Positions 1 through 64,000 of a stretch of DNA of 64,000 nucleotides are shown here, in pieces. The notes beneath the pieces are model-generated. The model saw only the letters and a list, made by a program, of their open reading frames with translations, searched no databases and was not told where the DNA came from. The DNA comes from Pelagibius sp. CAU 1746 (GTDB taxonomy: Bacteria > Pseudomonadota > Alphaproteobacteria > Kiloniellales > Kiloniellaceae). The translations under genes and the position numbers were made by a program. The stretch is taken from positions 2,480,001-2,544,000 of the forward strand of contig NZ_JBDOQT010000001.1 of assembly GCF_039839785.1 (NCBI RefSeq), read 5' to 3'. Each line of letters starts with the position of its first letter. Position 1 is the first letter of the stretch.

Positions 1-223
1 ATTCGATCTAATCAACTCGTTGAAATCCTCTCCCGGAGCCATGCTATCCTTTGGGTTGCAGTGAGCGCCGCCGGAGGCTGCGTGCGCGCTGGGCGGGGCT
101 GTACGAAAGCGGCTTTGAGCACCCGGGTTTTCAGGTGTTGCGGGAAATTTTCCTGTGCAACGGCGCTGCTGACATTGTTTTCCGCCTTCGCTGGCCCTTG
201 GCTGGATCGGGAGCTGTCGGTCA

Positions 224-2317
<2,094 letters not shown>

Positions 2318-2320
2318 GTC

Positions 2321-2812
2321 ATGGACAGCGAGACATACATCGACCACCGAAGGGTGGCGTTCGCCAGGGCGGGGGCGGCGGCTCTGCTCTGCATCGCCAT
2401 CCTTCTTGGCGGGGCAGGGCGCGCGCAGGCACAGCAGGACCAGGTTGCGCTGGTAAAGGTCGTCGACGGCCAGGCCTTCGCGCTCCGCGCCGACCAGCGT
2501 AGCGAGTTGGGCATCGGTGCGCCGATCTTCGTTCAGGACGTGGTGGAGACCGAAGCCGGCTCTATCGGCCTGACCTTCAAGGACGGTTCGCGGATCTCCA
2601 TAGGGCCCAATTCCCGCGTCCAGTTCACGCAATTCGATTTCACGCCAACCGAGGGGCGGTTAGCCTTCATCATCGATATCTTCCGCGGCACGCTGCATTA
2701 CATTTCGGGCGTCATCGCCAAGCTGTCGCCGGATGCGGTTCAGGTGCGCACTCCGGTCGCCACCGTCGCGGTGCGCGGGACGCGCTTCCTGGTCGAAGTG
2801 GAGGGAGACTGA
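2321..2812 (+). CDS. FecR-domain periplasmic protein
   Basis: A 163-aa protein with a signal peptide or membrane anchor (hydrophobic stretch about residues 17-34, ending AQA) and then a FecR domain. The domain shows the usual pattern: LVKVVDGQAFALR, a GSIGLTFKDGSRISIGPNSRVQF core and the closing VRTPVATVAVRGTRFLVEV. It has no sigma-regulator cytoplasmic part, so it is not an anti-sigma factor like Fe-citrate FecR. Stand-alone FecR proteins occur beside CHASE2 sensors and are thought to be periplasmic binding or scaffold modules; that role here is inferred from the neighbours. It is 3 bp from the kinase upstream and 2 bp from the OmpA gene downstream, so very likely one operon. Confidence 0.88.
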   Translation: MDSETYIDHRRVAFARAGAAALLCIAILLGGAGRAQAQQDQVALVKVVDGQAFALRADQRSELGIGAPIFVQDVVETEAGSIGLTFKDGSRISIGPNSRVQFTQFDFTPTEGRLAFIIDIFRGTLHYISGVIAKLSPDAVQVRTPVATVAVRGTRFLVEVEGD

Positions 2813-2814
2813 CC

Positions 2815-3408
2815 ATGTTGAAATTTCTGATGATCCCGCTGCTGTTGATCGGCCTGGCCGCCTGCGCCGGCGGCAACCGCTTCGTCCTGCTGGAGGAGGA
2901 GGACGGCAGCACCGGCGCCATTACCGTGCGGAACGAGGCCGGCTCCCGGACCGTCAGCGAGGCGGGCACCGTCACGCAGGTTGCCAGCGCCCAAGCGGCG
3001 CCCTCCGAGCCGGAGGCGATCAGCCAGGAAGAAATCGACAAGACTTGGGGAGCGACACTGCAGGCCAATCCGCTGAAGCCGCGCAGCTTCCTGATCTACT
3101 TCATCACCGGTACGGATATCCTGACCGAGCAGTCGCGTCGGCAGTTGCCGGATATCCTGGACAGCATCAAGGAATACCCGGCGCCCGAGGTCGCCATCAT
3201 CGGCCATACCGACACCGTGGGCTCGGCGGCACGCAACGCCCAGTTGGCGCGCGACCGCGCCGCGGCGATCCGCGACGTGCTGATCGGCGAAGGGCTCGAC
3301 CGCAACCTGATCGAGGTCGATTCCCACGGTGAGAGCAACCTGCTGGTGGCGACGCCCAACGACACCGACGAGCCGCGCAACCGCCGCGTCGAGGTGACGG
3401 TGCGGTAA
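2815..3408 (+). CDS. OmpA-family lipoprotein
   Basis: A 197-aa protein with a lipoprotein signal (LLIGLAAC, lipidated Cys at about residue 18), a short acidic linker, and a C-terminal OmpA/MotB peptidoglycan-binding domain (about 95-197). The domain has the motifs FLIYFITGTDILTEQSR, IIGHTDTVGS and the arginine-rich RNRRVEVTVR end. It should sit in the outer membrane and hold peptidoglycan. The Asp and Arg that contact diaminopimelate in this family appear to be present (HTDTVG...NRRVEV). It is the last gene of the CHASE2-FecR-OmpA operon. The next gene is convergent and begins only 13 bp beyond; I see no terminator hairpin between them. Confidence 0.92.
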   Translation: MLKFLMIPLLLIGLAACAGGNRFVLLEEEDGSTGAITVRNEAGSRTVSEAGTVTQVASAQAAPSEPEAISQEEIDKTWGATLQANPLKPRSFLIYFITGTDILTEQSRRQLPDILDSIKEYPAPEVAIIGHTDTVGSAARNAQLARDRAAAIRDVLIGEGLDRNLIEVDSHGESNLLVATPNDTDEPRNRRVEVTVR

Positions 3409-3421
3409 GGGCGAGATCCCT

Positions 3422-4726
3422 CTAGGAGGATGGTGCTCCGTTGTGGATGGCGATGTCGAAGGCGGCCAATGCTCGGTCAATTGGGATAAAGAAGTTGATT
3501 CCCTGGGAGACAACTCCCCCAATCATGATTCCTGAGACTGCGATGCCGACAACATTGCCCTGCTCATCGAGAAGCGGCCCCCCAGAGTTTCCCGGATTGA
3601 CATCTGCGTCGCTTTGAACATAGTCCAGGCCGCCCTCGATGCGGTAGGCGCTAACAATTCCCTGCCGTAGGCTACCGCTAAAATCCTCGCTGAGCGGTGC
3701 CCCATAGGAATACACGTTAGCCCCAACGTTCAGGCGCTCCGTACGCAGGGAAAGAGGCCTGCGGGTCGCGCTAACAAGTTCAATTAGCGCGACGTCCCGA
3801 TAGTTGTTGCGGCTGACTACCTGTCCTTCAACTTCTGAGCCGTCGCCAAAGATGATGCGTACTTCTTTAGCGCCGCCAACAACATGCTGGTTAGTCAGCA
3901 TGAACCGGGGAGTGATCATGAAGCCCGTTCCATGGCCGGTCGCGGATCTGACAACTCCTACGCTCTGGCTCAAGTGATTCGCATCGAAGCCCGTACCGGA
4001 ATCAAGTGCCAGGCTCGCGAGCGTGAGCGAGCTTTTGCTGACCTCTGCGACAACGGGCGCTTCGACTTCGCCATGCCTGACGAGGGAATGGAACTTGCTC
4101 TGGGCCAAGAGGTTCCGCACTGAGATCGCAAAAGCTTCGTCCATCGTGATGGAGTCGCCGTTGGTTGTAGCCTCCTCCGTTTCCGCGGACCCTTCCGTAG
4201 GGATCTTCATGACGACCTCGCGGCGAAGGGTATCGTAAATCTGCCATTCAATGTTCATGTAGATCGAGGCGCTGGCAGTACTGAAGTTGCCATAGCCGGC
4301 CTGTGGAAAGCAGATGTTGGTTTCGATTTCTTTGATCGGCCCGGCAATGAAATAGTTGGCGCGGTTGATCTCCGGGTCGCCGAACAGTTCGTCGGGATCT
4401 CCAACGACTTCGTAGTTTGCGCTTTCAAGCTCCTCGCGGAAGATGTCGTTGAAGCGCTCTACGTCGAGAGAGTAGCGTCCGCTGCGAGGCATGTAGTCGT
4501 CGTGCTTGATGCACGCCAAGCCTGCACCGACGCTGCCAATGGGGGCGTTCCGCGGTACTCTGAGAACGATCTTCTTGAATGCGATCGGTTTGGGCTCTTC
4601 AAAAGTCGGCACTGCAATTGGCTGCAGCAATTCCGCTTTCTTGCTCGTCGTTGCTACGCATCCAGATACGAACGAAGCTACGATGACAATCACAGCAGCT
4701 TCCTTGAGCCCCCTCATTCCTCCCAT
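3422..4726 (-). CDS. trypsin-like serine protease lipoprotein
   Basis: A 434-aa lipoprotein with a C-terminal S1C (DegP/HtrA-like) protease domain. The lipobox is VSGC (residues 20-23 from the chosen start). Residues of about 30-225 form an N-terminal region I do not recognise. The protease part shows GTGFMI, TNQHVV (catalytic His), DVALIEL (Asp) and GNSGGPLLD (Ser), so the triad is complete. There is no PDZ domain after it, unlike DegP. I chose ATG 4726 because AGGAGA lies just upstream of it; an upstream start at 4759 lacks such a site. The gene uses many A/T-ending codons and its surroundings are AT-rich, unlike all neighbours, which suggests recent acquisition. The substrate is unknown. 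Confidence 0.85.
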   Translation of the reverse strand: MGGMRGLKEAAVIVIVASFVSGCVATTSKKAELLQPIAVPTFEEPKPIAFKKIVLRVPRNAPIGSVGAGLACIKHDDYMPRSGRYSLDVERFNDIFREELESANYEVVGDPDELFGDPEINRANYFIAGPIKEIETNICFPQAGYGNFSTASASIYMNIEWQIYDTLRREVVMKIPTEGSAETEEATTNGDSITMDEAFAISVRNLLAQSKFHSLVRHGEVEAPVVAEVSKSSLTLASLALDSGTGFDANHLSQSVGVVRSATGHGTGFMITPRFMLTNQHVVGGAKEVRIIFGDGSEVEGQVVSRNNYRDVALIELVSATRRPLSLRTERLNVGANVYSYGAPLSEDFSGSLRQGIVSAYRIEGGLDYVQSDADVNPGNSGGPLLDEQGNVVGIAVSGIMIGGVVSQGINFFIPIDRALAAFDIAIHNGAPSS

Positions 4727-4762
4727 TGACCATCTCCTAGATTTCCGAAATAAATTCAACCT

Positions 4763-4791
4763 GAGATATGGTTATATGTTAATGTAATCAA
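4763..4791 (-). promoter_or_regulatory. possible promoter of the protease lipoprotein gene
   Basis: On the minus strand a TTGATT -35 (4786-4791) and TATCTC -10 (4763-4768) are separated by 17 bp in an AT-rich patch that stands out from the GC-rich surroundings. It lies about 40 bp upstream of the chosen start codon. This is pattern matching only. Confidence 0.35.
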
Positions 4792-5038
4792 TCTGAAATG
4801 GTGTTTGGCTGTGGCCGTTGGCTTGTTCGATACTGATCGTGGAGGCGGAACAGCGACCAGCCCAAACGGCTGATATCAGGCTCAGGCAACGCCCGCCGAC
4901 GCCATGGCCCTGGGGCGGGGTTTTGATCTAGAATGGCGCTGCATGGCGTCTGAACGGCGGCCCTGAAGGGTTGCGCCGCGCGCTTTGTCCCGGGCCCCGA
5001 CAAGAGGGCCGGTGAAGGGGAGGAGATGCGAGGAAGCG

Positions 5039-6232
5039 GTGCCCGTCACCTATGATCCCGCCATCATTGCCCTGTCGGTGGTGATCGCCGTCCAGGGCGG
5101 CTACGTCAGCCTGATGCTGGCGCGGCGGCTGGCCAGCCTCGGGCTGGGGCCGGACGGCTGGGCCACGGCCGGGCGACGCAAGGCGCTGCTTGCGGCCTCG
5201 GCCCTGGCGCTGGGCATCGGCATCTGGGCCATGCACTTCATCGGCATGTTGGCGGTGAAGCTGCCGGTGGCGGTGACCTACGACCTGCTGTGGACCCTGG
5301 TTTCGGCCCTGGTTTGCATCCTGGTGGTCGGCCTCGGCGTTTTCGTCGCCTCCTTCGGGCGCCTGACCCCCAAGCGCCTGGCCGGGGCCGGGCTGCTGAT
5401 GGGCGCTGGCATCGCCATGATGCACTACGTCGGCATGTCGGCCCTGCGCGCCAACTGCATCGTCAGCTATTCGCCGGCCCTGGTGGCGGCCAGCTTCGCG
5501 GTGGCTGTCGCGGCCTCCGGCCTCGCCCTCTGGCTGGCTTTCTCGCCGACCCACAAGCCGCACCTCATGGCCGGCGCCGCCTGCATGGGCCTCGCCATCT
5601 CCGGCATGCACTACACCGGTATGGCGGCGGCCGCCTTTCTGCCTGCCGAGGATCTGGTGGCGATCTCGGCACCGGTCCTGAGCCTCGATCTCCTGGCCAT
5701 CGTGGTGGCGGTCACGGCCTTCGTCATCTGCGGGCTGTTCCTGCTGGTGCTGCTGCCCGATGGGCTGGACCGGAGGACCGGCCTGGCGGAGGCTGGGCTG
5801 GCGGAAGATGGGACGGCGAAGGAAGAGACGGCCGATCCGGAGCCGGCGCGCGCCGCCACGGAGGAGAACAGGCCGTCGGAGGCGCCCGAGCCTGCTCCGC
5901 CGCCGGCGCGCATCCCGGTGAACGGCAACGGTGCCACCCGCCTGCTGACCCCGCAGGAGATCTACGCGGTTCATGCGGACGCGCACTATACCTACGTCTT
6001 CGACGGCCAGGAGACGCATTTCTGCAATCTCTCGATCTCCGAGATCGAAGCCCGCCTCGATCCGCAGACGTTCCTGCGCGTCCACCGCAGCCACATCGTC
6101 AACGTGTCCCACGCCGGGGCCCTGAGGCGGGTGCGCGACCAGGGTCTGCTGGAACTGGACTCGGCCAAGCGCCACCAAGTGCCGGTGAGCCGTAGCCGCC
6201 TGCCCAAGCTGAGAGCCGCCCTGGGACTCTAG
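5039..6232 (+). CDS. coxC: MHYT-LytTR membrane regulator, CoxC/CoxH-like
   Basis: A 397-aa regulator. The N-terminal MHYT domain (about residues 1-220) has seven predicted helices and three signature pairs: MHFIGM, MHYVGM and MHYTGM. MHYT domains are proposed to sense O2, CO or NO through a metal. A Pro/Ala/Glu-rich linker (about 245-290) leads to a C-terminal LytTR DNA-binding domain (about 298-397; EIYAVHADAHYTYVF, FLRVHRSHIVN, PVSRSRLPKL). Oligotropha CoxC and CoxH share this layout and lie in the cox cluster; here it directly precedes coxM, hence the name. The start is GTG 5039 because the MHYT domain begins 3 residues later and a purine-rich GGGGAGGAG precedes it. In-frame codons upstream encode only Arg-rich sequence. 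It probably controls the cox genes via the repeats at 6291-6344. Confidence 0.82.
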   Translation: MPVTYDPAIIALSVVIAVQGGYVSLMLARRLASLGLGPDGWATAGRRKALLAASALALGIGIWAMHFIGMLAVKLPVAVTYDLLWTLVSALVCILVVGLGVFVASFGRLTPKRLAGAGLLMGAGIAMMHYVGMSALRANCIVSYSPALVAASFAVAVAASGLALWLAFSPTHKPHLMAGAACMGLAISGMHYTGMAAAAFLPAEDLVAISAPVLSLDLLAIVVAVTAFVICGLFLLVLLPDGLDRRTGLAEAGLAEDGTAKEETADPEPARAATEENRPSEAPEPAPPPARIPVNGNGATRLLTPQEIYAVHADAHYTYVFDGQETHFCNLSISEIEARLDPQTFLRVHRSHIVNVSHAGALRRVRDQGLLELDSAKRHQVPVSRSRLPKLRAALGL

Positions 6233-6290
6233 GCCTAATCTCCCCGGGGCGGCGAATTTCGGAAGAAAACCCGAGGATTTCAGCGGGAAT

Positions 6291-6344
6291 CGCCGTTCGT
6301 GCAGTTTGAGCCGCCATTCGTGCGGAGAGCGCCGGTTTCGTGCA
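6291..6344 (+). promoter_or_regulatory. three direct repeats, probable LytTR operator of coxM
   Basis: TTCGTGC occurs three times in direct orientation at 6296-6302, 6317-6323 and 6337-6343, that is every 20-21 bp. The first two lie in a longer match, CGCC(G/A)TTCGTGC(A/G)G. Each copy therefore falls on the same helix face. LytTR regulators bind direct repeats about two helical turns apart, so this suits the MHYT-LytTR gene upstream. A TTGACC -35 starts at 6352, just after the third repeat, with no good -10 at the usual distance, as expected of an activator-dependent promoter. The rest of 6233-6487 holds nothing else I recognise. Confidence 0.6.
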
Positions 6345-6487
6345 GCGGACGTTGACCGCTTTTCACGCCCTGTGGCCCGATCTTTTCCAATGAAGATGTC
6401 CCCGCCGCGACTGCTGGCGGCGGATCGAAAACGAGCGGTGCCGGTGACGAGAAGGCCGCCGCAACTGGGAAAGGGAGGAGCCGACCC

Positions 6488-7354
6488 GTGATTCCGGGAT
6501 CTTTCAGCTATCACAGCCCCGCGACGGTCGAGGAGGCCGTGGGCCTGCTTGCCGAACTGGGGGACGACGCCCGTCCGCTGGCGGGCGGCCACAGCCTGTT
6601 GCCGATGATGAAGCTGCGCCTGGCGCCGCTGGAGCATCTGGTGGACCTGCGCAAGATCGACGCCCTGAAAGGCATCGAGGAGGCGGACGGGGCCCTGGTC
6701 ATCGGTGCCATGACCACACAGGCCGATTTGCTGGCCTCCGGCCTCGTCGCCGGGCACTGCCCGATCATCCAGGAAACAGCGGCCCTCATCGCCGACCCGC
6801 AGGTGCGCTACGTCGGCACCTTGGGCGGCAACGTGGCCAACGGCGACCCGGCCAACGACATGCCGGGCGTCATGCAATGCCTGGACGCCAGCTACCTGCT
6901 GACAGGCAAGGGCGGCAGCCGCGAGGTCAAGGCGCGCGACTTCTACGAAGGCGCCTTCTTCACCGCCCTGCAGGAGGGCGAGATCCTGACCGCCGTGAAG
7001 GTGCCGGTCCCGCCGGCCGGCCACGGCTATGCCTACGAGAAGCTGAAGCGCAAGATCGGCGACTACGCCACCGCCGCCGCGGCGGTCGTGCTGACCATGG
7101 CCGGCGGAACCTGCAAGTCCGCCTCCATCGCGCTGACCAACGTCGGCGAGACGCCGCTCTACGCCGCCGAGGCTTCCGCCGTCCTGGTGGGCAGCAGCCT
7201 CAACAAGGCGGCGGTGGACCAGGCTGTGAGCCTGGCCGAGGGGATCACCGCGCCGGCCTCCGACGGCCGCGGGCCCGCCGAGTACCGCACCAAGATGGCG
7301 GGCGTGATGCTGCGCCGCGCCATCCAGCGCGCCCACGAACGCGCCACGGGCTGA
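6488..7354 (+). CDS. coxM: form I carbon monoxide dehydrogenase, FAD (medium) subunit
   Basis: A 288-aa flavoprotein subunit of the molybdenum-copper CO dehydrogenase (CO + H2O to CO2 + 2e- + 2H+). It takes electrons from the CoxS iron-sulfur clusters and passes them to the respiratory chain. The FAD-binding motifs are clear: [13 protein letters not shown] (about residues 36-48) and [16 protein letters not shown] (about 112-127). Length matches the Oligotropha protein. The start is GTG, placed after GGGAAAGGAGG. CoxS follows after 32 bp and coxL overlaps coxS, so M-S-L form one transcript in the standard form I order. Confidence 0.96.
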
Positions 7355-7386
7355 GCCGGCCGGGACGGAAAAAGGAAGACCGAAAA

Positions 7387-7880
<494 letters not shown>

Positions 7881-7884
<4 letters not shown>

Positions 7885-10316
7885 GTGACGCCCCCCAAAC
7901 GACCGCTGGCGAGAAGATCGAAGACCGCGAAGCCAACCTCGAGGGCATCGGCTGCTCGCGCAAGCGCACCGAGGACGTCCGCTTCATCCAGGGCAAGGGC
8001 AACTACGTCGACGACGTGAAGCTGCCGGGCATGTTGTTCGGCGACTTCGTGCGCTCGCCTTATGGTCACGCCCGCATCAAGTCCATCGATACTTCCAAGG
8101 CACTGGCGGTGCCGGGCGTGAAGGCGGTGTTGACCGCCGCCGACCTGAAGCCGCTCAGCCTGCACTACATGCCGACCCTGGCCGGCGACGTGCAGGCGGT
8201 GCTGGCCGAGGAGAAAGTGCTGTTCCAGAACCAGGAAGTCGCCTTCGTCGTCGCCGAGGACCGCTACATCGCCGCCGACGCGGCGGAACTGGTCGAGGTC
8301 GACTACGAGGAACTGCCGGTACTGGTCGATCCCTTCAAGTCCATGGAGCCCGACGCCCCCCTGCTGCGCGAGGACATCAAGGACAAGACCGAGGGCGCGC
8401 ACGGCGCGCGCAAGCACTACAACCACATCTTCACCTGGGAAGTCGGTGACGAAGAGGCAACCGACGCGGCTTTCGAAACGGCCGAAGTCACCGTCAGCGA
8501 GCTGATCAGCTATCATCGCGTGCATCCCTCGCCGATGGAAACCTGCGCCAGCATCGCCTCCATGGACAAGATCAAAGGAGAGCTCACGGTCTACGGTACG
8601 TTCCAGGCGCCCCATGTGGTGCGCACCGTGGCCGCGCTGCTCTCTGGGATCCCCGAGCACAAGATCCGCGTCATTGCGCCGGATATCGGCGGCGGCTTCG
8701 GCAACAAGGTCGGCGTCTATCCCGGCTATGTCTGCTCCATCGTCGCCTCCATCGTGCTGGGGCTGCCGGTCAAGTGGGTCGAAGACCGCATCGAGAACCT
8801 CTCCGCCACGGCCTTCGCCCGCGACTATCACATGACCGCCGAGCTGGCGGCCACCAAGGACGGCAAGATCACGGGCCTGCGCGCCCACGTGCTGGCCGAC
8901 CACGGAGCCTTCGACGCCTGCGCCGACCCGACCAAGTGGCCAGCCGGTTTCTTCAACATCTGCACCGGGTCCTACGATATCCCGACGGCGCATGTGGCGG
9001 TCGACGGGGTCTACACCAACAAGGCGCCGGGCGGCGTGGCCTACCGCTGCTCCTTCCGGGTGACGGAGGCCGCCTACATGGTCGAGCGGGCCATGGACAT
9101 CCTGGCGCATAAGCTGGACATGGACCCGGTGGAGCTGCGGTTGAAGAACTTCATCCAGCCGCAGCAGTTCCCCTATCAGTCCTGTCTTGGATGGGAGTAC
9201 GATAGCGGTGACTATCCTACGGCCATGAAAAAGGCCATGGAGAAGACGCACTACGACGCCCTGCGCGCCGAGCAGAAGGAAAGGCGCGAAGCCTTCGCCC
9301 GCGGCGAGACGCGCGAGCTGATGGGCATCGGCGTGGCTTTCTTCACCGAGATCGTCGGCGCCGGACCGACCCGCAATTGCGATATCCTGGGCGTCGGCAT
9401 GTTCGATTCCTGCGAGATCCGCATTCATCCGACCGGCGCCGCCATCGCCCGTCTGGGCACAAAGAGCCAGGGGCAGGGGCACGAAACGACCTACGCCCAG
9501 ATCCTGGCGACGGAAATAGGTATCCCTGCCGACGACATCATGATCGAGGAAGGAGATACCAACACCGCGCCTTATGGTCTGGGAACCTACGGGTCTCGCT
9601 CGACGCCGGTGGCCGGCGCCGCCGCCGCTCGGGTCGGCCGCAAGATCCGCGACAAGGCCAGGAAGATCGCCGCGCATCTACTGGAAGTGGGTGAGGACGA
9701 CCTGGAGTTCGAGGTCGACCGCTTCAGGGTCAAGGGCCTGCCGGAGAAGCAGAAGACCATGAAGGAGATTGCCTGGGCGGCTTACAACAACCTGCCGGAA
9801 GGCATGGAGCCCGGCCTGGAAGCGGTGGATTACTACGATCCGCCGAACATGACCTATCCCTTCGGTGCCTATGTCTGCGTCGTCGATATCGATGCCGACA
9901 CCGGTGTGACCAAGGTCCGCAAATTCTATGCCTTGGACGACTGCGGCACGCGGATCAATCCGATGATCATCGAGGGCCAGGTGCATGGTGGTCTGACGGA
10001 AGCCTTCGGCATCGCCATGGGCCAGGAGATCAAGTACGACGAAGCCGGCAACGTCATGGGCGCCAGTCTCATGGACTTCTTCGTGCCGACGGCGGTCGAG
10101 ACGCCGGAATGGGAGACCGATTTCACGGTTACGCCTTCGCCGCATCACCCGATCGGCGCCAAAGGTGTGGGCGAGAGCCCCAACGTGGGCGGCGTGCCGG
10201 CTTTCTCCAATGCCGTGAACGATGCCTTTGCGCACCTCGGCGTGACCCATATCCAGATGCCCCACGACCATTGGCGCACCTGGAAAGTCTGCGAGAAGCT
10301 GGGCCTGACCGGTTAG
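7881..10316 (+). CDS. coxL: form I carbon monoxide dehydrogenase, molybdenum-copper catalytic (large) subunit
   Basis: An 811-aa catalytic subunit with the Mo-Cu active site. The active-site loop reads AYRCSFR with Cys390, the ligand of copper. This motif defines form I, true CO dehydrogenase; form II proteins have AYRGAGR. The C-terminal GAKGVGESP motif holds the conserved Glu near molybdenum. Length is as in characterised CoxL. The start is the ATG overlapping the coxS stop; the frame is open further upstream but that part lies inside coxS. The protein is made in the cytoplasm and works attached to the inner face of the membrane. Confidence 0.97.
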
Positions 10317-10338
10317 GAACGGCCCCTTCCGTGGCCCC

Positions 10339-10370
10339 GGCGCGGCGGTTTCTCCGGGAGCCGCCGCGCC
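10339..10370 (+). other. stem-loop between coxL and coxD
   Basis: GGCGCGGCGG and CCGCCGCGCC form a perfect 10-bp stem with a 12-base loop in the short gap between the structural and maturation genes. No run of T follows, so it is unlikely to be an efficient intrinsic terminator. It may stabilise the coxMSL message or lower expression of coxDEFG; that is inference. Confidence 0.6.
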
Positions 10371-10401
10371 ACCGCCTTACGTCTTACGGGGATGCTCGAT
10401 C

Positions 10402-11277
10402 ATGGAGCGCAATCAGTTAGCGGATCGCCTGGCCGATGTCGGCTATGTCGCCGACGGCCAGTTGGCCATGGCGTTATGGCTCATGGAAAGCTTGGAGCGG
10501 CCTCTGCTGCTGGAAGGGGCCGCTGGCGTCGGCAAGACCGAAGTCGCCAAGGCCCTGGCGCAGATTCACGACACCCGGCTGATCCGCTTGCAGTGCTATG
10601 AGGGCCTGGACGCCAATGCCGCGATCTACGAATGGAACTACCAGCGCCAGCTCCTCGCCATCAAAGCCCGCGAGGGGCGCGGCGAGAGCGCCGAAGCGGT
10701 AGAGAAGCACATCTTCTCCGAAGAATTCCTGCTGGAGCGCCCGCTGCTGGCGGCAATCCGCGAGGAAAAGCCGGCGGTGCTGCTGATCGACGAAATCGAC
10801 CGGGCGGATGAAGAGTTCGAGGCCTTCCTGCTGGAGATCCTCTCCGACTACCAGATCTCCATCCCCGAGCTGGGAACCGTCACGGCACGGTCGATCCCCT
10901 TGGTGGTTCTGACCTCCAACGGCACGCGGGAGCTATCCGACGCGCTGCGCCGGCGTTGTCTCTACCACTTCGTCGACTATCCCAGCGAGGACAAGGAGGT
11001 GCGCATCCTGACCGCGCGCCTGCCGCAGGTCGACGTGACCTTGGCCCAGCAGATCGCCGCCTTCGTCGCCAAGGTGCGCAAGGAGGACCTGCGCAAGGTG
11101 CCGGGCGTTGCCGAGACCCTGGACTGGGCGGCGGCGCTGGTCGGCCTGGACGTGCGCGACCTGGCCGCCGAGCCGGAGGTGGTGCAGGACACGCTGCTGT
11201 GTTTGCTGAAGACCCAGGAGGACCGGCTGGCGCTGGCGCCGGAAGTGACCCAGCGGCTGCTCGGCAAGGTGGCTTGA
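10402..11277 (+). CDS. coxD: MoxR-type AAA+ ATPase for CO dehydrogenase maturation
   Basis: A 291-aa MoxR-family AAA+ ATPase. Walker A is EGAAGVGKTEVAKAL (about residues 34-48), Walker B is VLLIDEIDRADEEFEAF, and sensor and Arg-finger regions follow (VLTSNGTRELSDALRRRC). In Oligotropha, CoxD is needed to build the copper-sulfido molybdenum centre of CoxL, probably as an unfoldase acting on the apo-enzyme together with CoxE. It sits 85 bp after coxL and overlaps coxE by one base (TGATG). Confidence 0.95.
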   Translation: MERNQLADRLADVGYVADGQLAMALWLMESLERPLLLEGAAGVGKTEVAKALAQIHDTRLIRLQCYEGLDANAAIYEWNYQRQLLAIKAREGRGESAEAVEKHIFSEEFLLERPLLAAIREEKPAVLLIDEIDRADEEFEAFLLEILSDYQISIPELGTVTARSIPLVVLTSNGTRELSDALRRRCLYHFVDYPSEDKEVRILTARLPQVDVTLAQQIAAFVAKVRKEDLRKVPGVAETLDWAAALVGLDVRDLAAEPEVVQDTLLCLLKTQEDRLALAPEVTQRLLGKVA

Positions 11278-12494
11278 TGGCGGCTGAAGTCCTCAGCTCC
11301 GAACCGCTTCCACTTGCGGAGGTCACGCCGGTCGCCGGCGCGCAGCTGCGCCAGCGCATGGCGTCCTTCCTCAGTATTCTCCGCGACAACGGCTTTTTGG
11401 TCGGCCTGGAGGAAACCCAGGACTGCCTGCGCTTCGCTTCGGCGGCGGATATCGGCCGTCCTGCCGTTCTGCGCAGCGGCCTGCGCAGCATTGCCTGCAC
11501 CCGCCAGGCGGACTGGGACCGCTTCGACGAGATCTTCGACGCCTATTGGCTCAAGCGCGGCATGAAGGGCGTGCTGCGTGTCGCAGGGACGCCGCCCAAG
11601 GGCCGGGGCGCGCGCAAGCTGTCGGAAGCGGGCGCGCCCGGCGGCAGCCTGGGGACGCCGGAGCAGACCTCGCGCGAGGGCGACGAGGCGGTCGGCAATC
11701 CCGCCGACCGGCAGGGCCGGCGCGAAGGGGCCTCGGCCTCGGAGGCCTTGGCGGAGGCCGACTTCCGCCACCTGATGACGGCGGACGAACTGCAGCGGGT
11801 CCACGAACTGGCCGACCGGCTGGCGCGGCGCATGCGCCACCGCCTCAGCCGCCGCGAGCGGCAGCGCCGGCGCGGCCGGCGGCTGGACCTGCGGCGCACC
11901 ATCCACCGCAGCATCGGTCGTGGCGGCCTGCCCATCGACCTTGCCTGGCGCAGGCGGCGCTACAAGCCGCTGCGCCTCGTGGTGGTGCTCGACGCCTCCG
12001 GCTCCATGAGCCAGTACAGCACCTTCTTCCTGCGTTTCATCCACGGCGTGCTGGACCGCTTCAACGAGGCCGAGGCCTTTGTCTTCCACACCCGGCTGAT
12101 CCATGTTTCTCCCGCCTTGAAGGAGCGCAACGCGACCAAGGCCGTGGAGCGGCTGTCGCTCATCGCCCAGGGCTGGTCCGGCGGCACCAAGATCGGCGAG
12201 AGCCTGGCGGCCTTCAACCGCCACCACGCCGCGCGCGTCGTACACGGGCGGACCGTCGTGATGATCGTCAGCGATGGCTACGATACCGGAACGCCGGACG
12301 TCCTGGGCCGCGAAATGGCGGCCCTGCGCCGGCGCAGCAAGCGCATCGTCTGGCTGAATCCGATGATCGGATGGGAAGGTTATGAGCCGACCGCCGGGGG
12401 TATGCAGGCGGCATTGCCTTACGTCGACCTTTTCGCTCCGGCGCACAACCTGAAGAGTCTCGAGGCGTTGGCGCCTTTCCTGGAGCAGGTGTGA
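11277..12494 (+). CDS. coxE: VWA-domain partner of CoxD
   Basis: A 405-aa CoxE family protein with a C-terminal von Willebrand A domain (about residues 230-400). The MIDAS metal site is LDASGSMSQYS, with downstream GGTKIGES and MIVSDGYDTG supplying the remaining ligands. The N-terminal part is helical, and an Arg-rich stretch (about 185-215) precedes the VWA fold. MoxR ATPases work with VWA partners, so CoxD-CoxE should form one maturation machine. I chose ATG 11277, which overlaps the coxD stop, over upstream in-frame codons that lie inside coxD. Confidence 0.94.
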   Translation: MAAEVLSSEPLPLAEVTPVAGAQLRQRMASFLSILRDNGFLVGLEETQDCLRFASAADIGRPAVLRSGLRSIACTRQADWDRFDEIFDAYWLKRGMKGVLRVAGTPPKGRGARKLSEAGAPGGSLGTPEQTSREGDEAVGNPADRQGRREGASASEALAEADFRHLMTADELQRVHELADRLARRMRHRLSRRERQRRRGRRLDLRRTIHRSIGRGGLPIDLAWRRRRYKPLRLVVVLDASGSMSQYSTFFLRFIHGVLDRFNEAEAFVFHTRLIHVSPALKERNATKAVERLSLIAQGWSGGTKIGESLAAFNRHHAARVVHGRTVVMIVSDGYDTGTPDVLGREMAALRRRSKRIVWLNPMIGWEGYEPTAGGMQAALPYVDLFAPAHNLKSLEALAPFLEQV

Positions 12495-12496
12495 CC

Positions 12497-13354
12497 ATGA
12501 GCGGCGACTACGGAGATCTGTTGGACCTGATGGCGCAGCTACGTGGCGCGGCGCGGCCTTACGCGCTGGCGACGGTGGTGCGCACGGTGGCCGCCACCTC
12601 GGCCAAGGCCGGAGCCAAGGCAGTGGTCACCGCTGACGGTGAGATCCATGGCTGGATCGGCGGCGGCTGCGCACGCGGCGCTGTGCGCCGCGCGGCTTTG
12701 CAGGCAATGAAAGACGGCGAGGCGCTTCTCATCTCCGTGCAGCCGCAGGAAGCCCTGGACGCCGGTGGCGTGGCCGCTGGGGAGTCGAGGGGCGGGGTGG
12801 AGTTCCACCGCAGCGCCTGCCCCAGCGGCGGCAGCCTGGACATCTTTGTCGAGCCCATGCTGCCGCGCCCCGTTCTGGTGGTTTGCGGCGCCTCGCCGGT
12901 GGCCTGCGCCATCGCCGAGCTTGCCGGACGCAGTGGCTTTGCTGTCACCGTGGCGGCGCTCGCGGAGGATCTGGACAGTCTGCCGGAGGCAGAACGGCGC
13001 ATCACCGGCTTCGAGCTGCCGCCCGAGGCGGCTGGAGAGCGCTTCATCGTGGTGGCGACCCAAGGCAAGCGCGATGCCGTGGCGTTGCGCGCGGCACTTT
13101 CGACAGAGACGCCCTACGTCGCCTTCGTCGGCAGCCGGCGCAAGGCGGCGGCCTTGCTGGGCAAGCTACGGGTCGAGGGGCTGGCGGCGGACAAGGCGGC
13201 GCGCCTGCGCTCGCCTGCCGGCCTCGACATCGGCGCCATCACGCCCGAGGAGATCGCCTTGTCGATTGTCGCCGAGGTGGTGGAGCTGCGCCGCCGCGGC
13301 CGCCGGGAACATGGACAGGCGAATGACGCCGGCGGCAATCACGATGCCGCGTGA
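12497..13354 (+). CDS. coxF: XdhC/CoxI-family protein for molybdenum cofactor insertion
   Basis: A 285-aa XdhC/CoxF family protein. The N-terminal XdhC_CoxI domain shows ATVVRTVAATSAKAGAKAVV and GWIGGGCARGAVRRAAL. The C-terminal Rossmann-like domain has VVCGASPVACAIAELAG and ends with TPEEIALSIVAEVVELRR. XdhC proteins bind and protect the sulfurated molybdenum cofactor and hand it to xanthine dehydrogenase family enzymes; the same job for CoxL is inferred. ATG 12497 lies 2 bp after the coxE stop. An in-frame GTG two codons earlier overlaps coxE and is a weaker choice. Confidence 0.92.
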   Translation: MSGDYGDLLDLMAQLRGAARPYALATVVRTVAATSAKAGAKAVVTADGEIHGWIGGGCARGAVRRAALQAMKDGEALLISVQPQEALDAGGVAAGESRGGVEFHRSACPSGGSLDIFVEPMLPRPVLVVCGASPVACAIAELAGRSGFAVTVAALAEDLDSLPEAERRITGFELPPEAAGERFIVVATQGKRDAVALRAALSTETPYVAFVGSRRKAAALLGKLRVEGLAADKAARLRSPAGLDIGAITPEEIALSIVAEVVELRRRGRREHGQANDAGGNHDAA

Positions 13355-13451
13355 TGCTATCAGAGGCCTGTGAGGCGCGGCCATGTGCATCTGCCATGTG
13401 CTGCCGTCGCAGGCTTTTCTTGAGACAAGAGACTTTGGAGTTGAACCGACT

Positions 13452-14057
13452 ATGGACATGACCGGCAGCGAACGCATCGCCGCACCGCGCGAGAAGGTCT
13501 ACGCGGCCCTCAACGATCCGGAAATCCTGAAAGCTTCGATCCCCGGCTGCGAATCGATCGAGAAGCTTTCGGACTGCGAGATGACGGCGACGGTGGTCAC
13601 CAAGGTCGGGCCGGTGAAGGCCAGGTTCCAGGGCGCGGTCACGCTGTCGGACCTGGACCCGCCCAACGGCTACACCATCACCGGCGAAGGCAAAGGCGGG
13701 CCCGCCGGCTTTGCCAAGGGCGGGGCCAAGGTGCGTCTGGAAGAGGACGGCGAGGCGACGGTGCTGCACTACGAGGTGAAGGCCGATGTCGGCGGCAAGC
13801 TGGCGCAGCTCGGTTCACGCCTTGTCGACGGCACGGCGAAGAAGCTCTCCGGCGAGTTCTTTTCCCGCTTTGCCGGGATCGTCGCCGCCCCGGCGGCGGC
13901 GCCCGCCGCGGAACCGGCGGCCGCCGAGGCGGCTCTCGCGGCGGCCCGGGAGTTCCCGGGCGCGGCGGCGCGCGGCGCGGGCGGGTCGCGGCTGTGGATC
14001 TGGGGCCTGGCGGCGTTGGTCCTGCTACTCGGTGCCTATATCCTCTTCACTTCATAA
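13452..14057 (+). CDS. coxG: CoxG membrane-anchor protein (SRPBCC fold)
   Basis: A 201-aa protein. Residues of about 1-145 form an SRPBCC/CoxG ligand-binding fold (MTGSERIAAPREKVYAALNDPEIL...SIPGCES). An Ala/Pro-rich linker leads to one C-terminal membrane helix (about 178-198). CoxG is reported to tether the CO dehydrogenase to the membrane and to bind quinone for electron transfer; the C-terminal tail anchor here fits that. The start is ATG 13452, with GGAG upstream; an in-frame ATG 69 bp earlier adds a Cys-containing leader not typical of the family. It closes the canonical cox gene set. Confidence 0.93.
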   Translation: MDMTGSERIAAPREKVYAALNDPEILKASIPGCESIEKLSDCEMTATVVTKVGPVKARFQGAVTLSDLDPPNGYTITGEGKGGPAGFAKGGAKVRLEEDGEATVLHYEVKADVGGKLAQLGSRLVDGTAKKLSGEFFSRFAGIVAAPAAAPAAEPAAAEAALAAAREFPGAAARGAGGSRLWIWGLAALVLLLGAYILFTS

Positions 14058-14166
14058 TTCAACGAAATCGATATATTGCGGTCGAATTGAACCCTCGGCC
14101 GGGGCTGGCCGACTAACCCTCCGTAATCCGCCGTTTCGATGGAAGGGCCAGTGGGAGGGCCGTACG

Positions 14167-14901
14167 ATGGCAGAGGGTTTACTGGCGCGACTCTATGCGC
14201 TGCGCGCACTCGCGGTCTTTGCCGGCGCAGCGCTTGTTCTCGTTTCCTTGGCCAGCGGCGCCTGGGCGGAGGAGGCCCGGGCCGGCGACGGTGCCGTCCA
14301 GCCTGCCGGTGTCGCGGGCTCCAGCGGCCTGAAGCTCTCCCAGGAAAAGATCAGCCGCGAGATCGACGGCTGGCTGAACGTCATCGTCGACGAGGAGGGG
14401 CGCGTGACCCGCGTCCTGTCCGAGGGGCTGGTCTGGCGCCTGGAGATCAGCAGCCTCCGGCGTCTGGATCCGCAGAGCTATATCTTCTCCGTGCGCCCCG
14501 CCGGGATGGCGGCAGCGGATCAACCCTGCGGGCCGGGCGAAATCTGCCCCGCCGGCTATTCGGTGGCCGGCAGCAGCCGTTCGGTGGTCCTGGAGCCGCT
14601 GCGCGAGATGAAAGGCGCCGCCGGCCAGACCGTCTATCGCCAGACCGCGAAAGTGGCGCTGCCTTTCGGTCTGAGCTGGGTCGAGTTCTACGACGACTTC
14701 CAGATCGCGGTGGCCGCGGCCTGCCGTGATGCCCTCCTGGCCGAACGGGGCAGGGGGCGCAGTCTCGCCGGGCTGCGCGACGGCTACCTGGACCCGGAAT
14801 TGACTTTCCCCCTGAAGGCCGCAGTCTTTACCGACGGGCGAATCGCCGAAACCGACCTGGCGGTTCATCTGCGGTGCTGGGGCAAGGGCTTGACGCGCTG
14901 A
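14167..14901 (+). CDS. secreted protein of unknown function next to cox genes
   Basis: I do not recognise this 244-aa protein. It starts with a clear signal peptide (hydrophobic core about residues 14-33, cleavage near ASGAWA|EE). The mature part has no membrane helix and has four Cys (PCGPGEIC, AAACRD, LRCWGKG) that could form two disulfides. It should be periplasmic. It lies 109 bp after coxG in the same direction, and 60 bp before the paired membrane proteins. The ATG is chosen because the upstream open frame overlaps coxG and lacks coding character, and GGAGGG precedes it. Confidence 0.75.
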   Translation: MAEGLLARLYALRALAVFAGAALVLVSLASGAWAEEARAGDGAVQPAGVAGSSGLKLSQEKISREIDGWLNVIVDEEGRVTRVLSEGLVWRLEISSLRRLDPQSYIFSVRPAGMAAADQPCGPGEICPAGYSVAGSSRSVVLEPLREMKGAAGQTVYRQTAKVALPFGLSWVEFYDDFQIAVAAACRDALLAERGRGRSLAGLRDGYLDPELTFPLKAAVFTDGRIAETDLAVHLRCWGKGLTR

Positions 14902-14961
14902 CACCCCAAGAACAAGGCTGCCTGGGCGGCGGTGCCGTCCCCCTAATGAAGGACCGATCTG

Positions 14962-15513
14962 ATGGTGCCCGCCTGGACTGTGACCCTCTCCTATATCGGC
15001 TATGCCGCCATGCTGGCGCTCGGCGCCATCTGCTGGCTATTGGTGCTCTTCGAGCACGTCGTTTACGGCCGCGTCGAGGCCGGCGAACTCGACCGGGGTT
15101 GGCTCGATTTCGCCCATTTTCTGATGCGCAATCTGCATTTCGCCCTGTGGACCGGCCTCGCCCTGGCTGTCGCGGCCTTCGTTCTTGCCGCCTTGCCGGC
15201 CAGCGACACGACACCGGCGGTATCTTCGCACAAGGCCTATCAGATGAAGTTCGGCGCCTTCGCTCTTTGCTTCCTGGGCCTGATTTCCCTGGCCCAGGTG
15301 CGCATGGGCGCCTTCGACGCCGACATCGCTTCCGTCGCCGTCTTCGCCTGGGCGCTGTGGGCAGTCTTCAGTGGCTGGCGCGCCTTCGTCGGGCCGGTGG
15401 CGGTGACGGGCCCCGCCGGCTGGTGGGTCTTGGCCATCGTTGACGGCCTTGCCGTCCTGGTCTTCGCCGGCCTGGCCATCCTCATCAAGATCCAGGGCTT
15501 CCGGATGTTCTGA
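14962..15513 (+). CDS. small integral membrane protein, paralogue 1
   Basis: A 183-aa protein with about five membrane helices (near residues 8-30, 57-78, 91-113, 116-140 and 152-178). It is a tandem paralogue of the next gene: same length, and aligned motifs YGRVEAGELDRGWLDFAHFL and WALWAVFSGWRAFVGPVAV. The loop after helix 1 carries conserved Asp, Trp and His. No known family comes to mind. The position after coxG hints at a role in the CO-oxidation membrane module, but this is only context. Confidence 0.8.
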   Translation: MVPAWTVTLSYIGYAAMLALGAICWLLVLFEHVVYGRVEAGELDRGWLDFAHFLMRNLHFALWTGLALAVAAFVLAALPASDTTPAVSSHKAYQMKFGAFALCFLGLISLAQVRMGAFDADIASVAVFAWALWAVFSGWRAFVGPVAVTGPAGWWVLAIVDGLAVLVFAGLAILIKIQGFRMF

Positions 15514-15553
15514 TCCGCCGCTCTGCTCCCGAGAAAAGGAAAGCAGCCTGCCG

Positions 15554-16105
15554 ATGTCGACACCTTGGACCTTGATCTACGCCTATCTGGCCTATGGCCT
15601 TGCCGTTCTGCTCGCGGTCGTGAGTTGGCTGGGCGGCCGGCTACAGGGCGCGCTCTACGGCCGCGCCGGCGACGGGCGGCTGGACGAGATCTGGCTGGAG
15701 CTGGCGCACTGGCTGGCGCAGTATCTGCGCTTCTTCACCATCGCCGGCGGCGTTCTGACGCTTTGCGGCCTGATTTTGGCTGCGCTGTCCTCGGGTGAGC
15801 CCGCGGAAGTCACCGCCTCTCATAGAGGTTATCTGCTGCGCTTCGCAGCGATCGCGTTTGCCGCGCTCTGCCTCGGTTATGTCGGACAAGGGGATCTGAG
15901 CAAGTATTACCTCGATCTCGCCGCGGCCGTTCTCTGCGGCTGGGCGCTGTGGGTGATCGTTGCCGGGGCGCGGGCGTTGGCTGGCGGCGCCGCCGTCGCC
16001 GGGCCGGCCTTGTGGTGGCTGGGGCTGGTCGTCGTCCTGCTGCTTTTCGTCCGGCTGGTCGTGTTGCTGTTCTTCGTCAGTCCCGACAATCCGAACCAGT
16101 TCTAG
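15554..16105 (+). CDS. small integral membrane protein, paralogue 2
   Basis: A 183-aa protein with the same length and helix plan as the gene before it. Shared motifs are YGRAGDGRLDEIWLELAHWL after helix 1 and WALWVIVAGARALAGGAAVAGP late in the protein. The C-terminus is a strongly hydrophobic helix ending in a Phe/Pro/Asn-rich tail. The start is ATG 15554, preceded by AAAGGAAAG; the longer open frame overlaps the previous gene. The two copies are well diverged, so the duplication is old and they may form a heterodimer. Function unknown. Confidence 0.8.
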   Translation: MSTPWTLIYAYLAYGLAVLLAVVSWLGGRLQGALYGRAGDGRLDEIWLELAHWLAQYLRFFTIAGGVLTLCGLILAALSSGEPAEVTASHRGYLLRFAAIAFAALCLGYVGQGDLSKYYLDLAAAVLCGWALWVIVAGARALAGGAAVAGPALWWLGLVVVLLLFVRLVVLLFFVSPDNPNQF

Positions 16106-16316
16106 AGCCCGTGAAAGCGGGGGTGCGGGCGTCCGCAGGGCACCAATGGGTCACGCCCGTGCCCGAGTGGACCGTCGAAACGCACGGATATCGCGCGGAA
16201 TGCAGGCTTGCAGAGGGAGGGCTCCTGCTGCACGGTAGAGCCACACCACGAAAAGCAGGCGCGGCGGGACATGAAAGTCCTGTCAGGGCCAGGGAGCCAC
16301 GGAAGGAATCCGCTTG

Positions 16317-16997
16317 GTGGCCAAGGGGGAATCCCAGCAGCGTTCGAAGCCGCGCAGCGGTAAGACCAGGCCGGCCGCGCGGCAGAGCGGGCGGACAACC
16401 GACTCGACCGCGCCCCAGGCTTCGGAGAGCCAGAGTATCGAGGAGGCCATCGGCGCCCAGGTGCGCGAGCTGCGTAAGCTGCAGGATATGACGGTGGCGG
16501 AGCTGGCGAGCCAGGCGGGTCTGTCGGCGGGCATGCTTTCAAAGGTCGAGAACGGTGGCATCTCGCCGTCCCTGGCGACACTGCAAAGCTTGGCGCAGGC
16601 GCTCAACGTACCGATGACGACCTTCTTTTCGGCTTTCGAGGAAAAGCGCGACGCCTATCACGTGCGTGCCGACGAAGGCTTGTCGATCGAGCGGCGCGGC
16701 ACCAAAGTCGGCCATCAATATCAGCTGCTCGGCTCTTCGCTGGGCGGTGACGTCGCCTGCGAACCCTATCTCGTCACCATCACCGAGGACGCGGAGGCCT
16801 ATCCGAGCTTTCGTCACGAAGGCCAGGAGTTCATTTACTTGCTCGAAGGCGAAGTGGGATACCGACACGGCGAGAAGATCTACTCCCTGACGCCGGGCGA
16901 TTCGCTGTTTTTCGATGCGCGGGCGCCGCATGGCCCGGAGGAGCTTCGCCGTCTGCCGCTGCGCTTTCTTTCGATTATCGTCTTCTCGCGCGAGTAG
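16317..16997 (+). CDS. XRE-cupin transcriptional regulator
   Basis: A 226-aa regulator. After a basic disordered leader (about 1-40) comes a Cro/C1 HTH (about 45-100; LRKLQDMTVAELASQAGLS and GMLSKVENG) and a C-terminal cupin_2 domain (about 140-222; HEGQEFIYLLEGEV, LTPGDSLFFDARAPHG). This fold controls uptake or catabolic genes in response to small molecules or carboxylates bound in the cupin. It is separated from both neighbours by over 100 bp and could act on the thi or cox side; the sequence does not decide. GTG 16317 is chosen, with GGAAGGA about 9 bp upstream; a TTG sits one codon earlier. Confidence 0.85.
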   Translation: MAKGESQQRSKPRSGKTRPAARQSGRTTDSTAPQASESQSIEEAIGAQVRELRKLQDMTVAELASQAGLSAGMLSKVENGGISPSLATLQSLAQALNVPMTTFFSAFEEKRDAYHVRADEGLSIERRGTKVGHQYQLLGSSLGGDVACEPYLVTITEDAEAYPSFRHEGQEFIYLLEGEVGYRHGEKIYSLTPGDSLFFDARAPHGPEELRRLPLRFLSIIVFSRE

Positions 16998-17098
16998 GCG
17001 CCTGCAGTCGGGCGGCGCTGGCCGCGCCTCTTCGATCCGTCACGCTGATTGTCGCCGGCCCGCCGGACCGGGCTTTTCGCACCTGGCGCTTTGCACGC

Positions 17099-17126
17099 TT
17101 GAAACTTCTTCGATGAATTGTTATCT
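17099..17126 (+). promoter_or_regulatory. probable promoter of the thi operon
   Basis: TTGAAA (17099-17104) and TTATCT (17121-17126) are separated by 16 bp. Transcription would begin a few bases before the riboswitch, as expected for a leader RNA. A TTGCAC at 17091 is an alternative -35. Confidence 0.5.
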
Positions 17127-17133
17127 CCTGACT

Positions 17134-17221
17134 CACCGTTGGGGTGCTCGCAAGGGCTGAGAGGCGCAGGTCGCCAACCCAAGGAACCTGATCCGGGTAA
17201 TGCCGGCGAAGGGAACGGGTC
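17134..17221 (+). promoter_or_regulatory. TPP (THI-box) riboswitch
   Basis: The conserved THI-box blocks are in order: TTGGGGTGCTC, GGGCTGAGAGG, and then AACCTGATCCGGGTAATGCC followed by GGCGAAGGGAA. These form the P1-P5 fold that binds thiamin pyrophosphate. No terminator with a T run follows. A short CCTTC (17257-17261) can pair with GAAGG in the ribosome site before thiD, so control by hiding the ribosome site is likely. High TPP should lower expression of all downstream thi genes. Confidence 0.96.
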
Positions 17222-17287
17222 ACGACATTTCCAGAAATAAGCCTGATCCGCTTTTCCCTTCTCCGGCCCGCGAGGAAGGAGAGCAAG

Positions 17288-18118
17288 GTGGCGAAAATCA
17301 GCGCGCGGAACGGCGAAAGCATTCCGATCGCCTTGACCGTGGCTGGCTCCGACAGCGGAGGCGGCGCCGGGATACAGGCCGATCTCAAGACATTTTCCGC
17401 TCTCGGCGTCTACGGCGCCAGCGCGATCACCGCGGTGACTGCGCAGAACACCCGCGCGGTCACGGCCGTGCATCCCCTCCCTGAAGATATCGTCGCCGCT
17501 CAGATCGACACGGTCTTCGACGACCTGCCGGTGAAGGCCGTGAAGGTCGGCATGCTGGGCGGACCGCCGGTCATCGAAAGCGTGGCCACCGGCCTGCGCG
17601 GCCGTGGCGCGCCCCTGGTGATCGATCCGGTCATGGTGGCGAAGTCGGGCGATGCCCTGCTGCCGGACTCGGCGGTCATCGCCCTGCGCCGCGACCTGCT
17701 GCCGCTGGCCGACGTGCTGACGCCGAACCTGCCGGAGGCGGCGCGCCTGCTGGAAGGGCCGCAGGCCGAGACGGAGGTCGAAGCGGAGGCGCAGGGGCGC
17801 CGGCTGCTGGCGTTGGGCCCCAAGGCGGTGCTGATGAAGGGCGGTCACGCCAGCGGCAAGGTCTGCGTCGACCTGCTGATCATGGCCGGCGGCGAGACAC
17901 TGCGGCTGGAGGCGCCGCGGCGCGACACCCGAAATACCCACGGCACCGGCTGCACCCTGTCCTCGGCCATCGCCGCCGGCCTTGCCAAGGGCCGGGATCT
18001 GCCCGAGGCGGTGGAGGCGGCACACGCTTACCTGCAGGGCGCCATCGCGGCAGCCGATAGGCTTGACGTCGGGTCGGGGCACGGACCCGTGCACCATTTC
18101 CATGCGCTGTGGAGTTGA
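17288..18118 (+). CDS. thiD: hydroxymethylpyrimidine/phosphomethylpyrimidine kinase
   Basis: A 276-aa PfkB/ribokinase-type kinase that phosphorylates HMP and HMP-P to HMP-PP, the pyrimidine partner in thiamin synthesis. Motifs: TVAGSDSGGGAGIQADLKTF (substrate site), VIDPVMVAKSGDALL, LTPNLPEAARLL, and the anion-hole motif RNTHGTGCTLSSAIA with the catalytic Cys. Start GTG 17288 is set by the ribosome site GGAAGGAGAG. It is the first gene under the TPP riboswitch and the thiO gene starts 4 bp after its stop. Confidence 0.96.
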   Translation: MAKISARNGESIPIALTVAGSDSGGGAGIQADLKTFSALGVYGASAITAVTAQNTRAVTAVHPLPEDIVAAQIDTVFDDLPVKAVKVGMLGGPPVIESVATGLRGRGAPLVIDPVMVAKSGDALLPDSAVIALRRDLLPLADVLTPNLPEAARLLEGPQAETEVEAEAQGRRLLALGPKAVLMKGGHASGKVCVDLLIMAGGETLRLEAPRRDTRNTHGTGCTLSSAIAAGLAKGRDLPEAVEAAHAYLQGAIAAADRLDVGSGHGPVHHFHALWS

Positions 18119-18122
18119 CGCC

Positions 18123-19142
18123 ATGAAAGCGACCGTCAAAGTCACGGTTCTGGGGGCCGGCGTGGCCGGCCTCACCTGCGCCACTGAATTGCAGAAGCGC
18201 GGAGCCGCCGTGACTGTGATCGACCGTGCACCGGGCCTGGGGCCTGGATCCTGCTCCTGGTGGGCGGGCGGCATGCTCGCCCCCTGGTGCGAGGGCGAAA
18301 GCGCCGAGGAGCCGGTGGTGCGCCTGGGCGGCAGGGCGGCGGACTGGTGGCAGGAGCATGCCGGCGGCGTGGTCCGCCAGGGGACTCTCGTCGTCGCACC
18401 GGGCAGGGACACCGGGGAGCTGCGGCGTTTCGCCCGCCGCACGGAGAACTTCACCGAGATGGATGCGCAAGCCATCGCGACGTTGGAGCCGGACCTCGCC
18501 GGGCGTTTCCGCCAGGGCCTCTTCTTCGCGGGCGAGGCGCATCTCGATCCCCGCGCCGCGATCGGGTCCCTGGCCCGGAAGCTGTGCGAGGGCGGTGGCG
18601 AGCTGAGGTTTTCGACCGAGGCCGAAGACGCGCCAAGAGGCGAGGTGGTGGTCGACTGCCGGGGGCTCGCGGCGCGCGAGGTCTTGCCCGAGCTGCGCGG
18701 CGTGCGCGGCGAGATGCTGATGCTGCGCTGCCGCGAGATGGAGATGTCGCGTACGGTGCGGTTGCTGCATCCGCGAATCCCGATCTACATCGTGCCGCGC
18801 GGCGAGGGACTTTACATGGTCGGCGCGACCATGATCGAGAGCGCCTCGCGCACTGCAGTGTCGGCGCGCTCCCTCGTCGAACTTCTGAATGCCGCCTACG
18901 CGCTGCATCCCGCTTTCGGAGAAGCGGAGGTGGTCGAGATCGGCGTCGATGCACGCCCGGCTTTTCCCGACAACCTGCCGCGGGTTTGGCGCGAAGGTGA
19001 CCGTATCTTCGTTAATGGCCTCTACCGCCACGGCTTTTTGCTGGCGCCGGCCATGGCGCGGCGCGCCGCCGCCCTGGCCTATGGCGAATCCCTTAGCCCG
19101 GAGGACAAGGATGCAGATCGTCTTGAACGGCAAACCGCGTGA
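18123..19142 (+). CDS. thiO: glycine oxidase for thiazole synthesis
   Basis: A 339-aa FAD-dependent D-amino acid oxidase family protein. The Rossmann motif is VLGAGVAGLTCATELQKRG followed by VIDRAPG, and the C-terminal region shows VNGLYRHGFLLAPAMA, typical of ThiO. It oxidises glycine to iminoglycine, the donor that ThiG uses to build the thiazole ring in aerobic bacteria. The start is ATG 18123; the frame upstream lies in thiD. Its end overlaps the thiS start by 32 bp. Confidence 0.92.
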   Translation: MKATVKVTVLGAGVAGLTCATELQKRGAAVTVIDRAPGLGPGSCSWWAGGMLAPWCEGESAEEPVVRLGGRAADWWQEHAGGVVRQGTLVVAPGRDTGELRRFARRTENFTEMDAQAIATLEPDLAGRFRQGLFFAGEAHLDPRAAIGSLARKLCEGGGELRFSTEAEDAPRGEVVVDCRGLAAREVLPELRGVRGEMLMLRCREMEMSRTVRLLHPRIPIYIVPRGEGLYMVGATMIESASRTAVSARSLVELLNAAYALHPAFGEAEVVEIGVDARPAFPDNLPRVWREGDRIFVNGLYRHGFLLAPAMARRAAALAYGESLSPEDKDADRLERQTA

Positions 19143-19308
19143 GGTGAAGCGCGACCGCCTCGACCGCCTGTTGGAGGAGCTTGGCTATAGAGACGCCACG
19201 GTGGCAACGGCGGTCAACGGCAACTTCGTGGCGCGGCCGGCGCGAGCGGCGATGCGGATCGAGGATGGCGACCGGGTCGAGGTCATCGCCCCGATGCAGG
19301 GAGGTTGA
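19111..19308 (+). CDS. thiS: sulfur carrier protein ThiS
   Basis: A 65-aa ubiquitin-like sulfur carrier that ends in the required Gly-Gly (PMQGG). The C-terminus is adenylated and becomes a thiocarboxylate that gives sulfur to ThiG. The beta-grasp core MQIVLNGKPREV and DGDRVEVIAPMQGG is typical. The start overlaps the end of thiO, and AGGACAAGG lies just upstream. The activating enzyme ThiF is not in the window, so it must be coded elsewhere (MoeB may serve). Confidence 0.95.
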   Translation: MQIVLNGKPREVKRDRLDRLLEELGYRDATVATAVNGNFVARPARAAMRIEDGDRVEVIAPMQGG

Positions 19309-19311
19309 GGC

Positions 19312-20085
19312 ATGACTGATTTCTATGGCGTGGATCTGGGGAACCGGCTGCTGCTGGGTACGGCAGGCTATCCTTCACCAGCGGTTCTGGCCGAAGCGGT
19401 CGGTGTTTCCGGCGCCGAGGTGGTTACGGTGTCGCTGCGGCGTGAATCGGCGGAACGGCGCGACGGGCATGATTTCTGGAAGCTAATCCAGGGGCTTGGC
19501 GTCAAGGTTTTGCCGAACACGGCGGGCTGCCACACGGTGAAGGAGGCGGTGACGACAGCCCATATGGCGCGTGAAGTCTTCGACACCCCCTGGATCAAGC
19601 TGGAGGTGATCGGCGAGGACGACAGCCTGCAGCCGGATCTCTTCGGACTGGTCGAGGCGGCGGCGATCCTGACGGAAGAGGGGTTCCAGGTCTTTCCCTA
19701 TACCACCGAGGATCTGGTGGCCGCAGGGCGCCTGCTGGAAGCGGGCTGCGAGGTGCTGATGCCTTGGGGCGCGCCGATCGGCTCCGGTTTGGGCCTCAAC
19801 AACCTCTATGGCTTGCGCAGCCTGCGCGCGCACTTCCCCGAGGTGCCGCTGGTGGTGGATGCGGGCATCGGCCTGCCGTCCCACGCGGCGGCGGCCATGG
19901 AACTGGGCTATGACGCGGTGCTGCTCAATACCGCCGTGGCCAAGGCCGGCGATCCCGCCGCCATGGCCGCCGCCTTCGCCCAGGCCATCGCGGCAGGCCG
20001 GACCGCGCGCGCCGCCGACCCCATGGAGCCGCGCGACATGGCGGCGCCCTCGACCCCCGTTATCGGCAAGGCGTTCCTGGGATGA
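19312..20085 (+). CDS. thiG: thiazole synthase
   Basis: A 257-aa TIM-barrel enzyme that makes the thiazole phosphate from deoxyxylulose phosphate, iminoglycine and ThiS-thiocarboxylate. The Schiff-base lysine is in [10 protein letters not shown] (Lys96). Other family motifs are [61 protein letters not shown], and the C-terminal [11 protein letters not shown]. Length is normal. It starts 3 bp after the thiS stop. Confidence 0.97.
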
Positions 20086-20111
20086 AGGCTTTGGCAGTGA
20101 CCGTGCTAACG

Positions 20112-20216
20112 GTGTCATCGACTCCGACTGTCGCCCTCGGGCTTGACCCGAGGGTCCAGGGGCGGCCGCCGAATCGCTCGCCCTGGATGCTCCGATCAAG
20201 TCCGAGCATGACGAGA
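20112..20216. repeat. intergenic palindromic repeat element between thiG and thiE
   Basis: The gap holds a compact palindromic unit. CCCTCGGG and CCCGAGGG (20134-20141 and 20147-20154) form a perfect 8-bp stem, and CCAGGGGCG can pair with CGCCCTGG further on. The composition (CTTGACCCGAGGGTCCA, then AAGTCCGAGCATGACG) is that of repeats scattered in many alphaproteobacterial genomes. It lies inside the thi operon and so will be present in its mRNA. Confidence 0.7.
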
Positions 20217-20260
20217 GGAGTGGGTGGCAGTGGCGGTGCGATATACCGCGGGGACGGACA

Positions 20261-20881
20261 ATGACCCTAGATCCCTTTTATCCCATTTTCGACAGCAGCG
20301 ATTGGCTGCACTGGCTGCTGCCCTGCGGGGTGAAGTTGGTGCAGTTGCGCGTGAAGGACCGCAGCGAGGTCGAGACGCGGCGGGAAATCCGCACCGCGAA
20401 GGGGCTTTGCGACGCGGCGGGCTGCCAACTCGTCATCAACGATTACTGGCGGCTGGCCATCGACGAGGGCTGCGACTTCGTGCATCTGGGCCAGGAGGAT
20501 CTGGACAGTGCCGACCTGACGGCGATCCGCCGCGCCGGTCTTCGCCTGGGCGTCAGTACTCACGACGACGCCGAGTTGGAGCGCGCCCTGGCCACCGGTC
20601 CCGATTACATCGCGCTGGGGCCCGTCTATCCGACCATCCTCAAAAAGATGAAGTGGGATCCGCAGGGCCTCGGGAAGGTCACGGATTGGAAGCGGCGCAT
20701 CGGGGAGGTTCCGCTGGTCGCTATCGGCGGCCTGACCGTCGAGCGGGCGCCCGGCGTGCTGGCGGCCGGCGCCGACATCCTCTCCGTCGTCACCGATATC
20801 ACCCTCAATGCCGAGCCCGAGGCCAGGACACGCGCTTGGGTCGAGGTAACGCACGAAAACGAACTGCAGGAATCCCGATGA
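20261..20881 (+). CDS. thiE: thiamin phosphate synthase
   Basis: A 206-aa TIM-barrel enzyme that joins HMP-PP and thiazole phosphate to thiamin phosphate. Motifs: VKLVQLRVKDR (pyrophosphate-binding Arg/Lys), LVINDYWRLAIDEGCDFVHLGQEDL, LGVSTHDDAELERAL, YIALGPVYPT and VAIGGLTVERA with the phosphate-binding loop ILSVVTDI. It is placed after the repeat element, and its stop overlaps the thiY start (ATGA). Confidence 0.95.
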   Translation: MTLDPFYPIFDSSDWLHWLLPCGVKLVQLRVKDRSEVETRREIRTAKGLCDAAGCQLVINDYWRLAIDEGCDFVHLGQEDLDSADLTAIRRAGLRLGVSTHDDAELERALATGPDYIALGPVYPTILKKMKWDPQGLGKVTDWKRRIGEVPLVAIGGLTVERAPGVLAAGADILSVVTDITLNAEPEARTRAWVEVTHENELQESR

Positions 20882-21843
20882 AGACCTTGACGTCCTCCCT
20901 CGCTCTCACCCTGTCGCTGACTCTTTCCCTGCTGCTGCTGCCGCCAGCGCCCGCGGCGGCTGCGGACAAGCTGACCCTGGTGCTCGATTGGTTCGTGAAC
21001 CCCGACCACGGTCCCATCGTCATCGCTCAGGAGAAGGGCTACTTCGCCGCCGAAGGCCTGGAGGTGGAGGTGGTCGCGCCGGCCGATCCCTCCGACCCGC
21101 CGAAGCTGGTGGCCGCGGGTAAGGCCGATCTTGCGGTCTCCTATCAGCCGCAGTTGCATCTGCAGGTTCACGAGGGCCTCTCCTTGATCCGGGTCGGCAC
21201 CCTGGTGGCGACGCCGCTCAACTGTCTTCTGGTGTTGAAGGACGGGCCGGTGAAGTCCCTGGCCGACCTCAAAGGCCGCAAGATCGGCTTCTCCGTTGCC
21301 GGGGTGGAGGAGGCATTGCTGGGCGCCATGCTGGCGCCGCACGGCCTGGCCCTGGACGACGTCGAACTGGTCAACGTCAACTGGTCGCTGTCGCCCTCGC
21401 TGATGTCGCGGCAGGTGGACGCGGTGATCGGTGCCTTCCGCAATTTCGAACTGAACCAGCTGGCCATCGAAGACATCGAAGGACGCTGCTTCTTTCCCGA
21501 GGAGGAAGGCGTGCCGGCCTATGACGAGCTGATCTACGTGGCCAACCCGGAAACGATGGACCCGGCTGTCGTGCTGCGGTTCCTCGCGGCGACCGAGAAG
21601 GCGACGCAGTTCATCGTCAACCATCCGGAAGAGAGTTGGGAGATTTTCGCCGGTACTGCCAAGGAGTTGCAGGACGAACTGAACGCGCGCGCCTGGAAGG
21701 ACACCCTGCCGCGCTTCGCGCTGAGGCCCGCGGCCCTCGATGTCGGCCGCTACGCCCGCTTCGAGGCCTTCCTGGCCGAGGCCGGACTGGTGCCCAGCGA
21801 GTACCCGGTGACGCGCATCGCTGTTCAGGTGTCGGTGCAATGA
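20878..21843 (+). CDS. thiY: ABC transporter binding protein for thiamin pyrimidine precursors
   Basis: A 321-aa periplasmic binding protein of the NMT1/THI5-like family. A signal peptide (about residues 1-25, ending AAAA) precedes the domain LTLVLDWFVNPDHGPIVIAQEKGYFAAEGLEVEV, typical of ThiY. ThiY binds formylaminopyrimidine or HMP arising from thiamin breakdown and delivers it to the ThiXZ importer. The start overlaps the thiE stop; the stop overlaps the tenA start. These overlaps and TenA next door strongly support pyrimidine salvage. Confidence 0.9.
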   Translation: MKTLTSSLALTLSLTLSLLLLPPAPAAAADKLTLVLDWFVNPDHGPIVIAQEKGYFAAEGLEVEVVAPADPSDPPKLVAAGKADLAVSYQPQLHLQVHEGLSLIRVGTLVATPLNCLLVLKDGPVKSLADLKGRKIGFSVAGVEEALLGAMLAPHGLALDDVELVNVNWSLSPSLMSRQVDAVIGAFRNFELNQLAIEDIEGRCFFPEEEGVPAYDELIYVANPETMDPAVVLRFLAATEKATQFIVNHPEESWEIFAGTAKELQDELNARAWKDTLPRFALRPAALDVGRYARFEAFLAEAGLVPSEYPVTRIAVQVSVQ

Positions 21844-22577
21844 CCGCGCCCGAGCCGCCGCGCACCTGCGGCCCGGACTACGGCTCCGAGGTCTTCTGCG
21901 GCTGGCGCCGCGCCGCGGCGGAGGACTGGCAGGCCTACACCCGGCACGACTTCGTGCGGCGGCTGGGCGACGGCACGCTGCCGCGCCGGGCTTTTCTCCA
22001 CTATCTGGTGCAGGATTATGTCTTCCTGACCCACTTCGCCCGCGCCTGGGGGCTGGCGGTGGTCAAGGCCGGCGACCTGGAGGAGATGAAGGCGGCGGCC
22101 GCCACCGTCGACGCCCTGGTGAACCACGAGATGAAGCTGCACGTGGAGATCTGCGCGGGGGAAGGCATCCCGGAGAAGACGCTCTTTGCTGCGGAGGAGG
22201 AGATCGAGAACCTCGCCTACACCCGCTTCGTCATGGACCGCGGCCTGGCCGGCGACTTCCTCGACCTGCTGGCGGCCCTGGCGCCCTGCGTCCTGGGCTA
22301 CGGCGAGATCGGCGCCTGGCTGGGCGACCTCGCCAGCCGCGGCGGCGCGCGCGACAAGGCCTACGCCGACTGGATCGACACCTACGCGGCCAGCGACTAC
22401 CAGGCGCTGTGCCACGGCGTCGGCAAGCTGATCGACCATGCCGCGGCGGCGCGTCTCGGTGCCGCGCCCCAGACCGTGCCGCGCTGGAACGGCCTCTGCC
22501 GCACCTTCCGCACGGCCACGCGCCTGGAGGTCGGTTTCTGGGACATGGGGCTGAGGGGCGGGCGGGCGGCGGGATGA
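21840..22577 (+). CDS. tenA: TenA-family thiaminase II / aminopyrimidine aminohydrolase
   Basis: A 245-aa all-helical TenA protein. It converts aminomethyl-HMP to HMP in salvage of degraded thiamin, after ThiXYZ uptake. The catalytic Cys is kept (Cys150 in LAPCVLGYGEIG), so this is the TenA_C class. Further support comes from LVQDYVFLTHFARAWGLAV, with conserved Asp and Tyr, and the Glu of YGEIG. It overlaps thiY by 4 bp. The open frame upstream lies in thiY and is ignored. Confidence 0.92.
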   Translation: MTAPEPPRTCGPDYGSEVFCGWRRAAAEDWQAYTRHDFVRRLGDGTLPRRAFLHYLVQDYVFLTHFARAWGLAVVKAGDLEEMKAAAATVDALVNHEMKLHVEICAGEGIPEKTLFAAEEEIENLAYTRFVMDRGLAGDFLDLLAALAPCVLGYGEIGAWLGDLASRGGARDKAYADWIDTYAASDYQALCHGVGKLIDHAAAARLGAAPQTVPRWNGLCRTFRTATRLEVGFWDMGLRGGRAAG

Positions 22578-22602
22578 CCCTTGGGATGCAATTACATCCT
22601 GC

Positions 22603-22722
22603 GTCCTTCGAGGCGCGGTCCTGCGGACCGCTCCTCAGAATGAGGTAGGTTGTCGATGGCAGAAAGAAAGCTCCTCATGGTGAGGGGCGCCGCAGGCGCA
22701 TCTCGAGCCACGCACGAAGGAG
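22603..22722. repeat. inverted pair of a dispersed alphaproteobacterial repeat
   Basis: Two copies of one repeat face each other. The left arm runs from GTCCTTCGAGGCGC to CTCCTCAGAATGAGG. The right arm, read on the minus strand, runs from CTCCTTCGTGCG to CCCTCACCATGAGG. Each arm has its own inner hairpin (GGTCC/GGACC and GGCGCC/GGCGC) and the two arms can pair with each other. Elements of the form TCCTTCGA...CTCAGGATGAGG are widespread in alphaproteobacterial genomes. It overlaps the 5' end of the thiX open frame. Confidence 0.8.
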
Positions 22723-23498
22723 TTCCAGCTTCGCCTGCCGCCGGCGAGACTTGGCGCCGGATGCGCGACGGCGTCCTGGTCCTTGCCGCAGCGCTGGCTT
22801 TCTGGCAGGCGCTGGTGTGGCTGACCGACGTGCCCTCGTTCATCCTGCCGGGGCCGCTGCGCGTTGCGGGCATGCTCGTCGAGCAGTACCGGCTCATTCT
22901 CGGGCACGCCGCCGTGACCGTGGCTGAGGTGCTGCTCGGCATCGCGCTCGGCACCCTGCTGGGTGCGCTGACGGCCTTGCAGCTCATGATGTCGCGCGCC
23001 GCCCTGCGCTACGTGCTGCCGGTGCTGGTCTTCAGCCAGGCAGTGCCGGTCTTCGCCCTGGCGCCGCTGCTGACCCTCTGGCTCGGCTACGGCCTCGGCT
23101 CCAAGATCGCCATGGCGGTGCTGATCATCTACTTCCCCGTGGCCTCCAACTTCCTCGATGGCCTGCGGCACAGCGACGACAGCCTGATCGAGATGGCGCG
23201 CAGCCTGGGCGCGACGGACCGTCAGGTTCTGTTCCGCATCCGCCTGCCGGCGGCGCTGCCATCGCTGGGTTCGGGCTTGCGTCTCGCCGCGGTCTACGCG
23301 CCCATAGGCGCGGTCATCGGCGAATGGGTCGGGGCCTCCCGGGGCCTCGGCTACCTCATGCTGCTGGCCAACGGCCGGGCCAAGACCGACCTGATGTTCG
23401 CCGCGCTCCTGGTTCTCGTGATCTTCACCCTGGTCCTGCACAAGGTTGTGGGCCGCGGGGCCGACTACCTGGCGCGCCGCGCCAAGGGCCGGGTATGA
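22656..23498 (+). CDS. thiX: ABC transporter permease for thiamin pyrimidine precursors
   Basis: A permease of up to 280 aa with about six helices and the BPD_transp_1 EAA motif (MARSLGATDRQVLFRIRLPAALPSLGSGL, about residues 185-215). It is of the SsuC/ThiX type and follows thiY and tenA, so it should import formylaminopyrimidine or HMP. The start is uncertain. ATG 22656 has a GAGGTAGG ribosome site but lies inside a repeat element, so the first 20 or so residues would be repeat-encoded. ATG 22761 starts right at helix 1 (MRDGVLVLAAALAFW) and gives 245 aa, a normal length. No ThiZ ATPase follows. Confidence 0.82.
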   Translation: MAERKLLMVRGAAGASRATHEGVPASPAAGETWRRMRDGVLVLAAALAFWQALVWLTDVPSFILPGPLRVAGMLVEQYRLILGHAAVTVAEVLLGIALGTLLGALTALQLMMSRAALRYVLPVLVFSQAVPVFALAPLLTLWLGYGLGSKIAMAVLIIYFPVASNFLDGLRHSDDSLIEMARSLGATDRQVLFRIRLPAALPSLGSGLRLAAVYAPIGAVIGEWVGASRGLGYLMLLANGRAKTDLMFAALLVLVIFTLVLHKVVGRGADYLARRAKGRV

Positions 23499-24118
23499 AT
23501 GTCCGCCTGCTAGCGGGTTGAGGGCGATATCCTTCGGGGATGGATCCGGATCAAGGCAGCGCGCAGCCGTCTCCTTGCGCGACACTGGCGGGCCGACCTC
23601 CGTGCCGGCAGGGGAGGCGGTTCTGGGGCGGTTGGTCACCTTGCGCCGCCGTGAGAACGCGCTGCGGGAGAAGGCCATCACCATGGAACTGCTGGACGTG
23701 GCCACCGGCTCGGAAGCGATCCTGGGATCATCCGATCGCTGAGGGGCGGGCCATAGCCTTGGGCCTGGGGCGTCCGCAGCGGCGGACCGTTTGTGTGCGG
23801 AGACCTTGCCAATCCTCGCTGAGGGGCGCTTCTTCATGCGGCGTTCCTGCGGGCGTCGGAGACAGCGATCGGCCGGGAATCATGGCCTTGGGCCAAAAAA
23901 GCCAAATAGGACTGCAATACTACAGAAGATCAACTTAAGGTTAACGATAAGCCTTAATAGAAGTTGAAAGTATCGTATATTGTATGAGTTTTAGCCCTAG
24001 AGTATCTGTTGCTGTTTTCAATCACTACTTCCTTGTGACAAAATTTAGTCAGTCCCGCTACCACGAGTTTACTAATCAATAAAGCTGGGATCAGGACGAA
24101 CTGCAGGGTTTGAAGGGC
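23499..24118. other. gap after thiX with no convincing gene
   Basis: No gene is supported here. The first part (to about 23,880) is GC-rich. It holds a short open stretch ending at 23742 whose last 45 codons look protein-like (RRRENALREKAITMELLDVATG) but match nothing I know; it may be a decayed gene, possibly where a transporter ATPase once stood. From about 23,890 the sequence turns AT-rich and holds an imperfect inverted repeat (CAACTTAAGG ... CCTTAATAGAAGTTG, about 23931-23967), probably the upstream region of the following signalling gene. Confidence 0.4.
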
Positions 24119-25711
24119 ATGACCGCGATAGCGAGAGTTCTCGTCGCTGACGATGAGGTCGACCTTATCGAGGACTATCACTCGGCTCTGGCCATGGCCG
24201 AGCCCAAGAGCACTGACACGCGCCTTGCCGAGCTGCAGGACGAGTTGTTCGGCCCTCAGCATTCCAACAGCAGCCTGCCGCCCATTGAGCTGGTTTCGGT
24301 GAACCAGGGCGAGGCGGCCGTGCAGGCGGTCAGTCGAGCACAGGAAGAGCACAAGCCCTTCTCGGTCGCCTTTATCGACGTGCGCATGCCCCCGGGCATC
24401 AATGGACTGGACGCGGCCGCCAAGATCCGCGCGATCGACGAGCGCCTGCCCATCGTCATCGTGACCGCCTATACAGATATCCAGATGATCGACCTGGCGA
24501 AGAAGGTGCCGCCGGCCGACCGCCTTTTCGTTCTTCAGAAGCCGTTTCACACGACCGAGATTCAGCAGCTGGCCATCGCCCTGACGGCGCGCGGCGAGTT
24601 GGACCGCTTGAACGAAGCCGGACCTGGCGTTGAGACGCTGCCGCGGCTCGACCGCATCCTGAGCGGACTGCCTGGCGGCATTGCCATATTCGACGAAAAC
24701 GAGCGCCTGGTGCAGATGAACGAAGGCCTCGGGAAGCTGTTTCCGGATCTCAAGGACGAGGCCGGCCCCGGCATTCGCTACGATGCCTGGCGGGCCAAGA
24801 TCGCCGAGGAACTGGCTCCGGACCAGGTGCTGAAGCGTAAGGGAGCGGACGAGAAGCGGTCGCAGCTTGTCGATGCCGGCGGGCTGGCGGCCCGCCGCAT
24901 TTCCGGGAATCGCTGGGTGATGATCGCCGAGCAGTTCGAGTCCACCGGCGGAACCGTGGTGCAGTTCCTCGATGTCACCAGGATGAAAGTGGCCGAGCAG
25001 CGCCGGGCGATCGGCAACACCATGGCTCATATGTCGCGCCTGGCGGGCGCGCTGGTGGATCGCGCCGAAATGGGAGCGTTGGGCCGAGGTTCCGTCCCCT
25101 TTGAGCGAACGGACGATGGGACCGGGCAGCGCTCGGTCATGGAAGACCTCGCGGTTCTGGCGCATCGCCAGCAGCTCGCGCCGCGGCCGAGCTTCGCGGA
25201 TGCCCTGGCTAACGAGACCGCAGCGATCCTGGAGCCGGTACTGCCCAAGTCCGTCAACATCGAGATGGTTTCCTCCATAGGCCTCTGGCCCGTCTTCGTA
25301 GACCCCGACCAGGCTCGCGAAGTGCTGCGCGCGCTTATGCTGAACGCCGCGGAGGCTATGGAAGGCAAGGGAACCGTCGTCGTCGAGACAGCTAACGTCA
25401 GGGCAACGCGGGAAGCGGCAAGCGAGATGCCCGGTCTCAAGCAGGGGGAGTATGTCCGCCTCTCTGTCATCGACAGCGGCCCCGGCATGCAGCCGGAGCT
25501 CATCGACCGCGCCATTATGCCCTTCTTCACCACCAAGGATCCCAAGGAACACAGCGGTATGGGTTTGACCGCGGCCTATAGCTTCATCCTGCAGTCGGGC
25601 GGGTATCTCTTCATCGACAGCGACGGCCAGAGCGGCACCACCATCAATCTCTTCCTGCCCCGCTTGCCCGAAAGCGCCATGGCCGGAAAGCGGGGACTGC
25701 GTCGCCACTAA
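24119..25711 (+). CDS. REC-PAS-HATPase signalling protein without a canonical H-box
   Basis: A 530-aa cytoplasmic protein. Residues of about 5-160 form a receiver domain enlarged by an insert (acidic ADDE, phospho-Asp87 in FIDVRMPPG, VTAYTD, and Lys in LQKPFHTTE). A PAS-like domain follows (about 180-295; LPGGIAIFDENERLVQMNEGL). A HATPase_c domain closes it (about 385-515) with LMLNAAEAM, DSGPGM, PFFTTK and SGMGLTAAYSF. Between PAS and ATPase there is no HELRTPL-type H-box; the only near candidate is NTMAHMSRL. It may be a kinase with a divergent dimerisation helix or a regulated ATPase-type output. The start is ATG 24119; a TTG lies three codons upstream. The next gene begins 27 bp later. 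Confidence 0.8.
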   Translation: MTAIARVLVADDEVDLIEDYHSALAMAEPKSTDTRLAELQDELFGPQHSNSSLPPIELVSVNQGEAAVQAVSRAQEEHKPFSVAFIDVRMPPGINGLDAAAKIRAIDERLPIVIVTAYTDIQMIDLAKKVPPADRLFVLQKPFHTTEIQQLAIALTARGELDRLNEAGPGVETLPRLDRILSGLPGGIAIFDENERLVQMNEGLGKLFPDLKDEAGPGIRYDAWRAKIAEELAPDQVLKRKGADEKRSQLVDAGGLAARRISGNRWVMIAEQFESTGGTVVQFLDVTRMKVAEQRRAIGNTMAHMSRLAGALVDRAEMGALGRGSVPFERTDDGTGQRSVMEDLAVLAHRQQLAPRPSFADALANETAAILEPVLPKSVNIEMVSSIGLWPVFVDPDQAREVLRALMLNAAEAMEGKGTVVVETANVRATREAASEMPGLKQGEYVRLSVIDSGPGMQPELIDRAIMPFFTTKDPKEHSGMGLTAAYSFILQSGGYLFIDSDGQSGTTINLFLPRLPESAMAGKRGLRRH

Positions 25712-25738
25712 GGCGGACGCGTTTCAGGGACCAGAGGG

Positions 25739-28102
25739 ATGCACGGTATCAAACCAGCGGCCAGACTGGAGCTCTTCGGGGGCTTCTCGCTTCGCGATGC
25801 GACGGGAACGCAGGTATCCCTCACGCTCCGCAAGTCAGAGGCTCTCATCGCCTATCTTGCGGTCAATGGGCACAGTCAGCAGCGCGAGAAGCTCGCCACG
25901 CTGCTCTGGGGCGAAACCACACAGTCGAACGCTTTACAGAGCTTGCGTCAGGCACGCCTTACCCTGATGCGCAATCTCGAACCGCACAATCTGCCGATCC
26001 TCAGCTTCGACCGAAGGGAAGTGCACCTCGACGTCGGTTCTCTTCAGGTGGATGCGCTGGAATTCGAGCGGCTGCAAGAGGCCGGAGATCAGGACTCCCT
26101 GGCGCGTGCCGTATCGCTATATAGCGGAGAGTTCCTCTCGGGCATGGAAATCGAGTCGGAAGCCTTCGAGGAATGGCTGCTGCCGATCCGCTCCTGGTAT
26201 CGCGAGCAGATGGAATTCGCGCTGGACAGGTTGCTCTCTCTCCAGGAACAGGCCGGGGCCCAGGAATCTTCAATCCGCACGGCCAAGCGGATTCTCGCGC
26301 TCGATCCGCTGCGTGAAGACGTCCACCGCTGGATCATGCAGGCCTTTGCGGCGGCCGGTCAGCGGACCTCCGCCCTGGCGGCCTACGATGCCTGCCGCAC
26401 GGTCCTGCGCGAACAGTTGGACGTGGAACCCGAAGCCGAGACCGAAGCGCTCTATCAATCGATCCTGTTGCGGGCCGACCCGTTGCCGCGAGCGGCCCAG
26501 GCCGGAGGCGGGCGGGGGAAGAAGGTCTCCGAAGCGGTTCCGCCGGCCGGTCCGGCGCCACAAAGCGGCGAGACGGCGGTTGTGGCGGATTCCGGTCACG
26601 GCTTGGCGCCGATCAGCAATCTCAGCAATGCGGCCTTCGAGGTCCTGCAGATCGCCGCCGTTGCCGGCAGCCTCTTTTCGATGGACCTGCTGGAAGCCCT
26701 GACCGAGCGGTCGCCGGGGCAATGCCGAGCGAGCCTCCGCGAACTGGCCGCGGCCGGTCTGTTCGAGACCACGGCCGACGGACAGCCCGGCAACATCGCG
26801 CCGGCGGCCCGCGAAGCGGTTCTGGGCCAGATTCTGCCCTCCCACCGCAAACACCTTCACTACGCGGTGGCGGTGGCCCTGGAAGACCTGGCGGGCAGCG
26901 ACATCTACGAGCTGTGCTACGAGATCGCAGGGCACTTCCGTGCCGCCGGCCGCTGGAACCTGGCGGTGCCTCACCTGCTGCGTCTTGCCAAGCTGGAAGC
27001 GGATCGCGGCAATCTGGATATCGCGGAAACCCAGGTGCGCCAGGCGACCGCCGACCTCAGCCTGCTGCCGCCCAGCGATGCGCGCGGAAAGCTGGAGGTC
27101 AAGATACTGGTGATCGCTGCCGAACTGGCGGAACTGAAAGGCGACCTGAAGCGGGCGGAGGAGACGCTCGCCCGCAAGTGGCCCGACTTGAAGCGCTACG
27201 GAAACTCCGAGCTCTGGATCAGCTACTTGCTGGCGCGCGCGCGCTTGCGCTACCGGCAGGGCCGGATCAAGCAGGCCTATTCGGCGATCCGGCGTATGCC
27301 GCGCACTTGCAAGGGCCGGCCCATGCAGAGCCACTGGCGGCTGGCCGAGCGCTTCGCGGATCTGGCGGACAAGATCACCGATGAAGGCTGCAATCCCGCT
27401 ATGATGCTGGAGAGCCACCGCCTGACCGGCCCCCGCTCCAGCGAGGCGGACGCCAGTGCGGTCCAGGCCTTGTGTCATGCGAAGCGCGAGAAGTTCTCGG
27501 CCGCCTACGCCGCTTGTGCCAAGGCGATCAGGCTTTCCGAGAACCAGCCGGATACCACCTGCCTGATCGTCAGCCTACAGACACAAGGGATCATTCAGGT
27601 CTGGGACGGCGAGGCGGCCCTGGCTCTCGATGCCTTCGACCGGGCGTTCGGGTTGGCGGAGGCGCGCGGCGACCTGTTGAGGCAGTATACCTCCCGCGGT
27701 TACCGCGGCTTCGCGCTGATCAATGCCGGGCGCGCCTTCGAAGCGAAGGAGGAGTTGGCTCAAGCGGTGAGCATGTCGGAGAAGTTGCATCTGCCGTTCC
27801 TGCGCTCGATGTTCATGGCTTGGCTGGCGGAAGCCCTGCTGGGATGTGGCGAGAATGACCGCGCGCTGGAGGTCGCCCGCTGGGCCGCCCGCCTTGCCAA
27901 CGAGGGCAACGAGCCTTGGGCCCGCTCGGTGGCGCTGCGTGTCATGGCGCAGGCGCTTTCGGTGTCCAATGCGGAAGACGGCAAGCTCGTCGACCGCATA
28001 TTGCGCGCGGCGTTGGAGATGCAGAGCAGCCTCGGGCTGCCGTTCGAAACGGCCCGTACCGTCGGGACGAGAGCCGAGGTCGGCGCCGCCGAACTCCACT
28101 GA
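25739..28102 (+). CDS. SARP/BTAD transcriptional activator with TPR-like C-terminal region
   Basis: A 787-aa regulator. Residues of about 8-95 form an OmpR-like winged helix (LELFGGFSLRDATG, LTLRKSEALIAYLAVNG, LRQARLTLMRNL), and about 105-245 a bacterial transcriptional activator domain (DALEFERLQEAGD, YSGEFLSGM, RILALDPLREDVHRWIMQAFAAAGQRTSALAAYD). The remaining 500 residues are helical and TPR-like, without the P-loop ATPase (no GxxGxGKT) found in many such regulators. It resembles the adenylate cyclase/SARP-type regulators of Proteobacteria. It probably works with the REC-PAS protein directly upstream; targets are unknown, with the PAP2 gene 16 bp downstream a natural candidate. Confidence 0.85.
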   Translation: MHGIKPAARLELFGGFSLRDATGTQVSLTLRKSEALIAYLAVNGHSQQREKLATLLWGETTQSNALQSLRQARLTLMRNLEPHNLPILSFDRREVHLDVGSLQVDALEFERLQEAGDQDSLARAVSLYSGEFLSGMEIESEAFEEWLLPIRSWYREQMEFALDRLLSLQEQAGAQESSIRTAKRILALDPLREDVHRWIMQAFAAAGQRTSALAAYDACRTVLREQLDVEPEAETEALYQSILLRADPLPRAAQAGGGRGKKVSEAVPPAGPAPQSGETAVVADSGHGLAPISNLSNAAFEVLQIAAVAGSLFSMDLLEALTERSPGQCRASLRELAAAGLFETTADGQPGNIAPAAREAVLGQILPSHRKHLHYAVAVALEDLAGSDIYELCYEIAGHFRAAGRWNLAVPHLLRLAKLEADRGNLDIAETQVRQATADLSLLPPSDARGKLEVKILVIAAELAELKGDLKRAEETLARKWPDLKRYGNSELWISYLLARARLRYRQGRIKQAYSAIRRMPRTCKGRPMQSHWRLAERFADLADKITDEGCNPAMMLESHRLTGPRSSEADASAVQALCHAKREKFSAAYAACAKAIRLSENQPDTTCLIVSLQTQGIIQVWDGEAALALDAFDRAFGLAEARGDLLRQYTSRGYRGFALINAGRAFEAKEELAQAVSMSEKLHLPFLRSMFMAWLAEALLGCGENDRALEVARWAARLANEGNEPWARSVALRVMAQALSVSNAEDGKLVDRILRAALEMQSSLGLPFETARTVGTRAEVGAAELH

Positions 28103-28118
28103 AAGAGGCACACCGCCC

Positions 28119-29096
28119 ATGAACGCGCTGGACCTTCGCTGGATACTTCCGGTCCTCGCGATCGTCGGCCTTCAGTATCTTGTAGTGCTTCTGATCGGCA
28201 TACAGGTCGATTTCATCTATGAGATCCCCTTCCGAAGCTTCGGTGTGATGGGGGTGAACTTCGCAATCATCGGCTTCTGCCTGCCCGTCGCCTGGCAACT
28301 GTTCCGCCTTTGGAGAGAGGGCGAGAAAAACCCTCTTCGCAGTATTTTGCCCCACCTTCCCTGGGCGCTCGCAACCGGCTTCTTGCTGGTCGCTTGCCAG
28401 TTCGCCGTCCTGAATTGGGCAAAAGTCATGATGCCACCGGCCGTGGGGTTCTGGGCGGATACCGCATTCGCCGATCTGGATCGCCTGCTGTTTGGGCAGG
28501 ACCCCTGGCGCCTCAGTCACGAATACCTGGGCCAGGCAACGCCAGTGATCGACCGGGTTTATGCTTTCTGGGCGCCGGTCAATTTCGCCATTCTTCTCTT
28601 CCTGTTCTACCTGCCGCCTTCTCCCAAGAGGGCCCAAGCCCTGATCGCCTATTTTCTCACTTGGGCTGCCGGCACCCTGGGCCAGTACCTGGGAGCATCG
28701 GCCGGTCCAATTTTCTACGAGTCCATCCAGCTAGGCGACCGTTTCGCCGATTTGCCGCTCAGCCCGTGGACGGCCGCCGCCCGCGAATACCTCTGGACCA
28801 ACTACCAGAAGGGGGGAGGGCTCATCGGCGCCGGGATCTCGGCAATGCCGTCGATGCATGTTGCCATCGCGTTATGGATTGCACTGGTGGTCCGGGCACT
28901 GCTGCCCAGACTTCAACTCCTCGGCTGGGCCTATTTTGCCGTGATCCTGGTCGGTTCCGTCCATCTCGGCTGGCACTATGCAGTCGACGGCATCGTCGCC
29001 TCTGCGTTGGTTACCATCGCTTGGACGGTTGCCCGGGCGATGGCAGCTACCACACTGATCGGGCGGATACGGACGACGCCATCCTGCGGAACCTGA
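28119..29096 (+). CDS. PAP2/Aur1-like membrane phosphatase or phosphotransferase
   Basis: A 325-aa membrane protein with about seven helices. The PAP2 catalytic motifs of the Aur1 subgroup are present: ISAMPSMHVAIALW (with His) and GSVHLGWHYAVDGIVA (His and Asp). Such proteins split or move phosphate or phospho-head groups on lipids, for example inositol phosphate transfer in Aur1. The substrate here is unknown; a role in envelope lipid change is likely. The start is ATG 28119, 16 bp after the SARP gene; the longer open frame lies inside that gene. A terminator follows at 29207. Confidence 0.82.
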   Translation: MNALDLRWILPVLAIVGLQYLVVLLIGIQVDFIYEIPFRSFGVMGVNFAIIGFCLPVAWQLFRLWREGEKNPLRSILPHLPWALATGFLLVACQFAVLNWAKVMMPPAVGFWADTAFADLDRLLFGQDPWRLSHEYLGQATPVIDRVYAFWAPVNFAILLFLFYLPPSPKRAQALIAYFLTWAAGTLGQYLGASAGPIFYESIQLGDRFADLPLSPWTAAAREYLWTNYQKGGGLIGAGISAMPSMHVAIALWIALVVRALLPRLQLLGWAYFAVILVGSVHLGWHYAVDGIVASALVTIAWTVARAMAATTLIGRIRTTPSCGT

Positions 29097-29206
29097 TCTC
29101 TTTATCCGGGCTGGCTCCGGGGTGCCGTGCCGATGGTGCCTCTCGAGCCCCGGGCGGTTGATCCGCCAGTCCTACGTCCGTTGGATCTTCCAGTCCTTAG
29201 ACTGAC

Positions 29207-29232
29207 AGGCTCTCCTTCTCAGAGAGCCTTTT
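29207..29232 (+). terminator. intrinsic terminator after the PAP2 gene
   Basis: AGGCTCTC and GAGAGCCT form an 8-bp stem with a 7-base loop, followed by TTTT. It lies about 110 bp after the PAP2 stop and should end the REC-PAS / SARP / PAP2 transcript. Confidence 0.65.
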
Positions 29233-29326
29233 GCCGTGCGATGAGAGCTGCACGGCCCTTGCGGTGCGATCGTTGCGACCTGTTGCGCCACGGCCACAGG
29301 ACTACCACCTTTGGCGCAGCCATTGG

Positions 29327-29342
29327 TTACCTCTTCGTTAAC
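29327..29342 (+). promoter_or_regulatory. CtrA-like binding site upstream of flp
   Basis: TTAC-N7-TTAAC differs at one position from the Caulobacter CtrA consensus TTAA-N7-TTAAC. It overlaps the GTTAAC palindrome. Regulation of pilin genes by CtrA is established in Caulobacter; here it is inferred. Confidence 0.45.
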
Positions 29343-29488
29343 ACGCCCGCCGGGCGTTAACCTTTGCGCGATCTGCCGATTGATGGCGGAGGTCCCTGAC
29401 GGCCGCTAAAAAACGCGAAAGCGTCAATCAAGACAAGTGGATGTAGGGAATTGAAGAGCCCTTGGGTGATGCAGGACATCAAGGGCCA

Positions 29489-29496
29489 ATGGTTAA
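29489..29496 (-). promoter_or_regulatory. CtrA half-site TTAACCAT upstream of flp
   Basis: The plus strand reads ATGGTTAA, so TTAACCAT is on the minus strand, 226 bp before the flp start. The same octamer recurs before the giant RTX gene and the CHASE4 kinase. Confidence 0.35.
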
Positions 29497-29722
29497 TGCC
29501 GACCTTTCCGACAGAGATGACGTTCCGCCTCGCGCATCTGTTGCCGCGGCGCTGCATGACGTTTGGATCACGAGGCAATTGATACGAATTCACGTCAACT
29601 GGCGCAGGCACGTAGCTGCAAGGCCTCTTCGGGGAGCCGACGCCGAGTTAACGCCCGACAAGGTCAAGAGCCACGAAGCCAGACCGCGGGCCGGGGAACA
29701 ACGAATGAACGGAGATCTAACG

Positions 29723-29908
29723 ATGAGCAACTTTCTGAAATCACTTTGGAAGGACGAGAGCGGCGCGGCTGGCGCTGAGTACGCTCTCATTCTGGCTATC
29801 GTCGCGATCGGTATCGCAGTGGCCGCGGGGAACCTGGGTGACGCAATTTCCGGTTCCATGCAGGACGCTGCCGACTGCATCAACGGCACCACGGCCAGCT
29901 CCTGCTGA
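29723..29908 (+). CDS. flp: Flp/PilA major pilin
   Basis: A 61-aa type IVb pilin precursor, the subunit of the tight-adherence pilus. The leader LKSLWKDESG is followed by the processing and Flp motif GAEYALILAIVAIGIAV, with the conserved Glu-Tyr pair and one hydrophobic helix. It would be cut by CpaA at a Gly just before the helix. The mature tail has two Cys (DCINGTTASSC) that could form a disulfide. ATG 29723 is chosen because GGAG lies 8 bp upstream; an in-frame ATG 18 bp earlier overlaps that site. Confidence 0.95.
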   Translation: MSNFLKSLWKDESGAAGAEYALILAIVAIGIAVAAGNLGDAISGSMQDAADCINGTTASSC

Positions 29909-29923
29909 TATTGGACGTGAGGA

Positions 29924-29950
29924 CCGACGGCCATTCGACTTGGCCGTCGG
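29924..29950 (+). terminator. strong stem-loop after flp
   Basis: CCGACGGCCA and TGGCCGTCGG form a perfect 10-bp stem with a 7-base loop 15 bp after the flp stop. The T run is weak (TCTGTTT comes later). It probably gives partial termination or mRNA protection so that pilin is made in excess over the assembly proteins. Confidence 0.6.
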
Positions 29951-29971
29951 AGCCTCTGTTTGAAGGACAAT

Positions 29972-29988
29972 CCTTAACGTGGTTAAGG
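29972..29988. promoter_or_regulatory. inverted repeat upstream of cpaB
   Basis: CCTTAAC and GTTAAGG are a perfect 7-bp inverted repeat around GTG, 57 bp before the cpaB start. It could be an operator for the assembly genes. TTAA spacing is 5 bp, not the 7 bp of a CtrA site. Confidence 0.35.
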
Positions 29989-30044
29989 GTGCGCGAGCGC
30001 CTGACGCCCGAAAGGGCACTTTCTGACAGGACGAGGACAGAACC

Positions 30045-31163
30045 ATGAGAGGGCGCGCAATTGTAGTCTTGGGCTTGGCTTTCGTCCTGGCGGCGGCGGC
30101 GGTCTTTCTGGCCCGCAACTGGATTCAGGAGCAGGCACGGCCGATCATTGTACAGCAGGCGACGCAGCCGGCGAATACGATCCAGATCGTGGTTGCCAAG
30201 GAACGCATGACGTTCGGCAATCCGGTGCGCAAGGAGCAACTCCGCCTGGTCAAGTGGCCCGGCGACGCGGTCCCCGAGGGCGCTTTCACCTCCATTGACG
30301 AGGTGATCGGCGAGAAGGAAGACCGGGTCGTTCTGCGCGCCATAGAGATCAACGAGCCCGTGTTGAAGAACAAGATTTCCGGCTTTGGCGGAAAGGCCAG
30401 TTTGGCGGCCATCCTGTCGCCGGAGATGCGCGCGGTGACCATCCGCGTCAACGATGTCGCCGGCGTTGCCGGCTTCGTGCTGCCGGGCGACCGGGTCGAC
30501 ATTCTGCTGACCCGCGACCGGACTGGCGGGAACGGTGGCAAGAGCGCCAACAACCTGATCACCGACGTGCTGCTGCAGAACGTCAAGGTGCTGGGCATCG
30601 ACCAGGACTCCAATCAGGACAAGGAAAAGCCCTCGGTCGCCAAAGCAGTGACGCTGGAGGTCTCGCCGGAGCAGGCGCAGAAACTGGCCCTGGCCTCTCA
30701 GTTGGGCAGCCTGGCGCTGATGCTGCGCAATCTGGCCGATGCTGAGGCTGAGACCGTGCGGACCGTCAGCACCAACGATCTTTCGGTGGGCGAAGTGAAT
30801 GAACCGGCACAGGTTGCCACGGCACCCAAGAAGAAAGTCACCAAAGCGGTGAAGATCACGAGAAAGCAGAAGGAAGACCCACTTTCTGCCGTACGGATCG
30901 TGCGCGGTACGGATGCGACCAACTACGAGGTTCAACCGGATCAGCAGCCGCTGTTCGGCAGCGTGCCGGCGGAGAAGCTGGCGCCTTCCGGCAGCGCCGC
31001 CGAAAGCGGCGAGGCGAAGACCGTGACACCCGCGGGACCGACCTTCGTGAAGCCGCAGACGGGGTCGCCGGGGTCCGGCACCCAGAGCAGTCCGTCTTTC
31101 GGCGGTGAGCGGGAGAGCCCCATCAACCTCCTGCCGCCCGATCTGGAAGCCGCCTTGAACTGA
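30045..31163 (+). CDS. cpaB: Flp pilus assembly protein CpaB/RcpC
   Basis: A 372-aa protein with one N-terminal membrane helix (about residues 5-24), then a SAF domain (about 48-115; IVVAKERMTFGNPVRKEQLRLVKWP) and an RcpC/CpaB domain (about 125-235; MRAVTIRVNDVAGVAGFVLPGDRVDILLTR, LALASQLGSLALMLRN). It is thought to link the secretin with the cell wall in the Tad machine. The C-terminal 110 residues are Lys-rich and then Ser/Gly/Pro-rich, probably flexible in the periplasm. First gene of the assembly operon after the pilin. Confidence 0.93.
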   Translation: MRGRAIVVLGLAFVLAAAAVFLARNWIQEQARPIIVQQATQPANTIQIVVAKERMTFGNPVRKEQLRLVKWPGDAVPEGAFTSIDEVIGEKEDRVVLRAIEINEPVLKNKISGFGGKASLAAILSPEMRAVTIRVNDVAGVAGFVLPGDRVDILLTRDRTGGNGGKSANNLITDVLLQNVKVLGIDQDSNQDKEKPSVAKAVTLEVSPEQAQKLALASQLGSLALMLRNLADAEAETVRTVSTNDLSVGEVNEPAQVATAPKKKVTKAVKITRKQKEDPLSAVRIVRGTDATNYEVQPDQQPLFGSVPAEKLAPSGSAAESGEAKTVTPAGPTFVKPQTGSPGSGTQSSPSFGGERESPINLLPPDLEAALN

Positions 31164-31203
31164 CCAGGGAACGAGAAGAAAGCGAAAGGTAAGGGAGAGG
31201 GGC

Positions 31204-32634
31204 ATGATAGAGCATCATCAAAGATGGATCGGAAATGTCATAGGTGCGCTGCTGGCGATCACTGTCGTCGCCGGGCTGGCAATGCCGCAGCAGGCGCGGG
31301 GGCAGGCGACGGTCACGACGGAGATCGGCGAGACCCGCCATGCAGGCGAATTCATCGTTCCCGTCAATAAGTCTCAAATTCTACGGCTGGACGTTCCCTT
31401 CGCCGACCTTCTGGTGGGGAACGCCGACGTCGCCGACGTTCTGGCACTTACCGATCGCTCGATCTACGTGCTGGGTAAGCAGCCCGGATCGACCAGCCTG
31501 ACCGTCTATGGGCGGAACAAGGCCTTGATCGCCGTCATGGACCTGGTGGTGACCGTTGACGTCGAAGGCCTGAAGGCGCGGCTCTTCGAGCTGATGCCGG
31601 AGGAGGAGATCGAAGTCCGGGCGGTCAATGAGGCGGTCATTCTCAGCGGCATGGTGAGCAGCTCGGTGCGGCTGCAGCGGGCCCTCGAGGTCGCCGAGCG
31701 CTTCGCGCCCGATCAGGTCACCAACCTTCTCTCGGTGACCGGCAGCCAGCAGGTGATGCTCGCTGTGCGCTTCGCGGAGGTGCAGCGCCGGGTCGTCAAG
31801 GAACTTGGCCTCAACACCCAGGTTTCAGGATCCGATTTCGCGGTCACCGTGGGCGATGCGTTGCTGGGCGGCATGTTCTCTCCGACCGCCATCGCTACCG
31901 GTACGGTAACCTTCGGCATCGGGGCCACGACCATCGATCTGCTGTTCGATGCCCTGGAGGAGAAGGGTGTCGTCAAGACGCTGGCGGAGCCGAACCTGAT
32001 CGCACTTTCCGGCGATACTGCCAGCTTCCTGGCAGGCGGGGAGTTCCCCGTTCCGGTCGCGCAGAACAGCGACCAGGACCAGACCACGATCACGATCGAG
32101 TTCAAGGAATTCGGGGTCGCTCTCGCCTTCACGCCCACCGTCTTGGACGACGGGTTGATCAACGTCGTGGTTAGCCCGGAGGTCAGCCGGATCGACCCGA
32201 CCAACGCCGTGACCATACAGGGTTTTGAGATCCCCGGTCTGACCACGCGCCGTGCCAACACGACGGTCGAACTGCGGGACGGGCAGTCCTTCGCCATCGC
32301 CGGTCTGATTCAATCGGACTTCCAGGACACGGTGCGCCAGTTTCCGTTGCTCGGCGATGTGCCGGTTCTTGGAGCGCTGCTGCGCAGCAGCGACTTTCAG
32401 AACCAGCAGACGGAGCTGGTCATCATCGTGACGCCGCACCTTGTGCAGCCGGCGCCGGGCGGCAGCCTGGTCACCCCGGCCGACAACTTCGTGCCGCCAA
32501 GCGATTCCGACATCTGGCTGTTCGGGCGGATCGAGTCGCCGACTTCCGGAATGACCCCCAGCAATGCCGCCAATGCCATGGCGATCAATGAAGCCGGAGG
32601 CGTGCAGGGCGCCTACGGCCACATCATCAAGTGA
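31204..32634 (+). CDS. cpaC: Tad/Flp pilus secretin
   Basis: A 476-aa outer-membrane secretin (CpaC/RcpA). A signal peptide (ending ARGQA) is followed by a pilus-assembly N domain (KSQILRLDVPFADLLVGNADVADVLAL; VLGKQPGSTSLTVYG) and a BON-like segment. The secretin core follows (about 175-415), with VMLAVRFAEVQRRVVKELG, LAEPNLIALSGDTASFLAGGEFPVP and the terminal FPLLGDVPVLGALLRS motif. The ring would let the Flp fibre pass the outer membrane. 40 bp after cpaB. Confidence 0.95.
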   Translation: MIEHHQRWIGNVIGALLAITVVAGLAMPQQARGQATVTTEIGETRHAGEFIVPVNKSQILRLDVPFADLLVGNADVADVLALTDRSIYVLGKQPGSTSLTVYGRNKALIAVMDLVVTVDVEGLKARLFELMPEEEIEVRAVNEAVILSGMVSSSVRLQRALEVAERFAPDQVTNLLSVTGSQQVMLAVRFAEVQRRVVKELGLNTQVSGSDFAVTVGDALLGGMFSPTAIATGTVTFGIGATTIDLLFDALEEKGVVKTLAEPNLIALSGDTASFLAGGEFPVPVAQNSDQDQTTITIEFKEFGVALAFTPTVLDDGLINVVVSPEVSRIDPTNAVTIQGFEIPGLTTRRANTTVELRDGQSFAIAGLIQSDFQDTVRQFPLLGDVPVLGALLRSSDFQNQQTELVIIVTPHLVQPAPGGSLVTPADNFVPPSDSDIWLFGRIESPTSGMTPSNAANAMAINEAGGVQGAYGHIIK

Positions 32635-32642
32635 GGTGCGCA

Positions 32643-32909
32643 ATGAAGGTAATGGCAATTTCGATGGTGCTCACGGCCGCCGGCCTACTCGCGTCCTGTA
32701 CACCGCAGGGGGACCTGAATCCCTCCTTCGGCGACTCCGTGCGGCACAACATGTCGGTTCACATCATCAATCCGACGCCCGAATACGGCGCCTCGCAGCA
32801 GATCGGACCCTTGGACGGCCCCCGCGCCGCCGGCGCCCAGACCCGCTACGACAAGGGCGAGGTGATCCAGCCGGAGCGCCTGCGCACTTCCGATACGGAG
32901 AGCAAGTAA
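32643..32909 (+). CDS. short CpaD-like pilus lipoprotein
   Basis: An 88-aa lipoprotein (lipobox LLASC, lipidated Cys at about residue 19). It sits exactly where cpaD lies in Caulobacter-type loci, between secretin and cpaE. The text SFGDSVRHNMSVHIINPTPEY then DGPRAAGAQTRYDKGEVI resembles only the C-terminal part of CpaD, which is usually near 200 aa. So it looks like a naturally short form that may pilot or support the secretin. Start ATG has GAGGTG just upstream. Confidence 0.75.
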   Translation: MKVMAISMVLTAAGLLASCTPQGDLNPSFGDSVRHNMSVHIINPTPEYGASQQIGPLDGPRAAGAQTRYDKGEVIQPERLRTSDTESK

Positions 32910-32952
32910 CTACGGCGCCGAGATCGAGGCGCGCAGCTTCGAGAGGAAGGAA

Positions 32953-34155
32953 ATGGGTGAGAGTCTGAACGTTGTCGGAATGCTGCGAAGCCCGCAGCTC
33001 CGGTCTGCCTTGGCGGAAGTTTGCACGGATATGAACGGTACCAAGTTCGATCTGCGCATCGCTCCGCTCGAGGGGATTGCCGCCGGCGGCAGCTTGCCCG
33101 CTTCCGATCTTATCATCGTCGAGATCGATACCAGAAATGCCGACGACGTGGAGCGGCTGGGTGCCCTGGTCGAAGAGCTGACGCCCGGCACCGCCGTGGT
33201 GGCGACGGCAGCCGATGCCACCCTGGACGATGTTCGGAAGCTGATGCGGTTGGGCCTGGTGGACGTCCTTCCGCAACCGGTACGGCGTGATGACGTCCTG
33301 GCGGCACTGGAACATGCCGCCCGGGTACGCAGGACGGCGCAGCGTCCCCAAGCGTCCAAAGGGCGATTGGTTTCCGTGCTGAAAGGCGGCGGCGGGGTCG
33401 GGGCCACCACCGTGGCCGTGCAGACCGGGTGCTGCCTTGCTCAAGCTTTGGAGAAACGCGGCCAGGAGGTCTGCCTCCTGGATTTCGACGTGCAAGGCGG
33501 CACCGTGGCGCTGTACCTGGACCTCAAGGATCGTATGGGCCTTGCCGACCTGGTCTCCGCGCAGGACCGGCTGGACGGGGACCTGCTGCGCGGTGCCATG
33601 AGCCGGCACCCCAGCGGGCTTCACGTGATATCGGCGCCGCCGGAAGTGATGCCGTTGGACACTTTCGGCCTGGAGTTCGTCCGCCGGGTTCTGGATGTCG
33701 CCCGCCGGGAATTCGCCGTGGTGATCGTCGACCTGCCGCCGGTTTGGTGTCTCTGGTCCTTCGAAATCCTGCGCCAGTCCAACGAGATTCTTCTGGTGAC
33801 GGAGATGACGGTGCCGGGGGTGCGCCAGGCCCGCCGGCAGATCGATACCCTGGGGGCTGAAGGCCTGGAGGAGTTGCCGCTTCGTGTCGTTCTCAATCGC
33901 TACGAGAAGCGTTGGGGCGAGGCGATCGGCGTCAAGGAGGTCGAGAAAGCGCTCGACCACAAGGTCGATTTCACGGTCGCCAACGACTACCGCACGGTCA
34001 GCGAGGCGCTCAATCAAGGGCTGTCCATTGCCGACCTTCGCAAGCGGTCCAAAGCGTTCAAGTCAATTGCCAAGATCAGTGAGGCGCTCGTCGCGACGGG
34101 GAGCCAAGAGGAGGGGCGGCTCGAACCCCACCTCTCCGGCATTCCCAGGCGCTAA
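32953..34155 (+). CDS. cpaE: Tad pilus localisation ATPase CpaE
   Basis: A 400-aa protein of the MinD/ParA class. Residues 1-125 form a degenerate receiver-like domain (LIIVEIDTRNADDVERLG). The ATPase starts near 135 with the deviant Walker A KGGGGVGATTVAVQ, then LLDFDVQGG and VIVDLPP (Walker B). CpaE positions the pilus machine at the cell pole in Caulobacter. Here the second Lys of the deviant Walker motif appears replaced (GVGATT), as in other CpaE/TadZ proteins. 43 bp after the short lipoprotein gene. Confidence 0.93.
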   Translation: MGESLNVVGMLRSPQLRSALAEVCTDMNGTKFDLRIAPLEGIAAGGSLPASDLIIVEIDTRNADDVERLGALVEELTPGTAVVATAADATLDDVRKLMRLGLVDVLPQPVRRDDVLAALEHAARVRRTAQRPQASKGRLVSVLKGGGGVGATTVAVQTGCCLAQALEKRGQEVCLLDFDVQGGTVALYLDLKDRMGLADLVSAQDRLDGDLLRGAMSRHPSGLHVISAPPEVMPLDTFGLEFVRRVLDVARREFAVVIVDLPPVWCLWSFEILRQSNEILLVTEMTVPGVRQARRQIDTLGAEGLEELPLRVVLNRYEKRWGEAIGVKEVEKALDHKVDFTVANDYRTVSEALNQGLSIADLRKRSKAFKSIAKISEALVATGSQEEGRLEPHLSGIPRR

Positions 34156-34173
34156 TTCAGGAGATCCAGAAAG

Positions 34174-35574
<1,401 letters not shown>

Positions 35575-35581
35575 GCCCGCC

Positions 35582-36577
35582 ATGTCGATTGAACCGATCT
35601 ACCTTCTATACGGCATCATCTTCATCGCCGTCCTGCTTCTGGTAGAGGGGCTCTATTACCTCTTCCTGCATTCGACACGGGCGAACCGGCGGACCAACCG
35701 CCGCCTGTCGATGCTGAACGCAGGGATGGAGAGCCGGGAGGTCTTGGGTCTCCTGCGTCGACAACCGGTGCGGGAGACCCGGGGGCTGGGCGGCCTGGTC
35801 CATCCTGTCGATTATCTCGAAGGCTTGATCTCCCACGCCGGCATGCAGATGACGCCCTTCCGGGTGGTCGTCATCATGCTGGTAGTCGCCTTCTTCGCCT
35901 TGATGGGGTTCCAGGTCGCCTATGCCACCGGACGGCTGCCTCACTTCCTGACGCCGCTCTACTATCAGGCGGCGCTCGCGGTGCTGGCAGGTGTCGTTCT
36001 GCCGATCTTTTATTTCTCCAGCAAGGCGAAGGAAAGGCGCAAGAAATTCGCCGAACAGCTCCCCGACGCTCTCGATCTCATCGTCCGCAGCCTGAAGGCC
36101 GGGCATCCGATCAACGCCGCCCTAGGTCTCGTATCCAAGGAGATGAGCGATCCGATCGGGACTGAGTTCGGGATCGCCGTGGACGAGATGACCTATGGGC
36201 TGGATTTGACTGAGGCTCTCGAGAACCTGAACGAACGGATCCAGGTCGAGGATTTCAACTATGTGGTCATGTCGATCAGCATCCAACACGAAACCGGTGG
36301 CAATCTGGCCGCCGTGCTGGCGGGCTTGGCCCACGTTATCCGCGCGCGGGCCCGCATGTTCTTGAAGGTGCGCTCGCTTTCGAGCGAAGGCCGGATGTCG
36401 GCGCTCGTTCTCTGCGCTCTGCCCTTCGTCGTGGGCTTTCTAATTTTCACGGGAAATCCGGACTACTACACGAAGTTCGCCAGTGACCCTCTGTTCCTGC
36501 CGATCCTCGCCGGAGCGGTCTTCAACATGGCGGTAGGCATTTACATGATCTATCGCATGGTCAATTTCCGGGTCTGA
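35582..36577 (+). CDS. tadB: Tad inner-membrane platform protein TadB
   Basis: A 331-aa GspF-type platform protein. Helices lie at the N-terminus (about 7-27), in the middle (about 92-145) and at the C-terminus (about 270-325). The T2SSF domain (about 155-290) has EQLPDALDLIVRSLKAGHPINAAL and ISIQHETGGNLAAVLAGLAHVIR. With TadC it forms the inner-membrane base on which CpaF acts. Closely packed between cpaF and tadC. Confidence 0.94.
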   Translation: MSIEPIYLLYGIIFIAVLLLVEGLYYLFLHSTRANRRTNRRLSMLNAGMESREVLGLLRRQPVRETRGLGGLVHPVDYLEGLISHAGMQMTPFRVVVIMLVVAFFALMGFQVAYATGRLPHFLTPLYYQAALAVLAGVVLPIFYFSSKAKERRKKFAEQLPDALDLIVRSLKAGHPINAALGLVSKEMSDPIGTEFGIAVDEMTYGLDLTEALENLNERIQVEDFNYVVMSISIQHETGGNLAAVLAGLAHVIRARARMFLKVRSLSSEGRMSALVLCALPFVVGFLIFTGNPDYYTKFASDPLFLPILAGAVFNMAVGIYMIYRMVNFRV

Positions 36578-36593
36578 CGGAGAGGAGGCCGAC

Positions 36594-37601
36594 ATGGATG
36601 TCACGAAAATCGCATCCGATCTTTACGCCTCGGGGTTCGATTGGATCCTCCAGAATCCCGGCGACGCCTTCCTCGTAGTGCTGTTCTTTACCGTTGTCCT
36701 GGCGGTTCTGGGGGTGGCGGGCATCTCCGGAAACCGGGGAGCCGTTTCCCGCCGCCTGGCTGGCGACACGGTGTCTGTCGGTGGCGTCGGAGAGGGTCCG
36801 CGGCTGCGCTACGAGAGCCGCGACGGCTTTTGGAATGACTTGGTCGGCGCCATCGAGAAGCGGGTTCCCCTTATCGATGAAATGAACCGCTCGCTGATCC
36901 AGCGCCGCCTGCTTCAGGCCGGTTTCGCGGGTCCCGGAGTCGTGCGCAACTACTATGCGATCCGCTTCATCATGACTGTTGGCTTGCCGGCGGTCTTTCT
37001 GCTGCTTGCGCCGCTGTTCGGAATTTCTCTCAGCAATCAGAACGTCCTTCTGGTGCCCTTGGCCCTCTGCATTGTCGGGCTTTACCTGCCGTCCTTCTGG
37101 CTCTCGCGCCGCATTGCGAGCCGGCAGCGGGCCATTCGCGAGGGCTTCCCTGACGCGCTCGATATGATGGTCGTCTGCGTCGAGGCGGGACTGGGCCTGG
37201 ATGCGGCCTTCAACCGGGTCGGTTCGGAGCTTGTCCGGGCCCACCCGGCGCTTGCGACGCAGTTCGCCCTGGTGGCCCTGGAACTGCGTGCCGGTAAGAC
37301 GCGGTCCGACGCCCTGAGAAACTTGGGCGACCGGGTGGGACTCGACGATGTGACGGGGTTCGTCACTCTGCTGATCCAGTCGGATGAACTCGGCACGAGC
37401 ATATCCCAGGCCCTCTCGGTCCACGCCGACGAGATGCGCAACAAGCGAATGATGCGGGCCGAGGAATTGGCTCACAAGCTGCCGGTGAAGCTCACCATTC
37501 CGCTGATCGTGTTCATTCTGCCCTGCATGATCACCGTGATCCTGCTGCCGGGCATTATCGGGATCATGCGGATCATCCTGCCGGCTTTGCAGGGCGGATG
37601 A
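36594..37601 (+). CDS. tadC: Tad inner-membrane platform protein TadC
   Basis: A 335-aa GspF-type protein, the partner of TadB. Helices sit near residues 20-42, 122-165 and 300-333. The T2SSF domain (about 175-300) has EGFPDALDMMVVCVEAGLGLDAAFNRVG and LLIQSDELGTSISQALSVHADEMR. 17 bp after tadB; its stop overlaps an ATG that is in frame with the next gene. Confidence 0.94.
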   Translation: MDVTKIASDLYASGFDWILQNPGDAFLVVLFFTVVLAVLGVAGISGNRGAVSRRLAGDTVSVGGVGEGPRLRYESRDGFWNDLVGAIEKRVPLIDEMNRSLIQRRLLQAGFAGPGVVRNYYAIRFIMTVGLPAVFLLLAPLFGISLSNQNVLLVPLALCIVGLYLPSFWLSRRIASRQRAIREGFPDALDMMVVCVEAGLGLDAAFNRVGSELVRAHPALATQFALVALELRAGKTRSDALRNLGDRVGLDDVTGFVTLLIQSDELGTSISQALSVHADEMRNKRMMRAEELAHKLPVKLTIPLIVFILPCMITVILLPGIIGIMRIILPALQGG

Positions 37602-37618
37602 AGGGAGGGGAGGTGAAA

Positions 37619-38794
37619 ATGGGTGCTTACAGGAACGCTCTTCTGTCCGCCGTGGCGCTGTCCGGCAGTTTGCTGCTCTCGGCTTGTGGAGCGCAACTGC
37701 CCGAGGCGCGGCCCGCCTTCGGCTACAGCGGCTTGGCGGGCCAGGAGGCCAGCCGGTCGAACTACGAACAGGGTCGCCTGGACTTTTCCGCCGGACGCTA
37801 CGGCTTGGCGATAAAGCGGTTCCAGATGGCCATGGCGGAGCGTCCGGAATCGATCGAGGCCGTCAACGGCCTGGCCGCGTCCTATGACCAGATCGGGCGG
37901 TTCGATCTGGCCGAACGCTACTACCGCCGGGCTTTGGGTATGGATCCCAATTCGTCCCAGACCCTGAACAATCTCGGCTACTCCATGCTGCTGCAGGGCA
38001 AGACCGATCTCGCGCTGGCGCTGTTCCGCGACGCGACGCGGCAGTCGCCCGACGATCCGATGATCGCCGCCAACGCCCAGCTTGCCGTCGACGCCGGCGT
38101 CGAGAAGAAAGAAGCCGGTCAAGTGAGCGAGGCGGCACCGGCCCAGCCGCAGGAAGTCGCACGGCGGGCGCCGCCGGCGCCGCGGCCCAGTATCGTACGC
38201 ATCAACCCCGCCGAACAGCGGTTGCGGTTGCGCACTCCGGTGGCGCCGTCGACGATGACCCTCCTGCCGCCCCAGGTGATCGCGGTGCCTCTCCCGGCGG
38301 TGGAAACCGTGCCGCTGCCGCCCCTGCCCGGTGACGGCGGCCGCGAGGAAGAAGCGCAGCCGGCCGCGACCACGCCGCTGGTGCGCGTCGCGTTGCGGGC
38401 CTCGGGAGCCGACGCGATGCTCCCTGCGGGGCCTTCGGAGGACCGGTGGCAGCCGGGCACGGCCGATCTGAGCGGCGATATCGAGGTCGCCAACGGCGCC
38501 GGCCGGCGCTACATGGCGGCGCGGATGAAGGCTTTCCTGATCGGCCAAGGCTTCTCGGTCGCCCGGCTGTCCAATGCCGACAGCTATGCCCACCGGTCCA
38601 CCAGCGTTACCTACCTTCCCGGCTATCGGGAACTTGCGGAGGTTCTCTCTGCCTCCCTGCCTATCGTCCCCCGGCTCCGGCAAGTCGACGGCCAAGCGGC
38701 CGACGTCCGCCTTGAGCTGGGGGGCGACCTTCTTGAATTCGACAGCGATCTTGTCGAGGCGGAAAGGAGCATCTCCCATGCCGACCCAGTTTGA
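37619..38794 (+). CDS. TPR lipoprotein with C-terminal LytR_C domain
   Basis: A 391-aa lipoprotein (lipobox LLLSAC, Cys at about residue 22). Two or three TPR repeats follow (about 45-155; YEQGRLDFSAGRYGLAIKRF, YRRALGMDPNSSQTLNNLGYSML). After a Pro-rich linker comes a LytR_C domain (about 290-385; IEVANGAGRRYMAARMKAFLIGQGFSVARLSNADS). It is a TadD relative with an added domain thought to touch the cell envelope. ATG 37619 is chosen because GGGGAGGTG lies just before it; an ATG 21 bp earlier overlaps the tadC stop. Its 3' end overlaps tadD by 17 bp. Confidence 0.85.
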   Translation: MGAYRNALLSAVALSGSLLLSACGAQLPEARPAFGYSGLAGQEASRSNYEQGRLDFSAGRYGLAIKRFQMAMAERPESIEAVNGLAASYDQIGRFDLAERYYRRALGMDPNSSQTLNNLGYSMLLQGKTDLALALFRDATRQSPDDPMIAANAQLAVDAGVEKKEAGQVSEAAPAQPQEVARRAPPAPRPSIVRINPAEQRLRLRTPVAPSTMTLLPPQVIAVPLPAVETVPLPPLPGDGGREEEAQPAATTPLVRVALRASGADAMLPAGPSEDRWQPGTADLSGDIEVANGAGRRYMAARMKAFLIGQGFSVARLSNADSYAHRSTSVTYLPGYRELAEVLSASLPIVPRLRQVDGQAADVRLELGGDLLEFDSDLVEAERSISHADPV

Positions 38795-39710
38795 GACAGC
38801 AGATCCGCGGCGGTCGGGAGTGACCGCGTCGGGCTCCCGGTTTTTGGCCGTCGCCGCCGTTTGCGCCCTGGTTTTAACAGCCTGCGCAACTTCCGAGGAG
38901 GTCCCGCTCCAGGCGAAGCCTGAGCCGGTTTCTCCGGAAATCGTCGCCGCTGCGGAGCAGGCCATCGAGCAAGGCAACTACGCCGATGCCAAGTTGCTGC
39001 TGGAGCGCGTGCTTCTGGCCGATCCGGGGAACCTTCGGGCCCGTTTAGGGATGGCGGAATCCCAACTGGCTTTCGGCCAGCTTAATGCCGCCGCCGAGGC
39101 CTTCGAGACGCTTACCAAGGTTCCGGAGGTGGCGGCCCGCGCTCAACAGGGGCGCGGTATTGCCCTTTTGCTGAAGGGGCAGGAGCGGCCGGCGCTCTTC
39201 CTGCTGGAGCAGGCGGTCGCGCAAGACCCGAGCCTATGGCGTGCCTGGAACGCAATCGGCACGCTGCAGGATCGCGATGGCCACTGGGAAGCAGCCGGGC
39301 GGGCCTACGATCGTGCGCTCGAGCTCCGGCCGGACTCGGCGATGCTCTACAACAACCGCGGCTTCTCGCATCTCCTGCGCCGCGACCACGCCGCGGCGAT
39401 CGCCGACTTCGATGCCGCACTCCAGCTCGAACCGGGCATGGAGGCTGCCCGCGAGAACCTGCGTCTCGCCTTTGCCTGGGCCGGCCAGTACGACCAGGCC
39501 CTGGTCGGGGTCGGCCAGAAAGATATCGGCCGTGCCTTCAACAACATCGGGTTCGTGGCTTTGCTGCGCGGCGACCTGCCGGCGGCGGAGTCCTATCTGC
39601 TGCGGTCCATGGAGATCGACCCGAAGTTCAACCGGGTGGCCAACAAGAATCTCGAATACCTGAAGAACCTGAAGGCCATCAACGCCAACAAGATAGCGGG
39701 GGAGGGGTGA
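38778..39710 (+). CDS. tadD: Tad pilus TPR lipoprotein TadD
   Basis: A 310-aa lipoprotein (lipobox LVLTAC, Cys at about residue 36) with about six TPR repeats (IEQGNYADAKLLLERVLLADPGNLRARLG; AAGRAYDRALELRPDSAMLYNNRGFSHLLRRDHAAAIADFDAALQ is the clearest pair). TadD is needed for secretin assembly in Aggregatibacter. The start lies inside the end of the previous gene and is supported by GGAAAGGAG. The upstream open frame is inside that gene. Confidence 0.9.
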   Translation: MPTQFETADPRRSGVTASGSRFLAVAAVCALVLTACATSEEVPLQAKPEPVSPEIVAAAEQAIEQGNYADAKLLLERVLLADPGNLRARLGMAESQLAFGQLNAAAEAFETLTKVPEVAARAQQGRGIALLLKGQERPALFLLEQAVAQDPSLWRAWNAIGTLQDRDGHWEAAGRAYDRALELRPDSAMLYNNRGFSHLLRRDHAAAIADFDAALQLEPGMEAARENLRLAFAWAGQYDQALVGVGQKDIGRAFNNIGFVALLRGDLPAAESYLLRSMEIDPKFNRVANKNLEYLKNLKAINANKIAGEG

Positions 39711-39742
39711 GCGGCTGAGATCGCCGGTCCGGAGAATCGCAG

Positions 39743-40273
39743 ATGGATGTGTTCCTGCTTTTCAAGATCTTTTTCTGGGCTTTCGTGGCGCTGCTCGTTA
39801 TCGCTGCGGTCTTCGACCTGTGGAAGTTCGTGATTCCCAATTGGATTCCGGTCTCCCTGGTCGGGCTGTTCCTTGCGGCCGGATATTTCCTGCCGACCCC
39901 GGTCGACTGGCTGTCGCATCTGGGCGCCATGGGCGCGGTCTTCTTGGGAACCTTGGTGCTCTATCGCTTCCACATCATTGGCGGTGGGGATCTGAAGCTG
40001 CTGGTGGCGGTCGCTCTCTGGACCGGCCTCGGCGGGCTGCTTGAATTTGTGATCTTGACCGCTGTTGCCGGCGGGGTGCTGTCGTTGGGATTGCTCGGGC
40101 TGCGCCGCCTGCTTTCCGGCCTGCTGGTGCTCCAAACCGTACCCGACCGCATCGCCAAGGCGCCGCTACCCCGGATTCTGTTACCGGGAGAGCCGATGCC
40201 CTACGGAGTGGCGATCGCGGCCGGCGGCATCCTGGTGGCGCGGCATTTGCCGCAACTGGGCCTTTTCGCGTGA
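39743..40273 (+). CDS. cpaA: Flp prepilin peptidase CpaA/TadV
   Basis: A 176-aa A24 aspartyl protease with five or six helices that cuts the Flp leader. The two catalytic Asp are in AAVFDLWKFVIPNW (first) and IIGGGDLKLLVAV (GxGD motif). The family end motif PYGVAIAAGGI is present. It lacks the methylase domain of PilD, as usual for Tad systems. Often cpaA stands next to flp; here it is after tadD. Confidence 0.94.
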   Translation: MDVFLLFKIFFWAFVALLVIAAVFDLWKFVIPNWIPVSLVGLFLAAGYFLPTPVDWLSHLGAMGAVFLGTLVLYRFHIIGGGDLKLLVAVALWTGLGGLLEFVILTAVAGGVLSLGLLGLRRLLSGLLVLQTVPDRIAKAPLPRILLPGEPMPYGVAIAAGGILVARHLPQLGLFA

Positions 40274-40282
40274 GGTGCAGCG

Positions 40283-40717
40283 ATGAATCGTAGAACGGCT
40301 TGGCGAGAAGATTGGCGTGCGCGCTGGCGGCGCGACTGGCGCCGCCGGGCGGACAGCGGCTCCGCCGCCGTGGAGTTCGCTATCCTGCTGCCGATTTTTC
40401 TGGCGATCCTCTTCGGCATCATTCAGTTCGGCTCGGTGATGTTCCTTCACAACAACATGGTCAACGCCGCGCGCGAGGCGGCGCGGCGCATGTCGGTGGA
40501 TGAGAGCTTCGATGAGGCACAGGCGGAGGCCTATGCGCAGAACTACCTGGCGGGCTGGAACCTTACTTTCTCCTTTCCCAACACGGTTGCTCAGCCGGGT
40601 TCCCCCGACGTTTCGATAGAGATTACCGTGCCGGCAGCCGATGCGGCGCTGATCAATTTCCCGATTACCTGGCCGGGAAATCTGGTGGCCCAGGCAAGCA
40701 TGCGGCCGGAGGGCTGA
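40283..40717 (+). CDS. tadE: TadE-type pseudopilin
   Basis: A 144-aa TadE family minor pilin. The N-terminus is unusual: 30 residues dominated by Arg and Trp (AWREDWRARWRRDWRRR). The pseudopilin core follows (GSAAVEFAILLPIFLAILFGIIQFG), with the conserved Glu and one helix. The rest should be outside the inner membrane (MVNAAREAARRMSV is typical). TadE and TadG prime pilus assembly and are cut by the prepilin peptidase. 9 bp after cpaA. Confidence 0.88.
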   Translation: MNRRTAWREDWRARWRRDWRRRADSGSAAVEFAILLPIFLAILFGIIQFGSVMFLHNNMVNAAREAARRMSVDESFDEAQAEAYAQNYLAGWNLTFSFPNTVAQPGSPDVSIEITVPAADAALINFPITWPGNLVAQASMRPEG

Positions 40718-40721
40718 TCAA

Positions 40722-42113
40722 ATGCGGTTTCTGCTGCAAATCTGGGATGACCGTGATGGCGCCTTTGCGCCGGTCGCGGCTTTGGTCATGGTCGGGCTGC
40801 TCGCTTTCGGGGCGCTGGCCATCGACATGGGCTACAACTACTACAACCGCAACAAGCTGCAAGTGGCGGCGGACGCGTCGGCCCTGGCGGGCGCATCGCA
40901 GTTGTCGGAATACCCCGACACAACGCCCATCGTGTCCGAAGCGCAGACTTATGCTCAGAACAACATGCCCGTCGCCCGCTACGGCACGGTGCTGGCCTCC
41001 GCCGACGTGATCGCCGGAAACTGGGATCCGGACACCCGCACGTTCACTCCGGCCCTGGATCCTGTGAATGCGGTGCGGACGACCACCCGGCGCGAAGACT
41101 CCGTTGGAAATCCCGTTCCGGCTTTCCTTGGGGGCATTTTGGGCTTTGACACCTACAACGTGGTCACCAGCGCGATCGCGACGGAGGCTCAGAACGGCAA
41201 TATGACCCCCGCAGGCTGCCTCATGGCGACCAACGAGACGGAGGAGGAGGCCTTTCATATCTTCGGCACCGCAGACATCGCGACGACCGACTGCAGTATC
41301 GAAGTGGCCTCTGATGCCCCTTGCGCTTTCTACGCAAACGGAAACCCGACAATCACGACGATCACCGATCCCGACGGCGACGTGCCGGAAATCAATGTCG
41401 CAGGCACCTACTGCGAGAAAGGGTCGGTGGGGATCGATACCAGCGGGGTGCAGGAGAATGCGAACACTGGCGAAGATCCCTATGAAGACGTCGATCCTTG
41501 CGACGGTTGGGCGCTTTGCGAAGCGGCCAGGGATCCGACCTACTGCGACACCGCGGACCCGGCCTTCGTCAATGTGACCTTCGAGGGCGATGGCAGTCCG
41601 CCTTCCGGCGTTTACTGCGGCGGCATCAGCTTCAGCGGCAACGGCACGGCCATCTTCGATGGCGACTACATCATCAAGGAAGGGGCTCTGGATATCGGAG
41701 GTAACGTTGCTGTCGATGGTTCGTCCGGTGTCGGCTTTTACCTCATGGGCAGCGGCTCCGTCGTGAATTTCAAAGGCGAGTCGGATCTGACCCTGGTCGC
41801 GCAGAGCGGCGGCTCCAGCCCTATGGACGGTTTCATCTTCTATGAGGAAGACAAAAATCCGCAGGACTCTCATGTGCTGCGCGGAACCAGCGGGGGCGGT
41901 TATGACGGACTGCTGTATTTCGATGGCGATGTTGAGTTCAAAGGTACCGCAGATGGCTTTCTCTCGACTTACACAAGCGATTGCACCGTCCTGATCGCCG
42001 ATACGATCTACTTCAACGGCACCACCGGTCTCGTGGCCGATTCGACCTGCTCGGGGTCCGGGCCGACCTTGCCGCCCGGCGCTCCGATAATGGTGTACCG
42101 CCTGGTCGATTAG
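40722..42113 (+). CDS. TadG-like pilus-associated protein
   Basis: A 463-aa protein with a TadG/TadE-like N-terminus (DGAFAPVAALVMVGLLAFGALAIDMGYNYYNRNKLQVAADASALAGAS). The classical C-terminal von Willebrand A domain of TadG is missing; no DxSxS site is visible. Instead residues of about 160-460 are rich in Gly, Asp and Cys and seem to form a beta-rich surface domain (GGISFSGNGTAIFDGDYIIKEGALDIGGNVAVDG looks like a beta-helix turn pattern). It may be an adhesive tip or minor component. 4 bp after tadE. Confidence 0.82.
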   Translation: MRFLLQIWDDRDGAFAPVAALVMVGLLAFGALAIDMGYNYYNRNKLQVAADASALAGASQLSEYPDTTPIVSEAQTYAQNNMPVARYGTVLASADVIAGNWDPDTRTFTPALDPVNAVRTTTRREDSVGNPVPAFLGGILGFDTYNVVTSAIATEAQNGNMTPAGCLMATNETEEEAFHIFGTADIATTDCSIEVASDAPCAFYANGNPTITTITDPDGDVPEINVAGTYCEKGSVGIDTSGVQENANTGEDPYEDVDPCDGWALCEAARDPTYCDTADPAFVNVTFEGDGSPPSGVYCGGISFSGNGTAIFDGDYIIKEGALDIGGNVAVDGSSGVGFYLMGSGSVVNFKGESDLTLVAQSGGSSPMDGFIFYEEDKNPQDSHVLRGTSGGGYDGLLYFDGDVEFKGTADGFLSTYTSDCTVLIADTIYFNGTTGLVADSTCSGSGPTLPPGAPIMVYRLVD

Positions 42114-42157
42114 GCGGTGCGAGAGATGAGGCGGCGGGGGCAACACGCGGACAAGGG

Positions 42158-42556
42158 ATGAATGAGTTGAAAGGCGAGACGAGGCGGGGTGAGATGTCGC
42201 AGGAGCTGCCGAATGGAAGGCCGGCAGGGCAGCCCATCCGACTGAATCTCACCTGGAGCCGCTTGGGTGACGTTATCGAGCGGTTTGTCGTGCGCGAATG
42301 CACCGAGGCGACAGGGCGGCGGGTCGTTCTGCAAGACCGGGAGATCTTCCTGGCCACCGCCGACGTCTACTGGCGTGGCGATTCTCAGTCGGTCGACGAC
42401 CTCATGGCCATGATCGAGAAAGGCTTCCGGATGGCGGGGGCGGAACCGGCCCACGAACCCTATTCCCGGGTCTCGGTTCGCTTGGTGACGGACCAGGACG
42501 ACCGGCTGGCCGGCCTGGCGTTCTTCGCGGAAGACTGCCAGAAGCCCGGGGCGTGA
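42158..42556 (+). CDS. small hypothetical protein at the end of the tad locus
   Basis: A 132-aa protein I do not recognise. It has no signal peptide or membrane helix and looks like a soluble alpha/beta protein (LTWSRLGDVIERFVVRECTEATGRRVVLQDREIFLATADVYW; VSVRLVTDQDDRLAGLAFFAED). It follows the TadG-like gene by 44 bp in the same direction. A second in-frame ATG at 42194 is possible but its ribosome site is too close. Function unknown; context suggests a Tad accessory role. Confidence 0.65.
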   Translation: MNELKGETRRGEMSQELPNGRPAGQPIRLNLTWSRLGDVIERFVVRECTEATGRRVVLQDREIFLATADVYWRGDSQSVDDLMAMIEKGFRMAGAEPAHEPYSRVSVRLVTDQDDRLAGLAFFAEDCQKPGA

Positions 42557-43175
42557 ACGCGCGCGCCCGATCGGGGATCGAACTGCTTCATCATGGATAG
42601 GCACCCGGGCGTTCGGCCCGGCGAGGGGGGCTGCGCCACCGAGGTGGTCTGGCGCCGTCGCGCCCCGGCGACTCCGTTTCAGATCCGAGGCAAAGCCCTG
42701 TGGATAATTTGCCGTCACAGGCGCGGCGCTGTGACGATTCTGAGGTAGATCCGAACGCTGCAGCCCCGGTTGCATGCCGGTGGCCGAGAAATCGTTAAAG
42801 ATGACGCCCGGCGTTAACCATTTGCGGTTCGGGATCGAGGGTCATGAAGCCTCGCAGGAACGCCCGGCATTCCAATAAAATCCAATTATATCAATCGCTT
42901 GATTCGAATTAATGGCGCCCCGCACCCCTCTTTCCGCGCAGGCGAATGGTTAACGTTTGGCACCTTCCTTCCGGCGGCAGGTGAGGCTCAGCCACCGCGG
43001 CTGCCGGGTCAGATGACGTTCCCATCACGGGGCTTTTGATACGAAGTCTTCGCAATTGGAACCGGAGAGACCCCCCGGTACCTCCGGGTGTGCGTGAACG
43101 GCGCAGGAAAACGGTGGCCCCGGCCATGAAGGTCATGCGGACCAGAACCAAATTTTTGTCGCGGAGACCAGAGCG
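42557..43175. other. intergenic region upstream of the giant RTX gene
   Basis: No gene is supported over about 620 bp. The first 200 bp are GC-rich. From about 42,790 the base composition falls and TTAA motifs cluster, with an AT-rich core at 42,869-42,912 that could hold the promoter. The long leader up to the start codon has no recognised riboswitch. Confidence 0.5.
42814..42821 (+). promoter_or_regulatory. CtrA half-site TTAACCAT upstream of the RTX gene
   Basis: TTAACCAT lies in GCGTTAACCATTTGCGG. A similar text, GCGTTAACCTTTGCG, occurs upstream of flp (29355-29369), which suggests a shared regulator. A second copy on the minus strand lies at 42946-42953 (plus strand ATGGTTAA). Confidence 0.4.
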
Positions 43176-46100
43176 ATGACTGAGGAATTCAAGCAGGTAG
43201 GCGGCGAGCCGGAAACCAGGACCGAGATCGAGGCGATGGACACCCCCGCAGCCCCGACGGTCGAGGGTTCGGCGGGCTCGGACTCCTTGACGGGTCAGGC
43301 GCCCCGCGTCATCTCGCCGCCGCCGGCCGGGCAGACCGACGTGGTGCGGCTGGAGCCGGGCGAACGTTTCGAGCTGGCCGCCAATCCGGCCACGGTGCAG
43401 CTGGTGGTCGACGGCAACAATCTGGTCATGGGTTTCGACCTGGACGGTGACGGTCAGCCTGACAGCTTCGTGGTCTTCGAGGACCTGGTTCTCGCCGCGG
43501 GCAGCGGCAATCCTCCAGGCCTGGTGGTGGCGGGCGAGGTCATCGGCATGGACCTGCTGCTGAGCAACGCGGTCGCCCTGGCGCAGGCTGAAGAATCCGG
43601 CGCCGCGCCCCTGGAGACCGCGGTAGGCGATACCGCTACGGGTGGCGGCAACAACGTCTATAGCGACAACCTGGGCGAGGCGATCGATCTGCTGGTTGCG
43701 CAGGGCGTCATTCCGCCCGTGGAACTGCAGTTCGGGCTGATCGAACTGGAAGACGAGATCGTCCTGCTGGAGCCCGAGAACGACCCGCCGGTCGCCGACC
43801 CGGTGCTGACGCCGGCCGAGCGGCCGGGTGACGAAGGTGAACTGCCGCCGGCTCTGGAAGCGGCCCTTGCTGCCGTCGGTTCCGGGGGAGGTCCGGTCAC
43901 GATCAATTTTGAGGACCTTGCCAACGGCGAGGATGTGAACACCCAGTACCCCGGCGTCACCTTTTCCGTCGAGGCCGGCGGCGATCTGGAGGCTTATGGT
44001 AACGAGCCGGCTATCACCGATTCGCCGCCGAACGTCCTGGTCGACCGCTCGTTCACCGAGAAAGATATTACCGTCGAGTTCGATTCCCCCGTCAATGGCC
44101 TGACCTTCAAAGTGGCTGGCGATAACGTCGGCGCCTTGGGCTCGGTGGATGTCTACGAAAATGGCATCCTTTCGGCCACTGTCCCGCTGACCGGCGACGG
44201 AAACCCCTTCACGACAGAGCTCGTCGACCTGTCGGGATTCACCAATGTCACGAAGATCGTCATTCACGACACGGTTGACGGCGATCTCATCGCTTTCGAC
44301 GATTTCAGCTACACCGGCGGAATCTCGCCGGACTCCGTTGTTTTCTTCAAGCAACTGGATGTTGATGGAATCATCGGCGACGACGATAGCGGCATCATTG
44401 CCGACTTCGGCGGCGCCGATAACGAGACCTCGCTGGAGAACCTTGTTTTCACGCTGCAGAGCGAACCGACCTACGGTCAATTGATCCTGGTCACTGCAGG
44501 TGGGGACACCTCGTTCTTGACCCCCGGGGACACGTTCTCCAGCGAGGACACCGTTTGGTGGATCGCAACCGAGGACGACATCAGCGATTTCCTGGCGCAG
44601 CCCGGCGCGCCGGAGTTCCTGCCGAATGTCGACTTCCTCTACAATGTGACCGACGAAGCGGGTAGCAGCGACACGGCACCGGTGGTGATCACCGTGCCGC
44701 CGCCGACGCCGCCGCGCGCCGCGCTCGGCGTGTTTGAGGAGACCTGCCTGAACGAGGACACCGAAGGACAGCTCCTGTTCTCGGCCCATCCTACCGATGG
44801 GGCCTCCAAGATCAGCCAGATCGTGCTCTCGGGCTTCCCGACGGGCGACGTGGCCGATGCCTGGGTGGTGGATGACACCTCCGTCGATATTTTCGGCTAC
44901 ACCCTGGGTGTCGACTATACGGCCGACTATGACGCGGTGAGCGGCGAGTTGACCATCACCTTCATTACCGCCAACTTCTCCCTGGGCGAAGCGGTGCAGG
45001 GCACAGTGGACGTCACGCCCAATCCGGACAGCGACGTCGACGAGGTCTTGACCATCGAGGCGACGGCGATCAACGGCGCCGGCCAGGCGACGGACATCGA
45101 GGACTCGCTGATCCCGGTCGATGCCGATGCCGACTCCGGGCCGGGGGCGGTCGGCGGCGCCGACGATGGCGATGGCGACGTGCTTTCGGTCTCGGCGACG
45201 GTGTTCGACGAGGATGGCGAGGTTCCTGAGAACTCCACCTTCCAGGCCGGAGAGACCGGGACCCTGAACGTTCAGGCGACTTTCGACGACTTTACGGACG
45301 GTTCCGAGACTCACACCATCGCGGTCTTCGCGCCTGGAGGCTTTACGATCCTGGCGATCGATCCCGAGGACCTGCCCGATGGCGTCACCCTGATCAGCAA
45401 CAGCGGCTCCATCGCCGTCTTCGACGTGGAGACGGTGGATGGCGTTGGCTCGGTCGACTTCGACCTGGACATCCAGAACACCGGTGCCGGGGAAGGTGAC
45501 TATAACTTCCTGGTCAGGGTCATCGCCGAGGAGACCAGCACCGGCGACGTCGAGTGCGTGGACGGCGGCGAGGGCGGCATCTTCCCGACTGGCGGCGATA
45601 ACGTGGCCTATGACGAGATCCTTGCGCCGACCACCGTGGCCATCATAGAGGAGCCTACGGTCCTGCTGAGCCTGCCGCCGGAGGTGGAGTGCATCGAGGA
45701 GGACAGCAGCGGCGACGACCCGAATAACGAGGTCACTGTCGACGTTACACCGAATGGAAACGACCTGCTGACCCAGATCGTCATCTCGGGCTTGGACAGC
45801 AGCGGCGATTGGACCTACGACTTTACGGGCCTGGGCGGCGCCGGCATTACCGTCGACGATACCAACTTGGGCACGACCGGAGAGGTGCTGATTACGTTCG
45901 ACACTCCGGCCAATGCCCAGTACATCGGCACTTTCACGGTGGAGCCGCCGGAGGATTCCGACCTCGATCACCCGACGATCACGGCCACCGCCACGGTGGT
46001 CGATCCGGAAGACCCGTTCCTTTCGACGACCGGTGACGGAACGCTCGATATCGTGGTGGACGCGGTGGCCGACGGCGGCGCCTACGTGGACGGCACGCCG

Positions 46101-49100
46101 GATACCTCGGACGCCGGCGCCGTGGCGGACCTGAACCTGACGCTGACCCCGCGGGGTCACGCCTCGGGGACGCCGGACGACGAGAACCCCGGCGGCTTCG
46201 ACACCGATGGCTCGGAGGCGGTCTCCCAGGTGGTGGTCGAGCTGAGCGGCGACGCCGGGGCGGTGCTGACCAGCTCCAACCTGGTGCTGTTCGGCAATCT
46301 GCTGACCAGCAATGTGGGCCAGGTCTGGACCTTCGAAGGCTCGGAGGCCGAGCTGACGACGCTGCTGTCGACGCTGCAGGTGGACCCGAGTGACAGCTTC
46401 GAGGGCGACATCACGGTCGACATCGACGTGACCACCACGGAGTTTGCGACGGAGGCCGGCGCGCCCAACGACGATGGCGTTGTGGAGCATGGCGAGGAGT
46501 GCGATGACGGGAACAACGCCGTCACAGAGAGCTTCCAGTTCATCGTGCCCGTGGACAACGTGGCCGAGCCCGAGGCCCTGATCTTCATCGACCAGGCGGA
46601 ATGCCTGACCGAGGATACCGAAGGGACGCTCGGCTTCTCGGCCACGCCGCTGGGCGCGGGTGACGCGATCAGCCAGATCGTGATCACCGGCTTCCCGACG
46701 GGCGCGGACGCCTGGAGCGTGGATGTCGGTTCCCTGTCCCTGACGGGCCTGACGCTGAACGTCGACTACACGGTCGACGACAGCAACCTGGCGAGCTCGG
46801 GCGAGCTGACGATCAACATGATCACCCAGACGCCCGACACGGCGGTGACCGGCACCATCAACGTGACGCCGGATGAGGACAGCGACATCGACGGTGCGCT
46901 GACCATCAATGCCACGGCGGTGGACGGGATCGCCTCTGCGACCTCGGACAACGACCCGACGACGATCCCGGTCGATGCGGCCGCCGACGGCGGCGCCTAC
47001 GTGGACGGCACGCCCGGCACCTCCGACTCCGGTGCCGTGACGGACCTGAACCTGACGCTGACCCCCCGGGGTCATGCCTCGGGCACGCCGGACGACGAGA
47101 ACCCCGGCGGCTTCGACACCGACGGCTCGGAGGCGGTCTCCCAGGTGGTGGTCGAGCTGAGCGGCGATGCCGGGGCGGTGCTGACCAGCTCCAACCTGGT
47201 GCTGTTCGGCAATCTGCTGACCAGCAATGTGGGCCAGGTCTGGACCTTCGAAGGCTCGGAGGCCGAGCTGACGACGCTGCTGTCGACGCTGCAGGTGGAC
47301 CCGAGTGACAGCTTCGACGGCGACATCACGGTCGACATCGACGTGACGACGACGGAGTTTGCGACGGTCGCCGGCAACCCGACCAACGACGACGGGGTGG
47401 TCGAGCACGGTATCGAGTGCACGGACGCCAACAACGCCGTCACCGAGAGCTTCCAGTTCACGGTGACGGTGGACAACGTGGCCGAGCCCGAGGCCTTGAT
47501 CTTCATCGACCAGGCGGAATGCCTGACCGAGGATACCGAGGGGACGCTCGGCTTCTCGGCGACGCCGATAGGTACAGGCGACGCGATCAGCCAGATCGTG
47601 ATCACCGGCTTCCCGACGGGCGCGGACGCCTGGAGCGTGGATGTCGGTTCCCTGTCCCTGACGGGCCTGACGCTGAACGTCGACTACACGGTCGACGACA
47701 GCAACCTGGCCAGTTCGGGCGAGCTGACGATCAACATGATCACCCAGACGCCCGACACGGCGGTGACCGGCACCATCAACGTGACGCCGGACGAGGACAG
47801 CGACATCGACGGGGCGCTGACCATCAATGCCACGGCGGTGGATGGGATCGCCTCTGCGACCTCGGACAACGACCCGACGACGATCCCGGTCGATGCGGCC
47901 GCCGACGGCGGCGCCTACGTGGACGGCACGCCCGGCACCTCCGACTCCGGTGCCGTGACGGACCTGAACCTGACGCTGACCCCCCGGGGTCATGCCTCGG
48001 GCACGCCGGACGACGAGAACCCCGGCGGCTTCGACACCGACGGCTCGGAGGCGGTCTCCCAGGTGGTGGTCGAGCTGAGCGGCGATGCCGGGGCGGTGCT
48101 GACCAGCTCCAACCTGGTGCTGTTCGGCAATCTGCTGACCAGCAATGTGGGCCAGGTCTGGACCTTCGAAGGCTCGGAGGCCGACCTGACGACGCTGCTG
48201 TCGACGCTGCAGGTGGACCCGAGTGACAGCTTCGACGGCGACATCACGGTCGACATCGACGTGACGACGACGGAGTTCGCGACGGTCGCCGGCAACCCGA
48301 CCAACGACGACGGGGTGGTCGAGCACGGTATCGAGTGCACGGACTCCAACAACGCCGTCACCGAGAGCTTCCAATTCACGGTGACGGTGGATAACACGGC
48401 CGAACCGGAGGCGGTTATCGGCGTCGACGGCGACGAGTGTCTCTTCGAGGATACCGAGGGGACCTTGGCCTTCTCGGCGACGCCGATAGGTACAGGCGAC
48501 GCGATCAGCCAGATCGTGATCACCGGCTTCCCGACGGGCGCGGACGCCTGGGACGTCGACGTTCTGTCGCTGGTGCTGACCGGCTTGACGCTGAACGTGG
48601 ACTACACCGTCGACGACAGCAACCTGGCCAGTTCGGGCGAGCTGACGATCAACATGATCACCCAGACGCCCGACACGGCGGTGAGCGGCACTATCGACGT
48701 GACGCCCAACGAGGACAGCGACGTCGACGGGGCGCTGACCATCAACGCCACGGCGGTGGACGGCATCGCATCCTCGACCTCGAACAACGACCCGACGCCG
48801 ATCCCGGTCGATGCGGTGGCGGACGGTGTTTCGGGCTCGGGCGGCGACGACGGCGATTCCGATCATCTGTCGGTCGATATTTCCATCGTCGATAACGGAG
48901 GCGACAACAGCTTCCAGACCGGTGAGATGGGCGTGCTGACCATCGACGCCACCTTTGACGACTACCAGGACGGCTCGGAAGAGCATCTGGTGACGATCAC
49001 GGCGGCGGACGGCTACTTCATCGGCTCGGCGATCAGCCTGCCGGCGGGGGTGACCGTCGACAGCAACGACGGCACGACCCTGGTGCTGCGGGTCGACTCC

Positions 49101-50483
49101 CTGGACGGGGACGGCCAGGACGGCGTCGGCAGTTTTACGGCGACCTTCAACATCACCAATGTCGCCGCCGACGAGGGGACGGTCAACTTCACCGCGGTCG
49201 CTTCCGCGGAGGAGCTTAACACCAACCTCGTCGTAGAGAACGGCGATGCCGAGTGCACCCTGGAAAACAACTATGCCGAGGACACCGACTCGGAGCCGGT
49301 GACGGCGGACGACCCCGACCGGGAGATCCTGAACACCGGTGTCATCACCAACACCAACTCCCAGGGTCAGAAAGGCATCATCACCTTCTACGATCAGGCG
49401 AACATCCTGATCAATGCCTTCGCCGGCTATGTCGTCTTCTCGGTGGAAGGCCAGGCCCTTTCGCAGGCCAACGACACCGGCTTCATCATCGAGGAGGACA
49501 CCGAGTACACCTACGGCTTCGAGGCGGACCCCGGCAACGCCAGCCGTATCGGCCTCGACGAGCTGTCGTTGGAAGGCGTCGATCTGACCGAGCCGGCCAA
49601 CATCTACGGCATGGGCCCGGACGGTACGCCCGGCGCCACCAACTTCGCCCTGACCGGGCGCTTCGAGCCCAACGGCACCGAAGTCCAGGTCGGGACGGAG
49701 TCCGAGGACGGCGATACCGGCGCCAATAATCTGAGCGATCCCAATGTATCGCCCACGGTGGACTACATCTGGGGCGATCTGGGCGCCGACACGGTGACCG
49801 GCGGCTCGGGAAGTGACATCCTGAATGGTGGCCCCGGCGCAGACTCCGTGTCCGGCGGCGCCGGTAACGATATCATCGTCTACGACACCGCCGATACCAT
49901 CGATGGCGGCGCCGGCGACGACCTGATCCGCATCGACGCCATCGGGCCGACGATCACCACCTTCAACGACGGTGGCGATACCTTCATCAATCTCACCTCG
50001 ATTACCACTGAGATCGACTACGTCTCGACGAACATCGACAATGTCGAGGGCCTGCTGATCACCGACCAGCCGACCTTCAAGGCAGGCGATATCGTCCAGG
50101 GCGTCACCCTCATCGACAATGACATGGATGGCGATATCGACGAAGACGACCACGCCTTCATGGCCGACATCGGGGTGAAGGTGAATCTGGAGCCCGCAGA
50201 TGTGATCGACCACGCGGATGGTGACGGCGACGAACTCTGGATCCAGGGCAACGAAGGCGACATCATCAACCTGGTCGACACCGACGGCGGCGACGGTTCC
50301 GGCAACGACTGGCACTTCCAGAGCATCGTGGGCGATTTTGCCGAATACACCTGGGGCGCGACGAGCGACCCGGGCGACACCCTGGCGACGGTCTACATCG
50401 AGGTGGGGACCATCGGAGATTCCTCCATCGATGTGCAGATCGACGACATCGCCGTGCTGACGGACGGTCAGATCGTGCCGTAA
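43176..50483 (+). CDS. giant RTX-like secreted repeat protein, probable adhesin
   Basis: A 2435-aa, very acidic protein without a Sec signal, as expected of type I secretion. Residues of about 1-235 form an N-terminal module (VVRLEPGERFELAANPATVQLVVDGNNLVMGFDLDGDGQPDSFVVFEDL). About 240-385 form a beta-rich domain starting NFEDLANGEDVNTQYPGV. Cadherin-like or Ig-like repeat units with SQIVITGFPTGADAW fill the middle, including three near-identical 305-306-aa copies (965 to about 1881). RTX nonapeptides appear near 2200-2240 (GSGSDILNGGPGADSVSGGAGND), followed by a C-terminal secretion region. No type I transporter genes are in the window. It should bind calcium and act at the surface in attachment. 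Terminator follows. Confidence 0.88.
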   Translation: MTEEFKQVGGEPETRTEIEAMDTPAAPTVEGSAGSDSLTGQAPRVISPPPAGQTDVVRLEPGERFELAANPATVQLVVDGNNLVMGFDLDGDGQPDSFVVFEDLVLAAGSGNPPGLVVAGEVIGMDLLLSNAVALAQAEESGAAPLETAVGDTATGGGNNVYSDNLGEAIDLLVAQGVIPPVELQFGLIELEDEIVLLEPENDPPVADPVLTPAERPGDEGELPPALEAALAAVGSGGGPVTINFEDLANGEDVNTQYPGVTFSVEAGGDLEAYGNEPAITDSPPNVLVDRSFTEKDITVEFDSPVNGLTFKVAGDNVGALGSVDVYENGILSATVPLTGDGNPFTTELVDLSGFTNVTKIVIHDTVDGDLIAFDDFSYTGGISPDSVVFFKQLDVDGIIGDDDSGIIADFGGADNETSLENLVFTLQSEPTYGQLILVTAGGDTSFLTPGDTFSSEDTVWWIATEDDISDFLAQPGAPEFLPNVDFLYNVTDEAGSSDTAPVVITVPPPTPPRAALGVFEETCLNEDTEGQLLFSAHPTDGASKISQIVLSGFPTGDVADAWVVDDTSVDIFGYTLGVDYTADYDAVSGELTITFITANFSLGEAVQGTVDVTPNPDSDVDEVLTIEATAINGAGQATDIEDSLIPVDADADSGPGAVGGADDGDGDVLSVSATVFDEDGEVPENSTFQAGETGTLNVQATFDDFTDGSETHTIAVFAPGGFTILAIDPEDLPDGVTLISNSGSIAVFDVETVDGVGSVDFDLDIQNTGAGEGDYNFLVRVIAEETSTGDVECVDGGEGGIFPTGGDNVAYDEILAPTTVAIIEEPTVLLSLPPEVECIEEDSSGDDPNNEVTVDVTPNGNDLLTQIVISGLDSSGDWTYDFTGLGGAGITVDDTNLGTTGEVLITFDTPANAQYIGTFTVEPPEDSDLDHPTITATATVVDPEDPFLSTTGDGTLDIVVDAVADGGAYVDGTPDTSDAGAVADLNLTLTPRGHASGTPDDENPGGFDTDGSEAVSQVVVELSGDAGAVLTSSNLVLFGNLLTSNVGQVWTFEGSEAELTTLLSTLQVDPSDSFEGDITVDIDVTTTEFATEAGAPNDDGVVEHGEECDDGNNAVTESFQFIVPVDNVAEPEALIFIDQAECLTEDTEGTLGFSATPLGAGDAISQIVITGFPTGADAWSVDVGSLSLTGLTLNVDYTVDDSNLASSGELTINMITQTPDTAVTGTINVTPDEDSDIDGALTINATAVDGIASATSDNDPTTIPVDAAADGGAYVDGTPGTSDSGAVTDLNLTLTPRGHASGTPDDENPGGFDTDGSEAVSQVVVELSGDAGAVLTSSNLVLFGNLLTSNVGQVWTFEGSEAELTTLLSTLQVDPSDSFDGDITVDIDVTTTEFATVAGNPTNDDGVVEHGIECTDANNAVTESFQFTVTVDNVAEPEALIFIDQAECLTEDTEGTLGFSATPIGTGDAISQIVITGFPTGADAWSVDVGSLSLTGLTLNVDYTVDDSNLASSGELTINMITQTPDTAVTGTINVTPDEDSDIDGALTINATAVDGIASATSDNDPTTIPVDAAADGGAYVDGTPGTSDSGAVTDLNLTLTPRGHASGTPDDENPGGFDTDGSEAVSQVVVELSGDAGAVLTSSNLVLFGNLLTSNVGQVWTFEGSEADLTTLLSTLQVDPSDSFDGDITVDIDVTTTEFATVAGNPTNDDGVVEHGIECTDSNNAVTESFQFTVTVDNTAEPEAVIGVDGDECLFEDTEGTLAFSATPIGTGDAISQIVITGFPTGADAWDVDVLSLVLTGLTLNVDYTVDDSNLASSGELTINMITQTPDTAVSGTIDVTPNEDSDVDGALTINATAVDGIASSTSNNDPTPIPVDAVADGVSGSGGDDGDSDHLSVDISIVDNGGDNSFQTGEMGVLTIDATFDDYQDGSEEHLVTITAADGYFIGSAISLPAGVTVDSNDGTTLVLRVDSLDGDGQDGVGSFTATFNITNVAADEGTVNFTAVASAEELNTNLVVENGDAECTLENNYAEDTDSEPVTADDPDREILNTGVITNTNSQGQKGIITFYDQANILINAFAGYVVFSVEGQALSQANDTGFIIEEDTEYTYGFEADPGNASRIGLDELSLEGVDLTEPANIYGMGPDGTPGATNFALTGRFEPNGTEVQVGTESEDGDTGANNLSDPNVSPTVDYIWGDLGADTVTGGSGSDILNGGPGADSVSGGAGNDIIVYDTADTIDGGAGDDLIRIDAIGPTITTFNDGGDTFINLTSITTEIDYVSTNIDNVEGLLITDQPTFKAGDIVQGVTLIDNDMDGDIDEDDHAFMADIGVKVNLEPADVIDHADGDGDELWIQGNEGDIINLVDTDGGDGSGNDWHFQSIVGDFAEYTWGATSDPGDTLATVYIEVGTIGDSSIDVQIDDIAVLTDGQIVP
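46068..48818 (+). repeat. three tandem 915-918-bp repeats in the RTX gene
   Basis: Copies begin at 46068, 46983 and 47901, each with GCCGACGGCGGCGCCTAC. Spacing is 915 and then 918 bp, a whole number of codons. Copies 2 and 3 are almost identical over their first two thirds; copy 1 differs mainly near TEAGAPNDD, and copy 3 diverges after TAEPEAVIGVDGDECLFEDTEG. Degenerate relatives of the unit occur before and after, so the array grew by recent unequal recombination. Confidence 0.93.
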
Positions 50484-50533
50484 GCGGAGCGCTACATATG
50501 GGCCGCCCACGAACCCTGGGGCGGCCCACCTTA

Positions 50534-50564
50534 GGGGGAAGCGTTGATCGCTTCCCCCTTTTTT
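50534..50564 (+). terminator. strong intrinsic terminator after the RTX gene
   Basis: GGGGGAAGCG and CGCTTCCCCC form a 10-bp stem with a TTGAT loop, followed by six T. A second perfect stem-loop lies just before it (TGGGCCGCCC/GGGCGGCCCA, 50499-50528), giving a double structure 16 bp after the stop codon. Confidence 0.92.
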
Positions 50565-50678
50565 ATATGGGGCAGCGATGCCGGGAAGTGGGAAAAGCGG
50601 TGGTGCCTAGGGCTGCGCGGCGATAGGGCCGCCGCCGCGGCGCCTTCGATCCTACAGGTTCCTATGTCCGGGGGAGGA

Positions 50679-51398
50679 TCAGGGGCGGTTCTCGGCGACT
50701 TCCTGGACGCCCTTGTAGATATCATTGGTCGTCAGTGAGGTCGTCTCGCTCGTGAGGCCGAGAATCTCGTTGATTTGCTCGATCTCCGACTGAGTGATTT
50801 CACTCTTTACGGAGGCCAGCGCAGAGGCCGCTGCTTGGAGGTCGTTTTTCAGGACCGCTTGGCGGTAAGCCTTGATCTTCACCACCGTGGCGCCGCCGCC
50901 GGAGCTACCAGGAGAACTGCTCCGCGTGCTGGCGGTCGACGCGCTGCTGCCCGGGGACCCAGGTCCGCCGGCGTTGCCGCTGTTGCCGCCGGCGTTGCCG
51001 CTGTTGCCGCCGGCGTTGCCGCTGTTGCCGCCGGCGTTGCCGTTGTTGCCGCCGGCGTTGCCGTTGTTGCCACCGGCGTTGCCGCTGTTGCCGCCGGCGT
51101 TGCCCCCGCCGGCGTTATCACCGCCACCGGCGTTGCCGCCGCCGCCACCGCCACCGGCGTTGCCGCCGCCGCCACCGCCACCGCCACCAGCGTTGCCGCC
51201 GCCACCGCCGGCATTGCCGCCGCCACCGCCGGCATTGCCGCCGCCGCCTCTGCCGTTGTCCTTGCCGTTGTCGCCGGGAGCGGCCGTGGCGATATCACCG
51301 CCGAGGCTGAAGCCGAGGTGCGACTCCGGACTCGAAGAGCCAAAGCCCACGAGTAAGGCCACCAAGGCGCCGGCTGTCAGATGGAAAGGGCGATTCAT
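50679..51398 (-). CDS. Gly/Asn/Ala-repeat secreted protein
   Basis: A protein of 239 aa. An N-terminal hydrophobic segment (LTAGALVALLVGFG) suggests export. Residues of about 45-140 are low-complexity: Gly runs with Asn-Ala, and then a seven-residue unit GGN(S/N)GNA. After a Ser/Pro/Thr stretch there is a helical C-terminal domain (VVKIKAYRQAVLKNDLQAAASALASVKSEITQSEIEQINEILGL). I do not recognise a family. It could be a surface or biofilm-matrix protein. The alternative frame on the other strand is a Pro/Leu repeat without a signal peptide. An in-frame TTG at 51410 has a better spaced GAGGAA, so the start is uncertain. Confidence 0.65.
   Translation of the reverse strand: MNRPFHLTAGALVALLVGFGSSSPESHLGFSLGGDIATAAPGDNGKDNGRGGGGNAGGGGGNAGGGGGNAGGGGGGGGGNAGGGGGGGNAGGGDNAGGGNAGGNSGNAGGNNGNAGGNNGNAGGNSGNAGGNSGNAGGNSGNAGGPGSPGSSASTASTRSSSPGSSGGGATVVKIKAYRQAVLKNDLQAAASALASVKSEITQSEIEQINEILGLTSETTSLTTNDIYKGVQEVAENRP
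50967..51107. repeat. 21-bp tandem repeat (minisatellite)
   Basis: About 6.7 copies of GCCGGCGTTGCCGCTGTTGCC in tandem, each coding seven residues on the minus strand. Shorter 9-15-bp GCCACCGCC-type units continue to about 51247. Copy number probably varies between strains. Confidence 0.9.
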
Positions 51399-51850
51399 GC
51401 GGCCGCTCAACCGGGGTTGTTTTCCTCAGGGATCAAATAAACGGCCATCCAACTCTATCGTTGGACGGCGCAATAGTCGCTTGGCAGCCAGTGCACTCAA
51501 GCGTCTCAAAATACTACTTGAGTTGGTAAGAAAATCCAATCAAATCATTCGTTCATGAACTGTTTGCCAGTTCTTTAAGATATTGATTCTTAATGGAAAA
51601 TATTCCGACAAAAACTGCGCCGACCTATCGGGACAACACGGTGGCCGCTGGTTGGGCCGCCCGGCCGTGGTGAATCAGGATTAACCATGCCGTGCGCCCG
51701 GCGCTGGCGACGGCGCGTGCTTTGACCGGCGCTTGCGGCTAGCATTTCAGGGGGTGGGGAATCCATGCTGAGGTGCGCCCGCAAGGTCGGTCGTCGGGGG
51801 TCGGGTCGTCCCCGGGCAGACTGAATTGGGATGGGGAGTGGCCAAACCCG
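51399..51850. other. AT-rich divergent intergenic region
   Basis: No gene is supported. It holds a perfect inverted repeat TCCAAC-TCTATC-GTTGGA at 51448-51465, a second one (ACTCAAG and CTTGAGT, about 51495-51524), and a strongly AT-rich stretch at 51,500-51,610 suited to promoters for the Gly-rich gene and the kinase. TTAACCAT at 51681-51688 matches the CtrA half-site seen upstream of flp and the RTX gene. Confidence 0.5.
51681..51688 (+). promoter_or_regulatory. CtrA half-site TTAACCAT upstream of the CHASE4 kinase
   Basis: The octamer TTAACCAT occurs 163 bp before the chosen kinase start. It is rare in GC-rich DNA and recurs in this window upstream of surface-attachment genes. Confidence 0.35.
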
Positions 51851-53818
51851 ATGAATGAGGAAGCGAAGACATCTCCGCGTTCGTCGGGTGGCGTCCCGGA
51901 CTTGGAGGGGCAGGGCCCGCCCGGTTCGCCGCCCGAGCCGAAGGTGGCCCCTTCTTTGACGCCCAGAAGGGTGGGGCCGCTTCGATCGCTGGCGGTACAG
52001 GTGCCGGTCCTTCTGGTCATCGCCCTTAGCCTGGTGGTCTCGGCGGGCGCCTGGGGGCTGCGCACCATCGTGCTGCGCAGTTTCGAGAGGCTGGAGATCG
52101 CCAACGCGGAGCTGGATCTGAGGCGCTTCGCCAACGCCATCGACGACGAGGTCGGTCAACTCACCGTACAACTCGACCAGATTGTTTCCGGCAAGGCCGG
52201 GGGCGACTTCGACCCGTTGCCCCAGCCCGCGGAGGGCGCTCCGGCGACTACGGCCGGCATCGCCTGCATCTTCGACGCCGCCGGCGCGCTGCTGTCGACG
52301 GATTCCCGAGATCCTGCCGGCGAGCTGTTCCAGCAGGTCCATCCTGCCGAATTCTGCGGCCGGCTAGAGGGGCACGCCAGTCTGGCGCCCGTTTTCTCGG
52401 GGCGGCGCGTCTCCGGCCTGTACGATGCGGAGGGAATTCCGTTCTTCTTCACCGCCATGCCGACCGCCGAGGCCGGCGCGATCGCGTTGGCGCACTATTT
52501 CAGCCCCAGAGAACTGGCGGAACTGACTTCGCGAATGGAGATCAGCATCGATTTCTGGTCGATGCAGACACCCAACCTGGACATCCTGGAGGCGGCGGCC
52601 GGTGCCGCCCTGTCGCTTGGAGCGCCGATTATCATCAATCGCCGCAGCGAGGATGTGTTGCAGGTTTACTGGGCATTTCAGGACACGGCCGGTGAGCCGG
52701 CCTTCCTTGCCCGCGCCAACGTGTTTCGCGACCTGCGTGAGATCGGCGACGAAACGGTGCTGCTGTCCGCCCTCTCCATGGCCGGTGTCGGCGTCGCCAC
52801 CATCTTTCTCGCCGTGCTCCTGGTGCGCCTGCTGATGATCTCTCGGCTGACCCGCTTGACGCAACGCCTGCTGGACATCCGCGACCGCGGGCTGGGAAGC
52901 CTGCGCGTGAAGGCCGGGCGCCGCGACGAGATCGGTGTTCTTGCCGAAGAATTCGACAATCTGCTGCAGGAACTCGCGGCAACGACTCAGCAGCTCGCCG
53001 ATGTGTCTTACCGCGCCGGGCGTGCGGAGGTCACCGAAGGTAGCCTTCATAATATCGGCAACGCCTTGAACTCGCTGCTGGCGAGCGCCGATGCCGCGCG
53101 CAAACGCCTCAAGACCGATAGCAGCGGCAAGATTGCCCAAGCCGCGCGGGAGCTCGCAGAGGCGGGCAATCTGACGGAGCGTCAAGGCAAGCTGGCGCAG
53201 TATGCTGCGCTGGCTTCGGAGGAAGAGGCGGAGCGGCTCAAGACGTTGGGAGCCGATATCGAGCGTGTGCTGCTCCACACGTCGCGGATCGAGGACATTC
53301 TGGAGAGCCAGCGGCGCCAGGGGGCGGACGCCAACCTGGCCGTGGCCAGCGAGGCCCTGCCGTTGATCAACACCGCGGTGCGGGCCTTTTCGGATGGGCT
53401 TTCCAGGAATATCTCGCTGCAGCTGGATAACAGCCTCATGGGATTGCCACGGGTTATCTGCGTCCGCTCCATCATACTTCAGGTGTTCGCCAACCTGCTC
53501 GCCAACGCCGCCGAGGCCATTGCCCGGGGCGGGGTCGATAGGGGGGAGATCAGAATCTCCGCCGCCGAGACCGACTTCGACGGCACCGCGATGGTGGATA
53601 TAAGGATTGCCGACAACGGCGCAGGCATGGAAGAGGTGGAACTGGTGAAGATTTTCCAGCGCTACTACACCACCAAGGTCGGCCGCGGGCACGGCATCGG
53701 CCTGCATTGGTGCGCCAACGTTGTCACCAGCATGGGCGCCCATCTCTACGCCGCCAGCCCCGGACCCGGCCAGGGGGCGACCCTGCATCTGCTGCTGCCT
53801 ATCGCACCCAAGGGCTGA
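51851..53818 (+). CDS. sensor histidine kinase with extracytoplasmic CHASE4-like domain
   Basis: A 655-aa membrane kinase. A Pro-rich cytoplasmic start (about 1-45) leads to helix 1 (about 48-68), a periplasmic CHASE4-like sensor (about 75-300; FERLEIANAELDLRRFANAIDDEVGQL), helix 2 (about 305-330), a HAMP domain, and a dimerisation region with LHNIGNALNS that supplies the phospho-acceptor His. The HATPase_c domain is complete (NLLANAAEAIA, IADNGAGM, KVGRGHGIGLHWCANV). The LHNIGN variant replaces the common HELRTP box. No response regulator is adjacent. The start ATG is preceded by GGGGAG; GTG 51773 would add 26 residues of low-quality sequence. Confidence 0.85.
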   Translation: MNEEAKTSPRSSGGVPDLEGQGPPGSPPEPKVAPSLTPRRVGPLRSLAVQVPVLLVIALSLVVSAGAWGLRTIVLRSFERLEIANAELDLRRFANAIDDEVGQLTVQLDQIVSGKAGGDFDPLPQPAEGAPATTAGIACIFDAAGALLSTDSRDPAGELFQQVHPAEFCGRLEGHASLAPVFSGRRVSGLYDAEGIPFFFTAMPTAEAGAIALAHYFSPRELAELTSRMEISIDFWSMQTPNLDILEAAAGAALSLGAPIIINRRSEDVLQVYWAFQDTAGEPAFLARANVFRDLREIGDETVLLSALSMAGVGVATIFLAVLLVRLLMISRLTRLTQRLLDIRDRGLGSLRVKAGRRDEIGVLAEEFDNLLQELAATTQQLADVSYRAGRAEVTEGSLHNIGNALNSLLASADAARKRLKTDSSGKIAQAARELAEAGNLTERQGKLAQYAALASEEEAERLKTLGADIERVLLHTSRIEDILESQRRQGADANLAVASEALPLINTAVRAFSDGLSRNISLQLDNSLMGLPRVICVRSIILQVFANLLANAAEAIARGGVDRGEIRISAAETDFDGTAMVDIRIADNGAGMEEVELVKIFQRYYTTKVGRGHGIGLHWCANVVTSMGAHLYAASPGPGQGATLHLLLPIAPKG

Positions 53819-54044
53819 GGAGGGCCAGGACGGGCCGAGATAGGGCAGGCCGGGATACTGCGCGCTGATCAGGAAGGCCAAGCCTGCGGTCCGTCAATCG
53901 CCCTTGTCGGTCTCCTTCTCTTTATGTGGTTCTCCTCGATGTCAAACCGGCGCCGGCATCGAATCCATGGCCGGGGTGCCAAGACGCAGAGGCGCGTCTT
54001 GGCAGGTGCCCGTCATCCGCGGTCGGGTAAATGCAGGGAGGGTG

Positions 54045-54752
54045 CTATCCCGCCCGCTCGATCTCGCCGCTGTGGCGGTCGACGTTCAGGCGGTCGACGA
54101 GCGAACCGTCTTGGGTGAGGATCTCGATGGTGATGGAATCAGGGTCGGTCTGCGTGATGTCACCGAGCTTCAGGCGATCGTTACCGATCCGCTGCAGACG
54201 GTGCGTGAAGTAGTCACGGACATCGTCGGGGGATAAATGCCGGGCCGGCGTGACGATGCCTGAGTCCAACTTCGTGTCATCGCCGCCCATCATCGTTAAC
54301 GCTTGGCCGCCACGCTGACCCATCATTGCGCCATGGCTGCCTCGCCCCATCATGCCGCTGCCGGACCCCATGCCGCCGTGCATCATCGACATCATTCCCG
54401 GATGCATGCGCATCATCTGCGCCATCATGGGACAGCCCGCCGATCCCATGTCCATGCCCATGCCGGCTCCGGCCCCCATCATGGGCATCCGGGCGCCGTC
54501 GGGCATCATTCCGCCCATCATTTGCCCCATCGTTCCATGGGGCATCGTTTCCTGGGACCGCGTCTGCATCATGCCGGGCTCCATCGGCCCGGGGGTCGCC
54601 GCGCCCGGCACGTCGGCCGAGGGTGCGGCGGGATTGCCTTGGCCTTGAGCATGGTGTTGCTGCTGTCCTTGCGTCTGTGCCAAGGCCGGGTGCGGCAGGC
54701 TCAGAAAGAGTGCCGTGGCGGCAACAGCGGCCGCGAGCAGTGGTTTGGTCAT
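54045..54752 (-). CDS. Met/His-rich periplasmic protein, possibly copper-binding
   Basis: A 235-aa exported protein. The signal peptide (about 1-26, ending ALAQ) is followed by Gln/His text (QGQQQHHAQGQG) and then a long Met/Gly-rich segment (about 55-155; MMGGMMPDGARMPMMG). The C-terminal about 65 residues are an ordinary folded part (DVRDYFTHRLQRIGNDRLKLGDI). Dense Met and His suggest binding of Cu(I) or other soft metals in the periplasm; this is inferred from composition. The start has AAGGAGA at good spacing. It closes a leftward gene group with ICMT, cytochrome and YHS proteins, seen in metal-response clusters. Confidence 0.78.
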   Translation of the reverse strand: MTKPLLAAAVAATALFLSLPHPALAQTQGQQQHHAQGQGNPAAPSADVPGAATPGPMEPGMMQTRSQETMPHGTMGQMMGGMMPDGARMPMMGAGAGMGMDMGSAGCPMMAQMMRMHPGMMSMMHGGMGSGSGMMGRGSHGAMMGQRGGQALTMMGGDDTKLDSGIVTPARHLSPDDVRDYFTHRLQRIGNDRLKLGDITQTDPDSITIEILTQDGSLVDRLNVDRHSGEIERAG

Positions 54753-54821
54753 TTTCTGTCTCCTTTCGTTATCACTGTGGGCCTCGGCGCGTGGTTTCGG
54801 ATGCGCCGGGCAATCGAAGCG

Positions 54822-55478
54822 TCATTGCGTTCCGCCTTCGGCAAGCCGTGCAAGCGACGGCAGGAATGCCGGCACGTTGCGGGCATAGTCGCGATAGCCG
54901 TCGCCGAAGCTGGCAAGGGATTCTCGCTCTTCCGAACGGGCGAGGCGTAGATACATCCAGACGAGGACCGGAAACATGGCCAGGGTGAGTAGGGTTGGCC
55001 ACTGCAACAGGAAGCCGGCCATAACCATGACGAAGCCGTCGTATTGGGGGTGGCGGACCCAGGCATAGGGTCCGGAAGTGGCCAGCCGGCCTTGTTGCTG
55101 TGCGGCGTGCAGCTCCCGCCAAGCGACGGAAATGAGGACGAAGCCGCCGCCGATGAAGGCGAAACTCAGCAGATGGAAGGGTCCGAAATGCGGGTTGACT
55201 TTCCAGCCGAACAGCATTTCCAGCAAGTGGCCGGCATCGTGGGAGAACCAATCGATTCCGGGGTAATTGCTCTGCAGCCAACCTGACAGCAGGTAGAGGG
55301 TCAACGGAAACCCGTACATCTCGGTGAAGAGCGCCACGAGGAATGCGCTGAACGCACCGAAAGACCGCCAGTCGCGTCTCGTCCGCGGCTTGAAGAAACT
55401 GAGGGCAAAGAGGATGAAGATCGCCGAGTTGACGATGACCAAAAGCCACAAGCCATAGGCGGGGGTGTCCTCGCTCAC
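54822..55478 (-). CDS. ICMT/PEMT-like membrane methyltransferase
   Basis: A 218-aa integral membrane protein of the isoprenylcysteine carboxyl methyltransferase-like family. It has about five helices and the family signature GPYAWVRHPQYDGFVMVMAGFLLQWPT followed by RSEERE and FGDGYRDYARNVPAFLP, which bind S-adenosylmethionine. The substrate in bacteria is unknown. The start is GTG, overlapping the stop of the DUF2933 gene (GTGA), so the two are coupled. This pair is common in heavy-metal resistance regions. Confidence 0.88.
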   Translation of the reverse strand: MSEDTPAYGLWLLVIVNSAIFILFALSFFKPRTRRDWRSFGAFSAFLVALFTEMYGFPLTLYLLSGWLQSNYPGIDWFSHDAGHLLEMLFGWKVNPHFGPFHLLSFAFIGGGFVLISVAWRELHAAQQQGRLATSGPYAWVRHPQYDGFVMVMAGFLLQWPTLLTLAMFPVLVWMYLRLARSEERESLASFGDGYRDYARNVPAFLPSLARLAEGGTQ

Positions 55479-55729
55479 GACCGGTCTCCTCGCCCCGAGT
55501 CGCCGTTGTTTCGGCCGTGATGTCCCCGGTGCATGAAAAGATGCATGGCGATGCAGGCGACCAGGAGGGCGATTAGCACGCCATCGCCACTGAAGATGTG
55601 AGCGCGGTGTTCGTAGCCGAGCAGCAGACCGCCGATCGCCAGAAAGGCAATGAGGACAGTGCCGCCGCGCGACCGCCAGAAGGGAGTGGGCGGCGGCGCC
55701 GGTGAATTGGGAAGGTTATCTTGTTCCAT
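55475..55729 (-). CDS. DUF2933 small membrane protein
   Basis: An 84-aa protein with two close hydrophobic stretches (TVLIAFLAIGGLLLGYEHRAHIF and GVLIALLVACIAMHLFMH), ending in the His-rich tail MHRGHHGRNN. This is the DUF2933 pattern, often found beside copper or heavy-metal genes. The His tail may bind metal. It overlaps the genes on both sides by a few bases, which supports one transcript. Confidence 0.85.
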   Translation of the reverse strand: MEQDNLPNSPAPPPTPFWRSRGGTVLIAFLAIGGLLLGYEHRAHIFSGDGVLIALLVACIAMHLFMHRGHHGRNNGDSGRGDRS

Positions 55730-56369
55730 GGCAGGTCCCTTTGTGTGGCGACGAGATTTCCCTTGCGCCAGCCGGGGCCTCCGCGCCGCTGGCCGGCGCC
55801 TCCCCGTTGCCGGGCTGGCCGGAAGTCGTGGTCAGATCGCAAAAGCCCTGCGGCGGCACGCTCAGGGCGGCGTTGAACTTGCTCGAGAGGTTTTGAAAGG
55901 CGACGAGGGCGGTGAGCTCGATAATCGCGTCGTCGCTGAACTCCCGGCGTAGCGCCTCGAAGTGTGCGTCATTCACTCCCGCCTCAGAAAGCGTCATGGC
56001 ATCGGCATAGGCCAGTGCGGTCCGCTCGCGCGGAGTGAAAAGATCGCTGTCGCGCCAGTTCCTGAGAGCCAGGGCTTTCTCTGCGGCAACCCCACGCTTG
56101 ATCAGGGTCGCCGAGTTCAGGTCGACGCAGAAGGCGCAGCCGTTGATCTGGGAAACCCGCACCGTGACCAACGAGCGCAGCGCCGGGTCGATCGGCGAGG
56201 ATCGGCGGTCGATCGCTCCGTAGAGCGCGGCGACGCCGAGGAAGAGCCGCGGCGATCGCGCCCAGAGCAGGGCGGCGTCGAGGGCCTTGCCATACTTGCG
56301 ACGCTGGTTCCAGAAAAAGGGTTTCAGGTACCAGGCAAAGCCCTGGCCGGGTCTAGGAGCGATGCGCAT
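55716..56369 (-). CDS. carboxymuconolactone decarboxylase/AhpD-like protein
   Basis: A 217-aa CMD family protein. The redox motif CAFCVDLNSA (CxxC plus following residues) lies in LVTVRVSQINGCAFCVDLN, typical of the AhpD/peroxidase-linked group, with SEAGVNDAHFEALRREFSDDAIIELTALVAFQNLSSKFN after it. It probably acts as a thiol-disulfide or peroxide-detoxifying protein. The C-terminal 40 residues are unstructured and overlap the start of the DUF2933 gene. The start has AAGGAGGT at ideal spacing. Confidence 0.88.
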   Translation of the reverse strand: MRIAPRPGQGFAWYLKPFFWNQRRKYGKALDAALLWARSPRLFLGVAALYGAIDRRSSPIDPALRSLVTVRVSQINGCAFCVDLNSATLIKRGVAAEKALALRNWRDSDLFTPRERTALAYADAMTLSEAGVNDAHFEALRREFSDDAIIELTALVAFQNLSSKFNAALSVPPQGFCDLTTTSGQPGNGEAPASGAEAPAGAREISSPHKGTCHGTR

Positions 56370-56392
56370 TGCTGTTTACCTCCTTCGCCGTA

Positions 56393-56830
56393 TCACATTC
56401 TGTGCTGCTTGTAGGTGATGCCGTTGGCCAACTGCAGTTCGCGGACGTACTGGACGATGTCCCTGATCTCGGTTTCGGAGATCTGCGGCTGCGGCGGCAT
56501 GTTGCCGAAGCGCCAGTGGTGCTGGCGTACCCCACGCTGCGCCGCCAGGAGAAAGGCGTCGTCGGAATGGTGCCCCGGATTGTAGATGTCGTGGACGAGG
56601 GGAGGTCCCTTGTCGCTGCCCGCTGCGTTGGCGCCGTGACAGGTGGCGCAGACCGCGTCGAAGGCGACTTTGCCCTCGGTTGCCCGGTCCGAGAGCTGCG
56701 GCACCGTCACGTCCGCCATCCGGCCGTCCGCCGTCGAACCTGGCTCAAAGGCCTGCCACAGCAGCACGCCCGCGCCCAGTCCGACGACGGTTAGAACCGC
56801 ATACTTCGCGATGTTGTCTGAAAGACTCAT
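56393..56830 (-). CDS. membrane-anchored monohaem cytochrome c
   Basis: A 145-aa protein with an uncleaved N-terminal helix (about 10-27) and a class I cytochrome c domain. Haem is bound by CATCH (about residues 61-65), and the sixth ligand is probably Met in GNMPPQPQISETEIRDIVQYVR. It faces the periplasm and moves electrons, perhaps for a redox or metal-oxidising partner. It lies between the AhpD-like gene and a small gene in the same direction. Confidence 0.92.
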   Translation of the reverse strand: MSLSDNIAKYAVLTVVGLGAGVLLWQAFEPGSTADGRMADVTVPQLSDRATEGKVAFDAVCATCHGANAAGSDKGPPLVHDIYNPGHHSDDAFLLAAQRGVRQHHWRFGNMPPQPQISETEIRDIVQYVRELQLANGITYKQHRM

Positions 56831-56842
56831 TGTATTCGACCC

Positions 56843-57094
56843 TCATGATCTCGTGGCGGCCGGGGCCGCGGCTGGAGTTTCGCAATCGCGCGCCACCAGT
56901 CGTGTCTCTCCGTCCGGGAGCCTGGCATTGATGGCGCCAATCGCGGCGCCGAGCGGCAACGGCGCGGTGCCGAGAACTGGCGCCAGCAGAACTTCCCAGG
57001 AAGAGGCGATGCCGGCTCCGGATCGCTCCGTTGGTTTGCCGCCGTTCGATCCATCCACCATATCCGGCGGTCTGGTCCGGCCTGTCTCAACCAT
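56843..57094 (-). CDS. small hypothetical protein
   Basis: An open frame of 83 codons between the YHS and cytochrome genes on the same strand. Its ATG overlaps the YHS stop codon and its stop is 12 bp before the cytochrome start, which suits an operon member. The product has no recognised domain; the middle is hydrophobic (EVLLAPVLGTAPLPLGAAIGAINARL) and could be one membrane helix. It may not be expressed. Confidence 0.45.
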   Translation of the reverse strand: MVETGRTRPPDMVDGSNGGKPTERSGAGIASSWEVLLAPVLGTAPLPLGAAIGAINARLPDGETRLVARDCETPAAAPAATRS

Positions 57095-57431
57095 CGGCGG
57101 CCCCCAGGCGCTTTACCTGCGGACCGGCTTCTGGAGCGAGGTGCAGATCGGGCGCCGCCTCGAAGCGTTCCCGGCATTCTCGCGAACAGAAATAGTAAAC
57201 CATGCCGCCATGTACCGAGGGCTTGGCCTGGTCGGGACGGACCGTCTTGCCGCAGACCGGATCCGTATCCGTCTCCGGCGGGACCCAGCGGACGGTGTCT
57301 TGCCCGGCTTGCGGGTTCTGCCGGCCGCTTGAGCGATGTTGTCTATGGCCCATGACGTGAGCGCCGCAGCCGATCCGCATCATCAGAAAAATCATGCCCG
57401 CCCATAGGGCGAAGTAGATCAGGGTTTCCAT
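57087..57431 (-). CDS. YHS-domain membrane protein
   Basis: A 114-aa protein with one N-terminal helix (IYFALWAGMIFLMMRIGCG) and a YHS domain (DPVCGKTVRPDQAKPSVHGGMVYYFCSRECRERFEAAP). The Cys and His of YHS domains bind metal such as copper or silver and are often joined to, or next to, copper ATPases. No such ATPase is in the window. It is coupled to the small gene that follows. Confidence 0.88.
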   Translation of the reverse strand: METLIYFALWAGMIFLMMRIGCGAHVMGHRQHRSSGRQNPQAGQDTVRWVPPETDTDPVCGKTVRPDQAKPSVHGGMVYYFCSRECRERFEAAPDLHLAPEAGPQVKRLGAADG

Positions 57432-57636
57432 AGTCTTGGCTTCTTCTGCGTGACTCCGGAAGGGTGCGGGGCACCTTTGCCGGGTTTCGTTGAGAAGATT
57501 CAGGACAGACCGAGGCGTGGCGCTCGCCTCGGAGGCGATGCGTTTACGGTCTAGACCACCGGATGCGGCCTACTGCGCTCAGGAGCGAAGTCCATGAGTG
57601 ATTGCTGAGCTGGCCGCTATGCGGCCGGCCGGCCGC

Positions 57637-58011
57637 TTACAGAAGGCCTTGGAGCTTTGGAGGGTGGCGGTGGGGAGAAATAGCCCGGCTGTCGCCGTGG
57701 GCGTTCGCCGAAACGCCGAGGCGCCCGGCGGCGAGAGCGTCTGCCGTCGGCGGTAAGGGGAGTAGGGCGTGGAAAGAACACTGTACGTGTTGCAGGCAAT
57801 GTTGCGGGACCGCGGCGCTGCTGCGTTCTGCCGGGTCGTCGGCGTGTATCAGCATCACGGCCATCGCCTTGCCGTCGGCCGGAACTGCCTCCGACGGGTC
57901 GACATGCCCGAGGAGCGCAAGCGTGACCGCCAGAAGGCAGGCGAAAACACCTAGGCGCAGGCGCCAGTGGGGGCGTCCTTTCAGGGTGCGGTTCTTGGCC
58001 GTCGCCATCAT
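57637..58011 (-). CDS. small secreted Cys/His protein
   Basis: A 124-aa protein with a basic start and one hydrophobic segment (LGVFACLLAVTLALLGHV), then a Cys/His region (PQHCLQHVQCSFHALLP) and a His-containing tail (ISPHRHPPKL). It looks like a small exported metal-related protein; I cannot name the family. It is the first leftward gene after the FNR-type box and is separated from the YHS gene by 205 bp with no recognised feature. Confidence 0.55.
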   Translation of the reverse strand: MMATAKNRTLKGRPHWRLRLGVFACLLAVTLALLGHVDPSEAVPADGKAMAVMLIHADDPAERSSAAVPQHCLQHVQCSFHALLPLPPTADALAAGRLGVSANAHGDSRAISPHRHPPKLQGLL

Positions 58012-58043
58012 GCCGAATAAACCTGCCTTGCGTACATTTGCTC

Positions 58044-58072
58044 TCTATCGGCTTGTGCTTTCTATCGGCTTG
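58044..58072. repeat. direct repeat TCTATCGGCTTG
   Basis: Two exact copies of a 12-bp sequence at 58044-58055 and 58061-58072, 17 bp apart, between the FNR-type box and the leftward gene. The second copy contains, on the minus strand, a GATAGA that could be a -10 element. Confidence 0.6.
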
Positions 58073-58086
58073 GCCGCCTGGCGACT

Positions 58087-58100
58087 TTGATCTGCGTCAA
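58087..58100. promoter_or_regulatory. FNR/NNR-type box
   Basis: TTGAT-CTGC-GTCAA matches the FNR/Dnr/Nnr family palindrome TTGAT-N4-ATCAA with one changed base. Its centre lies 82 bp from the leftward start codon at 58011 and about 30 bp from a possible minus-strand -10 (GATAGA, 58061-58066), close to a class II activator layout. It could also serve the rightward RNase operon. Control by low oxygen or nitric oxide is inferred. Confidence 0.55.
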
Positions 58101-58520
58101 GCCGGTCATGCCGATAGCCACTCCCTACCGGAAATTGGCCCGAGGCCGGACCGATTCAAGATGCGGAAGGCCATCCGGGGTCCTTGTCCTGGATCGCATT
58201 TCCCTGCTCGCAGCCTGCGCGCGGCGGCACAGTCACGGTGAGCATGAAGTTTTTGATAGACCTTCCAGCCGCTGTAAGGTCAAGGATAACCCGGCATCGT
58301 CGCCCGCAGTGGGACTTCGGCCTTTCTCCTGCGACAATCGCCGGGAGGATGCAGGCGCACTCGGCAGTGACGCCGAACAGGGGGAGGTCTTGCCGGTACC
58401 GTGAGCGGCGAGCAGTTCTTGGAGTGCGCAGTGATCGGCGAAACCGTGAACGGCGCCGACCGCCTCGGGCGACCGGGGTGGGGCGACCGGGGTGGGGAGA
58501 CCGGCAAGAGAGCAAGACGG
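58101..58520. other. leader region of the RNase / AMP phosphorylase operon
   Basis: About 420 bp without a supported gene. Near its end a 14-bp unit GGGCGACCGGGGTG occurs twice in tandem (58467-58494) with a partial third copy, 27 bp before the RNase start. Open frames here on both strands have Arg-rich text with no coding character. Confidence 0.5.
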
Positions 58521-59881
<1,361 letters not shown>

Positions 59882-59885
<4 letters not shown>

Positions 59886-61426
59886 CCGAGGGCCCCCTTC
59901 ATCATAGCAGCACCGATGGGCGAGGGGTCCACAGCCTGCGCGCCCGGCGGCTTGGCATCGATTCCCAATACGAAGCCATCGTCTACATGCGCAAGGATTG
60001 CCACGTCTGCCGCGCCGAGGGCTTCGCCGCCCATACCCGGATCCGTCTCACCAACGGCAAGCGTTCCATCATCGCGACGCTGCACCAGGTGATCGGCGGT
60101 CTGCTTGCGCACGATGAGGCCGGCCTGTCGGAATCCGCCTGGCACCGCCTTGGACTTAGCGACGGCGCCACCATTGCCGTAAGCCACCCGGACCCGCTGG
60201 AGTCCCTCAGTAAGGTGCGCGGCAAGGTCTACGGCCGGGAGCTTGACGGCGCCGCGCTGAACGACATCATCACCGACGTGGTCGGCGGCCGCTATTCGGA
60301 CATCCACCTGTCCTCCTTCATCACCGCCTGTTCGGCCCGGCCGTTGGATCTGGCCGAGATGATCGCCTTGACCCGTGCCATGACCGAGGCGGGCGACAAG
60401 CTGACCTGGCCGCAGCGGCCGGTGGTCGACAAACACTGCGTCGGCGGTCTGCCGGGCAATCGTACAACCCCCATTGTGGTGGCTCTCGCCGCTGCCTGCG
60501 GCCTGACCATGCCGAAGACATCCTCGCGGGCCATCACCTCGCCGGCTGGCACCGCCGACGCCATGGAGACCCTGGCGCCCGTCGACCTCGACATCCCGGC
60601 CATGCGCCGGGTGGTGGAACGGGAAGGCGGCTGCGTGATTTGGGGCGGCGCGGTGCGCCTGAGCCCAGCAGACGACACCTTGATCCGCGTCGAGCGGGCG
60701 CTCGAGTTGGACAGCGAGGGGCAGCTTGTCGCCTCCGTGCTCTCGAAGAAGATCGCCGCGGGCTCCACCCACCTGGTGCTCGATGTGCCGACGGGCCCCA
60801 CCGCCAAGGTGCGCAGCGCCGCGGATGCCTCGCGGCTGTCGCAAAGCCTGAGCGCCGTGGCCCACGACTTCGGCTTGGAGGCGCGAATCCTCATCACCGA
60901 CGGGCGCCAGCCGGTGGGACGCGGCATCGGCCCGGCGCTGGAGGCCCGTGACGTGCTGGCGGTGCTGCAGGGGCAGGCCGACGCCCCTGGAGACCTGCGC
61001 GAAAAGTCTCTGGCGCTGGCGGGCGTGCTGCTCGAAGTCGGCGGTGCCGCCGCCCAGGGCGCCGGTGCGGAAATGGCGCAGAGCACCTTGGAGTCAGGCG
61101 CGGCCTGGGCCAAGTTCCAGCGCATCTGCGAAGCCCAGGGCGGGATGCGGGAGCCGCCGAGAGCCCGCCATCGGCAGCCGGTCGGGGCGGCCCGTTCGGG
61201 CCGTGTGCTATCGATCGACAACCGTCGACTTGCGAAGGTCGCCAAGCTCGCCGGCGCGCCGGACGCCAAGGCCGCCGGAGTGGAGTTGCATGTCCGCCTC
61301 GGGTCCGAGGTGGAACCGGGCTCGCCGCTCTATACCGTCCATGCCGAGGCGCCGGGCGAACTCGCCTATAGCCTGGACTATGTGGCGGCCAGCCCAGACA
61401 TCATCGCCGTCGCCGAGGCCACCTGA
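59882..61426 (+). CDS. AMP/thymidine phosphorylase family enzyme
   Basis: A 514-aa nucleoside or nucleotide phosphorylase. The N-terminal 85 residues form the extra domain found in archaeal AMP phosphorylase and not in classical DeoA. The glycosyltransferase core has RPLDLAEMIALTRAM, VDKHCVGGLPGNRTTPIVVALAAA (phosphate site) and SSRAITSPAGTADAMETL. The C-terminal domain is GRVLSIDNRRLAKVAKLAG and VRLGSEVEPGSPLYTVHAE. It most likely cleaves NMPs to base and ribose-1,5-bisphosphate; thymidine activity cannot be excluded. Starts inside the RNase stop (ATGA) and ends on the PRPP synthetase start. Confidence 0.88.
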
Positions 61427-62310
61427 TGGAGCCGTTGCTCGTTGCCCTCGACGAGGAAGATCCTCTGGCTTCACCGTTGGCGGCCGCATTGGGCGCAGAG
61501 CGCGCGCAAATGAACCGCAGGAGCTTTCCCGACGGCGAAAGCTATCTGCGCTATGACAGCTCGCCGGCGGGGCGCAGCGTGATTCTCCTTTGCTCCCTCG
61601 ACCGGCCGGACAGCAAGTTCCTGCCGCTGGCCTTCGCCGCGGCGACGGCGCGCGAGCTGGGCGCCACCTCGGTGGGGCTCGTCGCTCCCTACCTCGCCTA
61701 TATGCGCCAAGACCGCCGCTTCCAGCCCGGCGAAGCGGTGACCTCCACCTGTTTCGCCGGCCTGGTGAGCCGGGAAGTCGACTGGCTGGTCACCGTGGAT
61801 CCCCACCTGCACCGCCATCATTCTCTGGCGGAAATCTACAGCGTGCCGGCGGTCACCCTGCACGCCGCTCCGCTGCTCGCGGCGTGGATCCGCGACAATG
61901 TCGAGCGGCCACTGCTGATCGGTCCGGACAGTGAGAGTGCGCAGTGGGTGTCGGCGGTTGCCGGGGCCGCTCCGCACGTGGTGTTGGAGAAGGTTCGCCA
62001 CGGCGACCGCGACGTCGAGATCTCGATCCCGCACGTCGAGCGCTGGAGCGGTTACACCCCGGTACTGGTCGACGACATCGTCTCGAGCGGGCGGACCCTG
62101 ATCGAAACGCTCGGGCACCTCCGGCGGGCCGGGCTGGCGCCGGCGGTCTGCGTCGCGGTGCACGGTATTTTCGCGGGCGCTGCCTACAGGGAACTGCTCG
62201 CCGCAGGCGCCAGCCGGGTCGTGACGACCAACACGCTATGCCATGAGAGTAATGAAATAGATGTGGTGCCGCTCCTGGCGGAAGGGGTCCGCCGGCTGGA
62301 TGCGGGCTAG
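61426..62310 (+). CDS. ribose-phosphate pyrophosphokinase homologue
   Basis: A 294-aa PRPP synthetase family protein. Motifs: RRSFPDGESYLRY, LVAPYLAYMRQDRRFQPGEAVTS (ATP and flexible loop), VTVDPHLHRHHSL (metal site) and the PRPP loop VLVDDIVSSGRTLIETL. It is shorter than housekeeping Prs and lacks its usual catalytic KR loop text, so it is probably a second, divergent paralogue. It may make PRPP from ribose-5-phosphate or act on the ribose-1,5-bisphosphate arm. Its ATG overlaps the phosphorylase stop by one base, which closes a three-gene operon. Confidence 0.88.
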   Translation: MEPLLVALDEEDPLASPLAAALGAERAQMNRRSFPDGESYLRYDSSPAGRSVILLCSLDRPDSKFLPLAFAAATARELGATSVGLVAPYLAYMRQDRRFQPGEAVTSTCFAGLVSREVDWLVTVDPHLHRHHSLAEIYSVPAVTLHAAPLLAAWIRDNVERPLLIGPDSESAQWVSAVAGAAPHVVLEKVRHGDRDVEISIPHVERWSGYTPVLVDDIVSSGRTLIETLGHLRRAGLAPAVCVAVHGIFAGAAYRELLAAGASRVVTTNTLCHESNEIDVVPLLAEGVRRLDAG

Positions 62311-62423
62311 GCGCGGTCTGCCGCGGTCCGCGCGGGACAGGCCGCCGAAAAACGGGCCATGGCGGGCAATTCTTCCCTGGGCCATTCGATTTTTGTCGTG
62401 AAGACAATAACTTAAGGGGGGGA

Positions 62424-62451
62424 TGGCTGGGGGACCTGGATTCGAACCAGG
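62424..62451 (-). pseudogene. 3' end of a tRNA-Gln-like gene, probable attachment-site scar
   Basis: On the minus strand one reads the T arm CCTGG-TTCGAAT-CCAGG, the 3' acceptor strand TCCCCCA, discriminator G and CCA. This matches the 3' end of bacterial tRNA-Gln, whose discriminator is G. The 5' acceptor strand (TGGGGGA), D arm and anticodon arm are missing in the 90 bases upstream, so it is not a working tRNA. Such 3' fragments are left where tyrosine-integrase elements insert into tRNA genes. Confidence 0.75.
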
Positions 62452-63209
62452 ATTAACCATAACTATCTGATTTCGCAGCCATTTTGGCGAGCGCCGGAAG
62501 CCAATGTGTCACACCGTTGTGGCACAGTCCAGTGCCTTTGCCGCAAATGCGATCGTTCCGCGGAATCGCCGATCGAGGGCGCAGGTGCCGGGGTGTGCGG
62601 CCCGTTCCCGGAAAGGCGGAGTCCACGGCCGGAGTGCCAGGCGGGGAGGTGCGCACCTCGCATTGATCGAGCTGGGTCATTCGCGGCGGTTCCCTCCGGG
62701 CAGTGCTCTGCCTCCGATTGTACCTACGAGCGCCTGGTCGGCAGTGACTTCCGCTGAGGGGTGGAGAGTCGACATCACCTCCGGCCGTTGGCGACTTCCG
62801 TCTTTGACCCAAGGCGGAAATTCATTTGCGGGTGGCCTGCCAGAAGGGTGGGCGAAGACTGCCTCTAGATCACGCAGTTCTCCGACAAAAATCTTGTTGA
62901 GGAATAGGTCGGAGGATCTGACTTCAGATACCCGAAAGAATTCCAATGGCTCAAACCACCAAGTGGAAGTTGCAGGAAAGTGGTTTGGTTGAAGAACCTT
63001 TGCCGGTGCCTGTCAAGCTCCCGTTCATGATTACGGCATGCAGTTCACCGTCAGAGAGCTATCACGAGGACCCGCGCTGAGTAGATTCCGAGGCTATGTC
63101 AGTGGTTCGTCGCCTCATAGCCTGCGACGAATGGTGACGACCCTGTCGGCTCGCGGGAAGTGTTCCCCGGTAGACCTAAAGGGATACCCGTTGCCAGCGG
63201 AGAACTACC
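62452..63209. other. gene-poor region beside the tRNA fragment
   Basis: About 760 bp without a gene I can support. Open frames exist on both strands; one on the minus strand (62677-62946) has somewhat protein-like text (MEFFRVSEVRSSDLFLNKIF) but no clear start site or family. A hairpin CGTCGC-N10-GCGACG occurs near 63109-63130. The mix of short, broken frames fits decayed accessory DNA. Confidence 0.4.
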
Positions 63210-63368
63210 ATGTCCCTCGGGACCATCCTGATCGTCATCCTGCTGCTCATGCTTTTGGGTGTCCTGCCCACATGGTCGCATAGCGCCAACTGGGGATACC
63301 TGCCGAGCGGCGGGATCGGCCTGTTACTCGTTGTGTTCGTCGTCTTGGTGTTGGTTGGGCGAATCTAG
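63210..63368 (+). CDS. DUF3309 small membrane protein
   Basis: A 52-aa protein: MSLGTILIVILLLMLLGVLP, then TWSHSANWGYLPSGGIGLLLVVFVVLVLVGRI. Two short membrane helices flank the conserved segment TWSHSANWGYLPSGG, which is the signature of DUF3309. These proteins are widespread in Proteobacteria, often near stress genes; function unknown. The ribosome site GGAG lies 7 bp before the ATG. Confidence 0.9.
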   Translation: MSLGTILIVILLLMLLGVLPTWSHSANWGYLPSGGIGLLLVVFVVLVLVGRI

Positions 63369-63835
63369 CGGACCGTGGCGCTTGCCTGCGAGTACGTACG
63401 GCATTGCTGACTGGCCGCCGCTGTCGGCGAGCCGCTGTCGAGTTACGGCCGGCAGAGAATCCTCGAACCCTCGACCAGGCAGCGAGTGATAATCGCCGGC
63501 ATGAAACATCGAAAGCGCAGACCATGACGCTGACCAGGAAGTACGGGTTCGCGGCGGTGCCGGATGTCCACCAGGCGAGGGAAAGCACCATTGGACTGAC
63601 ACGCTACCTGACCGTCCTCATGGAAATGCATAGCGGCCGACGGTCGCCTAGGGTGGACTTGGCTTGTGCGAACGATTGGCCCGTTCCGGACCTGGTCACG
63701 CGGTGACGCGACGGAACAGCAAAGAAACCTTGTGAGTGTTTTCCGATGCTGTCCGGGAACACAGGCAAGGACTATTTTTGCTCCAGTTGATCTTTAAGAC
63801 AACGAACAATCATGCTTAGCAGAAGGGGAAACTCA
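63369..63835. other. intergenic region with no supported gene
   Basis: About 470 bp. Short open frames on both strands lack recognisable domains or good starts. The last 100 bp become AT-rich and probably hold the promoter of the lipoprotein gene at the window edge. Confidence 0.4.
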
Positions 63836-64000
63836 ATGCTTACATACAAAATCCTCTCGTGTCTCACTGCTGCCCTGCTCGTCGGCGCCTGTTCCGATCT
63901 CGGACCAAGCTTCGTCGTCGGCGGCGATCAGGATAGGGCCAGGGCGCTTGCGCCGGTGGCCGATCCCTTTCAGCAGGCGCTGGTCGACGGCTATACGAAG
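63836..64000 (+). CDS. lipoprotein, 3' end beyond the window
   Basis: The first 55 codons of a gene cut by the window edge. It starts with a lipoprotein signal (MLTYKILSCLTAALLVGAC, lipidated Cys at residue 19), followed by SDLGPSFVVGGDQDRARALAPVADPFQQALVDGYTK. The segment PFQQALVDGY resembles the start of OmpA-family lipoproteins of alphaproteobacteria, but the diagnostic domain is not in view. AGAAGGGGAA lies 5 bp before the ATG. An in-frame ATG at 63812 lies upstream of that site. Confidence 0.75.
   Translation, partial: MLTYKILSCLTAALLVGACSDLGPSFVVGGDQDRARALAPVADPFQQALVDGYTK

Follow-up and report, generated by a model that had tools for sequence, protein, structure and literature searches.

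What is the function of three TTCGTGC heptamers that lie in direct orientation between a gene for an MHYT-LytTR regulator and the coxMSL operon of Pelagibius sp. CAU 1746, and which protein would read them? We analysed this locus within a stretch of 64,000 nucleotides (hereafter the window, whose coordinates are used unless another locus is named). The features that matter here are listed below.

4985..6232, + strand: gene for an MHYT-LytTR regulator (CoxC type); longest ORF, true start possibly further in
6291..6303, + strand: half-site I, CGCCG-TTCGTGC-A, heptamer at 6296-6302
6312..6324, + strand: half-site II, CGCCA-TTCGTGC-G, heptamer at 6317-6323, 21 bp after I
6337..6344, + strand: half-site III, TTCGTGCA, heptamer at 6337-6343, 20 bp after II
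6352..6357, + strand: -35-like hexamer TTGACC; its start is II start +35 and III start +15
6376..6381, + strand: tentative, poor -10, CCCGAT, after an 18 bp spacer and within CTGTGGCCCGATC; proposed from a weak match
6472..6479, + strand: AGGGAGGA, presumably ribosome-binding, preceding the GTG start of coxM
6488..7354, + strand: coxM (Pfam), CO dehydrogenase medium (flavoprotein) subunit, first gene of coxMSL
from 7387: coxS
7881..10316, + strand: coxL, CO dehydrogenase large subunit; the translation contains AYRCSFR, which we take to be the form I CO dehydrogenase motif

The array lies between the regulator gene and the operon, and the sequence-only reading had described it correctly as three heptamers at steps of 20-21 bp behind an MHYT-LytTR gene; they start at 6296, 6317 and 6337 (steps 21 and 20). 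Pfam recognises MHYT in the product of 4985-6232 (157.7 bits in 4 stretches) and LytTR at residues 318-413 (64.8 bits), and the protein is 43.5% identical to CoxC of Afipia carboxidovorans OM5 over 409 columns (tblastn). The coxM product matches FAD_binding_5 (173.5 bits) and CO_deh_flav_C (94.2 bits). The hexamer TTGACC is where that reading had placed a -35, but the gap between it and the third heptamer is 8 bases, not 9. No sigma-70-like promoter match was found in 6200-6500, in agreement with the earlier remark that a good -10 is missing. A search for an intrinsic terminator between the regulator gene and coxM found none.

Judging from sequence, we consider it highly probable that 6291-6344 is the operator of the upstream MHYT-LytTR (CoxC-type) regulator and controls the coxMSL promoter in answer to CO. 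The array is in all likelihood real, conserved and functional. Its direct support comes from the sequence, its conservation, its occurrence alongside the regulator and its phasing with the -35, the last seen in part of the family, and from these we infer binding, gas sensing and the direction of control at the window array.

The triplet might instead be a chance repeat without function, or a remnant of coding sequence, and the lone heptamer is indeed only as frequent in the window as chance allows (12 occurrences versus 10.9 expected). Against this, the observed triplet matches at 21 of 21 positions, while the 400 bp before coxM, shuffled 5000 times with dinucleotides kept, gave 17 of 21 at best and never 18, and the position and spacing are kept across many genera. 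Since the shuffles never attain the observed score, we rejected the chance reading, to which we give a negligible probability. In the 4.66 Mb genome, TTCGTGC-N12-15-TTCGTGC occurs as the array itself (two overlapping matches) and at C1:2891935, and nowhere else. A profile of the array (R1; 34 rows, the window array among them) gave one match at E<=0.1 in its own genome, the array itself; for this search 94 of the 1755 first-look candidates were scored. The same code might have served autoregulation of the regulator gene, a reading we rejected because the array is the profile's sole match in the 64 kb window.

We compared coxM loci from genomes with and without an MHYT-LytTR gene. For each locus the score is that of the best TTCGTGC triplet, at steps of 19-22 bp, within 400 bp upstream of coxM; L001, L121, L122, L005 and L033 were left out because they repeat the window or one and the same contig, and the plasmid loci come from 8 of 17 plasmid matches. 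MHYT-LytTR was called absent at E cut-offs of 1e-60 (class search) and 1e-85 (order search), backed by LytTR searches; absence in the class searches is soft, because the best 5 or best 2 candidates per genome were scored. Within the order, 23 of 61 genomes carry MHYT-LytTR and 28 of 61 a CoxL relative at 70-100% identity; both occur together in 21 genomes, and seven have the CoxL without MHYT-LytTR. G011 and G030 have MHYT-LytTR without a close CoxL match, yet coxM lies beside the regulator in them (L026, L011).

In the comparison that the sequence-only reading had suggested, and as an operator of the adjacent regulator would predict, the array precedes coxM in 44 of 45 loci from genomes or plasmids with MHYT-LytTR (16-21 of 21 matches, shuffle p <=0.02 each), versus none of nine coxM loci from genomes without a detected MHYT-LytTR reaching 16 of 21. 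Among the 45, only L148 misses; it is a second cox copy in G242 (14 of 21, p 0.39). Among the nine, L124-L130 score 13-15 (p 0.07-0.84), L144 scores 12, and L145 scores 15 (p 0.01) in an A+T-rich region of a genome without any LytTR. Any LytTR protein is absent from eight of the nine genomes; G051 has one.

The regulator gene is on a different contig from coxM in G004 and G059, and about 8 kb or more away in G048 and G323. In all four the array sits before coxM, with 21 of 21 matches in G004 (L131), 19 of 21 in G048 (L134), 17 of 21 in G323 (L147) and 19 of 21 in G059 (L151), and the profile finds none beside the regulator genes on L132, L133 and L143. Judged by these placements, the array belongs to the target gene, not to the regulator gene. 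L132 (contig C264 of the congener G004) shares, at 5023-9690, the gene neighbourhood of the window, with a large sensor-kinase-like ORF, FecR-like and OmpA-like ORFs and MHYT-LytTR; the cox genes of G004, with the array before coxM, are on another contig than this neighbourhood. Genus g4 (L013-L016) has a poor array at a distance of about 360 bp upstream of coxM; the R1 profile fails to find it in two of the four loci. The Breoghania MHYT-LytTR gene (L034) has neither coxM nor an array within about 4 kb on either side.

The sites might also serve another LytTR protein, RcoM-like or the second one encoded in this genome, rather than the MHYT-LytTR neighbour. RcoM1 of Paraburkholderia xenovorans, a PAS-LytTR protein, binds three copies of TTCNNGCA with 12-13 bp spacers upstream of a cox -35 (as quoted in PMC11347149). 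Half-sites I and III of the window fit TTCNNGCA fully, II differs once (G for A), and the spacers, counted on the 8-mers, are 13 and 12 bp. In G102 (L157 1930-2807) a similar array comes directly after a PAS-LytTR (RcoM-like) gene, with a histidine kinase gene further along. The second LytTR protein of the Pelagibius genome (L149 2834-4171; C1 at about 2,087,000) has only LytTR, without PAS, in Pfam, and its gene is about 398 kb away. RcoM senses CO by haem in a soluble domain, whereas the neighbour of the array is a membrane MHYT protein of the MHYT-LytTR, not the haem PAS-LytTR, type. The missing PAS domain and the distance of the second LytTR protein, and the co-occurrence of array and MHYT-LytTR across genomes, make another LytTR protein a very improbable reader, and we retain the MHYT-LytTR neighbour.

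We built a matrix of the operator from 37 loci in 28 redundancy groups, leaving out L013-L016, L113 and L114 and excluding Afipia and Bradyrhizobium from training; anchors were chosen by likeness to TTCGTGC, and in seven loci a pseudo-site lying upstream was removed by hand. The consensus of half-sites I and II is cCGCAG-TTCGTGC-A/G (matrix consensus cCGCAGTTCGTGC); half-site III is weaker and less conserved across the family, and perfect in the window. Among 43 upstream regions, sites that match at 6 or more of 7 positions pair at a distance of 20 bp in 29 cases and of 21 bp in 13, and any other distance up to 39 bp has at most 2 pairs. CGCM-N-TTCGTGC at 20-21 bp is put forward here as a new description of the conserved operator form, predicted from sequence. 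Canonical LytTR sites consist of two direct repeats of about 9 bp, separated by 10-13 bp (PMC11347149); the array resembles them in having direct repeats two helical turns apart, and differs in its three half-sites and in the conserved CGCM extension on the left. On the window itself the pair I+II scores 39.0 versus 10.5 for the best non-overlapping pair, the window being in the training set. A low-complexity tandem of GCCGTTGTTGCCGCCGGCGTT at 51022-51110 gives a weak, false matrix match. In three congeners the half-sites, CGTTGACCG (the -35) and CTGTGGCCCGATC are invariant blocks within a diverged spacer, and GGGAAAGGGAGGA, the presumed ribosome-binding region of coxM, is invariant as well.

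In part of the family the array is phased with the -35. Ten loci, including the window, OM5 and Bradyrhizobium, have TTG at II+35, with a weight of 7.0 of 29 redundancy groups (average offset 0.6; L013-L016 left out); none of 3000 rotations that keep relatedness reached 7.0 (maximum 6.0). At II+34 there is TTG in four loci and CTG in four, and the remaining loci have no such hexamer; TTG at II+34/35 is found in only about a third of the redundancy groups. L007-L010 have the hexamer at II+34, then 17 bp, then TATCCT or TACCCT; L011 and L012 have TACGCT. A global sigma-70 promoter test gave no single best place for most loci.

We asked how specific the profile is genome-wide. Among 385 genomes of the class, 13 match R1 at E<=1e-4, and 11 of these carry full-length MHYT-LytTR; of the other two, G129 retains, at a contig edge and next to coxM, the end of a LytTR gene, and G399 has CoxL with LytTR not found. 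Most of these class-match sites belong to the training set of the profile; those of G067 and G399 do not. At E<=0.01, 12 of the 14 class genomes with full-length MHYT-LytTR match, and G010 and G223 do not. The order contributed sites that had not been used in training, those of G037 (1.0e-7), G059 (7.4e-6), G002 (1.2e-4), G017 (0.0012) and G011 (0.0025). An E value near 1e-3 is not proof, because G003 (2.2e-4) and G005 (8.1e-4) match though any LytTR is absent; of the matches in these two congeners, one precedes a BTAD-regulator gene and the other falls within a long ORF. Matches inside long ORFs in G154, G352 and G005, and one overlapping long ORFs in G134, were taken as chance. In the fragmented genome G399, where LytTR was not found, L154 has a strong array at 3850-3902 before a DUF3034 gene; likeness of this gene to coxB was considered and is not convincing.

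The sequence-only reading had taken the DNA target of such regulators to be not well described, which is out of date. CoxC of OM5, the first characterised MHYT transcription factor in a group of domains long suspected to be gas sensors, has been found to bind PcoxB at three direct repeats of TTNNNGCN; it represses PcoxB in E. coli, and CO relieves the repression and weakens binding, with copper needed (Durante-Rodriguez et al. 2024, PMC11347149). The array of the window resembles this operator in having an MHYT-LytTR regulator of a cox cluster, CO control of the cox genes being that of OM5, and in its three direct repeats on one strand that fit TTNNNGCN (TTCGTGCA, TTCGTGCG and TTCGTGCA). It differs from PcoxB in that it precedes coxM, directly follows the regulator gene and has TTCGTGC perfect. 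The PcoxB repeats as published (from primers) are TTACCGCC, TTTGGGCA and TTGCGGCA and are said to overlap the -35 (PMC11347149); they start at 1205, 1234 and 1260 of L113, 29 and 26 bp start to start. In contrast, the window repeats are about two helical turns apart (21 and 20 bp) and stop 8 bp short of TTGACC, without -35 overlap.

We scanned both strands of the 18 kb OM5 cox cluster (L113) with the matrix and found three tandems, the next non-overlapping score being 2.3.

L113 1193: tandem at PcoxB, score 28.5, the best in 18 kb; reached by 0/300 shuffles
L113 4233: tandem between coxC and coxM, score 22.4; reached by 0/300 shuffles of the 18 kb
L113 13445: tandem between coxH and coxI, score 20.2; reached by 2/300 shuffles of the 18 kb

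The best tandem is the very fragment that CoxC was shown to bind, found by a matrix trained without Afipia. In our register the PcoxB half-sites are TTCATGC at 1193, TTGGTGG at 1214 and TTTGGGC at 1234, with steps of 21 and 20 as in the window; the -35 TTGATG at 1249 is again at II+35, with TATCGT at 1273, 18 bp further, and the array does not overlap TTGATG. The matrix gives -21.7 and -9.3 at the published 1205 and 1260, versus 16.3 at 1193 and 12.2 at 1214. The published loss of binding fits our register too, because PcoxB1, on our reading of the primers, changes the G that lies four bases to the left of II, where G is found in 91-99%, and PcoxB2 changes half-site III. PcoxB3, in which an added change at 1260 took binding from very weak to none (PMC11347149), counts against it.

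Overall, it seems fairly probable that the published CoxC register is wrong, and that the true code is a CGCM-N-TTCGTGC tandem at 20-21 bp, which fixes the distance of the membrane regulator to the -35, marks OM5 coxB, coxM and coxI, and also serves PAS-LytTR regulators and other targets (the Sinorhizobium meliloti EAL gene and, in G323, a copper-chaperone gene divergent from cox, both described below). coxM and coxI are predicted, from their sequence, to be CoxC targets in OM5 and seem unstudied as such. Of the three promoters, only that of coxB was found discussed in the literature consulted; there, coxM is named only in the introduction, with no PcoxM (PMC11347149). The literature searched yielded no further CoxC papers. 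In the pHCG3 record of OM5, the coxH annotation consists of two overlapping MHYT ORFs (L113 12225-13425), so the organism's second MHYT-LytTR gene could be broken or have been misread. The start of coxM may already have been mapped in studies of OM5 cox transcription from 1995 and 1999.

How would the operator work? LytTR domains would occupy the three half-sites from one side of the helix, with the firmest contacts at I and II, and so bring the membrane-anchored regulator beside the -35 at 6352, while the MHYT domain, by homology with CoxC, would sense CO through copper. The sequence-only reading had expected an activated promoter, and its weak -10 and the position of the repeats do suit one: the regulator would be a CO-dependent activator at coxM, with III at about -50 and LytTR contacting sigma or alpha. 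It speaks for activation that the operator stops 8 bp upstream of the -35 and not on it, that the TTG at II+35 is phased beyond the relatedness-keeping rotations, that a good -10 is absent, and that RcoM1 and the majority of LytTR regulators are described as activators with sites upstream of the -35 (PMC11347149). The same source, however, has CoxC repressing PcoxB in E. coli, with CO relieving repression and weakening binding; in our register PcoxB has the repeat-to--35 distance of the window array, so the position is compatible with repression as well. Position alone cannot decide the direction, because PcoxB has the same distances in our register. We give a CO-dependent activator somewhat less than an even chance; CO-relieved repression is slightly favoured by analogy, because the nearest experiment shows repression at an equally spaced promoter.

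Arrays were also seen before genes other than coxM. On Sinorhizobium meliloti pSymA (L115 5237-5303) a perfect TTCGTGC triplet with steps of 21 and 19, reached by 0/500 shuffles, follows an MHYT-LytTR gene and precedes an EAL gene (5401-6015); no coxM was found around this regulator gene in the stretch examined. It is possible, from this arrangement, that L115 encodes a gas-to-c-di-GMP circuit. In G323 a second array (L147 4080-4119), divergent from the coxM array, lies before a gene (4189-4884) for PpoB2 (Pfam), a copper chaperone; CoxC and CO dehydrogenase both need copper.

This kind of operator has been known since 2024; what is added here is the family-wide code, the prediction for coxM and coxI of OM5, and the re-reading of PcoxB. 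A reliable operator code would make the CoxC regulon predictable from sequence. It points to coxMSL as a direct CoxC target in OM5, allows the published PcoxB mutants to be read anew, and turns the question of repressor or activator into a test at a single promoter. It also suggests that, outside CO oxidisers, MHYT-LytTR regulators may control c-di-GMP enzymes.
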